A stretch of DNA of 64,000 nt from Oscillatoria nigro-viridis PCC 7112 (GTDB lineage: Bacteria > Cyanobacteriota > Cyanobacteriia > Cyanobacteriales > Microcoleaceae): assembly GCF_000317475.1 (NCBI RefSeq), contig NC_019729.1, forward strand, positions 1,378,501-1,442,500, read 5' to 3'. Below the pieces are notes generated by a model. That model saw nothing but the letters and a program-made list of their open reading frames with translations. It made no database searches and had not been told where the DNA came from. The position numbers were made by a program, and so were the translations under genes. Position 1 is the stretch's first letter, and every line of letters starts with the position of its first letter. Positions 1 through 64,000 of this stretch are shown here, in pieces.

Positions 1-11
1 AATTGAATTTA

Positions 12-689
12 ATGGAAGCTAATCAAGTGAATGCCGAGCGAGACGTAGCAATTGAACATCAAAACGTACCTGTCGCCCATGAAGGACTGCACAATTTTTT
101 ATACAGTTCCGACTCAGAACACAGCGCAGCGGTCGCTATTTCTGAATTAGAAAATGACGGCACGCAAGTAATGTCGATCGATACATGGCGCGATTTGGCA
201 ACTAACGCGAAAGTCGCCGGTGTTTACGCTGTAATGGACACTTCCCGCAACACTCAATTTATAGGTTATTCGCGAAATATCCTGCTTTCAATCAACGGTC
301 ACATCGCCCAAAACGGAGCCGAAAATTGTGCTTTCCTGCGCGTGCAAACTTTCAAATTCCCGAAGCGGGAAGAAATGGAAAGTTTGCGGGATGCTTGGAT
401 AGCAGAAATTGGCAGCATTCCACCTGGAAACGGTGCGGAAAGTGAAATGTGGGCGGCTACGGTAGGCCAAGCAGCGCGATCGGCAATGTCTGCGGATGAA
501 CAAAAAGCTTATGAGGAAAAGAAGCTGAAATTGCGGAAAGCAATGGCAGATTCCACTCTTACCAAAGAGTTAGAAACAGCCGCCAAAAGTGACGGCGAAC
601 GACACCAACATCTGGAAGCTGCTGTTAACAATGATGACTGGAGTGCCGTGATTCAATCGCAAACCCAGGAAACAAAATCCGCCGAATAA
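12..689 (+). CDS. GIY-YIG nuclease-like protein (possibly 5'-partial)
   Basis: The protein is about 225 aa from the ATG at 12. An in-frame TTG lies at 3, and the gene could begin before the window, so the start is uncertain. The middle resembles the cyanobacterial GIY-YIG family: GVYAV (about residue 70) followed by FIGYSRN (about 84), then a conserved-looking stretch ending AWIAEIGSIPPGNG (about 128-141). The first ~50 residues look disordered and acidic, and the C-terminal ~75 residues are charged and probably helical. The canonical GIY...YIG pair is degenerate (GVY...IGY). Nuclease activity is therefore unproven, and the cellular role is unknown. The next gene is convergent, across a fold-back repeat. 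Confidence 0.6.
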   Translation: MEANQVNAERDVAIEHQNVPVAHEGLHNFLYSSDSEHSAAVAISELENDGTQVMSIDTWRDLATNAKVAGVYAVMDTSRNTQFIGYSRNILLSINGHIAQNGAENCAFLRVQTFKFPKREEMESLRDAWIAEIGSIPPGNGAESEMWAATVGQAARSAMSADEQKAYEEKKLKLRKAMADSTLTKELETAAKSDGERHQHLEAAVNNDDWSAVIQSQTQETKSAE

Positions 690-713
690 CATTCGCAAAA
701 ATACCCAGATTGG

Positions 714-884
714 TAGGGGCGGGTTCACCAAAGTTTATATCATGAAATAGCAGAATTAACAAACCCGCCCCACCCATCCTAGATACCGACAAACCTGTTC
801 CGCAATCAAAATTTATTGGTTGGGTGGGGGCGGGTTTATTAATATTTGGGATGGAATTAAAAATTGTTGGTGAACCCGCCCCTA
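714..884. repeat. Fold-back (MITE-like) element, 171 bp
   Basis: An 18-bp perfect terminal inverted repeat, TAGGGGCGGGTTCACCAA at 714-731 and its reverse complement at 867-884, brackets a second inverted pair (AAACCCGCCCCACCCA at 761-776 against TGGGTGGGGGCGGGTTT at 821-837). The whole segment can fold on itself. It fills the gap between two convergent genes and encodes nothing obvious. Related copies lie at 16102-16266 and, shortened, at 12200-12264, 44591-44650 and about 50810-50875. Confidence 0.85.
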
Positions 885-889
885 CAAAA

Positions 890-1738
890 TTAAGGACTAA
901 CTTTGCGTTCAGTAACTAAAGTTAAACTTACCCATTCACCCCGCTCATTGTAGCTGCGAATCATCCGAAACCGCAAGTCAGGTTCTACCAACCAACCGGC
1001 CTCGAAAAATATAGGTTTTCTGGATTCAATCTTGACAGGTAAAGTGCAAGAACCGCCGTCAGGAACCAGCACAACTTGCACCGGCGAAGCACCTTCGTTA
1101 AAGTGCAGAACTGAACCGTCTATGGTGGCGCTAGAAGTGATAACAGTAGCATTACTGCCAAAAGTAATTTTCTGCACTAGGCGATCCCTACTTTCTAAAT
1201 GCAATTGCATCTTGGTAGAATAAAAGTCAGGAGAACGCGAATCTGGATACATTGTCACGGCCTCGCCCTGCCACTCTCCCAGCAAATCGTCAACTGTTAA
1301 AGGCGGACGTTCGGGGACATTTTTATCAAGCTGCTTTTCCCGAATTAAGGTAAGATTTGATAAATTGCCGCCGGTATTGTAGAGCTGAACGAAGCGCAAC
1401 CGGCGATAATTGTAGATAAAACCAAACTCGGCACCGCACTCAGAATAAGGCGCTAGTTGAATAGTTCCCTGACAAAAAGCTCCATTCTCAAAAAACAAGA
1501 TATCTCGTCCCAAACCCTGATATTCTCGAACAAGTTCGCTCACTTTGGGTTCGCCGACACCGCTGGGATTTGGGGAAAACCGACGGAGTTTCAATCGCAC
1601 GGTTTTGTTGTCATTCAAACCTTCGAGAGAAATAATGCTAGGAGTATCTTGAAGTACCTCTCCTCGCGCCGATAACTGGGTAAAGGAACCGTGCCATTCT
1701 CCCAAGTTTTGCAGAAAGTTTTCCCATTGTGATACCAT
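890..1738 (-). CDS. DUF3598 family protein
   Basis: This is a 282-aa protein typical of a cyanobacterial family of about 280 aa. The N-terminus (MVSQWENFLQNLGEWHGSFT) and the segment with ILFFENGAFCQG and GAEFGFIYNYRRLR match my memory of DUF3598 proteins, which are predicted beta-barrel (calycin-like) proteins of unknown role. The sequence looks like two similar barrel halves: GEWHGSFT near residue 13 and GEWQGEAVTMYPDSR near residue 155. No signal peptide or membrane segment is seen. Its ATG is only 18 bp from the divergent ATG of the next gene, so each promoter must lie in or at the edge of the other reading frame. Function unknown. Confidence 0.8.
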   Translation of the reverse strand: MVSQWENFLQNLGEWHGSFTQLSARGEVLQDTPSIISLEGLNDNKTVRLKLRRFSPNPSGVGEPKVSELVREYQGLGRDILFFENGAFCQGTIQLAPYSECGAEFGFIYNYRRLRFVQLYNTGGNLSNLTLIREKQLDKNVPERPPLTVDDLLGEWQGEAVTMYPDSRSPDFYSTKMQLHLESRDRLVQKITFGSNATVITSSATIDGSVLHFNEGASPVQVVLVPDGGSCTLPVKIESRKPIFFEAGWLVEPDLRFRMIRSYNERGEWVSLTLVTERKVSP

Positions 1739-1756
1739 ATTTTTACCTTTGCATAT

Positions 1757-2566
1757 ATGTCTAAAAATAGAATTATAACTCTACTGACGGATTTTGGATT
1801 AAGTGATGTTTATGCAGGAGTGATGAAAGGTGCGATCGCCCAAATTAACCCGCAGTTAAAAGTCATTGACATTACGCACCAAATACCATCTCAAAATATT
1901 GCAGCGGCGAGGTTTTGTTTGATGACTGCTTTTGCTTATTTTCCGCCGGAAACCGTACATATTGCTGTCGTCGATCCGGGGGTGGGAAGCAAGAGACGCC
2001 CTGTTGCGATTAAATGTGCTAATTGCTTTCTTGTCGGGCCCGATAACGGGTTGTTTAGCGGGGTGTTGAGTCGGGAAAGTGCGATCGCATCTGTCGAACT
2101 CACCAACCCCAAATACTGGCGAACACCTCAACCCAGCAGCACTTTTCACGGTCGCGATATTTTCGCTGCAGCGGGCGCTCACTTGGCGAACGGGGTGCTG
2201 TTGGAAGAGTTGGGAGATGCGATCGACCCTGCAAGTTTAGTAGCCTTAGAGATACCAAATTGTGCCGTTACAGCCACAGGTGCAGCAGGCTGCATTCAAT
2301 ATGTCGATCGCTTTGGCAATCTAATTACTAATATCCCCAATAATTGCATTACAGGTAACAATTGGTCAGTAACAATTAGCAATAGTTCTGATATAATTCG
2401 CATCCCCAGCGGTAAAACCTACAGCGACAGCGAACCGGGCGATTTAATTGCCATAACTGGTTCTGACGGTTGGGTAGAAATTGCAGTTAATGGCGGCAGC
2501 GCTCAATCAGTCTTGCAGCTAGAATTTGGAGATCAAGTACAAATAATTGACAGAGATCGAGCGTAA
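1757..2566 (+). CDS. S-adenosyl-L-methionine hydroxide adenosyltransferase (SAM hydrolase family)
   Basis: The 269-aa protein belongs to the former DUF62 family, related to fluorinase and chlorinase. Members characterised so far split SAM to adenosine and methionine using an activated water. Visible signatures are LLTDFG (9-14), VVDPGVGS (71-78), GPDNGLFS (94-101) and FHGRDIF (130-136). The expected catalytic Asp-Arg-His triad is probably Asp73, Arg80 and His131. A C-terminal beta-barrel follows, starting around the IQYVDRFGNLITNIP stretch. Length is normal for the family. It is probably cytosolic. It is divergent from the DUF3598 gene with 18 bp between start codons, and ends 7 bp before the convergent hydrolase gene. 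Confidence 0.88.
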   Translation: MSKNRIITLLTDFGLSDVYAGVMKGAIAQINPQLKVIDITHQIPSQNIAAARFCLMTAFAYFPPETVHIAVVDPGVGSKRRPVAIKCANCFLVGPDNGLFSGVLSRESAIASVELTNPKYWRTPQPSSTFHGRDIFAAAGAHLANGVLLEELGDAIDPASLVALEIPNCAVTATGAAGCIQYVDRFGNLITNIPNNCITGNNWSVTISNSSDIIRIPSGKTYSDSEPGDLIAITGSDGWVEIAVNGGSAQSVLQLEFGDQVQIIDRDRA

Positions 2567-2573
2567 TTTGCAT

Positions 2574-3461
2574 TCATCTCATTCTATAATTATCGGCAAA
2601 ATCAACAATAGTTTGACTGTATTCGCTACTGTTAAAAAAAACATCTCCATTATTGTGCTTAGCATTAGGAACAAGTAAAATTTTCTTAGGTTCAGGAGAA
2701 GCAGCATACAACTTTTTACTCATCCCACTGGGAATCAAAGGGTCAGCAGTCCCGTGGGCGAACAAAACCGGAATTCGCAGCAATTTAACCTTAGCCAAAG
2801 AATCAAATTTTTGTGTCAGCAGCAGCCGCACCGGAAACAGCCGCATTATACTGTAGCGTTCTACCATATCCAGCATTGAAGTGAACGAACTTTGAACAAT
2901 TAATCCCGCAGCTTGCGGATGTGCGATCGCTAATTCCACAGCAACAGCACCACCCATTGAATGACCGTACAAAAAGATTTCGCTGGGTGACAATTGCCGC
3001 TGTTTCACTAAATAATTATAAGCGGTTTCCGCATCTTCATATATCCGATATTCGCTGGGAAAGTTGCCTTGACTGCGGCCGTAGCCCCGGTAATCAATCA
3101 GCAATACCGAAAAACCCAATTGCCGAAAGCGGTAAGATTGATTGATATTAGCACCGATGTTCAAACCCCTGCCGTGCAGGTACAATAGACTTCCTAATGA
3201 TTCTCGATTTGCGGCGGGCAGCCACCAACCGTGAAGTTTTTCAATTTTGCGCGATCGAGTTTTAACTGGCAACCAAACTTCTTGGTAAGGGATGTTAAAA
3301 GCATCCGGTGTTTTGGCGATGGCAGGTGTTGGCTGAAAGATCAAACGAGTTTGTAGAAAAAACAAGAGTATACAGGAAGCAATGTAGGCGATCGCCCAAA
3401 TTTTTCCTATTAAAAATAGCAATTGCAAACAATGTCTGTATCTATTTTGTATTGCGAGCAT
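2574..3461 (-). CDS. Membrane-anchored alpha/beta hydrolase (BEM46-like)
   Basis: This 295-aa protein has one N-terminal membrane segment (about residues 15-37), then an alpha/beta-hydrolase fold. Visible elements are the oxyanion-strand motif LYLHGRG (93-99), DYRGYGRSQG (123-132), the nucleophile elbow GHSMGG with Ser168, Asp240 in HGTADPLIP and His269 in NAKHN. This is a complete Ser-Asp-His triad. The closest look-alikes are the BEM46/YfhR family of serine hydrolases, whose substrates are mostly unknown. It is convergent with the SAM hydrolase gene (7-bp gap), and its start lies 38 bp from the stop of the methyltransferase gene, which is on the same strand upstream. Confidence 0.85.
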   Translation of the reverse strand: MLAIQNRYRHCLQLLFLIGKIWAIAYIASCILLFFLQTRLIFQPTPAIAKTPDAFNIPYQEVWLPVKTRSRKIEKLHGWWLPAANRESLGSLLYLHGRGLNIGANINQSYRFRQLGFSVLLIDYRGYGRSQGNFPSEYRIYEDAETAYNYLVKQRQLSPSEIFLYGHSMGGAVAVELAIAHPQAAGLIVQSSFTSMLDMVERYSIMRLFPVRLLLTQKFDSLAKVKLLRIPVLFAHGTADPLIPSGMSKKLYAASPEPKKILLVPNAKHNNGDVFFNSSEYSQTIVDFADNYRMR

Positions 3462-3499
3462 TGTGGTAACTCCAATAAAAACTCGACCGTTTGATTCAA

Positions 3500-4504
3500 T
3501 TAAAAAGAATAATTATTAACTTCAAAAAGTAGCCTAGTTTGAGGTAAAATCAATCCTGATGCTTCCTCAGTTAACAATTGGTTGTATATTGTATCCGCTT
3601 CGCCAAAAGATTCTTGAGGCAAAAATCTAAATATTGATGCAGCAACATATTGTTTTTCTTTTTCAAAGCTTATCCAGTTTCTTAATAATTGTTCTGCTGC
3701 ATAACCCGTAGTATTAGAACCAGAAAAAATATCTACTACCAAGTCTCCCGGTTCAGTAAGAAAATTTATAAAAAATGACGGTAATTTTTGGGGAAAACGT
3801 GCCGGATGCGCCTTAACATTAAACTCTTTGCACCAACGCAAGTATTGAGAATTACTTTCCGAATTAGAAATTTCTAGCAAATTAGATGGAATAGCACCTC
3901 CATTATCTTTGGAAAATCGATCGCTAATATTGTGACCGGAAGGGCGTTCTTTGGGCGTGTAAAATTCCTCAGCATTTTTCAAAAGTTTTTTCATTCTCTC
4001 AGAATACTCTACTTTGACTTTAGTAATATTCGCTTGAGGCTGATTCGTTTTGGAAAGCCACCAAACAGTATTCACAGAATCTTTAGCCCGGATTTTCTTT
4101 TTATTCACCCACTCTATAGGAGATGGAAGTTTGGAAGGATTAAACCAGAAAAACTCTTGAGCAAGTTTAAATCGATACTCGTCGCATAACCTAATAAGCA
4201 CGCGGTAATTATACAGCGATCGTACAGGTATTCCTTTTTGATAAGCACCTCCAAGGTCTATAACAAAACTTCCAGTATCCTTGAGAACTCTTTTAATTTC
4301 AGGAGCAAAGCCCAGCAGCCAATCAACATATAAATCTTGATCTTCATTTCCATAACTCTTTTGGCGTTGCAATGCAAAAGGAGGGGATGTAATCACCAAA
4401 TCTACAGAATTGCTAGCCAGACTATTCAGGAGATGAAGAGAATCTCCCAAATAAGATTGACCGTATTGGGTGGTGTAAATTGGGGCGGGCAAAATGTTAC
4501 TCAT
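3500..4504 (-). CDS. PvuII-like site-specific DNA methyltransferase (N4-cytosine, beta class)
   Basis: The 334-aa protein has the permuted (beta-class) order of amino-methyltransferase motifs. Motif IV, TSPPF (39-43), is the Ser-Pro-Pro form typical of N4-cytosine enzymes and comes first. The SAM-binding motif VVDIFSGSNTTG (256-267) is C-terminal. Long stretches agree with my recollection of M.PvuII (336 aa), including SPPFALQR, FNPSKLPSPIEWVNK, FYTPKERPSGH and RFSKDNGG. M.PvuII methylates CAGCTG, so that specificity is predicted here. It is divergently transcribed from the cognate nuclease-controller gene across 171 bp holding palindromic candidate operators. No truncation is visible. It presumably protects the host genome. 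Confidence 0.9.
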   Translation of the reverse strand: MSNILPAPIYTTQYGQSYLGDSLHLLNSLASNSVDLVITSPPFALQRQKSYGNEDQDLYVDWLLGFAPEIKRVLKDTGSFVIDLGGAYQKGIPVRSLYNYRVLIRLCDEYRFKLAQEFFWFNPSKLPSPIEWVNKKKIRAKDSVNTVWWLSKTNQPQANITKVKVEYSERMKKLLKNAEEFYTPKERPSGHNISDRFSKDNGGAIPSNLLEISNSESNSQYLRWCKEFNVKAHPARFPQKLPSFFINFLTEPGDLVVDIFSGSNTTGYAAEQLLRNWISFEKEKQYVAASIFRFLPQESFGEADTIYNQLLTEEASGLILPQTRLLFEVNNYSF

Positions 4505-4564
4505 GCTTAATTTATATTAGTTTAAGGTACAACAGACACAGCCTACTGTCATTATATCTAAATC

Positions 4565-4654
4565 CGTACTTTCAGTTTTACTAAATCCGTACTTTCAGTA
4601 CGTTGTATAGTGTATAAATTCTTCGTACCATTCACAAAGCGAACTTTCAGTTCG
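4565..4654. promoter_or_regulatory. Three palindromic C-box-like operators
   Basis: Three 15-bp sites share the core ACTTTCAGT. Site 1 (4565-4579, CGTACTTTCAGTTTT) has a degenerate right half. Site 2 (4588-4602, CGTACTTTCAGTACG) and site 3 (4640-4654, CGAACTTTCAGTTCG) are perfect 6-3-6 inverted repeats. TATAGT (4606-4611) and TATAAA (4613-4618) between sites 2 and 3 are candidate -10 elements for the rightward gene. Restriction-modification controller proteins bind repeated ACT...AGT-type palindromes and autoregulate. The HTH at the N-terminus of the adjacent endonuclease is the obvious candidate ligand, which is inference. Confidence 0.75.
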
Positions 4655-4675
4655 TTTTTATCAATTGTGAGGGGT

Positions 4676-5479
4676 ATGAATTACAAAGAAGCCAGACAAC
4701 AATTTGCGGCCAAGGTAAGTCAGTTACGCAGAGAAAAAAGGATGACACAGGACGAGTTAGCAGAACTCATAGACAAGACTACTGACTATATCAGCTTATT
4801 GGAACGCGGTGAAAGATCGCCATCCTTTGAAGTCATTTTCGCTCTAGCTGAAGCGCTCGATGTACCCGCTACTTATTTAATCAGTTTTAGCCAAAGCGGC
4901 GAGAGTACAGCTCTCATTAGCACCCTGATAGCTGAACCTGTTTCTCCGTCAGTTGTAGAGCCTGTTGAAGAGGCTGTTACCACGGAAGCAGAACGCATTT
5001 CAGATGCTAAACGGCTAGAAAATGCTATGAAAAGCATCCAAGAATTGCAAAATCTGGCGAGTGAATATGGTATTGCGGATATTTTTCAAGATAACGGGGG
5101 AAAGACTTTACAGTTATTAATCCTTTTAGGGCTGCGGATATCACCTGGACGTGAAGGAAACGATGCTATTGATGCTGAAGGAAAAGAATACGAACTTAAA
5201 ACAATAAATATTGCTCTCAATAGAAGTGGTGGGGTCACTACTCACCATCATTTGAATGAAATTATACTTGAAAAGTATCGCAGAGTAGAAGCTTGGTATA
5301 TTGGACTGTATGAAGGCATAACTCTCAAAGAGATTTATAAACTTACACCTGAAATGCTGGAACCTAAATTTAAAGAATGGGAAGAAAAGGTGAGGCTAAG
5401 AAACGAGCCCCTAAACAATCCTAAAATTCCCTTAAAGTTAGTTAAAAAAGGGCAACTTGTCTACTCTCACAGTAAATAA
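4676..5479 (+). CDS. PvuII-like restriction endonuclease fused to N-terminal controller-type HTH
   Basis: The protein is 267 aa from the ATG at 4676, which has a GAGGGG ribosome site just upstream. An in-frame upstream start at 4610 would add 22 residues lying over the operators and is less likely. Residues 1-72 form a Cro/C1-type HTH like R-M controller proteins (RREKRMTQDELAELIDKTTD...ERGERSPS). Residues 73-115 look like an acidic linker. Residues ~116-267 align with R.PvuII as I recall it: YGIADIFQDNGGK, then PGREGNDAID with Asp163 and EYELKT with Glu173 and Lys175 (catalytic D...ExK), and the HHH cluster 190-192 that in PvuII lies at the active-site/DNA region. Predicted to cut CAGCTG. 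PvuII itself encodes controller and nuclease separately; here they form one chain. Confidence 0.9.
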   Translation: MNYKEARQQFAAKVSQLRREKRMTQDELAELIDKTTDYISLLERGERSPSFEVIFALAEALDVPATYLISFSQSGESTALISTLIAEPVSPSVVEPVEEAVTTEAERISDAKRLENAMKSIQELQNLASEYGIADIFQDNGGKTLQLLILLGLRISPGREGNDAIDAEGKEYELKTINIALNRSGGVTTHHHLNEIILEKYRRVEAWYIGLYEGITLKEIYKLTPEMLEPKFKEWEEKVRLRNEPLNNPKIPLKLVKKGQLVYSHSK

Positions 5480-5500
5480 TAGTTGCCCTATATTTTTTTT
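5444..5500. terminator. Bidirectional Rho-independent terminator
   Basis: GGGCAACT (5450-5457) pairs with AGTTGCCC (5481-5488). It is preceded by an A-tract (5444-5449) and followed by a run of eight T (5493-5500). The stem spans the end of the endonuclease gene. Read on the minus strand it ends in a T-run too, so it can also stop leuS transcription. Confidence 0.7.
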
Positions 5501-5566
5501 AAAGGAGATTAGGTTGTGTTTGTGGAGAAGCGATACGTTGCCTACAGGTAGCGACTTTTACACTCC

Positions 5567-8170
5567 TCAAGCTACCACGAAATTAACCAACTTTCCAGGC
5601 ACCACAATTACCTTTTTAATCTCCTTACCTTCCAGGTGACGCTTGGCCAATTCCGACTCGCGAGCAAACTTTTCCAAAGCAGCTTTATCAGCACCTGAAG
5701 GCACTTGAATTGTGCCGCGAGTCTTGCCCATAACTTGAATTACCAGCGTAATTTCATCGGTAACTAATGCAGATGGATCGACAGTCGGCCAAGTTTGCAC
5801 GTGTACCGATTCACTGTTACCAGTATTGTGCCACAATTCATCAGCAATATGCGGCGCAAAAGGCGCTAACAAGCGAATCAAAGTGTTAATTCCTTCTGCA
5901 TAAATTGGCGAATTTTTACATTTGGCATCATTCAAAGCATTGCTGAGTTTCATCATTTCAGAAACAGCAGTATTGAACTGATAATCACCCTCCAAATCGT
6001 CGCTAACTTCCTTAATTGCAGTGTGAATTGCCCGCCGCAAATCCTTCTCAATTTTGCTCAAATTCTGGCTTTCCAAATTGTCGGGACTATTTAATTGTGG
6101 GATGGGCGTCCCGCCCGTCCCCGGTACTTCGGTAGCAGGCAAGATGCCTGCCCCACAAAACTCTGTTACCAAGCGCCAAACGCGATTTAAAAAGCGAAAT
6201 TGCCCTTCCACATCGGCGTCGTCCCACTCCAAATCCTTCTCGGGCGGTGCTTTGAATAAAATAAACATCCGCGCCGTATCTACCCCATATTTGCCCATAA
6301 CTTCCAAGGGGTCAACGCCATTATATTTTGATTTGGACATCTTCTCGTAAAAGACTTCCAAAACTTCGCCAGTTTGAGGATCTTTTGGATTTGCGGGGTC
6401 TATATCTGCTGGGGGAACGTATTTGCCAGTAACAGGATTTTTGTAGGCCATTGCTTGTACCATGCCTTGAGTTAACAGGCGTTTAAATGGTTCGTCGCAA
6501 TCGATCAAACCCCGATCGCGCAAAACCTTCGTAAAGAACCGCGAATACAGTAAGTGCAAGATGGCGTGTTCGATGCCGCCGACATATTGGTCTACCGGCA
6601 TCCAATCATTTGTTTTCGCACTGTCGAAGACTTGCTGTTGATTTTGAGCATCGGGATAGCGCAAGAAATACCACGAAGAATCGATAAAAGTATCCATCGT
6701 ATCTGTTTCCCGCTTCGCCGGAGTGCCGCAACTCGGACAAGGAACGTTTACCCATTCTTCCATCTTTGCCAAGGGCGAACCTTTGCCAGTAAATTCTACA
6801 TTTTCCGGCAACAATACGGGCAAATCTGATTGAGGTACGGGTACTGTGCCGCAGTTGGGACAGTGAATTACGGGAATCGGAGCGCCCCAATAACGCTGTC
6901 TAGAAATTAACCAATCTCTCAAGCGGTATTGGATTCGGGCTTTGCCATAACCTGCATTTTCGGCATGGTGAATAATCGCTGCTTTGCCTTTAATTGAATC
7001 CATGCCGTTGAAGCTTTCGGAATTAATCATAATTCCTGCTTCTGTGTAAGCTTCGGTCAGCGGAATCTCATCATCATCCACAATTACTACTTTAATTGGC
7101 AGTTGATATTGATTGGCAAATTTGAAATCTCGCGTGTCGTGGGCTGGTACTCCCATAACTGCGCCGGTGCCGTATTCGTACAGCACATAATCGGCGATCC
7201 AAATGGGAATTTCTTCACCGTTGAAAGGATTGATTGCTTTGCCGCCTGTGGGGATGCCGCGCTTTGGTTTGTCTTCGGCTGTGCGATCGATCTCGCTTTG
7301 GGCTGCCACTTCTTTGATGAAGGTTTCTACGGCGGCTTTTCTGTCTTCGGTTGTCACGCGCTGAGTTAGTGGATGTTCCGGCGCTAAAACAAGGTAACTG
7401 ACGCCGTAAACTGTATCGGGACGTGTGGTGAAAACGGCGATTTTTTCATCCATGCCGACAATCGGAAATTCCAAGTAAGCACCGACTGATTTGCCGATCC
7501 AGTTGGCTTGCATTAATTTGACTCTTTCAGGCCAATCGGGCAATTTGTCTAAGTCGTTTAATAACTGTTCGGCATAATCGGTAATTTTGAGGAACCACTG
7601 CCGCAATAATTTGCGCTCGACTTTGGCACCGGAACGCCAGGAACGACCTTCGTTATCTACTTGTTCGTTTGCTAAGACTGTTTGGTCGATCGGGTCCCAA
7701 TTAACTGCGGCTTCTTTTTGATATGCTAATCCAGCTTCTAAAAATTGCAAGAAAATCCATTGAGTCCACCGATAATAATCGGGAGAACAAGTTGTAACTT
7801 CTTTTGTCCAGTCGAAAGAAATACCCAGCCGGCGAAATAAGCCTTTCATTTGGGCAATGTTTTGATAAGTCCATTGTGCGGGGGGAATTCCTCGCTCGAT
7901 GGCTGCATTTTCTGCGGGCAAACCAAAAGCGTCCCATCCCATCGGATTCAATACCCGATAGCCTTGCATTCGCTTGAGTCTGGCAATTACATCGATGATT
8001 GTGTAGTTGCGGACGTGCCCCATGTGCAGGTTTCCCGACGGATAGGGGAACATGGATAAGGCATAAAATTTAGGCTTTTGCGTATCTTCTGGCATCTGGT
8101 CTAAGTTTTGCTCAGCCCATGCCTGCTGCCATTTTTCTTCTATGGATTGGGGGTTATATCTGGAATCCAC
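5567..8170 (-). CDS. leuS: Leucyl-tRNA synthetase
   Basis: This 867-aa class Ia synthetase charges tRNA-Leu. It has the HIGH signature as HMGH (49-52) within [17 protein letters not shown], the editing domain in the middle, and KMSKS at 610-614. Two CPxCG knuckles (IHCPNCGT and VPCPSCGT) lie in the zinc-binding region. The C-terminal anticodon-binding and leucine-specific domains are complete. Start and length fit bacterial LeuRS. One oddity is residues ~670-692 (reading [19 protein letters not shown]), which are encoded by a palindromic repeat normally seen between genes. The reading frame is kept, and the insert sits at the junction after the KMSKS region where a loop is plausible. Monocistronic; its terminator is probably at 5444-5500. 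Confidence 0.97.
6094..6159. repeat. Intergenic-type palindromic repeat inserted in frame in leuS
   Basis: The segment begins TTGTGGGATGGGCGTCCCGC and ends GGCAAGATGCCTGCCCCACA. The left half matches the stem at 39962-40018, and the right half matches the core of the 43-bp array at 10825-11453. About 66 bp (22 codons) are added without a stop or frameshift. Confidence 0.8.
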
Positions 8171-8374
8171 AACAATTACTCCGTGTAGGATTTACTAATG
8201 TTTGCTTGAACATTTTGGCACATTCAAGGGGCCTCGATTCGGATTTTTCTGAGCTCCAAGGATTTTGGCTCCACTCTATGTATTATACATTGTAGTATAG
8301 GTGATTTTAGCTGGGGGGCGATCGACCAAATATCCCCGTTCGCCCTGAAAAAAGTAAATAACTGCAATCCCCAG

Positions 8375-8403
8375 AAACCCGATTTCTTTGACAAACCGGG
8401 TTT
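8375..8403. terminator. Hairpin AAACCCGATTT/AAACCGGGTTT, possible terminator
   Basis: The inverted repeat (8375-8385 with 8393-8403, one mismatch) lies 18 bp beyond the stop of the minus-strand Uma2 gene. Similar AAACCCGGTTT hairpins recur at 25043-25069, 37.9-38.4 kb and 50.7 kb, so it may be a dispersed repeat that also works as a terminator. The rest of 8171-8420 holds only the leuS leader and shows nothing else. Confidence 0.45.
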
Positions 8404-8420
8404 ATTCTCCTAGTTCGAGC

Positions 8421-9164
8421 TTAGATGCTGTCAGGATCGATGTTCAATTCGCGCAGTTTGGCGGCTAAACGTTCGGCTTTTTGAGCTTCTTGTTCGGCCC
8501 GCTGCGAGGCTTCTTCTGCCCGCTGCGAGGCTTCTTCTGCACGCTGAAATTGTTGTTCTGCACGCTGAAATTGTTGTTCTGCCCGCCGTCGCTCTAATTC
8601 TCGCTGTTCATCTAATTCGGAATAGGAAAGAAACTTTTGTCCATCAGGTCGATAAATTTCTAAACCTTCCGATTCCAACTCAAACCGCACTCCCAATCTT
8701 GGACTTCTCCAGCCCTCCATCGGTTCAATTACTTCTAAGATTCCCTCAAGTCTTTGCCAGCCTTCTAATTCATTTGTTTCGGGATCGTAAAGGTAATACT
8801 CCTCAACTCCATGACGCTGGTAAAATGAAAGTTTCTTATTCATTTTGGTTTGGCTGTCGTTGTGGGAGCGAATCTCAAACACGACTTGAGGAGCAAGATT
8901 TTCCTCTCGATGTTGTATATAGGAACGCCGATCGCCCTTTGGCCTCCCAAATACCACCATTACATCGGGCGCTTGAGAAATATCTGGTCTACCTTCAACT
9001 GGATACCACAGTAAATCGGCGGCTATAAACACGTTTTGGTCATCTTTGAACAGTGACTCGCAACCTTCTTTGATTGTGACAATTAATTTGTATTGAATTG
9101 TGCTATCTGCCATCGGTTGACCGTCGCTGGAGGGATAAATGATTTCTTCGGTTGAGAGTTGCAT
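8421..9164 (-). CDS. Uma2 (DUF820) family protein with coiled-coil tail
   Basis: The protein is 247 aa from the ATG at 9164, which has a GGAG about 9 nt upstream. An in-frame extension to 9242 is probably not translated. It carries the Uma2/DUF820 PD-(D/E)xK-like fold found in many copies in cyanobacteria: ISQAPDVMVVFG (second-strand aspartate) and APQVVFEIRSHND (E-x-R in place of the usual E-x-x-S). YYLYDPETNELEGW follows. The C-terminal ~60 residues are heptad repeats of QRAEEASQRAEE type, predicted to be a coiled coil, ending LRELNIDPDSI, which is common to this subfamily. Nuclease function is inferred from fold only; the physiological role is unknown. Confidence 0.8.
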   Translation of the reverse strand: MQLSTEEIIYPSSDGQPMADSTIQYKLIVTIKEGCESLFKDDQNVFIAADLLWYPVEGRPDISQAPDVMVVFGRPKGDRRSYIQHREENLAPQVVFEIRSHNDSQTKMNKKLSFYQRHGVEEYYLYDPETNELEGWQRLEGILEVIEPMEGWRSPRLGVRFELESEGLEIYRPDGQKFLSYSELDEQRELERRRAEQQFQRAEQQFQRAEEASQRAEEASQRAEQEAQKAERLAAKLRELNIDPDSI

Positions 9165-9262
9165 AGCGGTTGTCTCCGAGAAGTATCTCAGCTTAATTAT
9201 ACTATTGTTTGAAGCAGCTACCCGCGCCGGAAACCGCAACAAAATATCTAGTAACGAAATAT

Positions 9263-9859
9263 TTAAAATAGCGAGCAGCGGCGCTTCAAAGCTGCTTGTA
9301 AAAGAGTGTTGTACAGTTTTTCCTTAACAGTATAAGCTCCGAATCTTTCCAAGTGCGGATTGTTCATTTGAGCGTCGAAAAGTAGATAAGATCGATCGCG
9401 CAATCTCTCCACCAACTTCACCATCGCCACCTTAGAACCCTCGGGAATTCGGTAAAACATCGACTCCCCAATAAACGCACCGCCGATCGACAATCCGAGA
9501 ATACCGCCCGCCAATTCGTCCCCGCACCAAGTCTCGAAGCTGTAAGCCCAACCGGCCTCATACAAACCCCAGTAAATCTGCTTGAGCTGCTTAGAAATCC
9601 AAGTCGTTTCGCGATCGGCACAACCCTCAACCACCGCCCCAAAATCGCGGTTCACAGCCACCGAAAACCGATTTTGATTGAGTTGGCGGCGCAGGGATTT
9701 CGGATAGGTAAATCTTTCATCCAGGGGAATCAGCGCCCGCTGACGGCTCGAATACCACCCCAAACTTTCCTCCCCGTCATTTGCCATCAAGAAATAGCCT
9801 TGCGCGTATCCTTGTATAATTGTCGGTATATCATATTGCATATATTTATCAGTTGTCAT
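9263..9859 (-). CDS. aat: Leucyl/phenylalanyl-tRNA-protein transferase
   Basis: The protein is 198 aa, the compact form usual in cyanobacteria. It transfers Leu or Phe from aminoacyl-tRNA to N-terminal Lys or Arg of proteins, creating type 2 N-degrons for ClpS-ClpAP. Characteristic motifs are QGYAQGYFLMA near the N-terminus, WYSSRQRALIPL, the SVAVNRDFGAVVEGCADR segment, TWI, Y..L...G.A.S.E.W and GGILGLSIGGAFIGESMFY (about 117-135). FDAQMNNPHLERFGA follows. All main family signatures are present. It is divergent from the next small gene, with 46 bp between starts. Confidence 0.93.
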   Translation of the reverse strand: MTTDKYMQYDIPTIIQGYAQGYFLMANDGEESLGWYSSRQRALIPLDERFTYPKSLRRQLNQNRFSVAVNRDFGAVVEGCADRETTWISKQLKQIYWGLYEAGWAYSFETWCGDELAGGILGLSIGGAFIGESMFYRIPEGSKVAMVKLVERLRDRSYLLFDAQMNNPHLERFGAYTVKEKLYNTLLQAALKRRCSLF

Positions 9860-9905
9860 TTCTCAGTTAACTTTTCAAAGTCAACATTAGCAATTAGGAA
9901 TAATC

Positions 9906-10235
9906 ATGTCTGAAACCATCGAACCTATTACCTTACCGCCCGCCAAAAACCCCGAACAAGAAGGCCAATGGCTCCAAGAAACGCTGCTGGCATGGCTAGA
10001 TTCCGAGTTTATCCCAGAAGCAGCCAACCAGCAAATAGCTAAAAGAGCTGCCCAAATCTATGTCCGCCAGCGCATGGAAGGCGAAAATGACGTGGGCAGC
10101 CTCGTAATTGCGATCGTCACCGAAATGCAGGCTTATGATTTTTCTAAAAGCTTCTACGGCGAATTTGCGATCGCCAATGCCGTCAGCGACTTGTTACTCG
10201 AAAGTCTCGGCATCGATAAATGCTGCGGTCAGTGA
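9906..10235 (+). CDS. Conserved hypothetical protein, 109 aa
   Basis: I do not recognise a named family. It is a small acidic soluble protein, mostly helical, with no signal peptide or membrane segment. It starts at an ATG 46 bp from the divergent aat start and uses codons like its neighbours, including HIP1-derived GCGATCGC. The sequence (PEQEGQWLQETLLAWLDSEF, later IYVRQRMEGENDVGSLVIAI) has the look of a cyanobacterial conserved protein. The C-terminus ends in a Cys pair (KCCGQ). Coding nature is supported by ordinary composition and a clean start; function unknown. Confidence 0.7.
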   Translation: MSETIEPITLPPAKNPEQEGQWLQETLLAWLDSEFIPEAANQQIAKRAAQIYVRQRMEGENDVGSLVIAIVTEMQAYDFSKSFYGEFAIANAVSDLLLESLGIDKCCGQ

Positions 10236-10342
10236 AGCAAGAAGGAGGAAAATTTAACTCATAAGTCTGAAACAAAAATCAACCCCAAACCTAATCCTGC
10301 CGATTAATTGTGAGTTTTTTTCTTCCTTCTTCCTTCTTCCTG

Positions 10343-10387
10343 ACATCCGTTACATCCGTTACATCCGTTACATCCGTTACATCCGTT
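10343..10387. repeat. Five tandem copies of the 9-mer ACATCCGTT
   Basis: Exact 9-bp units start at 10343, 10352, 10361, 10370 and 10379, followed by a degenerate partial copy (AGAATCCGTT). They lie between the convergent ends of the 109-aa gene and rpsN, just after a TTCTTCC-rich stretch. Probably a slippage-prone microsatellite. Confidence 0.9.
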
Positions 10388-10423
10388 ACAGAATCCGTTG
10401 CCGAACTTCCTTCTTCCTTCGTG

Positions 10424-10726
10424 CTACCAGCTAGACTTCACAACACCGGGCAAAAGACCTTCGTGAGCCATTTCTCGCATCATGTTGCGAGACAGTCCGA
10501 AGTCACGATAGTAACCTCTGGGCCGTCCAGTTGCCCAGCAGCGGTTCCGCAAGCGAGTCCGCGAACTGCTGCGGGGTAGCTGTTGCAGTTGGCGGTGAAT
10601 CGCCATTTTGTCCATCTGATTGCTAGCTTGGTCAAACTGCTCTTTCAGGTCTTCCCGCTTGTCGGCGTACTTGTCTACGAGTCTCTGGCGCTTTTTCTCG
10701 CGCTCGACCATGCTCTTTTTAGCCAT
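10424..10726 (-). CDS. rpsN: 30S ribosomal protein S14
   Basis: At 100 aa this is the long, zinc-free S14 type found in cyanobacteria and chloroplasts. [16 protein letters not shown] at the start, [32 protein letters not shown] in the middle (split here by conserved Arg/Gly positions) and the [11 protein letters not shown] end match the family. It assembles near the 3' domain of 16S rRNA in the small-subunit head. It is a stand-alone gene, as is common in cyanobacteria. The 43-bp repeat array starts about 100 bp upstream of its start codon, so the promoter must lie in 10727-10825. Confidence 0.97.
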
Positions 10727-10824
10727 AATCTGTTGATATCCTTAGATTAATCACAATCTACTATTGTACTATATTTTGGTGATTTCGGATCGCTTTTATT
10801 TGAATTATTTCTTTTGTCAACAAG

Positions 10825-11453
10825 ATTTTTAGCAACAGGCAAGATGCCTGTTCCACAATCACTCAACATTTTTAGCAACAGGCAAGATGCCTGTTCCACA
10901 ATCACTCAACATTTTTAGCAACAGGCAAGATGCCTGTTCCACAATCACTCAACATTTTTAGCAACAGGCAAGATGCCTGTTCCACAATCACTCAACATTT
11001 TTAGCAACAGGCAAGATGCCTGTTCCACAATAGCTCAACATTTTTAGCAACAGGCAAGATGCCTGTTCCACAATCACTCAACATTTTTAGCAACAGGCAA
11101 GATGCCTGTTCCACAATAGCTCAACATTTTTAGCAACAGGCAAGATGCCTGTTCCACAATCACTCAACATTTTTAGCAACAGGCAAGATGCCTGTTCCAC
11201 AATCACTCAACATTTTTAGCAACAGGCAAGATGCCTGTTCCACAATAGCTCAACATTTTTAGCAACAGGCAAGATGCCTGTTCCACAATCACTCAACATT
11301 TTTAGCAACAGGCATCTTGCCTGTTCCACAATAGCTCAACATTTTTAGCAACAGGCATCTTGCCTGTTCCACAATCACTCAACATTTTTAGCAACAGGCA
11401 TCTTGCCTGTTCCACAATCACTCAACATTTTTAGCAACAGGCATCTTGCCTGT
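10825..11453. repeat. Array of 15 tandem 43-bp units, each with a palindromic core
   Basis: The unit contains AACAGGCA-NNN-TGCCTGTT flanked by TCCACAATCACTCAACATTT-type spacer. Palindromes begin every 43 bp from 10835 to 11437, giving 15 copies. Copies 1-11 carry loop AGA and copies 12-15 carry loop TCT, which is the same stem-loop in the opposite orientation inside unchanged spacers. Spacers alternate between ATCACTC and ATAGCTC. Because 43 is not a multiple of 3 and stops occur in every frame, the array is non-coding. The spacers are near identical, so it is not a CRISPR. It fills the gap between rpsN and nth. Confidence 0.97.
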
Positions 11454-11473
11454 ACTTAACCTTGGTGCAACAC

Positions 11474-12118
11474 CTAACTATTAGCAGAAGGGCACAAATC
11501 TGCAAGTTTGCAAATATTGCAAGCCGGATTTCTCGCATTACAAACTGCCCTGCCGTGATAAACCAACCGAATCGACCAATTTTCCCAATCCGGCTGCGGC
11601 AACAATATCATCAAATCCCGCTCGATCCTTGTAGGATCGGTATGTTCGGTCAATCCCAACCGCTGACTCAAACGTTTGACGTGAGTGTCTACGGTCACGC
11701 CCATATTAATACCAAAAGCGTGGGCGAGAACGACATTAGCAGTTTTGCGGGCAACTCCGGGCAATTCTAGCAGCAGTTCCATCCGCTGCGGCACTTGATT
11801 GTTAAATTTATTGACGATCGCCTGACAAGCACCTTTAATATTTTTAGACTTATTCCGGTAGAAACCAGTCGATCGCACGAGACTTTCGAGTTCTTCTATA
11901 TCAGCATTTGCCAAAGCCACCGCATCGGGGAAACGCTTAAACAAAGCCGGCGTTACCAAATTTACTCGATCGTCCGTACACTGAGCCGAAAGAATCGTCG
12001 CCACCAGCAACTGCACGGGAGTTTCGTAGTTGAGAGTACAAGGAGCTTCTGGATAGAGGCGTTTGAGGCGAATCAGAATTTCGAGCGATCGTTGTTTTAA
12101 ACTTAACTTTTTAATCAT
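11474..12118 (-). CDS. nth: Endonuclease III
   Basis: The 214-aa DNA glycosylase/AP lyase removes oxidised pyrimidines in base-excision repair. The helix-hairpin-helix LPGVARKTANVVLAHAFG holds the catalytic Lys. The downstream VDTHVKRLSQRLGL carries the catalytic Asp. The [4Fe-4S] loop CNARNPACNICKLADLC shows the C-x6-C-x2-C-x5-C pattern near the C-terminus. Length and start are standard. Transcription runs toward the 43-bp repeat array, whose palindromes may act as its terminator. Confidence 0.96.
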   Translation of the reverse strand: MIKKLSLKQRSLEILIRLKRLYPEAPCTLNYETPVQLLVATILSAQCTDDRVNLVTPALFKRFPDAVALANADIEELESLVRSTGFYRNKSKNIKGACQAIVNKFNNQVPQRMELLLELPGVARKTANVVLAHAFGINMGVTVDTHVKRLSQRLGLTEHTDPTRIERDLMILLPQPDWENWSIRLVYHGRAVCNARNPACNICKLADLCPSANS

Positions 12119-12199
12119 TAGTCAGCAGTCATTAGTCATTAGTCAGTAATCATATTATGTCCGGTCGATTCCCTCCGCTTCGCTTCGCCCGAAATCTGG

Positions 12200-12264
12200 T
12201 AGGGGCGGGTAAACCTGCCAATATCTGCCAACAATCTCCAATCTCAAAAACCCGCCCGGCCGGG
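12200..12264. repeat. Shortened fold-back repeat
   Basis: TAGGGGCGGGTAAACC (from 12200) pairs imperfectly with AAAACCCGCCC (12247-12257). It is a short version of the 714-884 element. The rest of the 12119-12482 gap holds ATTAGTCATTAGTCA-type short repeats and TTCCTTCTTCC runs, with no gene seen. Confidence 0.65.
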
Positions 12265-12482
12265 ATATTACGGTCAATCGATCGGACTAGATATCAGTAG
12301 TCATTAGTCATTTATTATTGGTTTTTAACTGCTTCCCAGGCAGGACCGGGGAACCCATAACCAGAGGCTATACCTCGCTGGCGTAGGAAAAAAGAAGAGG
12401 GAAAAATAGGAAAATATGAAAACGGAAAACTAGACATAATTCTTCCTTATTCCTTCTTCCTTCTTCCTTGTTCCTTCATTTA

Positions 12483-13577
12483 CTATTGCATGAAATTTCG
12501 CAAATCAAACCCAGCCAAATTAGCAGTATCGCGAATAATCAAGAAAACTCCCAAACCCAGCAACAACACCAAACCAGTCTGCATAAAATTTTCCTGAATG
12601 CGGTTCGGCAGAGGCTTGCCCCGCAGTCCTTCTATGAACAGAAAAGCTAGCTGGCCGCCATCTAAAGCAGGTAAAGGCAAGATATTAATCACAGCCAAAT
12701 TGATGCTAATTAGCACAGCATACTGAAACAAACTCGCAGCATCCGATTTGGCAATACCTGCACCAATCGCCACAATCGCCACAGGCCCGGACAACTTGTC
12801 GGCAGTTTGGCTGAAATTGCTAAATAACTGCCCAAAACCTTGAACCGTCAGCACCACAATCCGCTCAAATTCTGTAGCGGCCTTGCTAAACGCCTCTACA
12901 ATTGGGGCCCTCTGCCGCACCACAGTGCCGTTAGAAGTTAGCTGCACGCCAATGCGACCTTTGCCGTCGGGCGACTCTTCAGGAATTACAGTCACCACAA
13001 ATTTTTGTTCTTGGCGCTGAATTTCCAAAGCTAGGGGTTGGTTGGGATGATCTTGGATTGCTGTGACCAATAATTTGATTGCTTCGCCGGAAGCGCCCAA
13101 TTCCTTGCCGTCAACAGACAGAACAACGTCGCCCGATCGAATTCCCGCTTGTTTCGCGGCCGAACTGACTTCGGCGGCGACTTCGGGGACTTTAACTCCC
13201 GGTAGGTAGTTCATTTGTGCAGCGCCGACAGTGCTCAATTGCACTACCAGCAGGAAATAAGCAAAAATTAAGTTGGCAATTACCCCTGCACTAATGACGA
13301 TCGCCCGATCGAGCACGGGGCGATTTTTGAGCAAATTCGGGTCATTTGGGGGAATTGTACTGTCGGGATCGTCGTCCGGGAAACCCACGAAACCTCCCAG
13401 GGGAAAGGCGCGGAGGGCGTATTCAGTTTCCGGGCCTTGGTACTTCCACAGGATGGGCCCGAAACCGATGGAGAAGCGGTTGACGTGGATGTGTTGAAGT
13501 CTCGCCGCCAGGAAGTGGCCGAGTTCGTGAACGACAATCAAGATACCTAAAACTGCGATCGCTGCCAAAACTGACAT
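12483..13577 (-). CDS. rseP: RseP-like site-2 protease (M50 zinc metallopeptidase)
   Basis: The protein is 364 aa from the ATG at 13577; a GTG 18 bp upstream is also possible. The family cleaves membrane-spanning substrates such as anti-sigma factors. The first membrane helix carries the zinc motif HELGH (17-21), followed by GPILWKYQGPETEYALRAFPLGGFVGFPDDDP, which is typical of cyanobacterial and plastid members. A PDZ domain covers about 125-205 (AGIRSGDVVLSVDGKEL). The third zinc ligand is in NILPLPALDGGQ, and two more membrane helices follow. All catalytic residues are present. Which sigma or anti-sigma pair it serves cannot be read from the neighbourhood. Confidence 0.92.
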   Translation of the reverse strand: MSVLAAIAVLGILIVVHELGHFLAARLQHIHVNRFSIGFGPILWKYQGPETEYALRAFPLGGFVGFPDDDPDSTIPPNDPNLLKNRPVLDRAIVISAGVIANLIFAYFLLVVQLSTVGAAQMNYLPGVKVPEVAAEVSSAAKQAGIRSGDVVLSVDGKELGASGEAIKLLVTAIQDHPNQPLALEIQRQEQKFVVTVIPEESPDGKGRIGVQLTSNGTVVRQRAPIVEAFSKAATEFERIVVLTVQGFGQLFSNFSQTADKLSGPVAIVAIGAGIAKSDAASLFQYAVLISINLAVINILPLPALDGGQLAFLFIEGLRGKPLPNRIQENFMQTGLVLLLGLGVFLIIRDTANLAGFDLRNFMQ

Positions 13578-13831
13578 GAATGATTCCACTAACACTTTTA
13601 CTGGACTTTGATTTATTTTAATATCTTTTTAATATCGGTGGCTTCAGAGGGACAATTTTCAGTCAAACTGGAAGGTGGTGTTTTTGCCGGAAGTCCCAGG
13701 TCGTGCGATCGACCCGACGCTGCCAAACCGATCGCGCGATCGTACCTGAGTTTACCTCTAAAACCCATTCCCATTACCAATTCCCTATTACAAATTACCC
13801 ATTACCAATTCCCAGTTACCCATTCGCCATT

Positions 13832-14539
13832 ATGAAAGACACTTCTTTGAATATTATCGCTATTTCTATCTTTGCCATCACCGTTTCAATATTGTTGGGG
13901 CCCCTATTCAACTTGCCCGAAGCCGTACCTGCGATCGCCACTTTTTGCCTGTTGGGGCTAGCCACCCTTGACAGTTTCCAGTGGCAAGGTCAAGGCGGTA
14001 CTATTTTATTAGATTGGCTGGGGGGAACTTCCAAAGAAAAGCGCGATCGTATCCTTCACCACGAAGCCGGACACTTCCTAGTCGCGTACCTGTTGGGAAT
14101 TCCCGTAACCAGCTACGCCCTCAACGCTTGGGAAGCCTTTAAACAAGGCCAAACCGCCCAAGGCGGCGTCCGATTTGAAGACGAACAATTAGCATCCCAA
14201 CTCCAAAATGGCACTCTTTCCGCCCAACTTTTAGACCAATACTGCACCGTGTGGATGGCCGGAATAGTCGCCGAAAAATTTGTTTACGGCAGTGCAGAAG
14301 GAGGAGCAGAAGACCGCACAAAAATTAGTGCAATTTTAACACAACTGCGCCGTCCCAGTTCCGAGATTCAACTCAAACAAAACTGGGGTTTGCTGCGAGC
14401 CAAAAACCTGCTAGAAAGCCACAAATCAGCTTACGAAGCCCTAGTAGCAGCAATGGAAAATAGAGCAACTGTTGCCGAATGCTGCGACATAATCCAGCAA
14501 AATTTACAGGAAAAAGATGACGCACTCTTGCCTTATTAA
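13832..14539 (+). CDS. M41-like (FtsH-type) membrane peptidase without AAA domain
   Basis: The protein is 235 aa from the ATG at 13832. The open frame upstream to 13703 is made of ATTACCAATT-type repeats and is unlikely to be translated. Two membrane helices (about 6-24 and 33-48) precede HHEAGH (77-81 carries the HEAGH zinc motif), as in the FtsH peptidase domain. A distal acidic stretch, AEGGAEDR, resembles the FtsH third-ligand region. There is no Walker A/B AAA+ module. Such short FtsH-peptidase relatives are conserved in cyanobacteria and plants but I cannot assign a substrate. It is divergent from rseP, making a local pair of membrane zinc peptidases. Confidence 0.75.
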   Translation: MKDTSLNIIAISIFAITVSILLGPLFNLPEAVPAIATFCLLGLATLDSFQWQGQGGTILLDWLGGTSKEKRDRILHHEAGHFLVAYLLGIPVTSYALNAWEAFKQGQTAQGGVRFEDEQLASQLQNGTLSAQLLDQYCTVWMAGIVAEKFVYGSAEGGAEDRTKISAILTQLRRPSSEIQLKQNWGLLRAKNLLESHKSAYEALVAAMENRATVAECCDIIQQNLQEKDDALLPY

Positions 14540-14620
14540 TCCGGCTCGTCTCGAGATTTATAACACCAAAAACTTGCCTATCAACCGAGTTTAAGAGCGT
14601 ATTATAGGGATGAAAAATTC

Positions 14621-15172
14621 ATGTCAGAACCCAAAATTTTCCCAACAACACTGCAAACAGCGAACCCAAATACAGAAAAATTGTTGTGGCTGTTCGGTTT
14701 CCGGATCGACCCCAGCACCGAAATACCAAATCTATATACTCTAATTGTCTATGGAGAACAAGAGCCGCCCTTAGTAGCCGGCGGTCAACTTGTATTTTTT
14801 ACCCGTCCAGAACTAGCGATTAACGCTCTCCAATTGTGCAATATCGATGTCAGCGAACTGGGAAAGCCACCCACACAAATAGACGCTATTTGCGACATTG
14901 CAGAAACGCTGTACTTGCTCGATGCCGAAGATTTTGACGAATCAGCTACTATCCTCAACTGTTTGAACGCACTTTTCGATTTAGTGAAAGCTACTTTAAT
15001 ACCGATGCCAACTGAATACAAGCGCATACTTTATGATTTTGCAGACCATTTGAATATTGAGGAAGAGTTTGCAAGTTTTTTAGACGCAGAAGATATTCAG
15101 CGATCGGAAATTGTCAATGCCATTTTGTGGTGTGTGGGAGCAATTACAGCTAAATCTAGATTGCTGACCTAA
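14621..15172 (+). CDS. Hypothetical protein, 183 aa
   Basis: I do not recognise the family. It is acidic and soluble, with no signal peptide. The N-terminal half is probably alpha/beta (LLWLFGFRIDP, TLIVYGEQEPPLVAGGQLVFF). The C-terminal half is helical and rich in Asp/Glu (LYLLDAEDFDESATILNCLNALFDLVK, FASFLDAEDIQRSEIVNAILW). The ATG at 14621 follows 81 bp after the peptidase gene. Composition and codon use match neighbours, so it is probably a real gene. The following TTTAGAT repeat ends the unit. Confidence 0.6.
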   Translation: MSEPKIFPTTLQTANPNTEKLLWLFGFRIDPSTEIPNLYTLIVYGEQEPPLVAGGQLVFFTRPELAINALQLCNIDVSELGKPPTQIDAICDIAETLYLLDAEDFDESATILNCLNALFDLVKATLIPMPTEYKRILYDFADHLNIEEEFASFLDAEDIQRSEIVNAILWCVGAITAKSRLLT

Positions 15173-15175
15173 CAA

Positions 15176-15213
15176 TTTTAGATTTTAGATTTTAGATTTT
15201 AGATTTTAGATTG
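15176..15213. repeat. Heptameric TTTAGAT short tandem repeat
   Basis: About five tandem TTTAGAT units. The same heptamer array (either strand) recurs near 21580-21600, 32993-33016, 35586-35619, 47420-47450, 58955-58980, 62178-62205 and 62260-62350, almost always just after a stop codon or in front of a start. This fits the STRR class known from filamentous cyanobacteria. Confidence 0.9.
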
Positions 15214-15357
15214 GGGATTTTGGATTTAAAGTAGTCCCGGACTATACCAAAGAAACCGGGTTTTTTACCATTGTTAAAGTCTATTATCCAGTATTTTGAT
15301 AAAAAAACGGTTTCGGCCTTTAGGATAATAGATAATATCGCCAAAAGAAATTGTGCA

Positions 15358-15916
15358 ATGACTGTAACAGATTTACGCTTGTGGACTGTAGACGAATACC
15401 GCCGCATGACCGAAACAGGCATTCTCAATCCCGATGAACGAGTCGAATTAATTGACGGGCAAATTATTTCAAGCAGTGCAAAAAATCCTCCCCACGCAGC
15501 AACTAACCTCTGTGCAGCCGACTATCTCAGAAATCTGCTGGCAGGACTTGCTTTAATTCGCATCCAAGACCCGGTTACTCTAAGTATAAATTCAGAACCA
15601 GAACCGGATATTGCTGAGCGTGCAAATTGACCCTCGGCTGTACCAAGATTGTCATCCCGCACCAGACAATATTTTCTTATTAATAGAAATAGCTGACACG
15701 ACTTTAGAAACAGACCGCAAGCGGAAAGCAACGGCTTATGCTAAGGCGGGAATTACTGATTATTGGATACTTGATGTTAACACGCGGCAAGTTTATGTTT
15801 TTCGCGAACCGGGCGAGGCAAACTACCGACAAGAAACAGTATTTAATGAAGATGATGTTTTGTCAATGCTGGTCTTTCCCGAAATAGAAGTTCAGATTTC
15901 GCAACTGTTTCCTTAA
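15358..15916 (+). pseudogene. Uma2 (DUF820) family gene broken by a frameshift
   Basis: The first frame from the ATG at 15358 gives a normal Uma2 N-terminus (WTVDEYRRMTETGILNPDERVELIDG) and ends ...NSEPEPDIAERAN-stop just after 15627. The rest of the family (IDPRLYQDCHPAPDNIFLLIEIADTTLETDRKRKA, then YWILDVNTRQVYVFREP, ending at 15916) continues in the next frame. The break is near 15611-15620, where the expected PDIAVV-like strand becomes ERAN, fitting loss of a few bases. The catalytic-type aspartate (EPEPDIA) and E-I-A-D-T-T segment are in different frames. It is likely inactive unless the assembly has an error here. Confidence 0.85.
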
Positions 15917-15921
15917 GTCTG

Positions 15922-15985
15922 TGGGCGGCGGGTTGATCGATATCTTTAGCTACCGATCGATATTTCGGGTACAACCCGCCCCTGG
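15922..15985. repeat. Short inverted repeat after Uma2 pseudogene
   Basis: GGGCGGCGGGTTGATCGATA on the left and a TATTTCGGGTACAACCCGCC segment on the right form an imperfect stem with ATCGATATC...CGATCGATAT inside it. It belongs to the G-rich intergenic repeats of this window and may terminate the pseudogene transcript. Confidence 0.5.
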
Positions 15986-16101
15986 TATGGTGCGTAGCTG
16001 CTAGATTTTAGAGCTTGGAAAGTAGATTATCTGTGGCGGCGCACCCTACGGTATCTACGGGTATTGTGTATATTGATATCGCTCGAATTACCACCACGTT
16101 G

Positions 16102-16266
16102 TAGGGGCGGATTCACAAACCATACATAACAATGACCGACAATTCATATAAACCAGCCCCCACCCCACCGTAAATCTGAACGTACATTTGGCTTGGAAAG
16201 TTGGGTGGGGGCTGGTTTTTGAGATTGTTTGTTTTGGGGCGATTATTGTTGGTGAACCCGCCCCTA
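16102..16266. repeat. Fold-back (MITE-like) element, 165 bp
   Basis: TAGGGGCGGATTCACAAA (16102-16119) is inverted at 16249-16266 (TTGGTGAACCCGCCCCTA) with two mismatches. An inner pair, AACCAGCCCCCACCCCACC and TTGGGTGGGGGCTGGTT, repeats the nested layout of the 714-884 copy, with diverged loops. It lies between the Uma2 pseudogene and the symporter gene. The remaining 15986-16101 and 16267-16416 hold GGCGCACCCTAC-type fragments and no gene. Confidence 0.85.
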
Positions 16267-16416
16267 CAAATCTATCAATTCCAAATTCTCAATTATCAAT
16301 TACCAAGTTGTCACAATCGTCCCGATCGCTACAAAAAACTTAGTATTAGGGCGTAGCGTGAGTTATACTCCTACTGGAAAGACTGTGACTGCCAAAAAAT
16401 CTCGAAATCAAAGTTT

Positions 16417-17847
16417 ATGAGCAACACTTCCCCCCCTCAACCAGCCGCCAAAAAGCCCGCAACACAAAAACTCAGTTTCTCGACAAAATTAGCTTACGGT
16501 GCCGGCGACCTCGGCCCGGCAATTACCGCTAATGTTTTGGCATTTTACCTCCTAGTTTTCTTTACCAATGTCGCTGGTTTACCTGCCGACTTAGCCAGCA
16601 ATATTTTGGTGATCGGCAAGGTTTGGGATGCCATAAATGACCCGATTGTGGGGGTTTTGAGCGATCGCACTTCTCACCCTTGGGGCCGCCGATATCCTTG
16701 GATAATATATGGTGGCATTCCCTTCGGCATATTCTTCTTATTGCAGTGGATTGTACCTAGCACGGATCACACAGTGTTATTTTGGTACTATGTTGCGATC
16801 GGCATTTTGTTCAACACCGCCTACACGGCTGTCAATCTTCCCTACACTGCCCTGACTCCAGAACTTACTCAAGACTACAACGAACGCACTAGCCTTAATA
16901 GTTTTCGGTTTGCTTTCTCCATTGGCGGCAGCATCTTTTCATTAATCTTAGCTCTAATTATCTTTCGTGTATTTGAAAAAGACCCAAATCAACAATATTT
17001 AGTATTAGGTGCAATCTGTGCAGTTATCTCTGTCTTGCCTTTGTACTGGTGCGTTTTGGGAACTCGCAAGCACGTCGCAGCCAAACTATTAGAAAACGCA
17101 GAACTAGATAATTCTACATCCTTGCCACTGAAAGAACAGTTGCAGATTGCCTTTAGCAATCGCCCTTTTTTGTACGTAATTGGAATTTATCTTTTTTCTT
17201 GGCTGGGAGTGCAGTTGACTGCTACTATTATTCCCTACTTTGTTGTTAACTGGATGCAACAGCCCCAGTACGTTTTTAGCTTGGTGGCGATCGCAGTTCA
17301 AGGCACTGCACTAATCATGCTATTTGTTTGGAGTCAAGTCAGCGAGAGATACGGCAAAAAAGCCGTATATTTTATGGGCATGAGTTTGTGGATTATTGCC
17401 CAAGCTGGACTGTTTTTTCTGCAACCAGGACAAGTATTGCAGATGTACTTATTAGCAGTCATGGCAGGTGTCGGAGTTTCCACGGCTTATCTAATACCTT
17501 GGTCGATGATACCGGATGTGATCGAACTCGACGAACTGCAAACAGGAGAAAGACGCGAAGGCGTTTTCTATTCGTTTATGGTACTGCTGCAAAAAATCGG
17601 ATTGGCAGGGGGTTTGTGGTTGGTAGGCCAAGCATTAGCAAGAGCTGGATTTCTATCTACAGTTCCCGGACAGCCGGCACCCGTACAGCCAGATTCTGCG
17701 CTCTTTGCGATTCGAGTTGCGATCGGGCCGCTGCCCACAATTGCTTTAATTGCTGGCATGATTCTTACATATTTTTATCCCATAACCCGCGAAGTTCATG
17801 CAGAAATATTGTTGAAACTTCGAGAAAGAAAAGCACAACATCAATAA
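16417..17847 (+). CDS. GPH-family (MelB-like) sugar:cation symporter
   Basis: The 476-aa protein has about 12 membrane helices and belongs to the glycoside-pentoside-hexuronide branch of the major facilitator superfamily. The start KLAYGAGDLGPAITANVLAFYLL, then GKVWDAINDPIVGVLSDRTSHPWGRRYPWI (carrying the Asp-rich helix and the WGRRYPWI loop), are family hallmarks. YNERTSLNSFRFAFSIGGS and SMIPDVIELDELQTGERREGVFYS are the other conserved loops. Members import melibiose, xylosides or related sugars with Na+ or H+; the substrate cannot be told from sequence. The ATG at 16417 lacks a strong ribosome site. It is a single gene, not next to sugar-degradation genes. Confidence 0.85.
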   Translation: MSNTSPPQPAAKKPATQKLSFSTKLAYGAGDLGPAITANVLAFYLLVFFTNVAGLPADLASNILVIGKVWDAINDPIVGVLSDRTSHPWGRRYPWIIYGGIPFGIFFLLQWIVPSTDHTVLFWYYVAIGILFNTAYTAVNLPYTALTPELTQDYNERTSLNSFRFAFSIGGSIFSLILALIIFRVFEKDPNQQYLVLGAICAVISVLPLYWCVLGTRKHVAAKLLENAELDNSTSLPLKEQLQIAFSNRPFLYVIGIYLFSWLGVQLTATIIPYFVVNWMQQPQYVFSLVAIAVQGTALIMLFVWSQVSERYGKKAVYFMGMSLWIIAQAGLFFLQPGQVLQMYLLAVMAGVGVSTAYLIPWSMIPDVIELDELQTGERREGVFYSFMVLLQKIGLAGGLWLVGQALARAGFLSTVPGQPAPVQPDSALFAIRVAIGPLPTIALIAGMILTYFYPITREVHAEILLKLRERKAQHQ

Positions 17848-19027
17848 TCGCTAATAAGGAGTTGTTGGTAATTAGTAAAATAGAAAAATAACAACTACCA
17901 AGAGCTAATCCTAGCGGGAGCAATAGCAATCCTCCAATCCTGTGCGAAGTCTTTTTTTCTTTAACAATGTGTCATCTTCTTATGGCATCGGTTAATTCCA
18001 AAAAAAGCCCGTCGCGCGTTTCCCGAATGGATTGCTATAGCTTGCTCGGAGGGCGAATAAAAGCGATAGTTTTAGTAATAGCCCCGGAACCCAGAAACCT
18101 AGTTTTTTTTTTACGAATATACATAAATCGCGCCGCGCCATCCGCCCCGGTAGAAAAACCCCGAAGGCTTGAGTTGTTCGAGATGTCGATCGAGCTTGAG
18201 AACACAACTTATTAAATTTTATGTCTGTCGGGCACTGTCGCGCACTAGAGAGAGTAGTTTGTGATATAATTATAACAATCAGTAAGTGTATATACTTAAT
18301 CAGTCATCCAGATCCTCAAAAATTTTATAATTAAGAGAAGAAATAGATTTTTATCGGAAATTGATTAGATTAGTTGCCGTTTCCAAAAATCTGCTGAATG
18401 TGGCTAATTATACCGGGAGCATCTCATATTTGTAAAAACACTTCTTCTGGCTCCTGACTTCTGACTCTTTCCTCGCAGCAAGAGAGCCTCAAAACTCCAA
18501 TTTCTAGCTTTGCTGCTTTCATTGAGATGCTCCCAATTATATCTACATGGGAAATGCAAAACTTTTTAGTCGGTCAGTTAGCGCCTAAGTTAACAACTGC
18601 TTCTGCCGTTGACTCTGAGCCGAAAAATGGCATAGAGGACAAACCAATACCAGCGCCAGCAGCGGCTGAGGTATGACGGTCAATTGTAAAAGTTTGGTAA
18701 AGCTATTGAACCCCCTGTCTCGAAGCGGAGCAACACCTGAAACAGTTGGCTTCGTCGCCCCGAAACCCTAAATACAAGCACAACACTGCGACCCAAATGC
18801 AGTCTGATATAACTCTCCAGCAGTTGTAAAAGAACTTTTGCCACCGGCATAGCATAGGGATTTAGTTATTTTTGTATACTATGTGAAAGTAGTGAGAACT
18901 ATTAGAAGGAAGTGGGCTCGACCAACCAATAATTTCGTGTGATATCCTTAAGCCAATGCTAAAAGTATCAACCCGAAGGCTCGCAGAAGAAAGCTGATTG
19001 TACCCACAAAATATCCAAGAGGTCAAC
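17848..19027. other. 1.2-kb gene-poor region upstream of the Wzc-like gene
   Basis: No convincing gene. A -10-like TATAAT stands at 18265-18270 within a weak GTGATATAAT/ATTATAAC inverted repeat. A 40-codon open frame at 18554-18676 (MQNFLVGQLAPKL start, PIPAPAAAEV end) has protein-like composition but no ribosome site and could be a gene relic. CATCTCA and TGAGATG flank 18420-18535 (GGGAGCATCTCA against TTGAGATGCTCCC), forming the ends of a possible 115-bp fold-back element. Confidence 0.5.
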
Positions 19028-21385
19028 ATGGAAAGAGAACAGGACGCTCATATCGTACCCATTAGCAACCAGAGCCGACAGGTGCAGCAATTTTCCGGTG
19101 ACGAGGGAGAAGAGTTAAGCGCGCAGCCTCAGAAAGGATTGAATCTAAAGCCGTTGTTGAGGACTTTTCAGCGACAAGCCTTAATCATTATTGGCATTAT
19201 AGGTCTAGTAGGCGGTGGAGTTGTTTATCAGATCAAGGGAGCCAAGAAAACATATCAAGGCGATTTTCGGATGCTAGTGGAACCCGTGACAACGGAGGCA
19301 AGAATTGCTGACCCCTCTGCCCTAGCCAATCGCAGCGAGGGAGGAGGAGTACCTAATAGAGATTTTTTTAGTTTGGACTACGCAACTCAACTTCAAATTC
19401 TCCAGAGTCCTCAGATGCTGTCGGCTATTGTTAAACAAGTCCAAAAACGATATCCAGAAGTTACCGAGGAAGTTCTTAAAAAATTTTTAGTGGTTGTGCG
19501 GATTGGAGAAAATGAGATGACCCTCACTAAAATTTTGGAAGTTCGCTTCATGGGGACCGATCCTAAGTTAGTTGAGTTCGTTTTACAAGAAACTAAAAAG
19601 AAATATTTAAAGTACAGTCTTGAGGAACGCAAGACTCGGATTGGTGAAGGTGTTAAATTTATTGAAGACCAGCTTCCGGGACTCAATAAGCGCGTAAACG
19701 ACCTGAAATCGGAGTTACAGGTGATACAGCAGCAGCAAAAGATTACCGATCCTAAAGAACAAGGCGCGCAATTAATCCAGCAAGTTCGTACCGTAGAAAC
19801 TTTAGAGTTAGAAACTCAAAGGCTACTGCAAGAACAGAAAACGCTGTACGCTAACTTGCAAAAACAATTAGATTTTACACCAAATGAAGCTATTGCCGCT
19901 TCCGCTTTAAGCGAAGAACCTCAATATAAAGAGTTGCTGATCAAGGTTAAGGAAGTAGAAGGTCAGATTGCTGTAGAAACAGCTCGTTTTAAATCTGCTA
20001 ACCCTATAGTGGAAGCTTTAGAGCGCAAGCGGGCAAATTTAGTAGCTTTGCTCAACCAGCAAACAGATCGAATTTTGGGGCAAAATTTAGTAGGCACCCA
20101 AGCCAATTCTAAAGTTCAGAATTTTCAAAATTCTATTCGCATAGGCTTGATTAAACAATTGGTTGATACTGCTAACCAAGTTGAAGTTTTAGAAGCTCGC
20201 CTTCAGGCAATCAGCCAAACTAAAAACAATTTAAACCGACAAGCAACAGAATTCCCCAGCATAGCCCGCCGCTACAACGAACTGCAACAGCAATTAGAAG
20301 TAGCCGCCCGCACCCGCGATCAACTTTTAAGCCAGCGGGAAACTCTGCGCGTCCAAGCAGCTCAAAGCCAAGTACCTTGGGAAATAATTTCTGAACCAGG
20401 CATACCGCGAGATGCTAAGGGCAACCTCGTGCCAGTTGCATCGAAAGCTAAAAACAAATTGATGATGGCAGTTGTTGGGGCGCTAGTTTTGGGTCTGGGA
20501 GCTGCTATACTCATTGAAAAGTTCCGCAATATTTTCTACTGTACTGATGACGTTAAAGATGCGGTGGAAGCGCCTTTATTGGGAGCAATTCCTCTTGACA
20601 AAAATGCTAGAAAATTGCAGCCTTCTATTGCTAATGCCTATGCTTATCTTGAAGGAAAAGAGGGTAATAAGAAAAATGCTGCGGAATTTATAGAAGCTTT
20701 TGACTCTCTTTATACTAATATCCGCTTTCTTTCTTCAAATCGAACGATTAGCTCTTTGGCAATTGGTTCGGCTACAGTTGGCGAAGGAAAATCTACCGTT
20801 GCTTTAAACTTAGCTCACGTGGCAGCGCTGGCGGGTCAGCGAGTGCTGTTAGTAGACGCGAATTTGCATTCGCCCAGCCTGCACTTGCTGTTGGAACTGC
20901 CTAATGTCAAGGGATTGAGCAACTTGCTCGACAATAAAAACGAACCCGATGAAATGATCCAACGATCGCATCTAGCAGATAATCTTTTTGTATTAACTGC
21001 AGGTCTCCCGGGTTCTGGTACTGCCAGACGCCTGGCATCATCTCAGATGCAGTATTTAATGGAAGAACTTCAGGCACAATTTGACTTAGTTATCTACGAT
21101 ACGCCGCCGCTGGCGGACAGTAAAGATACGAATTTTTTAGCGGCGCGCACCGATGGAATACTGATGGTTGTAGCAATTCAGCAGGTTCCTCTTTCAGTTG
21201 TCAAAAAAGTTTTCAGTCAATTAGAAAATTTTGGCATACCATGCTTGGGAACAGTTGCGAATCATGCCCCTAAACGCAAGAAGTATCCACCATCTAGATC
21301 GTCAGTTGTTGAAGATAAAAATGAATATTTGAATTTGGCACCAGCACCGTCTGGTATCCGCAAACTAGCTCCTAAAAAAGAGTGA
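19028..21385 (+). CDS. Wzc/GumC-type polysaccharide co-polymerase with BY-kinase domain
   Basis: The protein is 785 aa from the ATG at 19028, chosen for its AGAGGTC ribosome site; a TTG at 18998 is possible. It has an N-terminal cytosolic tail, a first membrane helix (about 52-70), a periplasmic Wzz domain with long coiled coils (about 80-460, including IARRYNELQQQLEVAARTRDQLLSQRE) and a second membrane helix near 475-495. The C-terminal kinase has Walker A ATVGEGKST (582-590), Walker A' VLLVDAN (about 610) and Walker B VIYDTPP. The family controls chain length and export of exopolysaccharide. The usual C-terminal tyrosine cluster is reduced to two Tyr (KKYPPS, NEYLN), so autophosphorylation may be weak. 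No glycosyltransferase genes are adjacent. Confidence 0.92.
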   Translation: MEREQDAHIVPISNQSRQVQQFSGDEGEELSAQPQKGLNLKPLLRTFQRQALIIIGIIGLVGGGVVYQIKGAKKTYQGDFRMLVEPVTTEARIADPSALANRSEGGGVPNRDFFSLDYATQLQILQSPQMLSAIVKQVQKRYPEVTEEVLKKFLVVVRIGENEMTLTKILEVRFMGTDPKLVEFVLQETKKKYLKYSLEERKTRIGEGVKFIEDQLPGLNKRVNDLKSELQVIQQQQKITDPKEQGAQLIQQVRTVETLELETQRLLQEQKTLYANLQKQLDFTPNEAIAASALSEEPQYKELLIKVKEVEGQIAVETARFKSANPIVEALERKRANLVALLNQQTDRILGQNLVGTQANSKVQNFQNSIRIGLIKQLVDTANQVEVLEARLQAISQTKNNLNRQATEFPSIARRYNELQQQLEVAARTRDQLLSQRETLRVQAAQSQVPWEIISEPGIPRDAKGNLVPVASKAKNKLMMAVVGALVLGLGAAILIEKFRNIFYCTDDVKDAVEAPLLGAIPLDKNARKLQPSIANAYAYLEGKEGNKKNAAEFIEAFDSLYTNIRFLSSNRTISSLAIGSATVGEGKSTVALNLAHVAALAGQRVLLVDANLHSPSLHLLLELPNVKGLSNLLDNKNEPDEMIQRSHLADNLFVLTAGLPGSGTARRLASSQMQYLMEELQAQFDLVIYDTPPLADSKDTNFLAARTDGILMVVAIQQVPLSVVKKVFSQLENFGIPCLGTVANHAPKRKKYPPSRSSVVEDKNEYLNLAPAPSGIRKLAPKKE

Positions 21386-21613
21386 GACCCACAAAGATGA
21401 CCCCCAAAAATGGATACAAGCCCCCGACAGGAGTCATGGAACTCCCAAAATTTTAGACTTTTGTTCAATCTCCTAGATTCGTCTGTGGAGTAAATCGAAA
21501 ATCTAAAATCGTTCGACGCTTGCGCGACTTGACTAAGGGCTCGGCGAACGTCTTAGGTCGAAGTCTAAAATCTCAAATCTCAAATTTAAAATCTAAAATT
21601 GATTGATTGCGGA
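21386..21613. other. Short intergenic with AATCTAAAAT repeats
   Basis: Between the convergent Wzc-like and histidine-kinase genes. It holds AAATCTAAAATC-type STRR copies near 21490-21515 and 21565-21603. Nothing else seen. Confidence 0.5.
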
Positions 21614-24073
21614 CTAATTTCCATCAGGGTTGGTAGGAAATGTGACGGTAAAATTAGTCCAGCCATTCCTGCTTTCAACCTCAATTTTTCCCTGCAACTG
21701 TTCGACAAGTTTTTGAACCAAAGCTAAACCCAAACCTGTACCTCCTTGTTTCCAAGGATCGGCGTTGGGAACTCGATAAAATTTCTCAAAAATTCGAGGC
21801 AATTCCTCTATGGAAATGGACGATTGATTGCTGAGTGTAAATTGGATTTCTGAAGCCACAGCACTTGCTTGTCGCGAATTTGTCCTTTGTCCGTCTTGTT
21901 CCCAGTCTCCGTTTTTGCACTCAACTTTCAGAAAAATTTCGCCGTTATTGGCAGTATATTTGCAGGCATTGTTGAGGAGCTCGGCTAAAATTCGTCCCAA
22001 ACTAGCGCGGTTGGAACTGATCGTGGGGAGGTGCCGATCGCACTCTACTCGCAAATCCTGGTGGCGGTCGTGGGCCCGGGTGTAAAACGGGTCGATAATA
22101 GTAGGCAGCCAGACTTCTAAGTTTACTGGTTCGAGGTCGATCGGACAAGTTGCCGCTTCGAGCCGCTGCAAATCTAGCAAAGCATTAATCAAATCTGTTT
22201 CTCTAGTACATTCTGTTTCTAAAATTTCTAGATAAATCTGGCGTCGATCGGGTGTGGGAGAAATTCTCAGCATATGAATAGCCATTTTTATATTAGCTAA
22301 AGGCGTCCGCAGTTCGTGAGAAACGGTGCTGAGAAATTCATCTTTGAGGACGTTTAAATGCTGGAGTTCGTGAACTTTTTGCTGCAATTCGGCGGTGCGT
22401 TCTTGGACTTGGCGTTCGAGGTCGGTGTTGAGATTTTGGACTTGCTGATAGAGTTGGGCTTGCTGAATGGCGATCGCGATTTGAGTTGCCAGTTGCAGCA
22501 GCAAATCCACTTCCGAAGGCTGCCACTGACGGGATTGGGAACACTGATGGACACACATCATCCCCCACAAATTGCCGTCTTGCAAAATTGGTACAATCAA
22601 ATAAGCTTTGATTTGCGCTTGCTGGAACCGGGCATATTTTTCGGCGCTCAAACAGGCTTGGTCGAGATCCGGAACCGCATAAATTTCCTGTTCGACCACC
22701 GAAGCAGATTCTTGCCAAATATTATCCGGCATGATTTCTCCCAAGATTGAAGGCCAATTTTCGGCAACGGATTCTGCGACTACAATGCCGTAATTGCTGG
22801 ACTCTAAATGCAGGATTGCTACTCGGTCAGCTTGCAAAACTTGGCGGACTTCATCGACGCTGGCGTTGAGAATTTCTTCGAGGTTTAAGGATTGGTGAAT
22901 CCGCAAGGAAATGTGAGTTAACAGCCGATCGCGCTGCAATTGTTCGTGGAGTTTTGCAGTCCGTTCCCGCACCTGCTGTTCCAGTTTGGCATTGCGACTT
23001 TGCAACAGTTCCACTTTTTCGGCTTGCAATTGATAAACCGACTGCTGCAACTGTTTGACAACTCGGTACATTTCGGTGGGGTCGAGGACTCTGAGCAAGC
23101 TGGTCTGAGTAATAATTCCCAACAGTTCTCCGCGCCCCCCGCACACGACCAACCGCTGCACTTGTTGCTGCTGCATTTCTTTGTGCGCCGTCCATAGGGA
23201 ATCGGAAGGTTGAAGAAATTGCAGGGGAGTTCTCATGACTTTTTGAGCTGGGGTTTGCTTGAAATTTAGTTCGAGAAACTGTGCCTGCACAATGTCATAT
23301 TCGGTAATAATTCCCAGGGGTTGGTGAAAGGAATAGTGAAAAATGGAGGTATAGTCATCTTTGGGCTTCTCCATTGTTAATTCTTTGTTTTTTGTAATCA
23401 CTACGCAACTGACCTGATGCTCTGACATCAGTTCGGTTATAGTCAGCAGCGAGGCGGTGTGAGGCGCTGTAATTGGCGTAGTCATTAATTCTGCTACCCG
23501 CCGCAATTTAAGAATGTTTGAAGGCTGCAATACTTGGCGAATTCTTTCCCGCGTCAGCACTCCTACCAAGTGGCGAAATTGATTGACGATCGGCAAATAG
23601 CGAATCTTGTGCTGGCGAAATAAGGATAAGGCGGTAAACACGTCTTGGTCATCGGATTCTGTGAGGGAGACCGACACCGGGGACATCACTTCGGAAATTG
23701 GTATTTTGTGCAGGGCTACTTTGTGCTGGCTGTCTATTGTGCCAGAAGCTATCAGCCTCACTAGGTCGGCGGGAGTTAATATGCCGATTAACAGTCCGCG
23801 GCTGTGGTTGTCGGATAAGTTGCCTGTGGTAATAGTCTGCTGGTTCTGCACGACGAACACGCAGCGGGCCCGCACCTTTTCCGGCGCGGATGTTTCGGTC
23901 ATCGCCCCCCGGTCTGAGGGTAAAGGTGTTTTGACTAGGGGACAACTGTTTTGCAACTGACTCATCAGGGCGATCGCCACTGCTAAGGAAGTTTCTGGCC
24001 CGGCAGTGAGGGGGTAGCGATCGATCGCTTGTTCTAAGGCTGAGGAGTAAAGGGGCGGGTGGTAAAACGGCAT
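21614..24073 (-). CDS. CBS-GAF sensor histidine kinase
   Basis: This is an 819-aa soluble kinase with no membrane segments. The N-terminal half contains four CBS motifs in two Bateman pairs: residues ~10-115, ~120-180 (EVMSPVSVSLTE...RYLPIVNQF), ~185-265 (ELMTTPITAPHTASLLTITELMSEHQ) and ~270-340 (KVMRTPLQFLQPSDSL). A coiled coil (~345-385) leads to a GAF domain (~395-555, LEEILNASVDEVRQVLQADRVAI), a second coiled coil, HisKA with FLSTVSHELRTPLANIK (~590-605) and a HATPase domain with NNACKYTANNG and GGTGLGLALVQKLVEQLQG. CBS pairs usually bind adenine nucleotides, suggesting energy or nucleotide input. The output response regulator is not adjacent. Convergent with the Wzc-like gene. Confidence 0.9.
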   Translation of the reverse strand: MPFYHPPLYSSALEQAIDRYPLTAGPETSLAVAIALMSQLQNSCPLVKTPLPSDRGAMTETSAPEKVRARCVFVVQNQQTITTGNLSDNHSRGLLIGILTPADLVRLIASGTIDSQHKVALHKIPISEVMSPVSVSLTESDDQDVFTALSLFRQHKIRYLPIVNQFRHLVGVLTRERIRQVLQPSNILKLRRVAELMTTPITAPHTASLLTITELMSEHQVSCVVITKNKELTMEKPKDDYTSIFHYSFHQPLGIITEYDIVQAQFLELNFKQTPAQKVMRTPLQFLQPSDSLWTAHKEMQQQQVQRLVVCGGRGELLGIITQTSLLRVLDPTEMYRVVKQLQQSVYQLQAEKVELLQSRNAKLEQQVRERTAKLHEQLQRDRLLTHISLRIHQSLNLEEILNASVDEVRQVLQADRVAILHLESSNYGIVVAESVAENWPSILGEIMPDNIWQESASVVEQEIYAVPDLDQACLSAEKYARFQQAQIKAYLIVPILQDGNLWGMMCVHQCSQSRQWQPSEVDLLLQLATQIAIAIQQAQLYQQVQNLNTDLERQVQERTAELQQKVHELQHLNVLKDEFLSTVSHELRTPLANIKMAIHMLRISPTPDRRQIYLEILETECTRETDLINALLDLQRLEAATCPIDLEPVNLEVWLPTIIDPFYTRAHDRHQDLRVECDRHLPTISSNRASLGRILAELLNNACKYTANNGEIFLKVECKNGDWEQDGQRTNSRQASAVASEIQFTLSNQSSISIEELPRIFEKFYRVPNADPWKQGGTGLGLALVQKLVEQLQGKIEVESRNGWTNFTVTFPTNPDGN

Positions 24074-24343
24074 AGTGGATTGCAGGTTGTCAGAGGGCGG
24101 CTAACTATCGGGCAAAGCCTTAGGGAACGGCAGAAACACCTCGCCTGTGCTTGGGATTTAAATAATAAACTTTCTCATTGATTATTTCCACGCAATCTGA
24201 ACTTTTAGATTCATCGTCTCACTAATCCGCAATCTTACTCATCTCAAATACGCAGGGCGGTTTTTACTGCCTGCTTTTCCCCTGAGACTCCCCTATAATC
24301 AAAATAACCCGAATGTAAAGTTTTACTACAAGATTTATCCATA

Positions 24344-25018
24344 ATGACAACTCTAAGCTTAGAGCAAATTGCAGCCAAGTTAGAAAGCGAAAATTCCGCC
24401 GATCGAATGGTGGCTTTGGCCAACTTGCGGAATGTGCCTGCTGCAGAGGCGGTGCCTTTGATTAAAAAGGTGTTGAACGACGAAAGTTTGCAAGTGCGAT
24501 CGATGGCTGTGTTTGCTCTCGGGGTCAAACCCACAGCAGAGTGCTATCCCATTCTAGTCAAATTGCTAGAAACTGACCCGGATTACGGCATTCGCGCTGA
24601 CGCTGCGGGTGCTTTGGGCTATCTGGAAGATATCAGAGCTTTTGATGCTTTGGTGCGGGCTTTTTACGAGGATACGGAATGGCTGGTGCGCTTCAGTGCT
24701 GCTGTTTCTCTGGGAAATCTCAAAGATGCCCGGGCCCGCGAGGTGCTGCTGAAAGCTCTCGACAGCGAGCAAGTGGTGATCCAGCAGGCGGCAATTTCGG
24801 CTTTGGGAGAAATTAAAGATCTTGGGGCGATCGATCGCCTCCTCAATTTTGCTCAGTCGGAAGATTGGCTGATCCGCCAGAGGCTGGCTGAAGCTTTGGG
24901 CAATTTGCCGAGTGTTAAGAGCGTTTCGGCTTTAAAATACTTAGAAAAAGATAGCAATTCTCAAGTATCTGAGGCGGCAACAATTTCTCTCGATCGTTTG
25001 TCAAAAGCAGAAGCGTGA
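24344..25018 (+). CDS. HEAT-repeat protein, NblB/CpcE-like
   Basis: The 224-aa protein is built from about six HEAT/PBS-lyase repeats, visible as repeated VRSMAVFALG, IRADAAGALGYL, VRFSAAVSLGNL, IQQAAISALGEI and IRQRLAEALGNL at about 31-residue spacing. Short proteins of this design in cyanobacteria include NblB (phycobilisome degradation) and the bilin-lyase subunits CpcE/CpcF. Length and the SLEQIAAKLESENSADRMVAL start fit NblB best from memory. If so, it helps detach bilins or dismantle phycobilisomes under starvation or strong light. No phycobiliprotein genes are nearby, so the specific role is inference. A terminator-like hairpin follows. Confidence 0.75.
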   Translation: MTTLSLEQIAAKLESENSADRMVALANLRNVPAAEAVPLIKKVLNDESLQVRSMAVFALGVKPTAECYPILVKLLETDPDYGIRADAAGALGYLEDIRAFDALVRAFYEDTEWLVRFSAAVSLGNLKDARAREVLLKALDSEQVVIQQAAISALGEIKDLGAIDRLLNFAQSEDWLIRQRLAEALGNLPSVKSVSALKYLEKDSNSQVSEAATISLDRLSKAEA

Positions 25019-25042
25019 CATATAACTTTTAGTATGTTGAGA

Positions 25043-25069
25043 AACCCGGTTTCTTCAATAAACCGGGTT
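25043..25069. terminator. Hairpin AACCCGGTTT/AAACCGGGTT
   Basis: A 10-bp perfect stem (25043-25052 with 25060-25069, loop 7 nt) lies 25 bp after the HEAT-repeat gene and is followed by a T-rich stretch. It matches the dispersed AAACCCGGTTT repeats of this window. Confidence 0.6.
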
Positions 25070-25195
25070 AATCCTTATTTTAGCAATCTTAATAAAATTT
25101 ATAGAGTATTGAGTCAAACCAGAATATATTATATAAGCTGCTACGGCAAATCGCAAGTTAAAATAGTTCTTTATATCCTTTAACCAAAACTAGCC

Positions 25196-25450
25196 ATGAA
25201 TCAAGCGCCCAATCCTTTTAACTCAAATCCCTCCAATCCGCTAGACCCCTTGGAGCAAGAAGTTGACGAGCAAGGTGAAGCATTGCCGAGACAGTACCAC
25301 CCGGCCACTAAAAAAACTCTGCAAAAAGTCTTTATTATCCTGATAGTTGTCGGGGCAATTATTGGGGGAATTCTATCTATAGGGGTGATTTCACTGATGC
25401 AGAAGGCGGGACTGACAGATGTGCCAGCAAGGGTACAAAATCCTAAGTGA
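25196..25450 (+). CDS. Small single-pass membrane protein, 84 aa
   Basis: The N-terminal 45 residues are Asn/Pro-rich and polar (NPFNSNPSNPLDPLEQEVDE). One hydrophobic helix (about 46-70, FIILIVVGAIIGGILSIGVI) follows, then a short tail. The ATG at 25196 is in a clean context. It looks like a cyanobacterial conserved small protein, but I recognise no family. Orientation would be N-terminus in the cytosol by the positive-inside rule (KKTLQK just before the helix). Confidence 0.6.
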   Translation: MNQAPNPFNSNPSNPLDPLEQEVDEQGEALPRQYHPATKKTLQKVFIILIVVGAIIGGILSIGVISLMQKAGLTDVPARVQNPK

Positions 25451-25684
25451 ATGGGTGGGGTGAGTGTACCGTCCGCGAGCGCCGATCCTTCATTAGAGTA
25501 TCGTTCAATATCGCGCCCATTTTGCTGGCGCGAAATTAAGACGCGATCGCTCGCCTCGTAAAAAAAATATTAATATTTTAATTATTTTATTTGATGCAAC
25601 TGTGTCTATACAATCAAATTCGGTGCTGTAGGGGCCCCGACCAAAAACTCTTTCAAATAAACCACACTTATTCTGACTAAGAGA
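25451..25684. other. Intergenic, leader of the Pit pseudogene
   Basis: AT-rich, with a GTAGGGGC fragment at about 25628. No gene, and no ArsR-type ATCAA-N6-TTGAT site found here. Confidence 0.4.
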
Positions 25685-26800
25685 ATGTTACTTATTGCGC
25701 TATTTATCGCCACCTTTTTTTTAGCATACTGCAATGGTGCTAATGATAATTTTAAAGGCGTGGCGACACTGTTTGGCAGTCAGACAACGAACTATAAAAC
25801 AGCAATTAGTTGGGCCACGATTACAACTTTTGCAGGTTCAGTCTTTTCTATTTTTTTAGCAGAAACGCTGGTAAAAAGCTTTTCGGGCAAAGGGCTAGTT
25901 CCCGACGATATCGCCAATGCCCCAGATTTTCATTTGGCAGTCGCCATCGCTGCGGGTTTAACCGTTATTCTTGCTACCTTAACTGGATTCCCTATTTCCA
26001 CAACTCACGGTCTTACAGGTGCGCTTGTCGGTGCAGGTTTAGTCGCAATTGGTACTCAAGTTAATTTTACAGCATTGCAGAACACTTTTCTAATGCCTTT
26101 GTTGCTGAGTCCCATGATAGCGATTCCATTAGCAGCTTTAATTTATGGGCTGTCTCGCTACCTGCGAGTTTATTTAGGAATCCAAAAAGAATGGTGTATT
26201 TGCGCTGGCAAAACTCAACAGATTATTCCCATTCCCCAACCGGATGCAACTAACATACTTAAGTGCATCACAACCGCTGATGTCGCGGTCGATTCTCTAG
26301 ATAAATGCACGCAAAAGTACCTGGGAAATTTCTTACAAATTCCCAGCCAAAAGTTAGTGGATGTTTGCCATTTTATGAGCGCGGGAATCGTCAGTTTTGC
26401 CAGAGGATTGAACGATACTCCTAAAATTGTTTCGCTGATGTTAGTCGGTGAAGCAGTCTCTGTTCAGTGGGGAAGTTTAGCAGTAGCTTTGGGAATGGCC
26501 ATCGGCGGTTTATTGAATGCTAAAAAAGTTGCCTAAACAATGAGCAAAAAGCTGACAGCAATGAATACAGGTCAAGGGCTGGTGGCAAACTTAGTGACAG
26601 GATTTTTAGTTATTGGTGCCAGTCGCTATGGACTTCCAGTTTCTACTACCCATGTCTCGGTAGGTTCAATTTTTGGTGTAGGATTGATTTCAAAAAAAGC
26701 TAATGTGCGCGTTTTCTATCAGATTCTACTATCATGGATTTTGACCTTGCCAATTGCTGCGGCAATCAGCGGCTGCGCTTACTGGGTGTTGCATCGGTAA
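25685..26800 (+). pseudogene. Pit-type inorganic phosphate transporter, interrupted by one in-frame stop
   Basis: The frame from 25685 gives a PiT protein: FFLAYCNGANDNFKGVATLFGS (signature GANDNFKG), GFPISTTHGLTGALVG, and the second repeat FARGLNDTPKIVSLMLVG. It stops at TAA 26534-26536 after GGLLNAKKVA. The very same frame resumes TMSKKLTAMNTGQGLVANLVTGFLV...YGLPVSTTHVSVGSIFGVGL to 26800, completing the family. A single GAA-to-TAA-like change explains it. The downstream ATG at 26540 could start a separate piece but would be non-functional alone. It sits at the head of the arsenic island, where a phosphate (and arsenate) transporter makes sense. Loss could lower arsenate entry. Confidence 0.88.
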
Positions 26801-27040
26801 GAGAATTATATCAATTCCGGTTACACTCCTTATGATGGGGAGTGGGGAGTGGGGAAGGGGGAATTATTGACCTTGATTTGATCGTGCCCACCCCGCCGGA
26901 AACGATATTAATCGTTAGTCCTAAAAGAGAAAGAGTTCGCAGTTGATTTGGGATTGCCATCAAAGGATAACCAGATCGAATCTAACGGTAAAAAAAGAAA
27001 TCGCGCGGGGAGTTTTTGAATAAAATTTTAAGGGTAATTT
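26801..27040. other. Intergenic upstream of arsR
   Basis: Contains GGGGAGTGGGGAGTGGGG direct repeats near 26838-26858 and an ACGATATTAATCGT inverted repeat near 26902. No ATCAA-N6-TTGAT operator is seen before arsR itself. Confidence 0.4.
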
Positions 27041-27382
27041 ATGGTTAAAAATTCTCCGATCGCGCCTCCTGTTGCAGATAAATCGATCGCTGCTGGCTTT
27101 CACGCTCTTTCTGACCCCCTGCGGCTTCAGATTTTGGAGTTGCTGCGGGAACAGGAGTTGTGCGTGTGCGATTTGTGCGATCGACTTTCTGTCCCTCAGT
27201 CTAAACTCTCTTTTCACCTCAAAGCCTTGAGGGATGCAGCTTTAGTCCGCAGCCGCCAAGAAGGCCGCTGGATTTACTACAGCCTCAATTTAGCTCAGTT
27301 TGTCGCCCTCGAACAGTACCTCGCCGAATACCGCCGCTTCAGCCAGATCCTGCCGGCGCGCCCCTGTTCCGACGCGGGTTAA
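27041..27382 (+). CDS. arsR: ArsR-family metalloregulatory repressor
   Basis: This 113-aa winged-helix repressor has DPLRLQILELLREQELCVCDLCDRL, where Cys41, Cys43 and Cys46 form the CxCxxC-like As(III)/Sb(III) site (ELCVCDLC) of classical ArsR. The recognition helix follows (VPQSKLSFHLKALRDAALV), then the wing RQEGRWIYYSLN. As(III) binding releases DNA. It is the first intact gene of the island. The best operator lies after it, before the aquaporin, so arsR is probably transcribed separately and represses the downstream aqp-arsH-acr3-arsC unit. The C-terminus ends CSDAG with a further Cys. Confidence 0.93.
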   Translation: MVKNSPIAPPVADKSIAAGFHALSDPLRLQILELLREQELCVCDLCDRLSVPQSKLSFHLKALRDAALVRSRQEGRWIYYSLNLAQFVALEQYLAEYRRFSQILPARPCSDAG

Positions 27383-27432
27383 CCCATCAACATTTCTTAA
27401 TCACTCAAATACTGATATTGCTTTTTTGAGAA

Positions 27433-27460
27433 TTGACATATCAAGTTTTATTGATATGAT
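27433..27460 (+). promoter_or_regulatory. Promoter with embedded ArsR-type operator
   Basis: TTGACA (27433-27438) and TATGAT (27455-27460) are 16 nt apart. Between and across them lies the perfect inverted repeat CATATCAA-N6-TTGATATG (27437-27458), which contains ATCAA-N6-TTGAT, the core reported for SmtB/ArsR-type regulators in cyanobacteria. Bound repressor would cover the spacer. The aquaporin ATG is at 27487. Confidence 0.85.
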
Positions 27461-27486
27461 GGGATGGAACCAATTAGTTGAGAGCG

Positions 27487-28191
27487 ATGGATGCAACAGC
27501 TCATCGGTTAGCTTGTGCTCGGCCCGATTGCAGGCGAGAGGCGATCGCCGAATTTCTAGGTACATTTATTTTGGTTTTTGCAGGCACGGGTGCGGTGATG
27601 GTTAACAAAACTAGCGCTGGTTCCGTAACTCATTTAGGCATCAGTTTTGTATTTGGTGCAGTAGTAACTGCGATGATTTACGCCCTAGGACACATCAGCG
27701 GCGCACACTTTAATCCGGCCGTAACTTTAGGGTTTTGGGCGAGCGGTTATTTCCCAAAATATAAAGTTTTGCCTTACGTTTTAGGGCAGTGTGCGGGTGC
27801 GATCGCAGCTTCTAAAGTGCTGCTAATTACCCTAGGAAAAGTAGCAAATCTCGGTGCAACTATCCCTCTCAACGGTAACTGGTTGCAGTCTCTAATTTTA
27901 GAAACTGTTTTGACCTTTATCTTAATGTTTGTTATCCTCGGTTCAGGACTTGACAGACGCGCTCACATCGGGTTTGCCGGGATAGCAATTGGCTTAACTG
28001 TAGGGTTAGAAGCTGCATTTATGGGGCCGATTACCGGAGCGAGCATGAATCCGGCACGGTCTCTCGGCCCGGCTTTAGTTGGCGGCATTTGGGAACACCA
28101 CTGGGTTTACTGGGTTGCTCCGATTTGGGGGGCACAATTAGCAGTCGCAGTTTATCGGGAAATATCTAACGGATTTCGGGACTTTAATTGA
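27487..28191 (+). CDS. MIP-family aquaporin in ars operon
   Basis: The protein is 234 aa from the ATG at 27487 (a TTG at 27478 is possible). It has six helices and both NPA boxes: [10 protein letters not shown] and [11 protein letters not shown]. The start [22 protein letters not shown] is the standard first helix. Overall it is AqpZ-like rather than an obvious glycerol facilitator, since the D residue after the second NPA of GlpF (NPARD) is replaced by Ser. Aquaporins in ars operons (AqpS) conduct As(III) down its gradient. That role is inferred from position directly behind the ArsR operator, 7 bp before arsH. Confidence 0.88.
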
Positions 28192-28198
28192 AAGTAGC

Positions 28199-28867
28199 AT
28201 GACAACTTTTACGCACAAACCGAGAATTTTGTTTTTATACGGCTCGTTAAGAGAGCGTTCTTACAGCCGCTTGTTGGCGGAAGAAGCAGCGAGAATTATT
28301 GAGGATTTCGGTGCAGAGGTTAGGTTCTTTAATCCTCTAGAACTGCCGATTTACGGCAGCGTTCCCGATACTCATCCGAAGGTTCAAGAGTTGCGGGAAT
28401 TGAGCCTGTGGTCGGAGGGTCAAGTGTGGTCGAGTCCAGAAATGCACGGCAATATTACCGGCATTATGAAAAATCAAATTGACTGGATTCCTTTAAGTAT
28501 TGGGGCCGTCAGACCGACTCAAGGCCGAACTTTGGCGGTGATGCAAGTCAGCGGCGGTTCGCAGTCTTTTAATGCTGTCAATACTTTGAGAATTTTGGGC
28601 CGCTGGATGCGGATGTTTACGATTCCGAATCAGTCTTCGGTTGCGAAGGCTTATCAGGAGTTTAATGAAGATGGAACGATGAAGGATTCGCCTTACCGCG
28701 ATCGGGCGATCGACGTAATGGAGGAACTGTACAAGTTTACCTTGCTGTTGCGGGAGCAAACCGACTATTTGACCGATCGCTACAGCGAACGCAAAGAACA
28801 AGCCGCTAAAGAGACGATCGCCGTCGCAAATCGCGCCCTTGAGGTTAACTCTGCTAAGAGTATCTAA
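28199..28867 (+). CDS. arsH: ArsH, NADPH-dependent FMN organoarsenical oxidase
   Basis: This 222-aa flavodoxin-like reductase has [21 protein letters not shown] as the FMN phosphate-binding segment, then [23 protein letters not shown], which is the ArsH signature, and [17 protein letters not shown]. ArsH oxidises trivalent methylated and aromatic arsenicals to less toxic pentavalent forms. It follows the aquaporin by 7 bp and precedes acr3, the usual order in cyanobacterial ars operons. Length is normal for the family, with the C-terminal charged tail intact ([15 protein letters not shown]). Confidence 0.94.
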
Positions 28868-28900
28868 AGTTGGCCTTTCCCTAGGAGGTATCCAAAATAA

Positions 28901-29971
28901 ATGATGAAAAATTCAACCATTTTAAAGAAACTTTCCTTTTTAGACCGTTACCTAACCTTATGGATTTTTCTGGCAATGGTCATCGGCGTTGCCTTGGGAT
29001 TTTTCATCCCAGGTATCGAAGGATTTATCAACCAATTTCAAGTGGGAACAACGAATGTCCCGATTGCCATTGGCTTAATTATGATGATGTATCCACCCCT
29101 TGCCAAGGTGCGATATGAAGAGTTAGGGGATGTCTTTAGCAATACTAAGATTCTCGCTCTCTCGTTATTGCAAAACTGGGTAATCGGCCCGATTTTAATG
29201 TTTGTGCTAGCCATCACTTTTCTACATGATTACCCTGAATATATGGCCGGCTTGATTATGATTGGATTAGCCCGCTGTATTGCGATGGTAATTGTCTGGA
29301 ACGAGTTAGCCAAAGGAGATACTGAATATACAGCAGGACTTGTGGCATTCAACAGTATTTTCCAAGTTTTATTTTACAGCGTTTATGCCTGGTTTTTTCT
29401 CACAGTTTTACCGCCCTTATTTGGGTTTAAAGGCAGCGTTGTTAACATAGGAATTGGAGACATTGCCCAAAGTGTTTTCATTTATTTAGGAATTCCCTTT
29501 CTGGCTGGCTTTTTAACTCGCGCCGCCTTGGTAAAAGCCAAAGGCAAGCATTGGTATCACAGCGAGTTCATTCCTAAAATCAGTCCAATTACGCTGATTT
29601 CCCTGTTGTTCACCATCGTAGTAATGTTTAGCTTAAAGGGAAATTTAATTGTTCAGATTCCAATGGATGTGGTGCGGATAGCGATGCCGCTGCTCATCTA
29701 CTTTGTGCTAATGTTCTTAGTAAGTTTCTACATGGCATGGAAAATAAAAGCTGACTATGCTAAATCAGCAAGTTTGGCTTTCACTGCTGCTAGCAATAAC
29801 TTTGAATTGGCCATTGCTGTCGCCATTGCCGTGTTTGGCATTAACTCCGGTGCCGCCTTTGCTGCGGTGATTGGACCCTTAGTAGAAGTTCCTGTGCTGA
29901 TTAGTTTAGTTAACCTTGCAGTGTGGTTTGAGAAGCGATTTTTTAGACGTAATATGCCCGGGTCTGTCTAG
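28901..29971 (+). CDS. acr3: ACR3-family arsenite efflux permease
   Basis: The 356-aa protein has about ten membrane helices and belongs to the bile/arsenite/riboflavin transporter superfamily. [23 protein letters not shown] at the start and [16 protein letters not shown] are characteristic of ACR3. [19 protein letters not shown] holds the conserved catalytic Cys126. [20 protein letters not shown] followed by a [10 protein letters not shown] segment closes the family pattern. An AGGAGG ribosome site at 28883-28888 supports the ATG at 28901 (a second ATG follows directly). It extrudes As(OH)3 using the proton-motive force. It lies 33 bp after arsH and 43 bp before arsC. Confidence 0.95.
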
Positions 29972-30014
29972 CCTAGTCATACAATTTTCCGACAAGCAAT
30001 AACCAACAAAAACC

Positions 30015-30410
30015 ATGAAAAAAGTAATGTTTGTTTGCAAAAGAAACTCCTGCAGATCGCAGATGGCGGAAGGATTTGCTAAAACCATCGGAGCAGGCAA
30101 GATTGAAGTCACCAGTTCCGGGTTAGAATCAAGCAGAGTTCATCCGACAGCAATTCAAGTCATGTCAGAAATCGGCATTGACATCACCGATCAAACATCC
30201 AACCCATTAAACGAATTCAATGCAGAAGACTACGACGCCGTAATTTCTCTGTGCGGCTGCGGGGTGAATTTACCCGAAGCATGGGTATTGCGAGAAGTGT
30301 TTGAAGATTGGCAACTCGACGATCCCGACGGACAACCCATCGAAACTTTTCACCGCGTTCGAGATGAAATTAAAGCACGAGTTGAAACATTAGTTGACTC
30401 TCTAAAGTAA
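30015..30410 (+). CDS. arsC: Arsenate reductase, LMW-phosphatase type (glutathione/glutaredoxin-dependent)
   Basis: The 131-aa protein closely resembles Synechocystis ArsC as I recall it. The phosphatase loop is CKRNSCRS with Cys8, and the two further redox cysteines are in SLCGCGVNLP (Cys80 and Cys82). FEDWQLDDPDGQP contains the general acid region. It reduces arsenate to arsenite for export by ACR3. The P-loop has an extra Cys13 where many relatives have Ala (CKRNSARS); its effect is unknown. It is the last gene of the tightly spaced aqp-arsH-acr3-arsC unit; a repeat-rich 500-bp gap follows. Confidence 0.95.
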   Translation: MKKVMFVCKRNSCRSQMAEGFAKTIGAGKIEVTSSGLESSRVHPTAIQVMSEIGIDITDQTSNPLNEFNAEDYDAVISLCGCGVNLPEAWVLREVFEDWQLDDPDGQPIETFHRVRDEIKARVETLVDSLK

Positions 30411-30910
30411 GATTAGTGTCAAAATTAGAATTCTTGCCTTGTCGGTTTTAACTCAGCTCTTGCAGTATTGTCAATAAGCCTTTTATGAACAGGCCCGACG
30501 GCCCGTTCCGCGAGAAAATTCCTCTCCTGTGGAACAGGCCGGAAAGCCTGCGCGAGCGAGAATAGTCCAAGATGTCAGTTTTAACTGAGTTGCAGTATTG
30601 TCAATAAGCCTTTTACGGGCGGGCAGGATGCCCACCCCACAAGAAATTCACTCTTCGCTTCACAGGCATCTTTTTGTGGAACAGGCATCTTTTTGTGGAA
30701 CAGGCATCTTTTTGTGGAACAGGCATCTTTTTGTGGAACAGGCATCTTGCCTGTTCTTAAAAATAGTGCAAGATGTGAGTTTCAATTAACTTTGTAGCGA
30801 CCACTTAAAATTTGTCACTGTCGCATCCAAAGAATTAGTGCTAAATTATGAGAGGCGTTCCGCCGGAACGCCTCTACATTCGTTGCGAGCACAGACCAAA
30901 AGGTGAGCAA
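30411..30910. repeat. Repeat-filled spacer between arsC and arsS
   Basis: Two copies of CAGTATTGTCAATAAGCCTT (30464- and 30592-) bracket palindromic AACAGGC fragments. Four exact 19-bp tandem units, CAGGCATCTTTTTGTGGAA, run from 30663 to 30738 and end in CAGGCATCTTGCCTG (30739-30753). The sequence is related to the 43-bp array. A 25-bp hairpin AGAGGCGTTCCG-C-CGGAACGCCTCT lies at 30851-30875, just before the arsS start. No gene is seen. This spacer may separate arsS from the ArsR-controlled unit. Confidence 0.85.
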
Positions 30911-31897
30911 ATGATTCAGACGGCAGTCACGCCTTTCAAAAACAAACTTCACTCAGCTTTAACTAAAAAGCAGATTACAGTTTTACAAATTAATCTGGGC
31001 AAACGCTGCAACCTCGCTTGCACTCACTGCCACGTAGAAGCTAGCCCGAAACGAACAGAAGAACTTTCCCCGGAAATTTGCGACCAATTAATTGAAATCA
31101 TTCGCCGTTTTCCTCAAATTCAAACTGTTGACCTCACAGGCGGTGCTCCCGAAATGCTTTACGGTTTTAAACCGCTAGCGGAAGCTGCCAGGGCGGCAGG
31201 TAAAGAGGTCATTGTTCGTTCTAATTTGACGATTTACTTTGAAAAAGGTTTTGAAGATATTCCCGAATATTGCGCGCAGCACCAACTCAGAATTGTGGCG
31301 TCGCTTCCCTGCTACCAAGCTGACAATGTGGACAAAATGCGCGGCAGCGGTGTTTTTGACAGTTCGATTCGGGCGCTGCAAAAGCTAAATCAGTTGGGAT
31401 ACGGGAAAAACCCAAATTTAACTCTGGATTTGGTGTACAATCCACAAGTGCCGGCAACAGACAAGTTTTCGCTAACACCGGAACAAGGCAAGTTAGAGAA
31501 AGATTACAAGGTTTATTTAGCGGAACATTTTGGGATTTGTTTTAATCAATTGTTCGCGATTACTAATTTGCCGGTGGGACGGACTAAGTTTCATTTGGAA
31601 CATAAGAAACTTCACAAGCCTTATCTGGGGTTTTTGGAGGATAATTTTAATCGCGGGACTCTGGAACATTTAATGTGCCGTAACGAATTGTCGATCGACT
31701 ATTTGGGCAATGTCTACGACTGCGATTTTAACCAAATGGAAAATCTGCCGGCGAAAACTGGCAGCGGGGAAAAGATAAATACTGCTAAATTGCTCGCATC
31801 TGGCAGTTTAGATGTGATTCAAGAGGTGCAAACGGCTGCTTATTGTTACGGCTGTACGGCGGGTAGCGGTTCTAGCTGTGGCGGTACTTTGATTTAA
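30911..31897 (+). CDS. arsS: ArsS-type radical SAM protein for arsenosugar biosynthesis
   Basis: The protein is 328 aa from the ATG at 30911 with AAGGTGAG upstream; an open frame from 30848 runs through a hairpin repeat and is unlikely to be used. The radical-SAM cluster motif is CNLACTHC (Cys33, Cys37, Cys40), followed by DLTGGAPEML. The C-terminal DUF3641-type domain has NVYDCDFNQM and the Cys-rich end CYGCTAGSGSSCGGTL. ArsS has been linked to adding the deoxyadenosyl moiety of SAM to dimethylarsenite, the first committed step of arsenosugar formation. The usual partner ArsM (arsenite methyltransferase) is not seen in the window. Confidence 0.88.
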   Translation: MIQTAVTPFKNKLHSALTKKQITVLQINLGKRCNLACTHCHVEASPKRTEELSPEICDQLIEIIRRFPQIQTVDLTGGAPEMLYGFKPLAEAARAAGKEVIVRSNLTIYFEKGFEDIPEYCAQHQLRIVASLPCYQADNVDKMRGSGVFDSSIRALQKLNQLGYGKNPNLTLDLVYNPQVPATDKFSLTPEQGKLEKDYKVYLAEHFGICFNQLFAITNLPVGRTKFHLEHKKLHKPYLGFLEDNFNRGTLEHLMCRNELSIDYLGNVYDCDFNQMENLPAKTGSGEKINTAKLLASGSLDVIQEVQTAAYCYGCTAGSGSSCGGTLI

Positions 31898-31996
31898 TTT
31901 AAGGGAAAAATTGCGCTTTATTACAGAGTTTTTTATCGCTAAAGCGCAACTACAAACCTGACAGTGTATGCAATGAATGAGTGGGGAGTTTAGGTA

Positions 31997-32722
31997 ATGA
32001 ATGATTCGCGATCGCCCGATGAAAATCCGCCGCCATCAAATAGGTGGAAGCTGATTTTAGGGATTGGTTTAGCTGTGGCTTTGATTGTGGCGGCAAAGTT
32101 TTTCAACTTCCAAGGAATTCTGAGAAATGCCTTGGAGTCGATCGCGAGTCTCGGCCCTTGGGGCCCGGCAGCTTTTATTCTAATTTACATTGTCGCAACG
32201 GTTCTATTTATCCCCGGTTCTTTGCTGACTCTCGGTTCTGGCGTTTTGTTTGGAGTCGTTGGCGGTTCGGTTTGTGTTTCCATCGGCTCAGTTTTAGGCG
32301 CAACTTGCGCTTTTTTGGTAGGGCGGTATTTAACTCGCGACTGGGTTTCCAAGCAGATAGAGGACAATCAAAAATTTAAGGCGATCGACTCCGCAGTTGC
32401 CTCTGAAGGATGGAAAATAGTGCTGCTGACGCGGCTTTCTCCCATTTTTCCGTTTAATTTGCTTAACTATGCTTTTGGAGTCACGCAGGTATCTCTAAAA
32501 GACTATTTTTTCGCATCTTGGATCGGCATGATTCCGGGAACTGTCATGTATGTTTATATCGGTTCCCTCGCCGGGAGTTTGGCTGCACTCGGATCTAGCG
32601 GGCGATCGCGCACTGCTGCTGAGTGGGCTCTCTACGGCATTGGTTTGCTAGCAACGATCGCCCTCACCGTTTATGCAACCCGCTTGGCAAAAAAAGCTTT
32701 AGACGAAAAAATTTACCCGTGA
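31997..32722 (+). CDS. TVP38/TMEM64 (DedA-related) membrane protein
   Basis: The 241-aa protein has about six hydrophobic segments. A short polar N-terminus rich in Pro leads to a first helix (~18-34). The core SNARE-associated/VTT motif region reads FIPGSLLTLGSGVLFG and GATCAFLVGRYLTRDWV, followed by LLTRLSPIFPFNLLNYAFGVTQVSLKDYF, the family hallmark. Eukaryotic VTT proteins are lipid scramblases and bacterial DedA members act in lipid or drug tolerance. The gene lies 99 bp after arsS on the same strand, and genes of this family often accompany arsenic or metal clusters in cyanobacteria. A direct arsenic role is inference. Confidence 0.85.
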   Translation: MNDSRSPDENPPPSNRWKLILGIGLAVALIVAAKFFNFQGILRNALESIASLGPWGPAAFILIYIVATVLFIPGSLLTLGSGVLFGVVGGSVCVSIGSVLGATCAFLVGRYLTRDWVSKQIEDNQKFKAIDSAVASEGWKIVLLTRLSPIFPFNLLNYAFGVTQVSLKDYFFASWIGMIPGTVMYVYIGSLAGSLAALGSSGRSRTAAEWALYGIGLLATIALTVYATRLAKKALDEKIYP

Positions 32723-33155
32723 GATTATAGCGCAAATGTGTAATTTTGTCAACAAGTATTTACCTCTACCTTATAATACATTGCTAATTTAAAAAACTCC
32801 GTATTTTCTCTGTGTTATTTACAATTATTTTGTTATACAAACGAGATAGATATTAAAGATATCGTCAAGCACTAACCTCAAGTAGGTAAACCGAAGGTCC
32901 AAATATAAAGCTGATGCCAAAATAGAAGGCGAGCGTGCGATCGGAATAAGAATTGTTTGCAGTCAGGAATGCAAGTCATACCATTTTAAATTTTAGATTT
33001 TAGATTTTAGATTGGGAATGACTGATGACTACCAGGGTTGGGAGGACCGGTCTACAGTTGCATTATTTTCTGAAACTGGTCTCACGACTTGGCTGATATT
33101 AATTCTGCCGAATGACCAATACCGTTTGATGAATTTGATTCGGAGAGAACATTTG
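32723..33155. other. Intergenic before histidine kinase, with STRR
   Basis: Contains TTTAGATTTTAGATTT at about 32993-33016 and the likely leader of the kinase. An upstream open frame from 33012 joins the kinase but begins inside the repeat, so it is not treated as coding. No other feature seen. Confidence 0.4.
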
Positions 33156-35582
33156 ATGATGCAAAACCCAGCAAATCAAGCCGGATCTGTGTCTGCGCCA
33201 CCGCCACACCAAGCAAAAAAGCTGCGCCACTTTTGGGAAAACATCAGCAATTCTGCTCAATCGCGGTGGCAGCAAGCGCAGAGTCTTTGGCAGCACAGAC
33301 GGCAGCGCCGCCATTTGCTGACCCTGCTAATTCTTGGCACCACCGCTTTAACCATTAGCACAACTGCTTGCATCAGCTATTTTTTTGTGCGCGGACTAAT
33401 CCTCGACAATTTAAAGCAAATAGCCCTATTAAAACTAGAAAAAGGCACCGACGAAATCGACCGCTGGCTAAGCAGCCGCAAAGCAGAAATAGAAACCATT
33501 GCTTACGATCCTAGGGTTGGCACTCTCAATTGGCAATTAGTCGAGCCCCGGTTGCAAGGAGAAATATACAGATTAAAAGAGTATTTCGTCCTGTCATTAA
33601 CTCAACCCGACGGCTCATTTATTAACACTTTAGGCAACCGCGGGAACAGCAAAGACCGCCAACACTTTAAAAAAGCAATCGCCGGGCAGATCAACGTTTC
33701 CGACCCGCTGATCGGCCGCACTACAAAAGTTTCGACGATCGTCATTTCAGCTCCTATTTGGGCTTTACCTCCCGCTCCCAATCAAGTAATTGGAGTCCTC
33801 TCGGGCAGCATTAAATTAGACCGAGTAACATCTGTCGCTAACAGCTTGCTGTACGGTTCCGACAGTTATGCTTTTGCACTCAATTCGAAAGGAGTGCCAA
33901 TTGTTCATCCCAACAATAACTTAATCGGAAATACCGACCGCCCGGCCCCAAGCTTTTTACAGTCACAAGACCCCGCACTCTCCACAATTGCGCGGCAGAT
34001 GATCGACCGCCAGACGAATATCGAACTGGTAAAAATAGATAACAAATGGGTGTATGTAGCCTATGCTCCCCTCAAGGAAGTTAACTGGTCGATGGCTTTA
34101 GTAATTCCCCGCGAAAATATTGAATCCCAACTGCAAGCATTAAATTTGCTGACATCCGTAGTGGCCGGACTGCTCGTCCCGGCAATGCTAGCAGCAATTT
34201 GGCTAATTTACTCTTCCGAAAACAATCGCGCTCAAGCGGAGCGAGAAGCCATGCTCAACCGGATTGCCGGACGCATTCGCGCTTCCCTGGAATTAGACAA
34301 GATTGTGCAAAGTACAGTCGAAGAAATAGTAAGTTTGCTGCACCTAGAACTGGCGGCTTTTGGTTGGTACAAACCGCAAGAAAAAATCTTGCAAATCCTG
34401 TGGGAATGTTGCCCGTCTGATTCTGCGACACAAGCCATAAAGTTTGAGCCTTACTTTCTAGAAAATGTGTTAGTACGGAGTGGTCAAGGCGAACCAATTC
34501 TTCTTTCGAGCGACACTTGGGCGAAGGGTGTAAGTCAACCGCCGGAACTTAAAGCTAATAGCTATTTAGCCGTACCTGTCCAGACTCAGAACCAGCCGCA
34601 GGGTTATTTAATTTGCAGCCACGCTACTCATTGGCTTTGGAGCCGGGAGGAAATCCAACTATTAAAAGCTGTGGCCGACCAATTGGCGATCGCAATTACT
34701 CAAGCTCACCTTTACAGTCAAACGCAAGACCAAGTAAAACTGCTTAATAGTGCCTTAAATGAACTGAAAAAAACTCAAACTCATTTAGTGCAGAGCGAAA
34801 AAATGTCATCCCTAGGTCAAATGGTGGCTGGAATAGCGCACGAAATCAACAACCCTGTTAACTTCATTTCGGCTAATTTGCCTCACACCAGCAAATATAC
34901 TAAAGATTTATTAGAGTTGGTGAGTTTATACAAAGAAGCGTTCCCAGAGGTTCCCCAGGAAATTGCAGATTTTACCGAAGAAATCGAGTTAGAATTTATC
35001 GAGGAGGATTTGCCGCATATATTGAATTCTATGAAAATAGGAAGCGAACGCATTCGCAGCATAGTTCTTTCTTTGCGAAACTTTTCTCGCCTAGATGAAT
35101 CTGACAAAAAGCTAGCGGACATTCACGAAGGTATAGAAAACACCTTGCTGCTGCTCTCCAACCGCATTAAAAATAGAATTTATATAGTCAAGAAATACGG
35201 GAAAGTGCCTTCAGTCGAGTGCTATCCCTCTCAGCTAAATCAGGTGTTTATGAACTTGCTGAGTAATGCGATCGATGCCTTGAACGATATCGAACGCCTG
35301 GATAAAATTATTACTATTTCCACGGGAGTAGTTCGCGAACATGGCGCTAGATTTCTGAAAGTGGCGATCGCCGACAACGGCCCCGGCATTGCCGACAGCG
35401 TTAAAGACCAAATTTTTAACCCATTTTTTACTACTAAAGAGGTGGGCAAAGGCACGGGTTTGGGGTTAGCAATTAGCTACAAAATTGTAGTAGATGGACA
35501 CGGAGGCAGCATCACAATTTCTCAACCTCCGGGCGGTGGTACGGAGTTTGTTGTAAAAATTCCTATTAGTAACGGAAAGTAA
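33156..35582 (+). CDS. dCache-GAF sensor histidine kinase
   Basis: The protein is 808 aa from the ATG at 33156, chosen for GGAGAG 8-9 nt upstream (ATG 33129 is an alternative). A cytosolic tail (~45 aa) is followed by a membrane helix (~52-75). A periplasmic double-Cache sensor domain contains [18 protein letters not shown] and [12 protein letters not shown] second helix (~330-350) leads to a GAF domain (~375-520), a coiled coil, the HisKA region [24 protein letters not shown] with the phospho-His, and a HATPase domain ([27 protein letters not shown]). The kinase core is of the HisKA subtype common in cyanobacterial hybrid systems. dCache domains bind small extracellular ligands; the ligand is unknown. 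No partner regulator is adjacent. Confidence 0.9.
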
Positions 35583-35837
35583 GACGATTTTAGATTTTAG
35601 ATTTTAGATTTTAGATTTTGAAATACTTGAGAAAACAAGCTTTTGAAGCTGGTATATAGTTGCATTTTTTATAAAAACTGGTATAAGAAGGAAGTGGAAA
35701 GGAAGCCCAGGGATTGTGTAACGTTGTAACGCAGGTAAGGGATAGAGAGAAGAGGGAAGAGGGGATCAACTGTTTTAATGAATGCTAAATTTACGCCCGT
35801 TGGCTAAAATTAGAAGAGTTTTTGTTAAAGGTGTTTT
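35583..35837. other. Intergenic with STRR
   Basis: TTTAGAT heptamers at 35586-35619 directly follow the kinase stop. The remainder is G/A-rich (GGAAGTGGAAAGGAAG) and shows no gene. Confidence 0.5.
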
Positions 35838-36737
35838 ATGGCTGTTGGCAAGGATACAATTTTCGAGCGCTTTTTGTCGCCCCTGATGCGACTGGCGATC
35901 GACGAAGAAGCACTGAAACGACTCTACGAAGGTATCGACTGGGAAAGAGCGGGCGATCGCTACCGACAACCCAACCTAGTTTATCCCGAATATTACAGCA
36001 GCCAAAACTTTCACGGCATTAAAGGCGGCTACCTCAACCCCAGTGCCGCCGTTTCCTACGATCCAATTACCCAATATGTTTTGCCTCCCCACGAAACAGT
36101 CGTCAGGCAAGGTTTAATTGACGCTGTGCGGGTGAAACCGCGCCGAATCATCGATTTGGGATGCGGCACCGGTTCGACAACGCTCATGCTCAAGCAAGCT
36201 TTTCCCGAAGCGGAAGTTGTCGGCTTGGACTTGTCGCCTTATATGCTGGTAGTTGCTGAAATGAAAGCCCAAAAAGCCGGCTTAAATATCCAGTGGTTGC
36301 ACGGAAATGCCGAAAGCGTTGCTTTTCCCGATGCCAGCTTCGATTTAGTCGCAGCTTCCTTGCTGTTTCACGAGACGCCGCCTGCTGTATCGCGGGCAAT
36401 TTTGCGAGAAAGCTTCCGACTGCTGAAGGTTGGGGGACAAGTGGCAATTTTGGACGGAAACCAAAAAACTTTGCGGCAGACAGAGTGGCTGACTGATATG
36501 TTTGAAGAGCCTTATATTAAGTCTTACGCGGCTGGCAGCCTCGATGCTTGGGCGGGGGCGGCAGGATTCGCGGCGGTGCAAACTCACGAACACTGGTGGG
36601 TGAATCAGGTGACGCAGGGCGTGAAACCTTTGCCTGGGGAAGATTTGGAACAGGCAAAGGTGGCGAGGGGGTGGAATTGGGGCGATCGAACTCCTGATTT
36701 TGATGGCGATTTACCGGGCATTCCAGCTCCGGCTTGA
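35838..36737 (+). CDS. Class I SAM-dependent methyltransferase (UbiE-like)
   Basis: The 299-aa protein has a ~100-residue N-terminal extension (LMRLAIDEEALKRLYEGIDWERAGDRYRQPNLVYP) followed by a Rossmann methyltransferase core. Motif I is RIIDLGCGTGSTT (103-115), motif II VVGLDLSPYMLVVAE, the post-I acidic loop NAESVAFPDASFDLV, and the later ESFRLLKVGGQVAILDG. The substrate is unknown. The extension resembles a group of cyanobacterial proteins annotated only as methyltransferases. It lacks the conserved cysteine pattern of arsenite methyltransferase ArsM, so I do not assign it to the arsenic island 3 kb upstream. Confidence 0.8.
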   Translation: MAVGKDTIFERFLSPLMRLAIDEEALKRLYEGIDWERAGDRYRQPNLVYPEYYSSQNFHGIKGGYLNPSAAVSYDPITQYVLPPHETVVRQGLIDAVRVKPRRIIDLGCGTGSTTLMLKQAFPEAEVVGLDLSPYMLVVAEMKAQKAGLNIQWLHGNAESVAFPDASFDLVAASLLFHETPPAVSRAILRESFRLLKVGGQVAILDGNQKTLRQTEWLTDMFEEPYIKSYAAGSLDAWAGAAGFAAVQTHEHWWVNQVTQGVKPLPGEDLEQAKVARGWNWGDRTPDFDGDLPGIPAPA

Positions 36738-36860
36738 TTTACAGAATAACCACCGAATTGAATTCGGGGCTACACAAACAAAGTCCGCCTTCGCGGACTG
36801 AATAATAACTAATAACTAATAACTCATAACTCATAACTAATAACTCATAACTCATAACTA
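36738..36860. repeat. Hairpin and AACTAATAACTCATAACT repeats
   Basis: AGTCCGC-CTTC-GCGGACT (36782-36799) is a perfect tetraloop hairpin that may terminate the methyltransferase gene. It is followed by about six TAACTAA/TAACTCA units (36801-36858) running up to the next start codon. Confidence 0.75.
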
Positions 36861-37589
36861 ATGACTCTAAAAGCAGTTTTATTTGATTTTAATGGCGTGA
36901 TTGTTAATGACGATCCGATTCACGAGAAATTAATCGAACAATTGATGCTCGATGAAAATCTCCAGCTCAAACGTGGAGAGTTTCGAGAAGTTTGTTTGGG
37001 AAGGAGCAATCGCGCTTGCATTACCGCACTGCTCGAGCGCCGGGGACGATTTTTGACAGAAACATACCTCGATCGGCTGCTGCAGCGCAAGGCAGAAGCT
37101 TACAAAGCTCAAATAGATACTTTGGAGAAACTGCCAATTTATCCGGGTTTGGCAGAATTTATTGACAAAGTTCGGGCCGCCGGACTGAAAATGGCCGTAG
37201 TTAGCGGGGCAATGCGATCGGATATAGAATTGGTGTTAGATCGGGCCGGTTTGGCAGCAAATTTTGAGTTAATTGTCGCAGGCGACGACTTGACGGCGAG
37301 CAAACCAGCACCCGACGGCTATCTATTGGCTGTGGAACTTCTCAACCAGAAATATCCCCACTTTAACCTGCAACCGATCGAGTGTTTGGCGGTAGAAGAT
37401 ACTTTTGCGGGGATTGAAGCGGCGAAAAAAGCCGGGATTCAGGTAGCGGGGGTGACTCACACTTACCCGTTTCACATGATCCAGCGCCAAGCTAATTGGA
37501 CGGTGGACTATTTTGCTGATTTAGAGTTGGATAGAGTGGCGGCACTTTGCTCGATCGCCCCCACTGAGCCGGCTGCGAAAAACACTTGA
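36861..37589 (+). CDS. HAD-superfamily hydrolase, beta-phosphoglucomutase-like
   Basis: The 242-aa protein has a HAD Rossmann core with an alpha-helical cap. Motif I is FDFNGVIV with nucleophile Asp9; the second motif position is Asn11 rather than the usual Asp, although Asn is seen in a cyanobacterial branch as I recall it. Motif II is VVSGA, motif III includes SKPAPDGY, and motif IV is AVEDTFAGIEAAKKAG. Typical family reactions are sugar-phosphate dephosphorylation or mutase activity. The D-to-N change would remove the general acid/base used by phosphatases, so catalytic type is uncertain. Its stop lies just before the tRNA-Ala leader. Confidence 0.8.
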   Translation: MTLKAVLFDFNGVIVNDDPIHEKLIEQLMLDENLQLKRGEFREVCLGRSNRACITALLERRGRFLTETYLDRLLQRKAEAYKAQIDTLEKLPIYPGLAEFIDKVRAAGLKMAVVSGAMRSDIELVLDRAGLAANFELIVAGDDLTASKPAPDGYLLAVELLNQKYPHFNLQPIECLAVEDTFAGIEAAKKAGIQVAGVTHTYPFHMIQRQANWTVDYFADLELDRVAALCSIAPTEPAAKNT

Positions 37590-37709
37590 CCTTTTTAGCA
37601 GTTACGTGCTAGTGTAAGTGACGGTCTGCGAACGTGAGAGCAAGCAAGACCTGTAAGCCTTTTAGATTCGGCAATCCCGCATCTAAAATGCTAAATTAAA
37701 ACTCAATCA

Positions 37710-37782
37710 GGGGAATTAGCTCAGTTGGTAGAGCGCTGCGATCGCACCGCAGAGGCCAGCGGTTCGAGTCCGCTATTCTCCA
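37710..37782 (+). tRNA. tRNA-Ala (anticodon CGC)
   Basis: A 73-nt cloverleaf. The acceptor GGGGAAT pairs with ATTCTCC (one G-U), the D arm is GCTC/GAGC with loop AGTTGGTA, the anticodon stem is CTGCG/CGCAG with loop ATCGCAC, and the T arm is AGCGG/CCGCT with loop TTCGAGT. The anticodon is CGC, reading GCG alanine codons, and the discriminator is A. CCA is not encoded. A HIP1 octamer GCGATCGC (37738-37745) occupies the anticodon stem-loop. Confidence 0.96.
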
Positions 37783-37801
37783 TAAATCAGGGGCATTTCT
37801 A

Positions 37802-37843
37802 CAGGTGACGATCGTACTCAAAGCGAAGTGCGATCGTCACCTG
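37802..37843. terminator. Inverted repeat after tRNA-Ala
   Basis: CAGGTGACGATCG (37802-37814) is perfectly inverted at 37831-37843 with a 16-nt loop. It lies 20 bp after the tRNA. It lacks a T-run, so it may be a processing or termination hairpin or simply one more palindromic repeat. Confidence 0.45.
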
Positions 37844-38149
37844 CTTTGACAATCGCCTATGCAAGTGCGATATACCCTGTTGCCGCCTCACTCCTAGCAT
37901 CAACAACCTGGGGAGAACCAGAAACCGGGTTTCTATGTTTCTATTTTGTGCCATGACCCGATTGCTGCCTCACTCCTAGCATCAATAAGATAATTTATCT
38001 TTTGAAACCCGGTTTCTAATGTCACACTAATTGCTGAAAAGACGTATTTTGGTGTCTAAACCCGGTTTCAGAACAGAATGCAACGGTAGGTAAGCTGCAA
38101 AGCGTTATGTCATCAGCCAATCTAAAATCTAAAATAATTAGGACTTACG
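37844..38149. repeat. Intergenic with AAACCCGGTTTCT and CCTCACTCCTAGCATCAA repeats
   Basis: GCCTCACTCCTAGCATCAA occurs twice (37883- and 37967-), each followed within ~80 bp by a GAAACCCGGTTTCT-type palindrome. No gene is seen in either strand. Confidence 0.6.
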
Positions 38150-38420
38150 CATAGGGAATCAGAAACCGGGTTTTTTAGGAAAATACAGCATATTCCATGT
38201 ATATGTGGTACACAAAATCTTGCGACGCGAGTAAGGTGCGTCGCCACCCGGATGGCGAGCAATCTTTATCAAATTAGAAGCAGCGACGCACCCTACCGAT
38301 TAACACCACATAATATAGCTTTATAGTGTACTTCATGAACCACCGAATATGCTGTATTTCGTTCCCCCCCGCAGATTCGGTGAAAAACCCGGTTTCTAGG
38401 CGTCGGAATGCGTAAGTCCT
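38150..38420. mobile_element. Nested fold-back (MITE-like) element, 271 bp
   Basis: Terminal inverted repeats AGGACTTACGCAT (38150-38162) and its complement (38408-38420) are backed by three further inverted pairs in matching order. These are AGAAACCGGGTTTTT with AAAAACCCGGTTTCT (38383-38397), AAATACAGCATATTC with GAATATGCTGTATTTC (about 38345-38360), and AAGGTGCGTCGC with GCGACGCACCCT in the middle. The whole segment folds into a long imperfect hairpin. No transposase is encoded. AGGACTTACGCA ends are widespread in cyanobacterial genomes, from memory. It lies 80 bp upstream of the NtcA site of urtA. Confidence 0.8.
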
Positions 38421-38499
38421 GATAATATCAGCCCAGTTTTTGCAGCAGTTGGCATCAATCCCCAGAAAAGTTTCTTTTTGTCAATAAATAATAATTTTT

Positions 38500-38541
38500 G
38501 TATCTAAAAATACAACAGTCTTCAGAAGCCAGTCTTAATAT
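38500..38541 (+). promoter_or_regulatory. NtcA-activated promoter of the urt operon
   Basis: GTA-TCTAAAAA-TAC (38500-38513) is a perfect NtcA box (GTA-N8-TAC). It is followed exactly 22 nt later by TAATAT (38536-38541), matching TA-N3-T. This is the canonical class II NtcA promoter of cyanobacterial nitrogen genes. The urtA ATG is 63 bp downstream of the -10. Confidence 0.9.
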
Positions 38542-38604
38542 CAAGTCGCTATGTGTTATTATTCTCAATCATCTGACTCATCTATTGAAGAGTAACAAGA
38601 AAAA

Positions 38605-39921
38605 ATGACAAAGCGATTCGATCGGCGGAAATTTATTTTATACAGTTCTGCTACCCTAACATCAAGTTTATTTCTAAAAGCTTGTAGAACTCCCACTCCA
38701 ACAGCAACTCCAACCGCTTCTCCAACACCAACAGGAACTACACCAGCAGCAAGCAGTGGAAACACGATCAAAGTAGGAATTTTGCATTCCTTGAGCGGCA
38801 CGATGTCAATTAGCGAAAAAAGCGTTGTTGATGCCGAACAATTAGCGATAGAAGAAATCAATAAAGCTGGCGGCGTCCTCGGAAAACAAATCGAAGCAAT
38901 AGTAGAAGATGGCAACTCAGACTGGCCGACTTTTGCAGAAAAAGCCAAAAAATTGATCGACCAAGATAAAGTTGTCACAGTCTTTGGCTGCTGGACTTCC
39001 GCCAGTCGCAAAGCAGTATTGCCGGTATTTGAAGAAAAAAATCATATGCTCTGGTATCCCGTACAATACGAGGGTCAAGAGTGTTCCAAAAATATCTTTT
39101 ACACCGGGGCGGCACCGAACCAACAAATTGAACCAGCAGTGGACTGGCTGCTAGAAAATAAAGGCAAAAAATTCTTCTTGGTCGGGTCTGACTACGTTTT
39201 CCCCCGCACGGCAAATACCATTATCAAGGCACAGCTAACTGCCAAAGGCGGCGAATTAGTTGGGGAAGATTACATTCCTTTGGGCGGGACAGAAGTCACG
39301 CCAATTATTACTAAAATTAAGGCAGCTTTGCCAGACGGCGGCGTCATTTTCAATTCCCTCAACGGCGACAGCAACGTAGCATTTTTCAAACAGTTGCAGG
39401 GTGCAGGTTTGGGCCCGGACAAATATCCGTCAATGTCGGTCAGTATTGCGGAAGAAGAAGTAAAGGCGATCGGCGTAGAATATCTTAAAGGCCATTACGC
39501 CGCCTGGAATTACTTCATGACTGTGGAATCTCCGGCCAATACAAAATTTGTGGAAGCTTTCAAGGCAAAATACGGCAAAGATAGAGTGACTAACGACCCG
39601 ATGGAAGCAGCTTACATCATGGTTTACCTGTGGAAGCAAGCCGTCGAAAAAGCAGGGACAGCCGACGATTTGGAAAAAGTGCGGGAAGCAGCTTTGGGTC
39701 AAAGTTTTGAAGCGCCGGAGGGCAAAGTTACGATGGAAAACAACCACCACATCTCTAAATTTGTGAGGTTGGGCGAAGTGAGAGACGACGGTTTGTTTAA
39801 CATCGCTTATGCTACGCCACAAGCAGTGCAGCCAGTTCCTTGGAATCAGTTTGTCGCTGAAACAAAAGGCTTTTCTTGCGATTGGTCAGATCCCGCAAAA
39901 GGTGGAAAATTCAAAGCTTGA
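38605..39921 (+). CDS. urtA: Urea ABC transporter, substrate-binding lipoprotein
   Basis: The 438-aa protein has a basic N-terminus [10 protein letters not shown] (Tat-like RR), then a hydrophobic stretch and the lipobox LKAC (about 24-27). A Thr/Pro-rich tether ([16 protein letters not shown]) follows. The mature domain is a periplasmic type I binding fold: [37 protein letters not shown], then [21 protein letters not shown] and [31 protein letters not shown], which are the UrtA-specific segments. It delivers urea to UrtBC. The gene follows an NtcA promoter, consistent with induction under nitrogen limitation. Confidence 0.96.
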
Positions 39922-40358
39922 TCAGGGATGAGAATTAAATAAAATCCACTTTTCATGACTGTTGTGGGATGGGCGTCCCGCCCGTCTATCGGGGACGGGC
40001 GGGACGCCCATCCCACAAGAAAAAAGGGAAATTATTTAATTGACGATCCTAAGTAGGTAATACCAATTTCAATACCCTTGGGTTAAGCCAGATCCCCCCG
40101 GCGCCAAGGGCGGGCACGGGGGCACCGCCCCTACGAAGGGGGGGACAAGAGCGTTCTTGCCTCACCCCCTACTCCCCTTAATAAGGGGGAACTGGACTCT
40201 TCAAAGTCCCCCTTATTAAGGGGGATTTAGGGGGATCTAGACTCGGCTACAAGCGAAATATACACAGGGTTTTAGTTCTAAGTTGACACCAATGGGATAA
40301 AATCCGCCCCTAATTATCCGCAAACAAAGTTGACCGAGTTGATGCAGGAGTAACAAAA
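39922..40358. repeat. Spacer between urtA and urtB with strong hairpin repeats
   Basis: A 25-bp perfect inverted repeat (39962-39986 with 39994-40018, loop 7 nt) starts TTGTGGGATGGGCGTCCCGC. CCCCCTTATTAAGGGGG (40208-40224) and related TTAAGGGGG units follow. The hairpin just after urtA may partly terminate or stabilise the mRNA, giving more binding protein than permease. No gene is seen. An AGGAG at about 40345 precedes urtB. Confidence 0.8.
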
Positions 40359-41513
40359 GTGGCGATATTAGATGGTTTATTTAACGGCATTAGCATCGGC
40401 GCAGTTTTACTAATTGCAGCCCTGGGATTAGCTATTATTTTCGGGCTGATGGGCGTGATTAATATGGCTCATGGCGAGTTGATGATGCTGGGGGCTTATA
40501 CAACTTTCGTGGTGCAAAATGTCTTCAAAGGCATGGGAGGATTTGCTTTTGAAACCTATATTTTATTTGCAATTCCCCTAGCTTTTTTAGTCGCTGCATT
40601 GGTAGGATTGATTCTCGAACGCGGAGTGATTCGCTATCTTTACGGGCGGCCGCTAGAAACTCTGCTGGCAACTTGGGGCGTAAGTTTAATTTTGCAGCAG
40701 TTTGTCCGCAGCGTGAGTTGGGTGTTGGTAATTGGGATTGCGGTGTTTTGTTTGCTGTTTTTTGGCGGTTTGCGGTTGCTCAAATCTCGCCTGGATTTCG
40801 ATCGCATTCGCAACAAAATAATCGCCCTAATTTTACCTCTGTCTTTGGGTATTTCCTGGGCGGTGAGCGCATTTTTAGGGCAAACTTACAAACTGGCAGT
40901 AACTCAACCTTGGTTTGGCGCTCAAAATGTGGACGTAACTGCACCGCAATGGTTGCGGGGCGGCATACCGCTGGGCAATTTTCAGTTGCCCTACGCCCGA
41001 GTTTTTATTATTGTGCTGACAGGAATTTGTTTGGCGGGAATTTACCTATTTTTGCAAAAGTCTGTGTGGGGATTGCGGATTAGATCCGTGACGCAAAATC
41101 GCAGCATGAGCGCGTGTTTGGGAATTCCTACCGAACAAGTAGACGCGCTGACTTTTGCTTTGGGTTCGGGGCTGGCAGGTGTCGCTGGGTGCGCGATTAG
41201 TTTGATCGGTTCGGTAGGGTCAAATACCGGACAAAATTATATAGTCGATACGTTTATGGTGGTGGTTGTGGGCGGTGTCGGCAAGATTGTGGGGAGTGTA
41301 GTTGCTGCGATCGCGATCGGCACTGCAAATTACCTGATCGGTTCTGGAACCTTAGCATTAATGTTCGCTCCTGTCAAGCCTTTAGCCGACTTCTTCACAT
41401 TTTTCGCCACAACCAGCATGGCAAAAGTAATGGTATTCGCCTTAATTATGGCTTTTCTGCAAGTGAAGCCGGGAGGGATTTTCCCGCAAAAAGGGCGGAC
41501 GGTAGAAAATTAA
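40359..41513 (+). CDS. urtB: Urea ABC transporter permease UrtB
   Basis: The 384-aa LivH-type permease starts at GTG 40359 (AGGAG at about 40345). The start LDGLFNGISIGAVLLIAALGLAIIFGLMGVINMAHGELMMLGAY is the family signature. GRPLETLLATWGVSLILQQ and the EAA-like loop GVGKIVGSVVAAIAIG follow. An insert between helices (about 125-200, FGAQNVDVTAPQWL) is typical of UrtB compared with LivH. It forms the membrane channel together with UrtC. The gene is 27 bp before urtC. Confidence 0.95.
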   Translation: MAILDGLFNGISIGAVLLIAALGLAIIFGLMGVINMAHGELMMLGAYTTFVVQNVFKGMGGFAFETYILFAIPLAFLVAALVGLILERGVIRYLYGRPLETLLATWGVSLILQQFVRSVSWVLVIGIAVFCLLFFGGLRLLKSRLDFDRIRNKIIALILPLSLGISWAVSAFLGQTYKLAVTQPWFGAQNVDVTAPQWLRGGIPLGNFQLPYARVFIIVLTGICLAGIYLFLQKSVWGLRIRSVTQNRSMSACLGIPTEQVDALTFALGSGLAGVAGCAISLIGSVGSNTGQNYIVDTFMVVVVGGVGKIVGSVVAAIAIGTANYLIGSGTLALMFAPVKPLADFFTFFATTSMAKVMVFALIMAFLQVKPGGIFPQKGRTVEN

Positions 41514-41540
41514 AAATTACAACTGCGAGTGTAGCGAAAA

Positions 41541-42683
41541 ATGCAGAAAACACATCAAAAACCCTGGCTAAAAGAAGCGGCAATTGTCAGCGCGATCGCC
41601 CTCATATTCATCTTACTCATCCCAGGAATACTCCCCGACGTTCGGCTCAATCAATTGGGGAGATTTTTAGCACTAGCAATTGCAGCCCTCGGCATAGACT
41701 TAATTTGGGGATACACGGGTTTGCTTAGTTTAGGGCATGGGGTGTTTTTTGCGATCGGCGGCTACGCCTTAGCCATGCACCTAAAATTGCAAATTCCCCC
41801 AACCGCCAGCAGTCAATTGCCAGAATTTATGAACCTCTACGGCGTTACCGAACTCCCCTGGTTTTGGCAACCATTTTATTCATTTCCTTTCTCAGTATTC
41901 GCAGTAGTTCTCATCCCCGCTATATTGGGCGCACTTTTGGGTTATTTAGTATTCCGCAATCGGATTCGAGGCGTTTACTTTTCAATTCTCACCCAAGCAG
42001 CAACCATTGTATTTTTTAACTTCTTTAACGGTCAGCAAAAACTGATTAACGGAACCAACGGACTCACCGACTTTAAAACCCTGTTCGGAGCCACAGTCAA
42101 TGACCGAGATACTCAATATATTTTCTACATTCTCACCATACTATTTCTAGCAGCAACTTACGCCCTCTGCCGCTGGCTGACCAGCGGGCGTTTCGGTCGC
42201 CTGCTAGTAGCAATTCGCGACGACGAAATACGCCTGCGTTTCTCAGGTTACAATCCCACAGGTTACAAAGTTTTAGTCTTTGCAATTTCCGCCGGTTTAG
42301 CCGGGATTGCAGGCGCATTATTTACCGTACAAACCGGAATTATTTCGCCAAAAGCAATGGATATTGCTTTTTCAATTGAAATGGTAATCTGGGTCGCGGT
42401 GGGAGGTCGCGCCACATTATCGGGAGCAATATTAGGAGCGCTGCTAGTCAACTTTGGCAAGAGTTTCTTGAGCGAACAATTCCCCGAAGTGTGGCTATTT
42501 TTCCAAGGCGCGCTATTCCTAATAGTAGTCACAGTGCTGCCCGACGGCTTAGTCGGATGGCTGCAACATCAAGGTTTCGACAAAATCCGCAGCTTGTTCA
42601 GAAGACCCAAGTACGCATCTACTTACCCCAGCCTGGAACAAGACCCCCAAGTGCAGCGCGAAAAAGAAGAACTTGAACATTGA
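41541..42683 (+). CDS. urtC: Urea ABC transporter permease UrtC
   Basis: The 380-aa LivM-type permease has LGRFLALAIAALGIDLIWGYTGLLSLGHGVFFAIGGYALAMHL near the N-terminus. LVFRNRIRGVYFSILTQAATIVFFNFFNGQQKLINGTNGLTDF in the middle is characteristic of UrtC. A cytoplasmic loop AIRDDEIRLRFSGYNPTGYKVLVFAISAGLAGIAGALFT lies near 235-270. About ten helices. It pairs with UrtB. The C-terminus is charged (EQDPQVQREKEELEH). A 186-bp gap separates it from the AIM24 gene on the same strand. Confidence 0.95.
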   Translation: MQKTHQKPWLKEAAIVSAIALIFILLIPGILPDVRLNQLGRFLALAIAALGIDLIWGYTGLLSLGHGVFFAIGGYALAMHLKLQIPPTASSQLPEFMNLYGVTELPWFWQPFYSFPFSVFAVVLIPAILGALLGYLVFRNRIRGVYFSILTQAATIVFFNFFNGQQKLINGTNGLTDFKTLFGATVNDRDTQYIFYILTILFLAATYALCRWLTSGRFGRLLVAIRDDEIRLRFSGYNPTGYKVLVFAISAGLAGIAGALFTVQTGIISPKAMDIAFSIEMVIWVAVGGRATLSGAILGALLVNFGKSFLSEQFPEVWLFFQGALFLIVVTVLPDGLVGWLQHQGFDKIRSLFRRPKYASTYPSLEQDPQVQREKEELEH

Positions 42684-42869
42684 GTGCAAAAATATCGTGT
42701 AATTTATAAGTAGGCTGATCTAAACAAATGTCACCTACAACAGACAAACAAAGCAATCCCAATAGACTGGGGAAAAGCTGGGTTTCTGTCTGAGGAGGCG
42801 CAAGATATATGTCCACCTACTTATATATCTTTAGCAAGTAGCTTCGTTCTTTAACTTGAGGGGCAACAT

Positions 42870-43592
42870 ATGGCAGATATTATTGACTACAAAATCTACG
42901 GCGACGATTTGCAACTCATCGAGATTGAACTCGACCCCAAAGAAGGCGTGAGGGCTGAAGCTGGAACCATGACATACATGGAAGGCGACATCCAAATGCA
43001 AACATCCACAGGCGGCGGCTTATTTCAAGGTTTCAAACGGATGCTGACAGGAGCGGGTTTTTTCATTACCACCTTTGTCAACGCCGGAAACCGCAAGGCC
43101 CGCGTCGCTTTTGCCGCCCCCTATCCGGGTAAAGTAATTCCCCTAGATTTAGGCCAACTTGGCGGTAAATTTTTGTGTCAAAAAGACTCATTTCTCTGTG
43201 CGGCCAACGGCATTGAAATTGAGGTAGCTTTCACCAAGCGGCTAGGTGCCGGTTTCTTTGGCGGAGAAGGTTTTATTCTGCAAAAATTGCAGGGTGACGG
43301 GCTAGCTTTTGTTCATGCGGGAGGAACAATAGTGGAGAAAAATTTGGGAGTTGGCGAAGTGTTGCGAGTAGACACCGGTTGTTTGGTAGCTTTTGCGCCG
43401 ACTGTAGATTACGATATTCAGTTTGTTGGGGGGTTTAAAAATGCTTTATTTGGAGGTGAAGGCTTGTTTTTGGCAAAGATGACTGGGCCTGGAAAAGTAT
43501 ATGTACAAAGTTTGCCGCTCTCGAAATTAGCCGAGCGAATTTTAGCTGCTTCTCCACCTCCAATGTCGAGCAGTTCTAGCAGTTTTAGTTGA
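42870..43592 (+). CDS. AIM24/TIGR00266 family protein inside the urt operon
   Basis: The 240-aa protein has a beta-rich fold with repeated Gly-rich turns: GVRAEAGTMTYMEGDIQM, FFITTFVNAG, IPLDLGQLGGKFLCQKDSFLCA, FFGGEGFILQKLQGDGLAFVHAGG and LFGGEGLFLAKMTGPGKVYVQS. This matches the TIGR00266/AIM24 family (yeast Aim24 affects mitochondria; bacterial role unknown). The C-terminus is Ser-rich (MSSSSSSFS). The ATG at 42870 has GAGGGG upstream. It lies between urtC and urtD on the same strand, so it is probably cotranscribed. Why is unknown; it is not a known urea-transport component. Confidence 0.85.
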   Translation: MADIIDYKIYGDDLQLIEIELDPKEGVRAEAGTMTYMEGDIQMQTSTGGGLFQGFKRMLTGAGFFITTFVNAGNRKARVAFAAPYPGKVIPLDLGQLGGKFLCQKDSFLCAANGIEIEVAFTKRLGAGFFGGEGFILQKLQGDGLAFVHAGGTIVEKNLGVGEVLRVDTGCLVAFAPTVDYDIQFVGGFKNALFGGEGLFLAKMTGPGKVYVQSLPLSKLAERILAASPPPMSSSSSSFS

Positions 43593-43623
43593 GAGCAAAA
43601 TAACCGTTTACGTGCTTGTGTAG

Positions 43624-43762
43624 GGTGCGTCAGCCCGCAGATTTCCTGGCTTACCCAGAGACTGTTAACTGACGCACCTTATCAGAGAAAATCACCGCTG
43701 TCAGTCAGGTGCGTCAGCCAACAGATTTTCCGGCTTACCCAGACACTGTTAACTGACGCACC
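43624..43762. repeat. Two direct copies of a 55-bp inverted-end repeat
   Basis: Copies at 43624-43678 and 43708-43762 both begin GGTGCGTCAG and end CTGACGCACC, so each can fold. They are over 85% alike by eye. They fill the gap between the AIM24 gene and urtD. Confidence 0.85.
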
Positions 43763-43781
43763 CTACCCGAAAAAATAACCT

Positions 43782-44528
43782 ATGAATGGCAAAGTATTAG
43801 AAATAGAAAACTTGACTGTGAGTTTTGATGGTTTTAAGGCCATCAACGGTTTAAATTTTAGTATGGATGCGGGCGAACTGCGAGTTATTATTGGCCCCAA
43901 TGGTGCGGGGAAAACAACTTTTCTCGATTCAATTACCGGGAAGGTGCAGCCGACAGAGGGCAGGGTGTTATTTAAGGGACAAAATTTACGCAAGTTGTCG
44001 GAAGATAGGATTTCTCGCTTGGGAATTGGCCGCAAGTTTCAGACGCCGCGAGTTTACTTAAATTTAACGCCGCGCGAAAATTTGGAATTGTCTTGCAGCC
44101 GCCATAAAAATGTTTTTTCGACTTTGTTCAAGCCTGCTTCTACTGCTGAAAAACGCACGGTTGCGGGTTTGTTAGAAACAATTGGTTTAGTTGCTAAAGC
44201 TGATATTTCGGCTGGTTTGCTTTCTCACGGGGAAAAGCAATGGTTGGAAATTGGAATGTTGGTGGCTCAATCTCCTGATTTGTTGTTGGTAGATGAACCT
44301 GTGGCGGGTTTGACGGATGAGGAAACGATGTTAACTGGAGAGTTGCTGATTTCGTTGGCCGAAAGTCATTCGGTGCTGGTAATTGAACACGATATGGAGT
44401 TTGTGCGGCAAATTGCGCGGCAGGTGACGGTGTTGCATCAGGGTGCGGTTTTGTGCGAGGGGACTATGGATGAGGTGCAAAATGACGATCGGGTAATTGA
44501 GGTATATTTGGGAAAACCTGACAGTTGA
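43782..44528 (+). CDS. urtD: Urea ABC transporter ATPase UrtD
   Basis: The 248-aa LivG-type ATPase has Walker A GPNGAGKTT (38-46), a Q-loop region, and the helical insert RKFQTPRVYLNLTPRENLELS. The signature is LSHGEKQWLEIGMLVAQ (UrtD-type SHGEKQ in place of SGGQQ). Walker B reads LLLVDEPVAGLTDEE, and the H-loop is VIEHDMEFVRQIA. The IGRKFQTP segment and SHGEKQWLE distinguish UrtD from amino-acid LivG. It works as a heterodimer with UrtE. Confidence 0.95.
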   Translation: MNGKVLEIENLTVSFDGFKAINGLNFSMDAGELRVIIGPNGAGKTTFLDSITGKVQPTEGRVLFKGQNLRKLSEDRISRLGIGRKFQTPRVYLNLTPRENLELSCSRHKNVFSTLFKPASTAEKRTVAGLLETIGLVAKADISAGLLSHGEKQWLEIGMLVAQSPDLLLVDEPVAGLTDEETMLTGELLISLAESHSVLVIEHDMEFVRQIARQVTVLHQGAVLCEGTMDEVQNDDRVIEVYLGKPDS

Positions 44529-44740
44529 CAGTTGACAGTTGACAGTTGACAGTTGACATATCATCTTTGGTAAATTAACCACAAGATTTGTAGGGGCGGG
44601 TTAACCAACAATCTTTCATCCTCACCGACAATCTACAGAAACCCGCCCCAGCGACCAAATTTGAGCGCGGGTAATTCAACGGACACGATGCCAATTACCA
44701 ATTACCAATTACCAATTACCAATTACCAATTATTAAATAT
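44529..44740. repeat. Spacer between urtD and urtE, three repeat types
   Basis: TTGACAG heptamers occur four to five times at 44522-44556. A short fold-back repeat spans 44591-44650 (TAGGGGCGGGTTAACCAA with AAACCCGCCCCA). ATTACCA/AATTACC units (44690-44725) run up to the urtE leader. No gene. Confidence 0.8.
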
Positions 44741-45439
44741 ATGCTGCAAGTCTCTAATTTGAATGTTTATTACGGCGAAAGTCACATTTTGCGCGATGTC
44801 GATTTAAGTGTCATGGCGGGGCAAATGGTTTGCTTGATCGGCCGCAATGGTGTGGGCAAAACTACTATGCTAAAAACGATTATGGGGTTGCTGCAACCGC
44901 GCAGTGGCACTATTGCTTTTGGCGGAGAATCTATTGCTTCTAAGTTGACTCACCAGCGGGCTAGATTGGGAATTGGTTATGTGCCTCAAGGGCGTGAAAT
45001 TATTCCCCGTTTGACGGTGAAAGAAAATTTATTGTTAGGTTTGGAAGCGAAACCAACCAAAATCAAAAATCCTGAAGTTCCTGATGAAATTTTTGATTTA
45101 TTTCCTGTTTTGAAAACTATGCTCGATCGCCTGGGAGGTGATTTGAGCGGGGGACAGCAGCAGCAGTTAGCTATTGCTAGGGCTTTGATGGGTGAGCCGC
45201 AGTTGCTGGTTTTGGATGAGCCTACGGAGGGGATTCAACCGTCGATTATTTTAGATATTGAAGCTGCGGTGCGCCGCGTGGTTGCGACTAGGGGAATTTC
45301 TGTTTTGTTGGTGGAGCAACATTTGCATTTTGTGCGGCAAGCTGACTGGTATTATGCTATGCAAAAAGGCGGGATTGTGGCTTCTGGAAGCACTAGCGAG
45401 TTAAGTGATGAGGTGATTCAGAGGTTTTTGGCTGTTTGA
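44741..45439 (+). CDS. urtE: Urea ABC transporter ATPase UrtE
   Basis: The 232-aa LivF-type ATPase has Walker A GRNGVGKTT (34-42), GIGYVPQGREIIPRLTVKENLLLG, signature LSGGQQQQLAIARAL, Walker B LLVLDEPTEGIQPS and H-loop LLVEQHLHFVRQA. The start LQVSNLNVYYGESHILRDV fits UrtE. It ends the urt operon. A broken toxin-antitoxin locus on the opposite strand follows. Confidence 0.95.
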   Translation: MLQVSNLNVYYGESHILRDVDLSVMAGQMVCLIGRNGVGKTTMLKTIMGLLQPRSGTIAFGGESIASKLTHQRARLGIGYVPQGREIIPRLTVKENLLLGLEAKPTKIKNPEVPDEIFDLFPVLKTMLDRLGGDLSGGQQQQLAIARALMGEPQLLVLDEPTEGIQPSIILDIEAAVRRVVATRGISVLLVEQHLHFVRQADWYYAMQKGGIVASGSTSELSDEVIQRFLAV

Positions 45440-45532
45440 ATAGAATTGAAGGAAGGCACGACACGGATTTTGACGATGACAGCGAGCGCCTCAAAGAGCA
45501 AGAAGGGCAAACGTTTAGATTTGAAAAATGGC

Positions 45533-45888
45533 TTATTCGTCTGGGTTCGCTTGGTATTCTGCGATCGCAGTTTGGATTTCCTCGGCGGAGACATTTGCTT
45601 GTTCTGATTTCGAGTAAATCAGGTGTAAAACAACTTGAGTCGGTGATTCAACTTGATAAATCAAGCGATAACCGCCGCTCTTACCAACTCGGGCATCACT
45701 GTTTTTAGCCCGGACTTTGTAAACGGTGTATTGAGTCCCTGTAATCTGGTTTCCTATGAAGTTTCCTTGGATAAGCTCATCAAGGACTGGCTGAATATCG
45801 GTTTGATTTGGCGATACTTTTTAGCGAGTCCTTTGAGGCGACTTTTGAAGAGTACCGTGAATTTGACTTGGACTGACATATCAGACAT
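45533..45888 (-). pseudogene. RelE/ParE-like toxin, frameshifted
   Basis: The frame from the ATG at 45888 (or 45879) reads MSVQVKFTVLFKSRLKGLAKKYRQIKP and then runs out of frame into a stop. Skipping one base at that point restores a full toxin in another frame: DIQPVLDELIQGNFIGNQITG, VYKVRAKNSDARVGKSGGYR, LIYQVESPTQVVLHLIYSKSE, ending AEYQANPDE and TAA at 45533-45535. The order of elements and the K..R..G..R..Y pattern fit RelE/ParE ribonuclease or gyrase toxins. A one-base deletion near 45797 explains it. It overlaps the antitoxin stop (ATGTCTGA), the usual coupling. Expected to be inactive. Confidence 0.82.
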
Positions 45889-46135
45889 TGATACCGTCCC
45901 AGAGTTCCGATACGGGAAAGGTTTGTCCCGCTTTGGCTTGGTGGAGGGAGGCTTTGAGATCGGCGAGGATTCGATCGTTGGAGTCGGTATCTGAGTCAAA
46001 ATCTGAGTCGAAGTCTGGGGCGATCGCCGATTGTGTCCGACTGGTCAAAAATTCCAGAAATGCCAGCGTTTGCTCTAAAAGTGGCTCAGGAGTCCGTTCG
46101 ATCGCTTCGAGAAGGCGTTGTTTAATCGGCGACAT
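45881..46135 (-). CDS. Antitoxin of a RelE/ParE-like toxin-antitoxin pair
   Basis: The protein is 84 aa from the ATG at 46135, which has GAGGTAG upstream; a longer frame to 46219 is unlikely. The N-terminal half (SPIKQRLLEAIERTPEPLLEQTLAFLEFL) resembles cyanobacterial DUF2281-like antitoxins. An acidic Asp/Ser linker (DFDSDFDSDTDSNDR) follows, and then a C-terminal toxin-binding tail ending VSELWDGINV (L-W-D-G-I is common in such antitoxins). Intact, while its toxin partner is frameshifted, so the locus is probably decaying. Confidence 0.65.
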   Translation of the reverse strand: MSPIKQRLLEAIERTPEPLLEQTLAFLEFLTSRTQSAIAPDFDSDFDSDTDSNDRILADLKASLHQAKAGQTFPVSELWDGINV

Positions 46136-46151
46136 AAGACTACCTCTATTA

Positions 46152-46874
46152 TTAATTATTTTTTCTGCCGTCGGGCATTGTGGTGCCGGCCATACTTGCT
46201 CGATCGATACTAGCGCCATCTATATTAGCATTGCGGAGGTTGGCATCGGAAAGATTGGCATCTCTCAAGTCGGAAAATCGCAAGTCTGCACCGTCTAGAT
46301 TTGTCTTTGTCAAGTTAGCTTTTCTGAGGTTAGCGTTGCTGATTCTCGCTCCAACTAATTCTGCTCCGCTTAAGTTTGTGCGAGCTAGATTGGTGTTGAC
46401 AAAATCTGAGATCTCGAACCGACTACCGCTGAGGTTGGCATCTGATAAATCTGCTCCTGTAAGGATGGGGTTTTTTAAGTTAATGTTAACTAATTTTACG
46501 GCTCGGAGGTCGCAGCGGGAGCAGCTTTGAGTTAGCAGCAGCGTTTCGACGTTGGCGTTGATTTGGTCGATTTGTTGCTGGGAGAAATTTTCGGCAAATT
46601 CTGGGGAGACGTAGCCGAGCTTTTTGGGGTCGTTTGCTTTTGGTTGGGGTGTTTGTATTGGGGGTGTTTGGATTTGTTGGGGTGTTGGGATTGGTTGGGG
46701 TGTTTGTGGTTGGGGTGTTGGGATTGGTTGGGGTGTTGGGATTGGTTGGGGTGTTGGGATTGGTTGGGGTGTTTCTATTTGCCCGATCGCACTTAGTTGC
46801 AGCCCCACCTTCGGCAGTTCGAGAGTTGCTGCAAAAATTAGTAGGGCGATCGACATGATTGTGAGTTTTTTCAT
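46152..46874 (-). CDS. Secreted or anchored pentapeptide-repeat protein with Pro-rich linker
   Basis: The protein is 240 aa from the ATG at 46874. A signal peptide is likely (MKKLTIMSIALLIFAATLELP). Residues ~33-80 are (PQPIPT)n-type repeats, produced by a GGTTGGGGTGTTGGGATT-like tandem DNA repeat. A central segment PKKLGYVSPEFAENFSQQQIDQINANVETLLLTQSCSRCDL contains a CxxC. The rest is about 20 pentapeptide units of A(D/N)LxX type (ADLSDANLSGSRF, TNLARTNLSGAELVGARISNANL), forming a right-handed beta helix. It is downstream of the taxis genes on the same strand; relation to taxis is unknown. Confidence 0.82.
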   Translation of the reverse strand: MKKLTIMSIALLIFAATLELPKVGLQLSAIGQIETPQPIPTPQPIPTPQPIPTPQPQTPQPIPTPQQIQTPPIQTPQPKANDPKKLGYVSPEFAENFSQQQIDQINANVETLLLTQSCSRCDLRAVKLVNINLKNPILTGADLSDANLSGSRFEISDFVNTNLARTNLSGAELVGARISNANLRKANLTKTNLDGADLRFSDLRDANLSDANLRNANIDGASIDRASMAGTTMPDGRKNN

Positions 46875-46940
46875 AAATCTATAACTTTTTGTTTGCAAAA
46901 ATACCATTTATAGGGTATAATACCTCGAAAAGTAAACAGC

Positions 46941-47417
46941 CTACATTTCGCTAAATAAATCAAAATTTAGATAAAAAACTTCGGAACCATCAGGTGCGCG
47001 AATTAACTTTTCTATTACCGGAGGCAGTTGCTGTTGACGGTACAATTCGGGAATCTCGCAGAAGCTTTCTTCGGTAATTTCCAAAATTTTTGGCATATCA
47101 GGAAGGGGAATCCCCAACCGATCGCTTTTATTTAAGGTACAAATAATCAGGTATTTGCACTCAGCAATGCTCGGGCTCCTGGGAAATATTTTGGATAAAT
47201 TAATTATGGTAATCAGTTCTTCTTGATGCCGCAGTAAACTATTACCGTTAGGTAAAAGGCCGTAGACATTAAAGTTTTTAACAATGCGTTCCACTCGTTC
47301 AATAGGAACAGCATAGTAAATTTTTCCTAGTTCAAAGGAAACAATTTTTTTAGGGGCAATTCTAACAGTGACTTGTTTCTTGCTCCGAAAGCGGCGATTG
47401 TAATTGGCGTGAGTCAT
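46941..47417 (-). CDS. CheW-domain protein
   Basis: The 158-aa protein has a basic N-terminus (HANYNRRFRSKKQ) followed by a CheW fold: IVSFELGKIYYAVPIERVERIVKNFNVYGLLPNGNSLLRHQEELITIINLSKIF, then RLGIPLPDMPKILEITEESFCEIP. CheW adaptors couple receptors to CheA. It is more divergent than the CheW at 56809 and lies just downstream of CheA on the same strand, so it may be a second adaptor for this signalling complex. Confidence 0.75.
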   Translation of the reverse strand: MTHANYNRRFRSKKQVTVRIAPKKIVSFELGKIYYAVPIERVERIVKNFNVYGLLPNGNSLLRHQEELITIINLSKIFPRSPSIAECKYLIICTLNKSDRLGIPLPDMPKILEITEESFCEIPELYRQQQLPPVIEKLIRAPDGSEVFYLNFDLFSEM

Positions 47418-47800
47418 GCGATTTTAGATTTTAGATTTTAGATTTTAGATTGAAGATTGATAGATTGATAGATTGAAGATTGTTGGATTTGAGATTTGAG
47501 ATTGAAGATTGAAGATTGTTGGATTTGAGATTTGAGATTGAAGATTGAAGATTATTGGATTTGAGATTGAAGATTGATAGATTGAAGATTCTTGATTGGA
47601 TTTGAGATTTGAGATAGAAGATTGATAGAAGATTATTGAATTTGAGATTTGAGCTTTGAGATTATTAGATTTTAGATTATGGGATTTTAGCAGGTAATTC
47701 GGCTGCGTAGCTTCCCAATATTATTCGGTGGTGCAATTATTTTTGGCATAATTTTTGTTTGAGATTAGGGATTATTTGATGGGAAATTTGAGATTTTGGA
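47418..47800. repeat. Degenerate GATTTGAGATTGAAGATT repeat tract
   Basis: TTTAGAT heptamers (47420-47450) grade into about 20 mixed GATTGAAGATT, GGATTTGAGATTT and GATTGATAGATT units reaching ~47690. The tract is purine-rich on the plus strand and contains no gene. It lies downstream of the CheA gene. Confidence 0.85.
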
Positions 47801-50611
47801 TTAAATTCTTGAGTGGTGGATTAATTTTGGGATAGCTTGTAAAAGTTGGGCTTCGCTGTAAGGTTTGGTGAAGTATTTATTTGCGCCTAATTCCATTGCC
47901 ATTTGCCGATGTTTTTCCCCGCTACGGGATGTTAGCATGGCTACGGGAATCTTAGCAAACCGCTCGGTCGATCTGATCGATCGCAACAATTCAAATCCAT
48001 CCATCCGGGGCATTTCAATATCCACGATCGCCAAACTGCAATCAAGACCATTTTGCAACTTTTCCAGGGCATCCAGCCCGTCTTTAGCCTGTACCACCCG
48101 GTAGCGAGCACGGGTCAGCGTCAGAGACAGCAACTGGCGAATTGTATAGGAATCATCCACTACCAAAATCTGCGGTGACTTACTAGAACTCGGCGGTATC
48201 TCATGCACTTTACCGGAGACAGCGGCGATCGAACTATTTACCACAGGTTGGCCCACCAAATCGTCCACATCCAGAATATTCACCACGCGCCCGTCCCCCA
48301 AAATCGTAGTCCCCAAAACGCCGCGAGGCTTGGATAGAGGCGGTGGCAAAGGTTTAACCACAATTTCCTGCTGACCGATCAGCCGTTCCACTGCCACCGC
48401 CAGCATTCCTTCGGTAGAAGCCAAAACCAGGACGGGAATTTCCTCTTGGGTCAAAGGGTCAGGAGACGGGGCATCCGGCGGGAGGACGCTGTATTCGAGC
48501 AAATCTTGCATCCTCACCAAACGAATAAATTCCTCCCGCCACCACAGCATCGGCTGATTGCCGGCAATGTGAACTTCCGAGGCTTTAATGTGCAGAATTT
48601 CCTCGACTGCATCCAGCGGCACCGCTATTTTATTGTGATCGGTCTTCACCATCAAAGCATCAGTAATCGACAGCAGCAGTGGCAGTTTGATAATAAAACT
48701 CGTACCTTTTCCGAGGCGAGAGTCTACCTTCACAGTCCCCCGCACAGTCCGCAAATTTGTTCGCACCACGTCGAGCCCGACTCCCCGCCCCGAAAGGTCG
48801 CTGACCCCTTCTGTAGTGCTGAAACCCGGCCAAAACAGAAAATCGTAGAGTTCGGCAATGGAAAATTCTTGAGCTTGTTCCTCCGTAGCCAAACCCTTTG
48901 TGACAATTTTACGGCGAATCATTTCCGGGTCAATTCCTTTGCCGTCATCGGCGACAGTAATAATAGTTTGGCCGCCTTGGTGGCGGGCTTCTATTTCTAT
49001 TTGACCGCTGGCCGGCTTGCCGCTTGCTTTCCGAACTTCAGGCATTTCGATGCCGTGGTCGAAAGCGTTTCTCACTAAGTGTATTAAGGGGTCGCGCAAA
49101 GCGTCGAGCAAACTTTCGTCAATTTTGGTATCTCTTCCCACTAGCAGCAGGTTGACCTCCTTATCGTATGTGAGGCACATCTCCCGCAGCGCTCTGGGCA
49201 AGTGATCGACGGCGCGACTGAAACTCACGACTCGCAACTGCATGACGCGGCTGCGTAGTTGTTCGGTAATGCGGCGCAGTTGGTCGGTACTGCGCTCGAA
49301 TTTCATGGCTAAGGTGTCTAATTTGGTGGCGGATTGAGAAATTGCTTGGGCAGTTTCGATGACTTCTGCGGCTGTCGAGTGGAACTCTGTATAACGATCC
49401 ATCTCTAAGATATCGAAGTGAGCATGAACCGGAGAGGATTTGCCGCTAGCAATCATTGGGGATTCTGTTTCTGCTGCTGCAAGTTTTCTCAATCCAGAGT
49501 TCCCGTTTCCCCCTCTCCAGTCTGCAAAGCTCAGTCTGTCGTATTCTTCTCGCAACTGACCGCCAAATTGGCTCAAATCTACGATATTGCGGCGGATGCG
49601 CTTTACTTCGTCGCGCAGTTCGGATTCTTGAAGTTCTAAATTTGTACGGTTGATGACTAATTCCCCGACTAGATTCACCAATTCAGTTAAGCGTTCTAAG
49701 TCTACCCGGATTGTCGGCCTTTGCGGGTTGGGGACTGGGAGAGTCGAGGAGGGGGGGACAGTCGGGGAGGGGGAGATTTCGGGGGGAGTGGGAGTGGGGG
49801 AGAGTGGGAGAGTGGGAGTGGGGGAGATTTCGGGGATGTCGATCGCCCTTCCTTCCAATATTTGTTGGCGTGCGGTTTGCAAGTTTTGGGCGATCGCCCA
49901 ACCGTCGGATTGCAACCGTTGTAAAGTCAAGTCTGGAGAGTCAATCAAATCTCTCAGGGCTGCGGCGACTTTCCCAAAATCCGGCAATTGCAGCATTCCA
50001 GCCAAACCCGATAGTTGGTAGTAAACCTGGTTGAGGGCGGTGACGCTTTGTGCCAAATCTGCCTCGGAAGCTTGAGAAAGCTCGGTTTCTAGGCGATTGA
50101 AGAGTGCCGGCACTTGGTGTTCAAAAATCAGTTTCAGGGTTTCCGGGGCAGCAGATTGGCTGACTGCGGGGACTGACGGCTGTTCTGACTTGCCGTACTT
50201 GGCCTGGAACTGGGCGAAAATTTGGGCGATCGCCTCCAAGTTTTCGGTTTGATCGGGAGTTGTGACATCGGAGTGTTGAACTGATTCGATCGTAATCTTT
50301 TTGAGAGCATCCACCCCCTGCAGCAAAACACTCACAGTAGTCGGTTCCAGAGCCGACAAGTCTGTGCGATCGCGCAAAATGACAAAACAGTCCTCCAGCC
50401 TGTGAGCCGCCGCCGATACGTTTTGAAAGCCCAACATCGAACCCGCACCTTTAATCGAGTGAGCCGCCCGAAACATTTCTTTAACTGCCGCTTGTCGCTC
50501 TTTCAAACCCGCAGCTTCCATCGCCAGCAGATTCGTCTCCATTGACTGGAGAAACTCTTCGCATTCTGCGGTGAAAGCATCTATTAATTCGTTTAAATCG
50601 TCATCATTCAT
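47801..50611 (-). CDS. Hybrid CheA histidine kinase / response regulator
   Basis: This 936-aa protein has an N-terminal Hpt domain with His51 in FRAAHSIKGAGSMLG. A second, degenerate helical region (~160-255) is followed by a Pro-rich linker (~265-300, EISPTPTLPLSPTPTPPE). The dimerisation, HATPase and CheW domains include LRDPLIHLVRNAFDHGIE (N box), FWPGFSTTEGVSDLSGRGVGLDVV (F/G boxes) and KLPLLLSITDALMV. The C-terminal receiver (about 812-936) has LVVDDSYTIRQLL, LAIVDIEMPRMDGFELL and the KPYSEAQL end. Hpt-HATPase-CheW-REC is the architecture of PilL/HmpE/TaxAY3-type taxis kinases in cyanobacteria. In frame with the MCP upstream (314-bp gap). Confidence 0.93.
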   Translation of the reverse strand: MNDDDLNELIDAFTAECEEFLQSMETNLLAMEAAGLKERQAAVKEMFRAAHSIKGAGSMLGFQNVSAAAHRLEDCFVILRDRTDLSALEPTTVSVLLQGVDALKKITIESVQHSDVTTPDQTENLEAIAQIFAQFQAKYGKSEQPSVPAVSQSAAPETLKLIFEHQVPALFNRLETELSQASEADLAQSVTALNQVYYQLSGLAGMLQLPDFGKVAAALRDLIDSPDLTLQRLQSDGWAIAQNLQTARQQILEGRAIDIPEISPTPTLPLSPTPTPPEISPSPTVPPSSTLPVPNPQRPTIRVDLERLTELVNLVGELVINRTNLELQESELRDEVKRIRRNIVDLSQFGGQLREEYDRLSFADWRGGNGNSGLRKLAAAETESPMIASGKSSPVHAHFDILEMDRYTEFHSTAAEVIETAQAISQSATKLDTLAMKFERSTDQLRRITEQLRSRVMQLRVVSFSRAVDHLPRALREMCLTYDKEVNLLLVGRDTKIDESLLDALRDPLIHLVRNAFDHGIEMPEVRKASGKPASGQIEIEARHQGGQTIITVADDGKGIDPEMIRRKIVTKGLATEEQAQEFSIAELYDFLFWPGFSTTEGVSDLSGRGVGLDVVRTNLRTVRGTVKVDSRLGKGTSFIIKLPLLLSITDALMVKTDHNKIAVPLDAVEEILHIKASEVHIAGNQPMLWWREEFIRLVRMQDLLEYSVLPPDAPSPDPLTQEEIPVLVLASTEGMLAVAVERLIGQQEIVVKPLPPPLSKPRGVLGTTILGDGRVVNILDVDDLVGQPVVNSSIAAVSGKVHEIPPSSSKSPQILVVDDSYTIRQLLSLTLTRARYRVVQAKDGLDALEKLQNGLDCSLAIVDIEMPRMDGFELLRSIRSTERFAKIPVAMLTSRSGEKHRQMAMELGANKYFTKPYSEAQLLQAIPKLIHHSRI

Positions 50612-50925
50612 ATTAAATTAGTCATTAGTTAGCAGTCATTAGTCATTAGTCAGTTCTTAGATTATGTCCGGTTCATTTCAACCCGCACCACCCAAATAAT
50701 CTGGTGAAACCGGGTTTCTTCCTAGATTTATCGTACTCAACCCAAATTTTTCGGACCAACCCGGTTTCTTGCCCCAACGACAGAAATGCGATCGCACTTT
50801 TTGCGTTGGGAGGGGGCGGGTTTATGCAGATTGTCGGTAATAATTCAAGATTTTTGATGAACCAGCCCCTACGGAATTGTGGTATTTAACCGGATTTAAT
50901 ATGACCAATGACTAATGACTAATGA
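50612..50925. other. Intergenic between MCP and CheA genes
   Basis: Contains AACCGGGTTTCTT/AACCCGGTTTCTT copies (50705-50775), one short GGGGGCGGGTTTATGCAGAT...AACCAGCCCCTA fold-back (about 50810-50875) and ATTAGTCATTAGTCA/GACTAATGACTAATG runs at each end (50625-50650, 50905-50930). No gene. Confidence 0.6.
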
Positions 50926-53900
50926 CTAACTGCGGAAATTCGCCACCGACTTTTGCAATTGGCCCAGAGAACCAGACAGCTCGTCCAAAGATGCTTTGAC
51001 ATCCGCACCTTTTTGTGCGGTCGTATTAGCAATCTCGTTGACTTGCTGCATACTGTTAGCAATTCCCTCAGCCGAAACAGTTTGCTTGGCAGATGCGATA
51101 GTAATATTCTGCACCAAAGCATTCATTTCTCGACTAACTTCGATGATGGCATTGAGGTGAGTTTTAGCTTCGCTTGCCAGCTTAGTGCCTTCCACTACCT
51201 CCAGCGTCCCGGATTCCATTGCCTTCATCACGCGGCTGATTTCTTCTTGAATTGTACCGACAATTTCCGAGATTTCCTCCGTAGCGCCGGCGGATCTTTC
51301 TGCTAATTTCCGCACTTCTTCGGCAACAACTGCAAAGCCTAAACCTTGTTCGCCGGCTCGCGCCGCCTCAATAGTAGCATTCAGAGCTAATAAATTAGTT
51401 TGCGAAGCAAGTTGAGAAATCGAAGTCACAATTTTGCCAATTTGCTGCGAAGATTCGCCCAAACGCTTCATCATTTTCGAGGTAGAGGCGATCGTCAACC
51501 GGAGCCCGTTAATGCCTTCGACAGCTCGATCGACCGCCATACCCCCGACTTCAGCCGTTTGAGAAGACTGCTGGGCAACTGTTTCGGCGCGCACCGAAAC
51601 ATCTCGCACCTCGCGGATCGAATTCACAATCCGCTCGATTTCGCGCATGATGGCCGATATTTGTGCTGCTTGAATTTCCGCCTGTTGGGTGAGTTGACTG
51701 GTATTGTTAATTGACTCGCCCGTGGCAGATGTTACCTGTTCGGCTAAAGTTTGAATTCCCGTTACCACCTTCCGCAGAGAACCGATTAAGAAGTTGAAAG
51801 AGTCGGCGACAGCACCTAAAACGTCGTTAGTCACTTCCGCCCTGACTGTCAAGTCGCCTTGAGCCGCGCCTTTAATTTCTCCCAACAATTTAAGGACTTG
51901 CTGCGTCAGAGAATCAGCTTCAGCTTTGCGTTCTGCTGCCAATTTTTCCAGTCGTTCTTCTGCTTCTTTGCGCTCGGTGATGTCAAAGCGAATGGCGATA
52001 TATTTGACTATTGTGCCGCTGGTATCAAAGATGGGGGAGATCGTCGAATCTACCCAGTAAAACGAGCCATCTTTGCGTCGGTTTTTGATTTCCCCTTTCC
52101 ACACCAAACCGCGAGAAAGTGTCACCCACATTTCTTCAAAAAATGATTTAGGATGGTAGCCGGAATTGATGATGCGGTGGTTGCGGTGCAAAAGGTCTCC
52201 CATGCTGTAACCGGAGATTTCAATGAATCTGTCGTTGACGTAGGTAATCACGCCTTGGAGATCGGTTTCGCTGACGATCGCCGATTCGTCGAGAGCATTC
52301 TGCCGAGTTTTGAGTTCTTGCAGCAAGCGTTCCTGTGCCTCGGCCAACTGCTGCATTCGCTGCTGGGATGCTCTTTGTTCGGTGACGTTGCGGCAAACGA
52401 CTACGCCGCCTTTGAGCGCCCCGGTTTCGTCTTTGAGCGGCCGGCCGTTAATTTTCACCCACAGGCCCTCTGGCTTGCCTGCGTGGCGGGTAAACAGCTC
52501 TACTTCGTCAAAGGCTTCTCCTCGAACCGTGCGCGCTAAAGGTATTTCGGCTGGGGGGTAGGGAGTTACGGTATCGGGCAAGAATAAACCGTATCTTGCT
52601 GACCATTCGTTGAGAAGACCATCTGTCGCACCCATGCCAAAGATATCTTCGGCGGCGGGGTTGAACAAAAGAAAATTGCCTTTTTCGTCGGCAGCAATTA
52701 TGCCGTCGCCAATGCTGTCTATTAGCAGTTGCAAGAGATTGGTTTGCTGGCGAAATTGGTCTTCGGAACTGGCTAATTGGGCTGTTGTTTTTTCCAGTTG
52801 CACCATCGCCTGTTTGGTTTCAGTAACGTCGCGAGCGACTGCATACATGAGCTTTTGTTCGGCTTCAGGTCGCACTTTCCACGACAGCCACTTGTAGGAA
52901 CCGTCTTTGCACCGATACCGATTTTCAAAGAACTGTACTTCGGCGCCATCGTATACTTTTCCCGCTTCGGCTGTGGTTTCTTCGCGATCGTCTGGATGGA
53001 CGAAATTGATAAAAGGTTGGTTTTCGACTTCTTCTAGGGTGTAGCCGAGGGTTGTTCCCCAAGCGGGATTGAGGCGCTTGAATTTCCCTTCAAAATCTAC
53101 AATACAAACCAAGTCTAGGGAAAGGGTAAAAAATCGATCGAGCTCTTCTTCTGCTTTTTTGCGATCGGTAATTTCGATCGCCACACCGCCGACACCGATT
53201 GGTTTGCCGTCAGATCCGGGCAAAGGAAAGTATGACGCCAGCCAATCTCGCACGACGCCCGGTTTGTTGACGGTTGTGCCCGACACCTCAACGTTTAAAA
53301 ACGGTTGGTTGGTGGCGAGAATCTGCTGCAACATCGGCTGTAGGGTATCGACCATTTCGGGTATAACTTCTCTCACCGTCTTGCCGAGGTGTTCGGCAAC
53401 TGAGACGCCGGTGGTTTCCGCTAATTTCTCGTTAACTTGGACGAAGCGCAACTGCTCGTCAAAAATAAACATTGAGGCCGGGGCGGCTGTGAAAAATGCG
53501 TCAAAGCGGGTTTGACGCAAAACTAATTCTCGTTCTAGGGCTTTGCGATCGCTGATGTCGCGAGCTTCTGGAATCAGCAGCACGACTTTGCCGCTGTCGT
53601 CTACGATCGGCTTGAGGGAGAAGTCCACAGTTATCACAGCACCCCCAGCAACGAGCACGTCGGCTTCGTAGCGGACTACCTCGCCGGCGGCGGCTTTTGC
53701 GAGCGCAGCTTGAACTTTTTGCTTGGCTTCTGGGGAAATTTGCCACCACAAATTATCTACAAACTGCGTGCCTAGGAAGTCTTCTCGCTCCAGTCCGGCG
53801 ACGGCGAGGGCTGTTTGGTTGACTTCCAAAACGGTTCCGTCCGGTTTGAGCAGACCTATTAATTGGAACGATTGGTCGAAAATGGCTCGGAACAGTCTTT

Positions 53901-56736
53901 CGCGATCGCGCAGCATCTCTTCTGCGCGTTTGCGATCGCTGATGTCGCGAGTAACTGTTGCCAACCCCATAGGCTCGCCGGTTTCCGGGTTTTTGACGGT
54001 AAATAGGGTGAAGTCAACCGGGAAGTTTTCGCCGGTTTGAAAGTTCCTCAAGCGGAATTCACCCTGCCAAAAACCGTCTCGCACAGTAGCTGGCAGGATT
54101 TCTTCTTTTAAAATCTTAACATCTTCTGTACAGAAGATGTCATAAACACTTTTGCTTTTGACTTCTTCAATATTTGCCAATCCTGCTAGTTTCATTCCAG
54201 CGGCATTCAGGTATGTTGCCTCTCCCTCCAGGGTTGCCGTCCCAATAAAATCCGAGCTGCTTTCTACGATCGAAATCAATCTTTGCTTTTCGATTTCGGC
54301 TTGCTTGCGCTCCGTGATGTCGTTGTTAGTTTCTAAAATTGCTTTGGGTTTTCCCTGTTCGTCTCGCTGTAAATTCCAGCGGCTGAATACCGTGATATGG
54401 GTGCCATAATTGGTGGTGTGAATTACTTCTCCTTCCCAATAATTATGCTCTTCTAACTGTGCCGAGATAGCTGCTAAAGGCTGGGAAAAGATGCTGTGCA
54501 ATAGACTGTGGGTGAGTTTCCCCAAGGCTTCTTTTTTTGTCCAGCCGTACATCCGTTCGGCTCCCTGATTCCAATAATTAATCGTGCCGTCCAGATCCCG
54601 AACGATCAAGGCGTCGCTTGCCAGGTCGAGCATTTGCAAGTTCTGCTGCAAGGCTTCTTCTGTGCGCTTGCTTTCTGTAATGTTGCGGGCGATCGTTGAC
54701 AGAAATTCAATTTCTCCCTTCTCGGATTTGTGAGCAATAATTACTTGAGAAACTGGTATTTCTTTGCCGTCTAAAGTTCGCCACATTGCCTCGCCACTCC
54801 ACGCCCCCTCCCGGCAAGCTGCGGGGATGCCGACGTCGATCAGAGTGTCGATACTTTTGGGCGATGTCAGGTCGGAAATGCTGAATCCGGCTAAATCTGC
54901 GTTTTCGCCAACTCTCAACATTTCTCTGGCTGCGCGGTTGAGATAAATGGTGCGCTGTTGGGAGTCGGCGATCCCTACCCAGTCTGTTGTGGTTTCTAAA
55001 ATTGCTTTGAACCGCAATAGTTCTTGTTCAGATTTGCGGCGCTGTGTGATGTCGCGCGCGAAGCCGACCATTCCTAAAATGTTGCCTTCTGCATCTTTGA
55101 GGGGCAATTTCTGGGTGTCGAAGGTGTGTATTTTGCCGTCGGCTAAGGTGGCTAAGTCGTTGGAACCGGGCGCTAGGTGGTTGCCGGCCCGGAAGTTTTG
55201 GATTTGGTTCTCGGAATCGCTTTGGGCGTGGAAGTTGGCGAAAATTCGATCGACCGATATGCCGATTTCTGCGTCGTCTTTGCCGATAATTTCTGCTTGA
55301 GTTTTGCCGAAGGCGGCGGCGAAACCTGCATTGACTAGGGTGTAGCGCAAGTTTCGATCTTTGACAAAGATGCAGTCTGGCGTAGCGTCAATGACTGTCC
55401 GCAGCAAGTTTTGGGAGCTTTCTGCTTCTGCCAGTGTCTGCCGCAGTTGTTCTTCCATTTGCACGCGCTTGGTGATATCTCTCATCGCGGAAACGAGAAA
55501 TTTCCTGCCGTCGGTATCTACAAAAGTAGATTTTTGGGCGGAGAGAAAGCGGGTGTTTCCTGCTGGGTCTGTGATAGTTTTTTGGATTTCGATGCTGGTA
55601 TTTGTCAAGAAAACTAATTCGTCTTTTTCGCGATATTTCTCTGCTTCTTCTTTGGACAAAAACTGATCGTAGCATTTGCCAATTAGTTCTTCTCTGCTGT
55701 AACCTATGTATTGACAAAAGGCATCATTTAAGGTGATCCACCTGTGCTGTTGGTCTTTGACGTAAATCGGGTCGGGGATGCTGTTGAGGATGTTGTTTAA
55801 GAATTGTTCTGAGGCTTTTAATTGCTCTTGGGCTGCGGTGCGATCGATAATTTCCTGTTCCAATTGTGTGTTAGTTTGCCGTATCTGCTCGGTTCTTTCA
55901 TTCACTCGCTGCTCTAGTTCTGCGCTTAGCTGCTGCAAGGCGGATTCGGCCTGTTTGCGCTTGGTAATCTCCCGACCTTCTGCGAGGATTTGAAATACTT
56001 CTCCTGTTTCATTTAACAGCGGCTTAAACGACAAGTCAATTACTGTTACCTGGTTGTTAGCTCCGGTGATTTCGTATTCTTCCCGGACAAAATTACCGGC
56101 AGAAACTTGTTGAATGTTTCTTTTTAGGCGCTGCTGGTTGGTTGGAGATGATGCCCACCCTGATGTCAGCCAAAATTTCAGCCCCAGGACTTCTGATGCT
56201 GGGAAATCGCCCAATTTTATTGCTGTCTGATTGGCTTCGATCACAGTACCGTCTGGCTCCAATAATGCGATCGCTTGAAAAGCTTGGTCGAAGATTGCGT
56301 GAAATCGCTGGTTAGTTTCGCTCAGCGCTTGTTCTGTTTGTTTTTTAGAGTTAAGGATTTGGGTGGAACCTACTAAGAAGTCGTAGCGGTTGGACAAACT
56401 CAAAAAAGCGATCGCCGGAATTACAGTTATCCAATCCCACACTGTTTGCGCCACCGGAGAGTGCGGCAGTCCCAGGTATTCGGCGGCGTGGCCGCTGTGA
56501 CCGAAAGCGCAGCTCCAAAATATGCCTGCTGTGACTGTGGCGAAGATGTCGAACCCGAATTTACGGTTTCGCCACAAACCTAAGCTGATTAGCCAGGCGA
56601 TGGCAAAGTAACACGCACAAATGATGCAATTAGCAGCCCCAGCTACCACCGATTGGGAGAAGTCAGGCAACGTGAGGGTGAAAGTCGTTGCGATCGAGGT
56701 ATAGAGAATTTTGATCATAAAATTAAGGATGGGCAA
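50926..56736 (-). CDS. Giant methyl-accepting chemotaxis protein: ethylene-receptor-like TM domain, 11 PAS, HAMP
   Basis: This 1936-aa protein begins with three membrane helices (about 34-55, 62-82, 98-117). The second carries Cys76-x3-His80 (WSCAFGH), echoing the Cys-x3-His copper site of plant ETR1. By eye eleven PAS domains follow; examples start at RFHAIFDQAFQAIALLEPDG, ILNSIPDPIYVKDQQHRW, VIDATPDCIFVKDRNLRY and LLIDSIGDGIIAADEKG. Many end in PAC-like R-D-I/V-T-x-R/K motifs. A HAMP-like segment (~1600-1660, LLGEIKGAAQGDLTVRAEV) leads to the signalling domain with hairpin tip TNLLALNATIEAARAGEQG and AEEVRKLAERS. It probably senses redox, light or gas and controls CheA. PAS 1 and PAS 7 are alike (IFDQSFQLIGLLKPDGTV), suggesting internal duplication. 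Confidence 0.9.
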   Translation of the reverse strand: MPILNFMIKILYTSIATTFTLTLPDFSQSVVAGAANCIICACYFAIAWLISLGLWRNRKFGFDIFATVTAGIFWSCAFGHSGHAAEYLGLPHSPVAQTVWDWITVIPAIAFLSLSNRYDFLVGSTQILNSKKQTEQALSETNQRFHAIFDQAFQAIALLEPDGTVIEANQTAIKLGDFPASEVLGLKFWLTSGWASSPTNQQRLKRNIQQVSAGNFVREEYEITGANNQVTVIDLSFKPLLNETGEVFQILAEGREITKRKQAESALQQLSAELEQRVNERTEQIRQTNTQLEQEIIDRTAAQEQLKASEQFLNNILNSIPDPIYVKDQQHRWITLNDAFCQYIGYSREELIGKCYDQFLSKEEAEKYREKDELVFLTNTSIEIQKTITDPAGNTRFLSAQKSTFVDTDGRKFLVSAMRDITKRVQMEEQLRQTLAEAESSQNLLRTVIDATPDCIFVKDRNLRYTLVNAGFAAAFGKTQAEIIGKDDAEIGISVDRIFANFHAQSDSENQIQNFRAGNHLAPGSNDLATLADGKIHTFDTQKLPLKDAEGNILGMVGFARDITQRRKSEQELLRFKAILETTTDWVGIADSQQRTIYLNRAAREMLRVGENADLAGFSISDLTSPKSIDTLIDVGIPAACREGAWSGEAMWRTLDGKEIPVSQVIIAHKSEKGEIEFLSTIARNITESKRTEEALQQNLQMLDLASDALIVRDLDGTINYWNQGAERMYGWTKKEALGKLTHSLLHSIFSQPLAAISAQLEEHNYWEGEVIHTTNYGTHITVFSRWNLQRDEQGKPKAILETNNDITERKQAEIEKQRLISIVESSSDFIGTATLEGEATYLNAAGMKLAGLANIEEVKSKSVYDIFCTEDVKILKEEILPATVRDGFWQGEFRLRNFQTGENFPVDFTLFTVKNPETGEPMGLATVTRDISDRKRAEEMLRDRERLFRAIFDQSFQLIGLLKPDGTVLEVNQTALAVAGLEREDFLGTQFVDNLWWQISPEAKQKVQAALAKAAAGEVVRYEADVLVAGGAVITVDFSLKPIVDDSGKVVLLIPEARDISDRKALERELVLRQTRFDAFFTAAPASMFIFDEQLRFVQVNEKLAETTGVSVAEHLGKTVREVIPEMVDTLQPMLQQILATNQPFLNVEVSGTTVNKPGVVRDWLASYFPLPGSDGKPIGVGGVAIEITDRKKAEEELDRFFTLSLDLVCIVDFEGKFKRLNPAWGTTLGYTLEEVENQPFINFVHPDDREETTAEAGKVYDGAEVQFFENRYRCKDGSYKWLSWKVRPEAEQKLMYAVARDVTETKQAMVQLEKTTAQLASSEDQFRQQTNLLQLLIDSIGDGIIAADEKGNFLLFNPAAEDIFGMGATDGLLNEWSARYGLFLPDTVTPYPPAEIPLARTVRGEAFDEVELFTRHAGKPEGLWVKINGRPLKDETGALKGGVVVCRNVTEQRASQQRMQQLAEAQERLLQELKTRQNALDESAIVSETDLQGVITYVNDRFIEISGYSMGDLLHRNHRIINSGYHPKSFFEEMWVTLSRGLVWKGEIKNRRKDGSFYWVDSTISPIFDTSGTIVKYIAIRFDITERKEAEERLEKLAAERKAEADSLTQQVLKLLGEIKGAAQGDLTVRAEVTNDVLGAVADSFNFLIGSLRKVVTGIQTLAEQVTSATGESINNTSQLTQQAEIQAAQISAIMREIERIVNSIREVRDVSVRAETVAQQSSQTAEVGGMAVDRAVEGINGLRLTIASTSKMMKRLGESSQQIGKIVTSISQLASQTNLLALNATIEAARAGEQGLGFAVVAEEVRKLAERSAGATEEISEIVGTIQEEISRVMKAMESGTLEVVEGTKLASEAKTHLNAIIEVSREMNALVQNITIASAKQTVSAEGIANSMQQVNEIANTTAQKGADVKASLDELSGSLGQLQKSVANFRS

Positions 56737-56808
56737 ATCGGATGCGGGCGATCGTTAGTTAAAATTATTGATGCAAAGCGGTTGCAGACTTATCTGTATT
56801 GTTGATTT

Positions 56809-57312
56809 TTACCAGCGTTCGGAATGGGCGATCGCTTCTACATCGACAATCATTAGCAAGCGTCCTTCGGAATTGTACAGACCTTTTAAGAATGGAGCTA
56901 GGTCGGGACTGACATCTAGTGCTGAGACAATGCGATCGGGATTGAGAGTTAAAACTCCTTCGACGCGGGAGACGGCTAATCCCAGCCGCATTTTCGACAA
57001 CAATCTCACGTCTCGCGGATCCGACGCTTCTACAACTAAGATGCGGCTGTTTGGGTGGTAGGTGTCAACCGACTCAATACCGACAAACACTCCGAAGTCT
57101 GCTGCTGCTAAGATTTCGCCTCGCAAGTTGGTTAATCCCAGCAAAAATGGCTGGGTGTTGGGAACCAGGGAAATCGGTTGTTCCCTGAGGGAAAGGACTT
57201 CCCGCACTGCCTCTAACTCTATGCCGAACAGACTGCCTCCTTGACCGAACAGGAGAAATTGCTTTGTTGCACTTGTCTGATTCCCCCCTGGGGGGGGAGC
57301 CGTTATTTTCAT
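56809..57312 (-). CDS. CheW adaptor protein
   Basis: The 167-aa protein has a short Pro/Gly N-terminus, then a full CheW domain: FLLFGQGGSLFGIELEAVREVLSL, PISLVPNTQPFLLGLTNLRGEILAAADFGVFVG, LGLAVSRVEGVLTLNPDRI and PFLKGLYNSEGRLLMIVDVEAI. The L-G-L-x-N-x-R-G segment is the CheW signature. It lies between the response regulator and the MCP on the same strand, the order regulator-CheW-MCP-CheA seen in pil/hmp taxis operons. It bridges the MCP tip and CheA. Confidence 0.93.
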   Translation of the reverse strand: MKITAPPPGGNQTSATKQFLLFGQGGSLFGIELEAVREVLSLREQPISLVPNTQPFLLGLTNLRGEILAAADFGVFVGIESVDTYHPNSRILVVEASDPRDVRLLSKMRLGLAVSRVEGVLTLNPDRIVSALDVSPDLAPFLKGLYNSEGRLLMIVDVEAIAHSERW

Positions 57313-57569
57313 GGCTTATTTTTAGTTCCTAGTGTAGCTTACCAATTAAAGTTTGGCTTTAACAGGAAAGGCGATCGGCGATCGAGTTTTGCAGCATCAC
57401 TTTGGGTGTCTCAAATGTTTCCGTTAAATAAATCGCAGCGGGGCAAATAACCAGGTTTTTATCATTAAAGATCAACTTTTATGGTATTCAAAAACCCAGT
57501 TTATTTAAAAAAAACGGGGTTTGTCGGTATAATATTTTTTGGGAAGCGGCCGATCGCTTTATATTGGGT

Positions 57570-57935
57570 TTACGCTAAAAGCAAGCGCTGCACTATGTGG
57601 ACGAGTTGCTGAGGTTCAAAGGGTTTGCTGACGTAAGCGTCTGCCCCTAAATCAGTTCCCCAAGCTTTATCGATCTCGGTGTTTTTATGAGTACAAAATA
57701 CTACGGGCAATTTGGCAGTTGCGCGATCGCCCCGCAATTCTCTGATCACTTCAAACCCGTTCATTCGCGGCATCACTACATCTAAAACGACCAAAGCCGG
57801 ACACTTTTTTCGGATCATGGCGATCGCCTCTTCGCCGTCGCCAGCCCGGATCACCTCCAATCCGGCATCTTGAAGAATGCGGCAGATGATTTCTAGTTCG
57901 CTCTTTACGTCGTCTACTACTAAAACTTTTGACAT
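57570..57935 (-). CDS. CheY-like response regulator
   Basis: This 121-aa single receiver domain has LVVDDVKSE with the acidic pair Asp8-Asp9, phospho-acceptor Asp52 in VVLDVVMPRMNGFEVIREL, Thr82 in FCTHK and Lys104 in YVSKPFEP. No output domain. It is the first gene of the minus-strand taxis unit, with a 257-bp gap before CheW. Of PilH/HmpB type by position; probably a phosphate sink or motor regulator for type IV pili. Confidence 0.92.
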   Translation of the reverse strand: MSKVLVVDDVKSELEIICRILQDAGLEVIRAGDGEEAIAMIRKKCPALVVLDVVMPRMNGFEVIRELRGDRATAKLPVVFCTHKNTEIDKAWGTDLGADAYVSKPFEPQQLVHIVQRLLLA

Positions 57936-59168
57936 GATTCCACACTTCCTTGCTGTTGTTGACAGCGGACTATATTTATTTAGAAGCTGACGCGATCGGC
58001 GGCGATGAGACGAGACCGCTTTGCGGACAAATTAATGTACTTCCAAATACAATATAGCCGATCGTATGGCTGAAGGTTAGATGTCAGCGATAAAAAGCGA
58101 TAAAAATTTACTTTACTAACGCAATCGCTCTGAATAAATTAAGCGGCAATTAGTAATTTATGCTTGGTAATTCGCTGTTTTAAAACCCACAGCTCTTAGT
58201 ATAGCAATCCTTGCAGGAGTTGTAAATCTTCACCCCAACCCTCCCCGAACCGATCTGAGAGAGTAATAATTTTACCAATGATTGAGGATTTCAATCTAAG
58301 GATATATTGGATAAAAAAACCGGAGTTTCTACTTTTTATTTAGCTTTTTTTCAATAGTTTAGTTTTATGTGATACCTAAATAGTGCTATATAAATTCTTT
58401 TCTCAGCGCCATAAAACGCAATTTAAAAGTAGCTATAGCGGTGCTAATATGGAAAAAAAAGGGTAAGGATTCAGGCAAAATACAGCACCGCATCGCTGAC
58501 CAAGCGCTGTTATTTTATGAATGAGACAAGTCAAACAGGAGTATTGTAGCAATGATATTTAAAATTTTATGCTGCCATCCAATTATAATTGGATGGCAAA
58601 TTAATATGAATTACGGTAGCATCGGAATAGTAAATTAACGTCAACAGTTAACAATCTAATTCATCTGCGTTAATCTGTGTTGCATCTGCCCTCATCTGCG
58701 GTAAAAAAAAAATAATTTATCGAACCGCCCCGGACAAGGGATTGACGCAGATTCACGCAGATAATAAGAGAGATAGGAATAATTCCCATGCCAACAGATT
58801 TGATATCAATGGGCCGATAGAGAGTCCCATTTTACCCAGTAGAGAAGTGTTGGGTTCCCCAAAACTGCTACCAGCAGGCGATCGCCATCCTTGAGCTTGA
58901 TTGTGGGCCCAGCCGAAAAGACTGCTGCAAGATGCGGTCAATCGATTTGAGATTTGAGATTTGAGATTTGAGATTTTAGAATAGAAGAAGCGCTCCCACT
59001 GATAAATCCGGGGGCTGGTGATGAGCAGTCGGAGCTTTTTTCTCGCTTCACGGATGAATCCGGCGGCTGCAGACAAAATTGCTTGATTATGAAATTAGTC
59101 GGTGAGGGAGAGACGGCGATCGGCTATAATAAAGGGCTAGAGGAAAAGAACACCGAAAACCCGAAAAT
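57936..59168. other. 1.2-kb gene-poor region between taxis operon and cysH
   Basis: Holds the taxis promoter area. A 24-bp perfect palindrome lies at 58574-58597 (half-site GCCATCCAATTA). GCGTTAATCTGTG/CATCTGCGG tracts lie at 58665-58765. A TTTGAGATTTGAGA repeat spans 58950-58980. An open frame on the minus strand (58753-59076) crosses the repeat and is not believed. Confidence 0.5.
58574..58597. promoter_or_regulatory. 24-bp perfect palindrome
   Basis: GCCATCCAATTA is followed immediately by its reverse complement TAATTGGATGGC. No spacer and no T-run, so an operator-like or cruciform site rather than a terminator. The nearest genes are the response regulator (640 bp to the left) and cysH (570 bp to the right). 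Role unknown. Confidence 0.5.
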
Positions 59169-59903
59169 ATGGTTGCCATCGAAAGAAATCTCAACATTGC
59201 CGCCCTAGAAGCAGAATACAGTCAAAAAACACCGCGAGACATTCTCAAATTTGCCCTAGAAAATTTTGACAATATCTCCATTTCTTTCAGCGGGGCTGAA
59301 GATGTAGTTCTGATCGATCTTGCCTCAAAAATCACCAATAATTTCCGCGTTTTCACCCTAGACACCGGACGACTGCACTCAGAAACTTATCAGTTTTTGG
59401 ATCTAGTCAGAAAACATTACGGCATTAAATTAGAAGTAATGTTTCCCGATGCTGCAGAAGTACAAGCCCTAGTAGAAGAAAAGGGATTGTTTAGTTTTTA
59501 TCAAGACGGTCACAAAGAATGCTGCGGTGTGCGGAAAGTCAAGCCGCTGCGCCGCAAATTAAATACTCTCGATGCTTGGATTACCGGCCAGCGCAAAGAC
59601 CAAAGTCCCAGTACCCGCAACGGTATTCCGGTCATTGAAGTTGACACGGCATTCTCAACTCCCGACCATGAATTAATTAAATTCAACCCCTTAGCAAACT
59701 GGTCTTCGGCAGAGGTTTGGGAATATATTCGAGCTTTGGATGTGCCTTACAACAAGTTGCACGAACGCGGTTTTGTAAGCATTGGTTGCGAACCTTGTAC
59801 GAAGCCGGTATTGCCGAACCAACACGAACGCGAAGGTCGCTGGTGGTGGGAAGAAGCGACGGTAAAAGAGTGCGGTTTGCACGCTGGTAACGCACAAACA
59901 TAG
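59169..59903 (+). CDS. cysH: Fe-S type adenylylsulfate / phosphoadenylylsulfate reductase
   Basis: The 244-aa enzyme of assimilatory sulfate reduction makes sulfite from APS/PAPS. The PP-loop-like [14 protein letters not shown] is at 39-52 and [11 protein letters not shown] at 65-73. The four cluster cysteines are Cys118-Cys119 (HKECCGVRK) and Cys207-x2-Cys210 (GCEPC), the [4Fe-4S] signature associated with thioredoxin-dependent APS reductases. The catalytic Cys235 is in KECGLH at the C-terminus. [16 protein letters not shown] and the Trp-rich REGRWWWEE complete the family. The presence of the CC..CxxC motif favours APS over PAPS as substrate, which is inference. It is a single gene. Confidence 0.94.
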
Positions 59904-59921
59904 TTTAAATCACTTAAGGAG

Positions 59922-59975
59922 TAAGGTGCGCTAGGCTCACCAAACAAATAGTAGGGTGCGCTGGGCGCACCTTAC
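59922..59975. repeat. GGTGCGC inverted repeat after cysH
   Basis: AAGGTGCGCTAGGCTCACC on the left and GTAGGGTGCGCTGGGCGCACCTTA on the right form direct and inverted GGTGCGC units around a short loop. It is related to the GGGTGCGTCAG repeats at 43.6 kb and may act as the cysH terminator. The rest of 59976-60109 is the leader of the aldolase gene. Confidence 0.6.
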
Positions 59976-60109
59976 CCAAGAATAAATGCACTTCACATAA
60001 ATCGTAGCCGAAGAATTCGCAATTAAAATAAACACACATTAAGCAGAGCTTGCTCTTAAACATTGATAGAATGATGAACATTCAGAAAAGTTTTTAAAGC
60101 AGGTACTAT

Positions 60110-61063
60110 ATGCTCGCCTCAACTAGCGAATTGCTGAACACTGCATTGAGAAATGGTTATGCGATCGGCGCTTTTAACGTCTACAACCTCGAAGGAGTAA
60201 AAGCCGTCATCAATGCGGCCGAAGCGCTGCACAGTCCTGCTATACTGCAACTTCACCCCAGCGCCCTCCAATACGGAAAATCGCCTTTAGTCGCGCTGTG
60301 CATCAAAGCGGCCCGCAAATCTTTAGTGCCGATCGCAGTACACTTAGATCACAGCACCTCAGAAAAAGACATTCACCTCGCCCTAGCCGCCGGTATCAAA
60401 TCAATTATGGCAGACGCTTCTTTTTTGCCCTACGAACAAAACTTAATATTTAGCCGGGAAATGACTAAATTAGCCCGCGCTAACGGTGCGGCAGTTGAAG
60501 CAGAAATCGGCAGAATTAGTGGCAAGGAAGAAGGTTTGACAATCGATGAGAAAGCGGCAAGGATGACCGATCCCGTAGCAGCAGTAGAGTTTATCAAAGA
60601 AACTAAGGTGGATTTTTTAGCCGTAACAATTGGTAACGTCCACGGCAAATATTTCAGCGAACCGAAACTCGATTTTCCGCGTCTGGCAAAAATCCGGGCT
60701 GCTGTTTCAGTGCCGTTAGTTCTTCACGGTGCTAGCGGTTTGCCGGAATCAATTATTCATCAATGTATTCAACTCGGAGTATCGAAATTTAATGTGAATA
60801 CAGAAGTTCGCGAAGCTTATATGGACGTGTTAAAAAGTAGCATTTCTTTGTCAGAACCGGATTTGTTGGAAATAATGGAAAAAGCTATCGATGCCATGCA
60901 ATCGGTCATTTCTGACAAATTGCAACTTTTTGGTTCTGTCGGTAAAGCTTATTTGCATCAATCTCCCTACGCGGATGACTTGACCCCAAAGAGTACCAGC
61001 AACAAGCAAACCAGCCGCAACCAATCAAGTTTCGATCAAATGTTAAAGCCTGTGTGTGTATAG
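60110..61063 (+). CDS. Class II (zinc) aldolase, KbaY/GatY/Fba-like
   Basis: The 317-aa protein is a class II fructose/tagatose-bisphosphate aldolase homologue. IGAFNVYNLEGVKAVINAAE is at 19-38. VHLDHSTSEKDI at 78-89 has the proton-donor Asp80 and zinc ligand His81. AEIGRISGKEEG, TIGNVHGKY (zinc His), LHGASGLPE (zinc His) and KFNVNTEVREAY follow. Length and ligands fit the ~285-aa tagatose-type subgroup, with a polar tail (TSNKQTSRNQSS) added at the C-terminus. Cyanobacteria also have a longer Calvin-cycle FbaA (about 359 aa), so this may be a second aldolase with sugar specificity unknown. Confidence 0.88.
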   Translation: MLASTSELLNTALRNGYAIGAFNVYNLEGVKAVINAAEALHSPAILQLHPSALQYGKSPLVALCIKAARKSLVPIAVHLDHSTSEKDIHLALAAGIKSIMADASFLPYEQNLIFSREMTKLARANGAAVEAEIGRISGKEEGLTIDEKAARMTDPVAAVEFIKETKVDFLAVTIGNVHGKYFSEPKLDFPRLAKIRAAVSVPLVLHGASGLPESIIHQCIQLGVSKFNVNTEVREAYMDVLKSSISLSEPDLLEIMEKAIDAMQSVISDKLQLFGSVGKAYLHQSPYADDLTPKSTSNKQTSRNQSSFDQMLKPVCV

Positions 61064-61097
61064 TCAGGCCTTCAGTCTGATGTTGAAGTAAAAAAAA

Positions 61098-61141
61098 ACT
61101 CAAGTTCTGACTGCGAACCAGTTTTTAGTCAGGACTTGAGT
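61098..61141. terminator. Bidirectional terminator between aldolase and Uma2 genes
   Basis: ACTCAAGTTCTGACT (61098-61112) pairs with AGTCAGGACTTGAGT (61127-61141) with one mismatch, loop 14 nt. An A-run precedes it (61090-61098), giving a T-run on the minus strand, so it best serves the minus-strand Uma2 gene. Confidence 0.65.
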
Positions 61142-61146
61142 CCTCT

Positions 61147-61986
61147 CTAACCGTTTAAAAATCGATCGGGATCGATGCCAGATTCCCGCAGCCGCCGAAT
61201 TAAAGACTGCAATTGAGCTTCCGCTGACTCGGCCCGCTGCCGTTGCTGTTCCGCTTCAGTCAGAATCCAATTGCCATCAACATCATACCAGCGCAACCAC
61301 AGTCGATCGATTCCCTGAAACTCTCCTTGCCACAAACCCAAGCCCAAACTTAGGTCAGGAATCCACACTCGCGACTCGGGCAATTCTAATTCTTGATAGT
61401 GTCCGCCCTTCAATTCAAACACTCGCAATTTGTTAGTATAGCGGCTGAAAACCGCATAAACAGGAACCCGCAAAATTTGCTCGTAAACCTCCCATTTTCT
61501 CGGCGGTTCCTCCTTCGCCTCCGCCTCCAAAACTTGCCCGTTACCCGCAGCGTTTCCCGACTGAGGTGGCAACTTTTCCTCATCGGTATTGTCGCCTAAA
61601 TCTTCTTTTTCCGTTCCCGGCGACAGCAGTTCTACAATTACAAAAGGATTCACGCCTTCCTGCCAAGTAACATAACTCATCCGCAGTTCGGATCGATCGT
61701 AAAGTCGGGGAACTCCCACAACTGCAAACCAATCCGGCCGCTTGTGCCACAGAGTGTGATGCACGTCATAATAAAGGTTCATGTCGGTGCCGCTAAATAT
61801 CTCAGAAGCCGGATAATTCCGAGGCCGAAACGTCAGGCTCAACAACTGCGGCTGCAAATCGTGAAATTCGTCAGGCAAACCAGGTTCCTCCGGGTCTTCG
61901 CTGGGTAAATCGTACATCGTCGGCAGCGTTTCTCTGGGCGATCGCGGCGGATCGGTTTGCGGCACAGGATATTTAAAAGGCAACAT
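61147..61986 (-). CDS. Uma2 (DUF820) family protein, large type
   Basis: The protein is 279 aa from the ATG at 61986; an upstream frame to 62037 is less likely. This is the longer Uma2 type that starts YPVPQTDPPRSPRETLPTMYDLPSEDPEEPGLPDEFHDLQP. The core reads RPDWFAVVGVPRLYDR and NPFVIVELLSPGTEKEDLG (E-L-L-S-P-G, the usual second acidic motif). YEQILRVPVYAVFSRYTNKLRVFEL follows. The C-terminus is a short coiled coil, TEAEQQRQRAESAEAQLQSLIRRLRESGIDPD, similar in ending to the Uma2 protein at 8421. Nuclease-like fold; role unknown. Third Uma2 locus in the window. Confidence 0.8.
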   Translation of the reverse strand: MLPFKYPVPQTDPPRSPRETLPTMYDLPSEDPEEPGLPDEFHDLQPQLLSLTFRPRNYPASEIFSGTDMNLYYDVHHTLWHKRPDWFAVVGVPRLYDRSELRMSYVTWQEGVNPFVIVELLSPGTEKEDLGDNTDEEKLPPQSGNAAGNGQVLEAEAKEEPPRKWEVYEQILRVPVYAVFSRYTNKLRVFELKGGHYQELELPESRVWIPDLSLGLGLWQGEFQGIDRLWLRWYDVDGNWILTEAEQQRQRAESAEAQLQSLIRRLRESGIDPDRFLNG

Positions 61987-62011
61987 ATAATATTGAGAAA
62001 TTACTGCATTT

Positions 62012-62131
62012 ATGCTAACATCACCAGAGCATCCCAATCAGGCTTTCACAGGAGTGCAAGCCGGAGAGCTAGAAGCGAGATATATCGGCTTTGCTGTGCC
62101 CGACGGTCGCACTCCTAGAAAACGATTTTAA
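62012..62131 (+). CDS. Possible small ORF, 39 aa
   Basis: The ATG at 62012 opens a frame reading MLTSPEHPNQAFTGVQAGEL and ending GRTPRKRF-stop. It starts 25 bp from the divergent Uma2 start. Composition is protein-like, but there is no clear ribosome site and I recognise no family. It could be the relic of a longer gene. Confidence 0.25.
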   Translation: MLTSPEHPNQAFTGVQAGELEARYIGFAVPDGRTPRKRF

Positions 62132-62357
62132 CAAAATCGGGACGATCCATTTTCTTCCTCTCGTCTGTGAAGTTAATCTAAAATCTAAAATCTAAAATCT
62201 AAAATTGACCAAAAATTTGTTGATGGTACCCGCCACGTAATTTATCCGTGGAATCAATCCAAAATCTCAAATCTAAAATCCTCACGCCCCCGAATTTATC
62301 CGTGGAATCAATCCAAAATCTAAAATCTAAAATCTAAAATCTAAAATCTAAAATCGA
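62132..62357. repeat. STRR and duplicated AATTTATCCGTGGAATCAAT unit before tex
   Basis: ATCTAAA heptamers at 62178-62205 and 62310-62352 flank two copies of AATTTATCCGTGGAATCAAT (62239- and 62293-), each followed by CCAAAATCT. The repeat runs to within a few bases of the first possible tex start, so there is little room for a standard ribosome site. Confidence 0.8.
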
Positions 62358-62381
62358 ATGACTGTTCCGAAATTCTGCACT

Positions 62382-64000
62382 ATGATCGACATTCCTCAAC
62401 TGATTGCTCGAGAACTTTCCATTAATCTGTCTCAAGTCAATAATGCTCTGGAACTTTTCGCCGAGGGAGCAACTATTCCGTTTATTGCCCGCTACCGCAA
62501 AGAACGCACGGATTTGCTGAATGAAATTCAGTTGCGGGATATCTCCGATCGCTTCACATATTTGACGGAAATTGAAGAGCGGAAAAAGTCGATTTTAGAT
62601 ACGATTAGCTCTCAGGGGAAACTCACTGAAGAACTGCAAGCAAAAATCGAATCGTGTTTGCAAAAAAACGAACTAGAAGACCTGTATCTGCCTTACAAAC
62701 CAAAGCGGCGGACGCGAGCGACAATTGCTAGGGAAAAAGGTTTGGAACCGCTGGCAAATTTTATCCAATGTCTGAATTTACCGACGGCTAAACCAGCAGA
62801 TTTTGAGGCGGAGGCAGCTAAATACATTTCGGAAGAAAAGGGAGTGAAAACAGCAGAAGAAGCTCTCAAAGGTGCTGCGGATATTTTGGCGGAAGCGGTT
62901 TCGGAAAAAGCTGAATTGCGGGCTTACTTGCGAGAGTTTTTGATGAAAACGGGAGTTTTTGTCTCGAAAATTAAAGAGGATTTCCCGGAAGGAAGCACTA
63001 AATTTGAAATGTACCGCAATTACCAAGTTGCAGCGAGAAGCGTTCAGTCGCACAATATGTTAGCGCTGTTTCGCGGGGAAACGGAAGGGGTTTTAGATTT
63101 GGAACTGGGCTTTGATGAATCCGCAGTGATGGCTTATTTGGAATCTCAGGAAATTAGAACTAGGATACCGGAAGTTAAAGAGTTTTATCAATCGACTTTG
63201 AAGGATGCCTTCAACCGACTGATGAAGACTTCGTTAATTACAGAAGTACGATCGCACAATAAAGCCGCCGCCGATATCGAGTCGATCGCCACTTTTGAAA
63301 CCAACCTCCGCGAGTTGCTGCTGTCGGCGCCGGCGGGAATGAAACCCACATTGGCGATCGATCCGGGATTTCGCACGGGCTGCAAAGTTTCCGCCCTAGA
63401 TGAAACCGGGCAATTTTTAGAATATCAAGCAATTTTTCCGCACCAAGCTGCAGCTCAGCGACAGCAAGCTGGTAAAATTGTCAAGCATTTAATTGAAAAA
63501 TATAAAATTGAATTAATCGCGATCGGTAACGGTACAGCTTCCCGGGAAACAGACGAATTTGTTTCGGAAGTTTTGGCCGAAATGGAAAGAAAACCGATTA
63601 AAGTCATGGTGAATGAATCCGGTGCATCGATTTATTCAGCAAGCGAGGTGGCGATCGCCGAATTTCCCGATCTCGACATCACCGTCCGCGGCGCAGTCAG
63701 CATCGGACGGCGCTTGCAGGACCCCCTCGCCGAACTCGTGAAAATCGACCCGAAATCAATAGGAGTCGGTCAATACCAGCACGACGTTGACCAAAAACTG
63801 CTCAAAAAGAAACTCGACGAAACAGTCGAAAGCTGCGTTAATTATGTCGGAGTTGACTTAAACACAGCCTCCAAAGAACTGCTGACATTTGTGTCGGGAA
63901 TGACGGCAACAGTTGCCAAAAATATCGTCAATTACCGCAACGAAAACGGCGCATTTAAAAATCGCCGCCAACTCCTGAAAGTTCCCAAACTCGGGCCAAA
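62382..64000 (+). CDS. tex: Tex-family RNA-binding transcription accessory protein (3'-partial)
   Basis: About 540 residues are visible; the gene runs off the window end. The start is taken at ATG 62382 (MIDIPQLIARELSI, matching the usual Tex start); ATG 62358 in frame would add eight residues. The N-terminal helical Tex region reads NNALELFAEGATIPFIARYRKERTDLLNEIQLRDI and NELEDLYLPYKPKRRTRATIAREKGLEPLA. The YqgF/RNaseH-like domain begins near APAGMKPTLAIDPGFRTGCKVSALD. The helix-hairpin-helix part (GVDLNTASKELLTFVSGMTATVAKNIVNYR) is just beginning. The S1 domain is expected beyond the edge. Tex binds RNA and is needed for stress or toxin gene expression in several bacteria. Confidence 0.95.
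   Translation, partial: MIDIPQLIARELSINLSQVNNALELFAEGATIPFIARYRKERTDLLNEIQLRDISDRFTYLTEIEERKKSILDTISSQGKLTEELQAKIESCLQKNELEDLYLPYKPKRRTRATIAREKGLEPLANFIQCLNLPTAKPADFEAEAAKYISEEKGVKTAEEALKGAADILAEAVSEKAELRAYLREFLMKTGVFVSKIKEDFPEGSTKFEMYRNYQVAARSVQSHNMLALFRGETEGVLDLELGFDESAVMAYLESQEIRTRIPEVKEFYQSTLKDAFNRLMKTSLITEVRSHNKAAADIESIATFETNLRELLLSAPAGMKPTLAIDPGFRTGCKVSALDETGQFLEYQAIFPHQAAAQRQQAGKIVKHLIEKYKIELIAIGNGTASRETDEFVSEVLAEMERKPIKVMVNESGASIYSASEVAIAEFPDLDITVRGAVSIGRRLQDPLAELVKIDPKSIGVGQYQHDVDQKLLKKKLDETVESCVNYVGVDLNTASKELLTFVSGMTATVAKNIVNYRNENGAFKNRRQLLKVPKLGP

Follow-up and report, generated by a model that had tools for sequence, protein, structure and literature searches.

A locus that encodes a controller protein and an endonuclease as one chain tests how a restriction system avoids killing a new host, since activator, repressor and nuclease are then bound to a single concentration. 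The locus lies in a 64,000-bp stretch of the Oscillatoria nigro-viridis PCC 7112 chromosome (NC_019729.1; hereafter the window), and we asked what the gene is, how its expression would be controlled and how it relates to its counterparts elsewhere. We regard it as highly probable that this is a chromosomal PvuII-type type II restriction-modification system, in which controller and endonuclease share one chain, the methyltransferase is separate and divergent, and expression is self-regulated via C-boxes. The class was published in 2013; the window system is real, intact and largely known.

A controller and a PvuII-type nuclease in one frame

Positions 4676-5479 of the window (forward strand) form a single frame that stays open for 267 codons before its stop, termed here the CR gene, which is assigned as a fused controller-nuclease by its frame, Pfam matches, fold match and homologues. 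The N-terminal helix-turn-helix (HTH) domain, residues 1-72 (4676-4891, +), matches Pfam HTH_3 at residues 16-68 (E 6.7e-15) and is 36% identical to C.PvuII over 64 columns. A linker follows at residues 73-108 (4892-4999, +), and then a PvuII-type nuclease domain at residues 109-267 (5000-5476, +), which matches Endonuc-PvuII (PF09225) at residues 109-263 over the entire profile (1-155 of 155, E 9e-63) and is 51% identical to R.PvuII over 148 columns. When the alignment is read with PvuII residues counted on the PvuII sequence, Asp34, Asp58, Glu68 and Lys70 correspond to Asp139, Asp163, Glu173 and Lys175 of CR, while His83-85 and Tyr94 correspond to His190-192 and Tyr201. These residues serve catalysis and recognition in PvuII, and all of them are kept. 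An earlier note, made from the letters of this DNA, had described a controller-type HTH joined to a PvuII-like nuclease with an intact D...ExK motif (Asp163, Glu173, Lys175) and histidine triplet, and the alignment bears out both halves of that description.

Structure prediction, which the same note had proposed as a check, points the same way. The AlphaFold2 model built with 24 aligned sequences has a mean pLDDT of 79.6, with residues 72-97 below 50 and a helix predicted at residues 104-130, so that the linker of about 36 residues (37 in our script's measure of the distance between domains) is largely disordered in the model. In Foldseek searches the model matched R.PvuII (1ni0_C; TM 0.91 by target length, rmsd 1.5) as well as the controllers C.AhdI (1y7y_A; TM 0.92) and C.BclI (2b5a_B; rmsd 0.9), which are among the best fold matches of the HTH domain.

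No frameshift splits the gene, in agreement with its earlier description as intact. Because the same full-length fusion is present in six other genomes among the 29 of the genus that were searched, and because each of the 15 segment comparisons (five sequences by three segments) gives a dN/dS between 0.03 and 0.32, which indicates purifying selection throughout, a frameshift or assembly error behind the fusion appears unlikely. One homologue (L046, 2681-3481) differs from the window gene by a dS of 0.15 in the nuclease segment versus 0.51 in the HTH and 0.92 in the linker, and by this difference looks like the product of recombination inside the gene.

Adjoining the CR gene and divergent from it is a gene for an M.PvuII-type DNA methyltransferase of 334 residues (3500-4504, reverse strand; PF01555, E 1.2e-43). 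The product, predicted to be an N4-cytosine-type methylase, is 63% identical to M.PvuII over 319 columns. Judged from the sequence, the locus thus combines an intact frame, complete domains, kept catalytic residues, an intact methylase, a conserved box spacing (described below) and purifying selection.

One chromosomal site and the scarcity of CAGCTG

In the window the system lies between leuS and the SAM-hydroxide/hydrolase genes. CR sequence is present in 10 of the 29 genus genomes (seven whole, three broken), in each case beside leuS. The methylase is present in 11 of the 29, full-length in all ten with whole or broken CR and also in genome G402, which has no CR match. Specifically, the G402 methylase (L180, 4199-5197) is 85% identical to that of the window, lies off the usual site and has no CR-type nuclease nearby, and is an orphan. 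Eighteen genomes have neither gene, and in all seven of these that were examined leuS adjoins the hydrolase gene that flanks the methylase in the window. The genus therefore has one chromosomal site for this system, occupied or empty, and vertically stable. A recent arrival as plasmid or phage cargo was rejected on account of this single site and of a blastn search of the nuclease DNA against a phage collection, which gave no match.

The three broken copies raise the question of whether the system is a decaying relic that is leaving the genome. In G388 (L034/L050) the CR gene has lost its start, half of the HTH and both C-boxes, in G386 (L035) an inner stretch reaching roughly from residue 38 to residue 162 is deleted, and in G390 (L036) a broken partial copy occupies the same site. 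All three genomes retain a complete methylase, and the asymmetry expected of toxin-like genes is therefore seen, in that the nuclease half breaks and the methylase stays. Decay would also fit a window genome (8,272,254 bp in six contigs, with a chromosome of 7,479,014 bp) in which only 17 CAGCTG sites are found. However, no part of the window copy is missing, comparison with five homologues shows purifying selection on it, and its methylase and operators are intact, so we consider a relic quite unlikely here.

CAGCTG, which we take to be the target of the system, does not occur in the window (12.6 sites expected), nor in a 464-kb sample made up of the window and 20 stretches of 20 kb from the same chromosome (L188-L207), where 96.5 are expected. 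It amounts at most to an indirect and unspecific footprint of CAGCTG cutting and methylation. We considered this scarcity as proof of an active system and rejected it, because it is the same in non-carriers, is shared by other palindromes and has an exception. Across the 29 genus genomes there are 2-51 CAGCTG sites, unrelated to carriage, with densities of 1.3-7.5 per Mb in the seven genomes with a whole gene versus 0.4-8.5 per Mb in the 19 genomes that have no CR sequence. The control palindrome GTCGAC is equally rare (0-17 in genus genomes), and 11 of the 64 six-base palindromes fall below 5% of expectation in the 464-kb sample. The exception is genome G167, where the system is present yet CAGCTG occurs at 173 sites per Mb. 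Within family f6, a genus with PF09225 in four of nine genomes has 2.5-24 CAGCTG per Mb, as against about 28-470 in other f6 genera, which speaks for a footprint, but several lineages of the phylum sample without a PF09225 match are likewise poor in this site.

Also in favour of a footprint, the depletion in the 464-kb sample does not extend to the core AGCT (1750 seen versus 1795 expected) or to GAGCTC (58 versus 48.9), and every non-palindromic rearrangement of CAGCTG reaches at least 0.72 of expectation. AGTACT and CAGCTG never occur in this sample, CGTACG, GTCGAC, GACGTC, ACTAGT, TTCGAA and others occur one to three times, and CGATCG is very common at 1189; palindrome avoidance thus extends far beyond the CAGCTG system. 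The rarity of CAGCTG is in keeping with long exposure of the lineage to restriction at this site, although it is not specific to carriers. It may also ease the timing problem of the system, because few host sites need protection.

C-boxes and the probable control of expression

Upstream of the CR gene are two C-boxes with perfect palindromic arms, a distal box CGTACTTTCAGTACG at 4588-4602 and a proximal box CGAACTTTCAGTTCG found by sequence scan at 4640-4654, 52 bp from the distal one. A third, weaker box CGTACTTTCAGTTTT at 4565-4579 lies 23 bp upstream of the distal box; it is also visible in L045, L046, L047 and L051 and is absent from the other listed members. These boxes give substance to the operators that the earlier note had ascribed to the gene. 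A candidate promoter read from the sequence, TTGTAT-17 bp-TACCAT (4603-4631, +), would fit exactly between the two stronger boxes; it is weak, with 7 of 12 consensus matches, and was absent from the output of a promoter scanner. When hexamer pairs were scored in 18 representatives, the top pair stopped 6-8 bp short of the proximal box in nine and lay elsewhere in the other nine.

The spacing of the boxes is conserved among fusions with a long linker (36-41 residues between domain matches by the script's measure). We counted box pairs at a threshold of at least 10 of 12 core positions, leaving out L050, in which the promoter and N-terminus are deleted. All 24 testable long-linker fusions have a counterpart of the distal box and a pair at 50-53 bp, with 7 of the 24 also having one at 14-16 bp. 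In unfused relatives, by contrast, ACTNNNAGT boxes stand in tandem at 15 bp, with pairs at 14-16 bp in 41 of 55 loci and at 50-53 bp in 9 of 55. Fusions with a short linker (5-22 residues) have a pair at 14-16 bp in 1 of 17 and at 50-53 bp in none of the 17. This clade-wide spacing of 50-53 bp, versus the 15-bp tandem of most unfused relatives, is new.

A mean profile by single offset does not single out this spacing in the long-linker clade, since its top is at 17 bp (9.25, versus 9.21 at 50 bp). When all four-offset windows are scanned, the peak falls on 50-53 together with the adjacent 49-52. At a threshold of 10 of 12 matches the 50-53 window takes 24 of 24 members (against 8 for the median window and 15 for 14-17), at 11 of 12 matches it takes 23 of 24 (median 1), and with a 15-bp consensus at 20 of 24, derived from the same sequences that it scored, it takes 24 of 24 (median 0). 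Under a stricter rule 23 of 25 long-linker members have a box pair, all 23 including a spacing of 50-52 bp, with none in L057 or in the promoter-less L050. Of 5200 random shuffles that preserved base composition only, 26 contained a box with at least 10 of 12 matches. The DNA between the boxes, on the other hand, diverges across the clade.

A different palindrome is seen in other fusions. A CCGAATATATTCGG-like palindrome replaces the PvuII-type C-boxes upstream of 12 of the 17 short-linker fusions (L067, L069, L072-L074, L083, L098, L100, L108, L111, L117 and L118) and also stands upstream of the separate C gene in one unfused viral relative (L131). The recognition helices in these loci differ as well.

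In PvuII the distal site activates, whereas OR overlaps the -35 element and represses (PMC3695507, in excerpt). By analogy with PvuII and with the Niabella fusion CR.NsoJS138I, distal-box activation and proximal-box repression are most likely here too. The HTH halves of CR would dimerise on the distal box, next to the presumed -35 element, and activate; at a higher CR level the proximal box, which coincides with the presumed start site or lies slightly beyond it, would be filled and bring about repression; and the nuclease halves would cut unmodified CAGCTG in incoming DNA. One chain would then be activator, repressor and nuclease at once. Two cautions attach to this explanation, namely that the HTH has only 36% identity to C.PvuII and that the promoter between the boxes matches consensus weakly.

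The earlier note had argued that the fusion ties nuclease dose directly to its own repression, which is half of the story. CR.NsoJS138I, the one fusion tested in this way, cuts like PvuII and raises expression of a lacZ reporter from its own promoter 23-fold, as Liang and Blumenthal (2013; PMC3850674) report, and positive feedback is for this reason also expected of CR. The further argument, that fusion removes the controller-first delay, finds no support here. In a fusion the controller and the nuclease arrive at the same time, yet this does not have to abolish the delay, because positive feedback from a low basal level would still hold back both activities. The 2013 authors argue that competing dimerisation of the two halves could even lengthen the delay. 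For the wider question of how restriction systems spare a new host, the comparison offers a handle, in that operator spacing differs between unfused systems and long-linker fusions and one origin does not account for the fusion.

Simultaneous occupancy of both boxes is conceivable, since they lie about five helical turns apart and the chain has two dimerising halves joined by a flexible linker. Paired CR dimers would in that case hold both boxes, bridged via their nuclease halves, with the presumed promoter closed into a small loop, the nuclease parked on its own operator and the wide spacing having evolved with the long linker. We think such bridging unlikely; if true, nuclease dimerisation would be part of the off switch, through which the cell would directly sense how much restriction it can exert.

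The frame might instead give two products, with a nuclease freed by an internal start alongside the fusion, or a controller freed by frameshifting or cleavage, so that the system would work like ordinary PvuII; an in-frame ATG does exist at 5027 (residue 118), just within the nuclease domain. This Met118 is present in only 6 of 24 aligned fusions, all of them Microcoleus-type, which makes a conserved second product unlikely on sequence grounds, and a start there would remove the first part of the predicted helix 104-130. The linker has no poly-A/T run of six or more, and the Niabella fusion, made in E. coli, yielded no protein other than the full-length one (PMC3850674). Two separate proteins were accordingly rejected as the main reading, given one frame and an unconserved internal ATG, and we hold a two-product frame to be very unlikely. 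It is more improbable still that the HTH is no longer a controller and acts as a DNA-tethering or stability domain for the nuclease in a constitutive gene. In favour of this, the identity of the HTH to C.PvuII is low and the domain is close to many other XRE proteins, with XRE-type repressors matching almost equally by sequence; against it, two palindromic operators keep their spacing in 24 of 24 testable members despite diverged DNA between them, controllers are among the best fold matches of the HTH and the HTH segment has a dN/dS of 0.03-0.12.

Origins of the fusion and comparison with known systems

A PF09225 match was found in 8 of 386 genomes in a phylum sample. A scan of named genomes gave 203 relatives, and the best 80 of these 203, a set biased to the window's own type, comprise 37 fused genes, 40 with a separate C and three with no C seen; the nearest relative among them is Microcoleus sp. 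FACHB-DQ6. Eight plasmid loci, examined from 41 matched records, include two fusions (both Acinetobacter), five with a separate C and one with none, while the 14 viral-contig loci include no fusion, 11 with a separate C and three without C. The Acinetobacter genes (L037 and L038, on small plasmids NZ_CP137749 and NZ_CP121378) are short-linker fusions annotated merely as HTH proteins, and one of the two adjoins resistance genes.

A quick tree was built from 103 nuclease rows, of which 42 are fused, 55 have a separate C and six have none, with duplicates and partial copies left out. In it all long-linker fusions form one clade of 25 with an SH-aLRT of 100, made up of cyanobacteria and three Chloroflexota records. 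The Microcoleus-type members of this clade and L054 have a divergent methylase, and its remaining members a convergent one. The Chloroflexota records (L055, L056 and L058, two of them named Oscillochloris) are nested inside the cyanobacterial clade, which suggests that the long-linker fusion may have moved between phyla. Short-linker fusions fall elsewhere in the tree, in Saprospiraceae and kin, Bacteroidales/Chlorobiota, Parafilimonas-like bacteria, Acidobacteria and the Acinetobacter plasmids.

A more careful tree of 98 rows needs eight changes of the fused label, five of them forced by well-supported branches; a single change sufficed in 0 of 200 bootstrap trees, in a bootstrap that was not fully settled. 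Monophyly of all 41 fused rows is rejected (AU p=0.009), and with it a single origin of all sampled fusions. How many fusion events there were is uncertain, because the test leaves a common origin of the 17 short-linker fusions standing (AU p=0.056). More than one origin was already suspected by Liang and Blumenthal (2013; PMC3850674).

As the earlier note had correctly stated, fusions of this class were known beforehand. Liang and Blumenthal (PMC3850674) describe five natural fusions of a C protein to a PvuII-type nuclease, three cyanobacterial (Oni7112I, Asp90I and Gsp7428I), one from Meiothermus and one from Niabella. Oni7112I is listed there as the Oscillatoria nigro-viridis fusion, and the window gene is very probably this gene, with probably no difference between the two. 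We found no later paper on such fusions in the open-access literature, which omits most subscription journals. What is new here is comparative, namely the clade-wide operator spacing, the rejection of a single origin and the decay with methylase kept, and it leaves the 2013 class unchanged.

According to the same paper, the three cyanobacterial fusions resemble CR in joining C to a PvuII-type nuclease, in a linker about 25 residues longer than that of the other fusions and in an upstream C-box well off its usual position, the extra linker and box having been noted in 2013. Asp90I and Gsp7428I differ from the window system in having convergent methylases; Oni7112I, like the window system, is outside these two. 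Compared by description in that text, CR.NsoJS138I (Niabella soli) and Mru1279I (Meiothermus ruber), the activity of the latter not having been detected in E. coli, share the domain order and nuclease family of CR, but lack the extra linker. Repression from a position past the start site, as proposed for the proximal box, has a parallel in the C protein of Kpn2I; C.Kpn2I, however, binds within its own reading frame, and the Kpn2I R gene is C-independent (PMC6237814, in excerpt). Finally, PvuII itself (Proteus vulgaris pPvu1, NC_002632) shares with the window a homologous nuclease and methylase, the divergent orientation of the methylase and C-box operators. It differs in that C and R are separate, overlapping genes, as the earlier note had stated and the NC_002632 locus confirms, whereas CR is one frame, and in that its C-boxes are in tandem at 15 bp as against 52 bp in the window.
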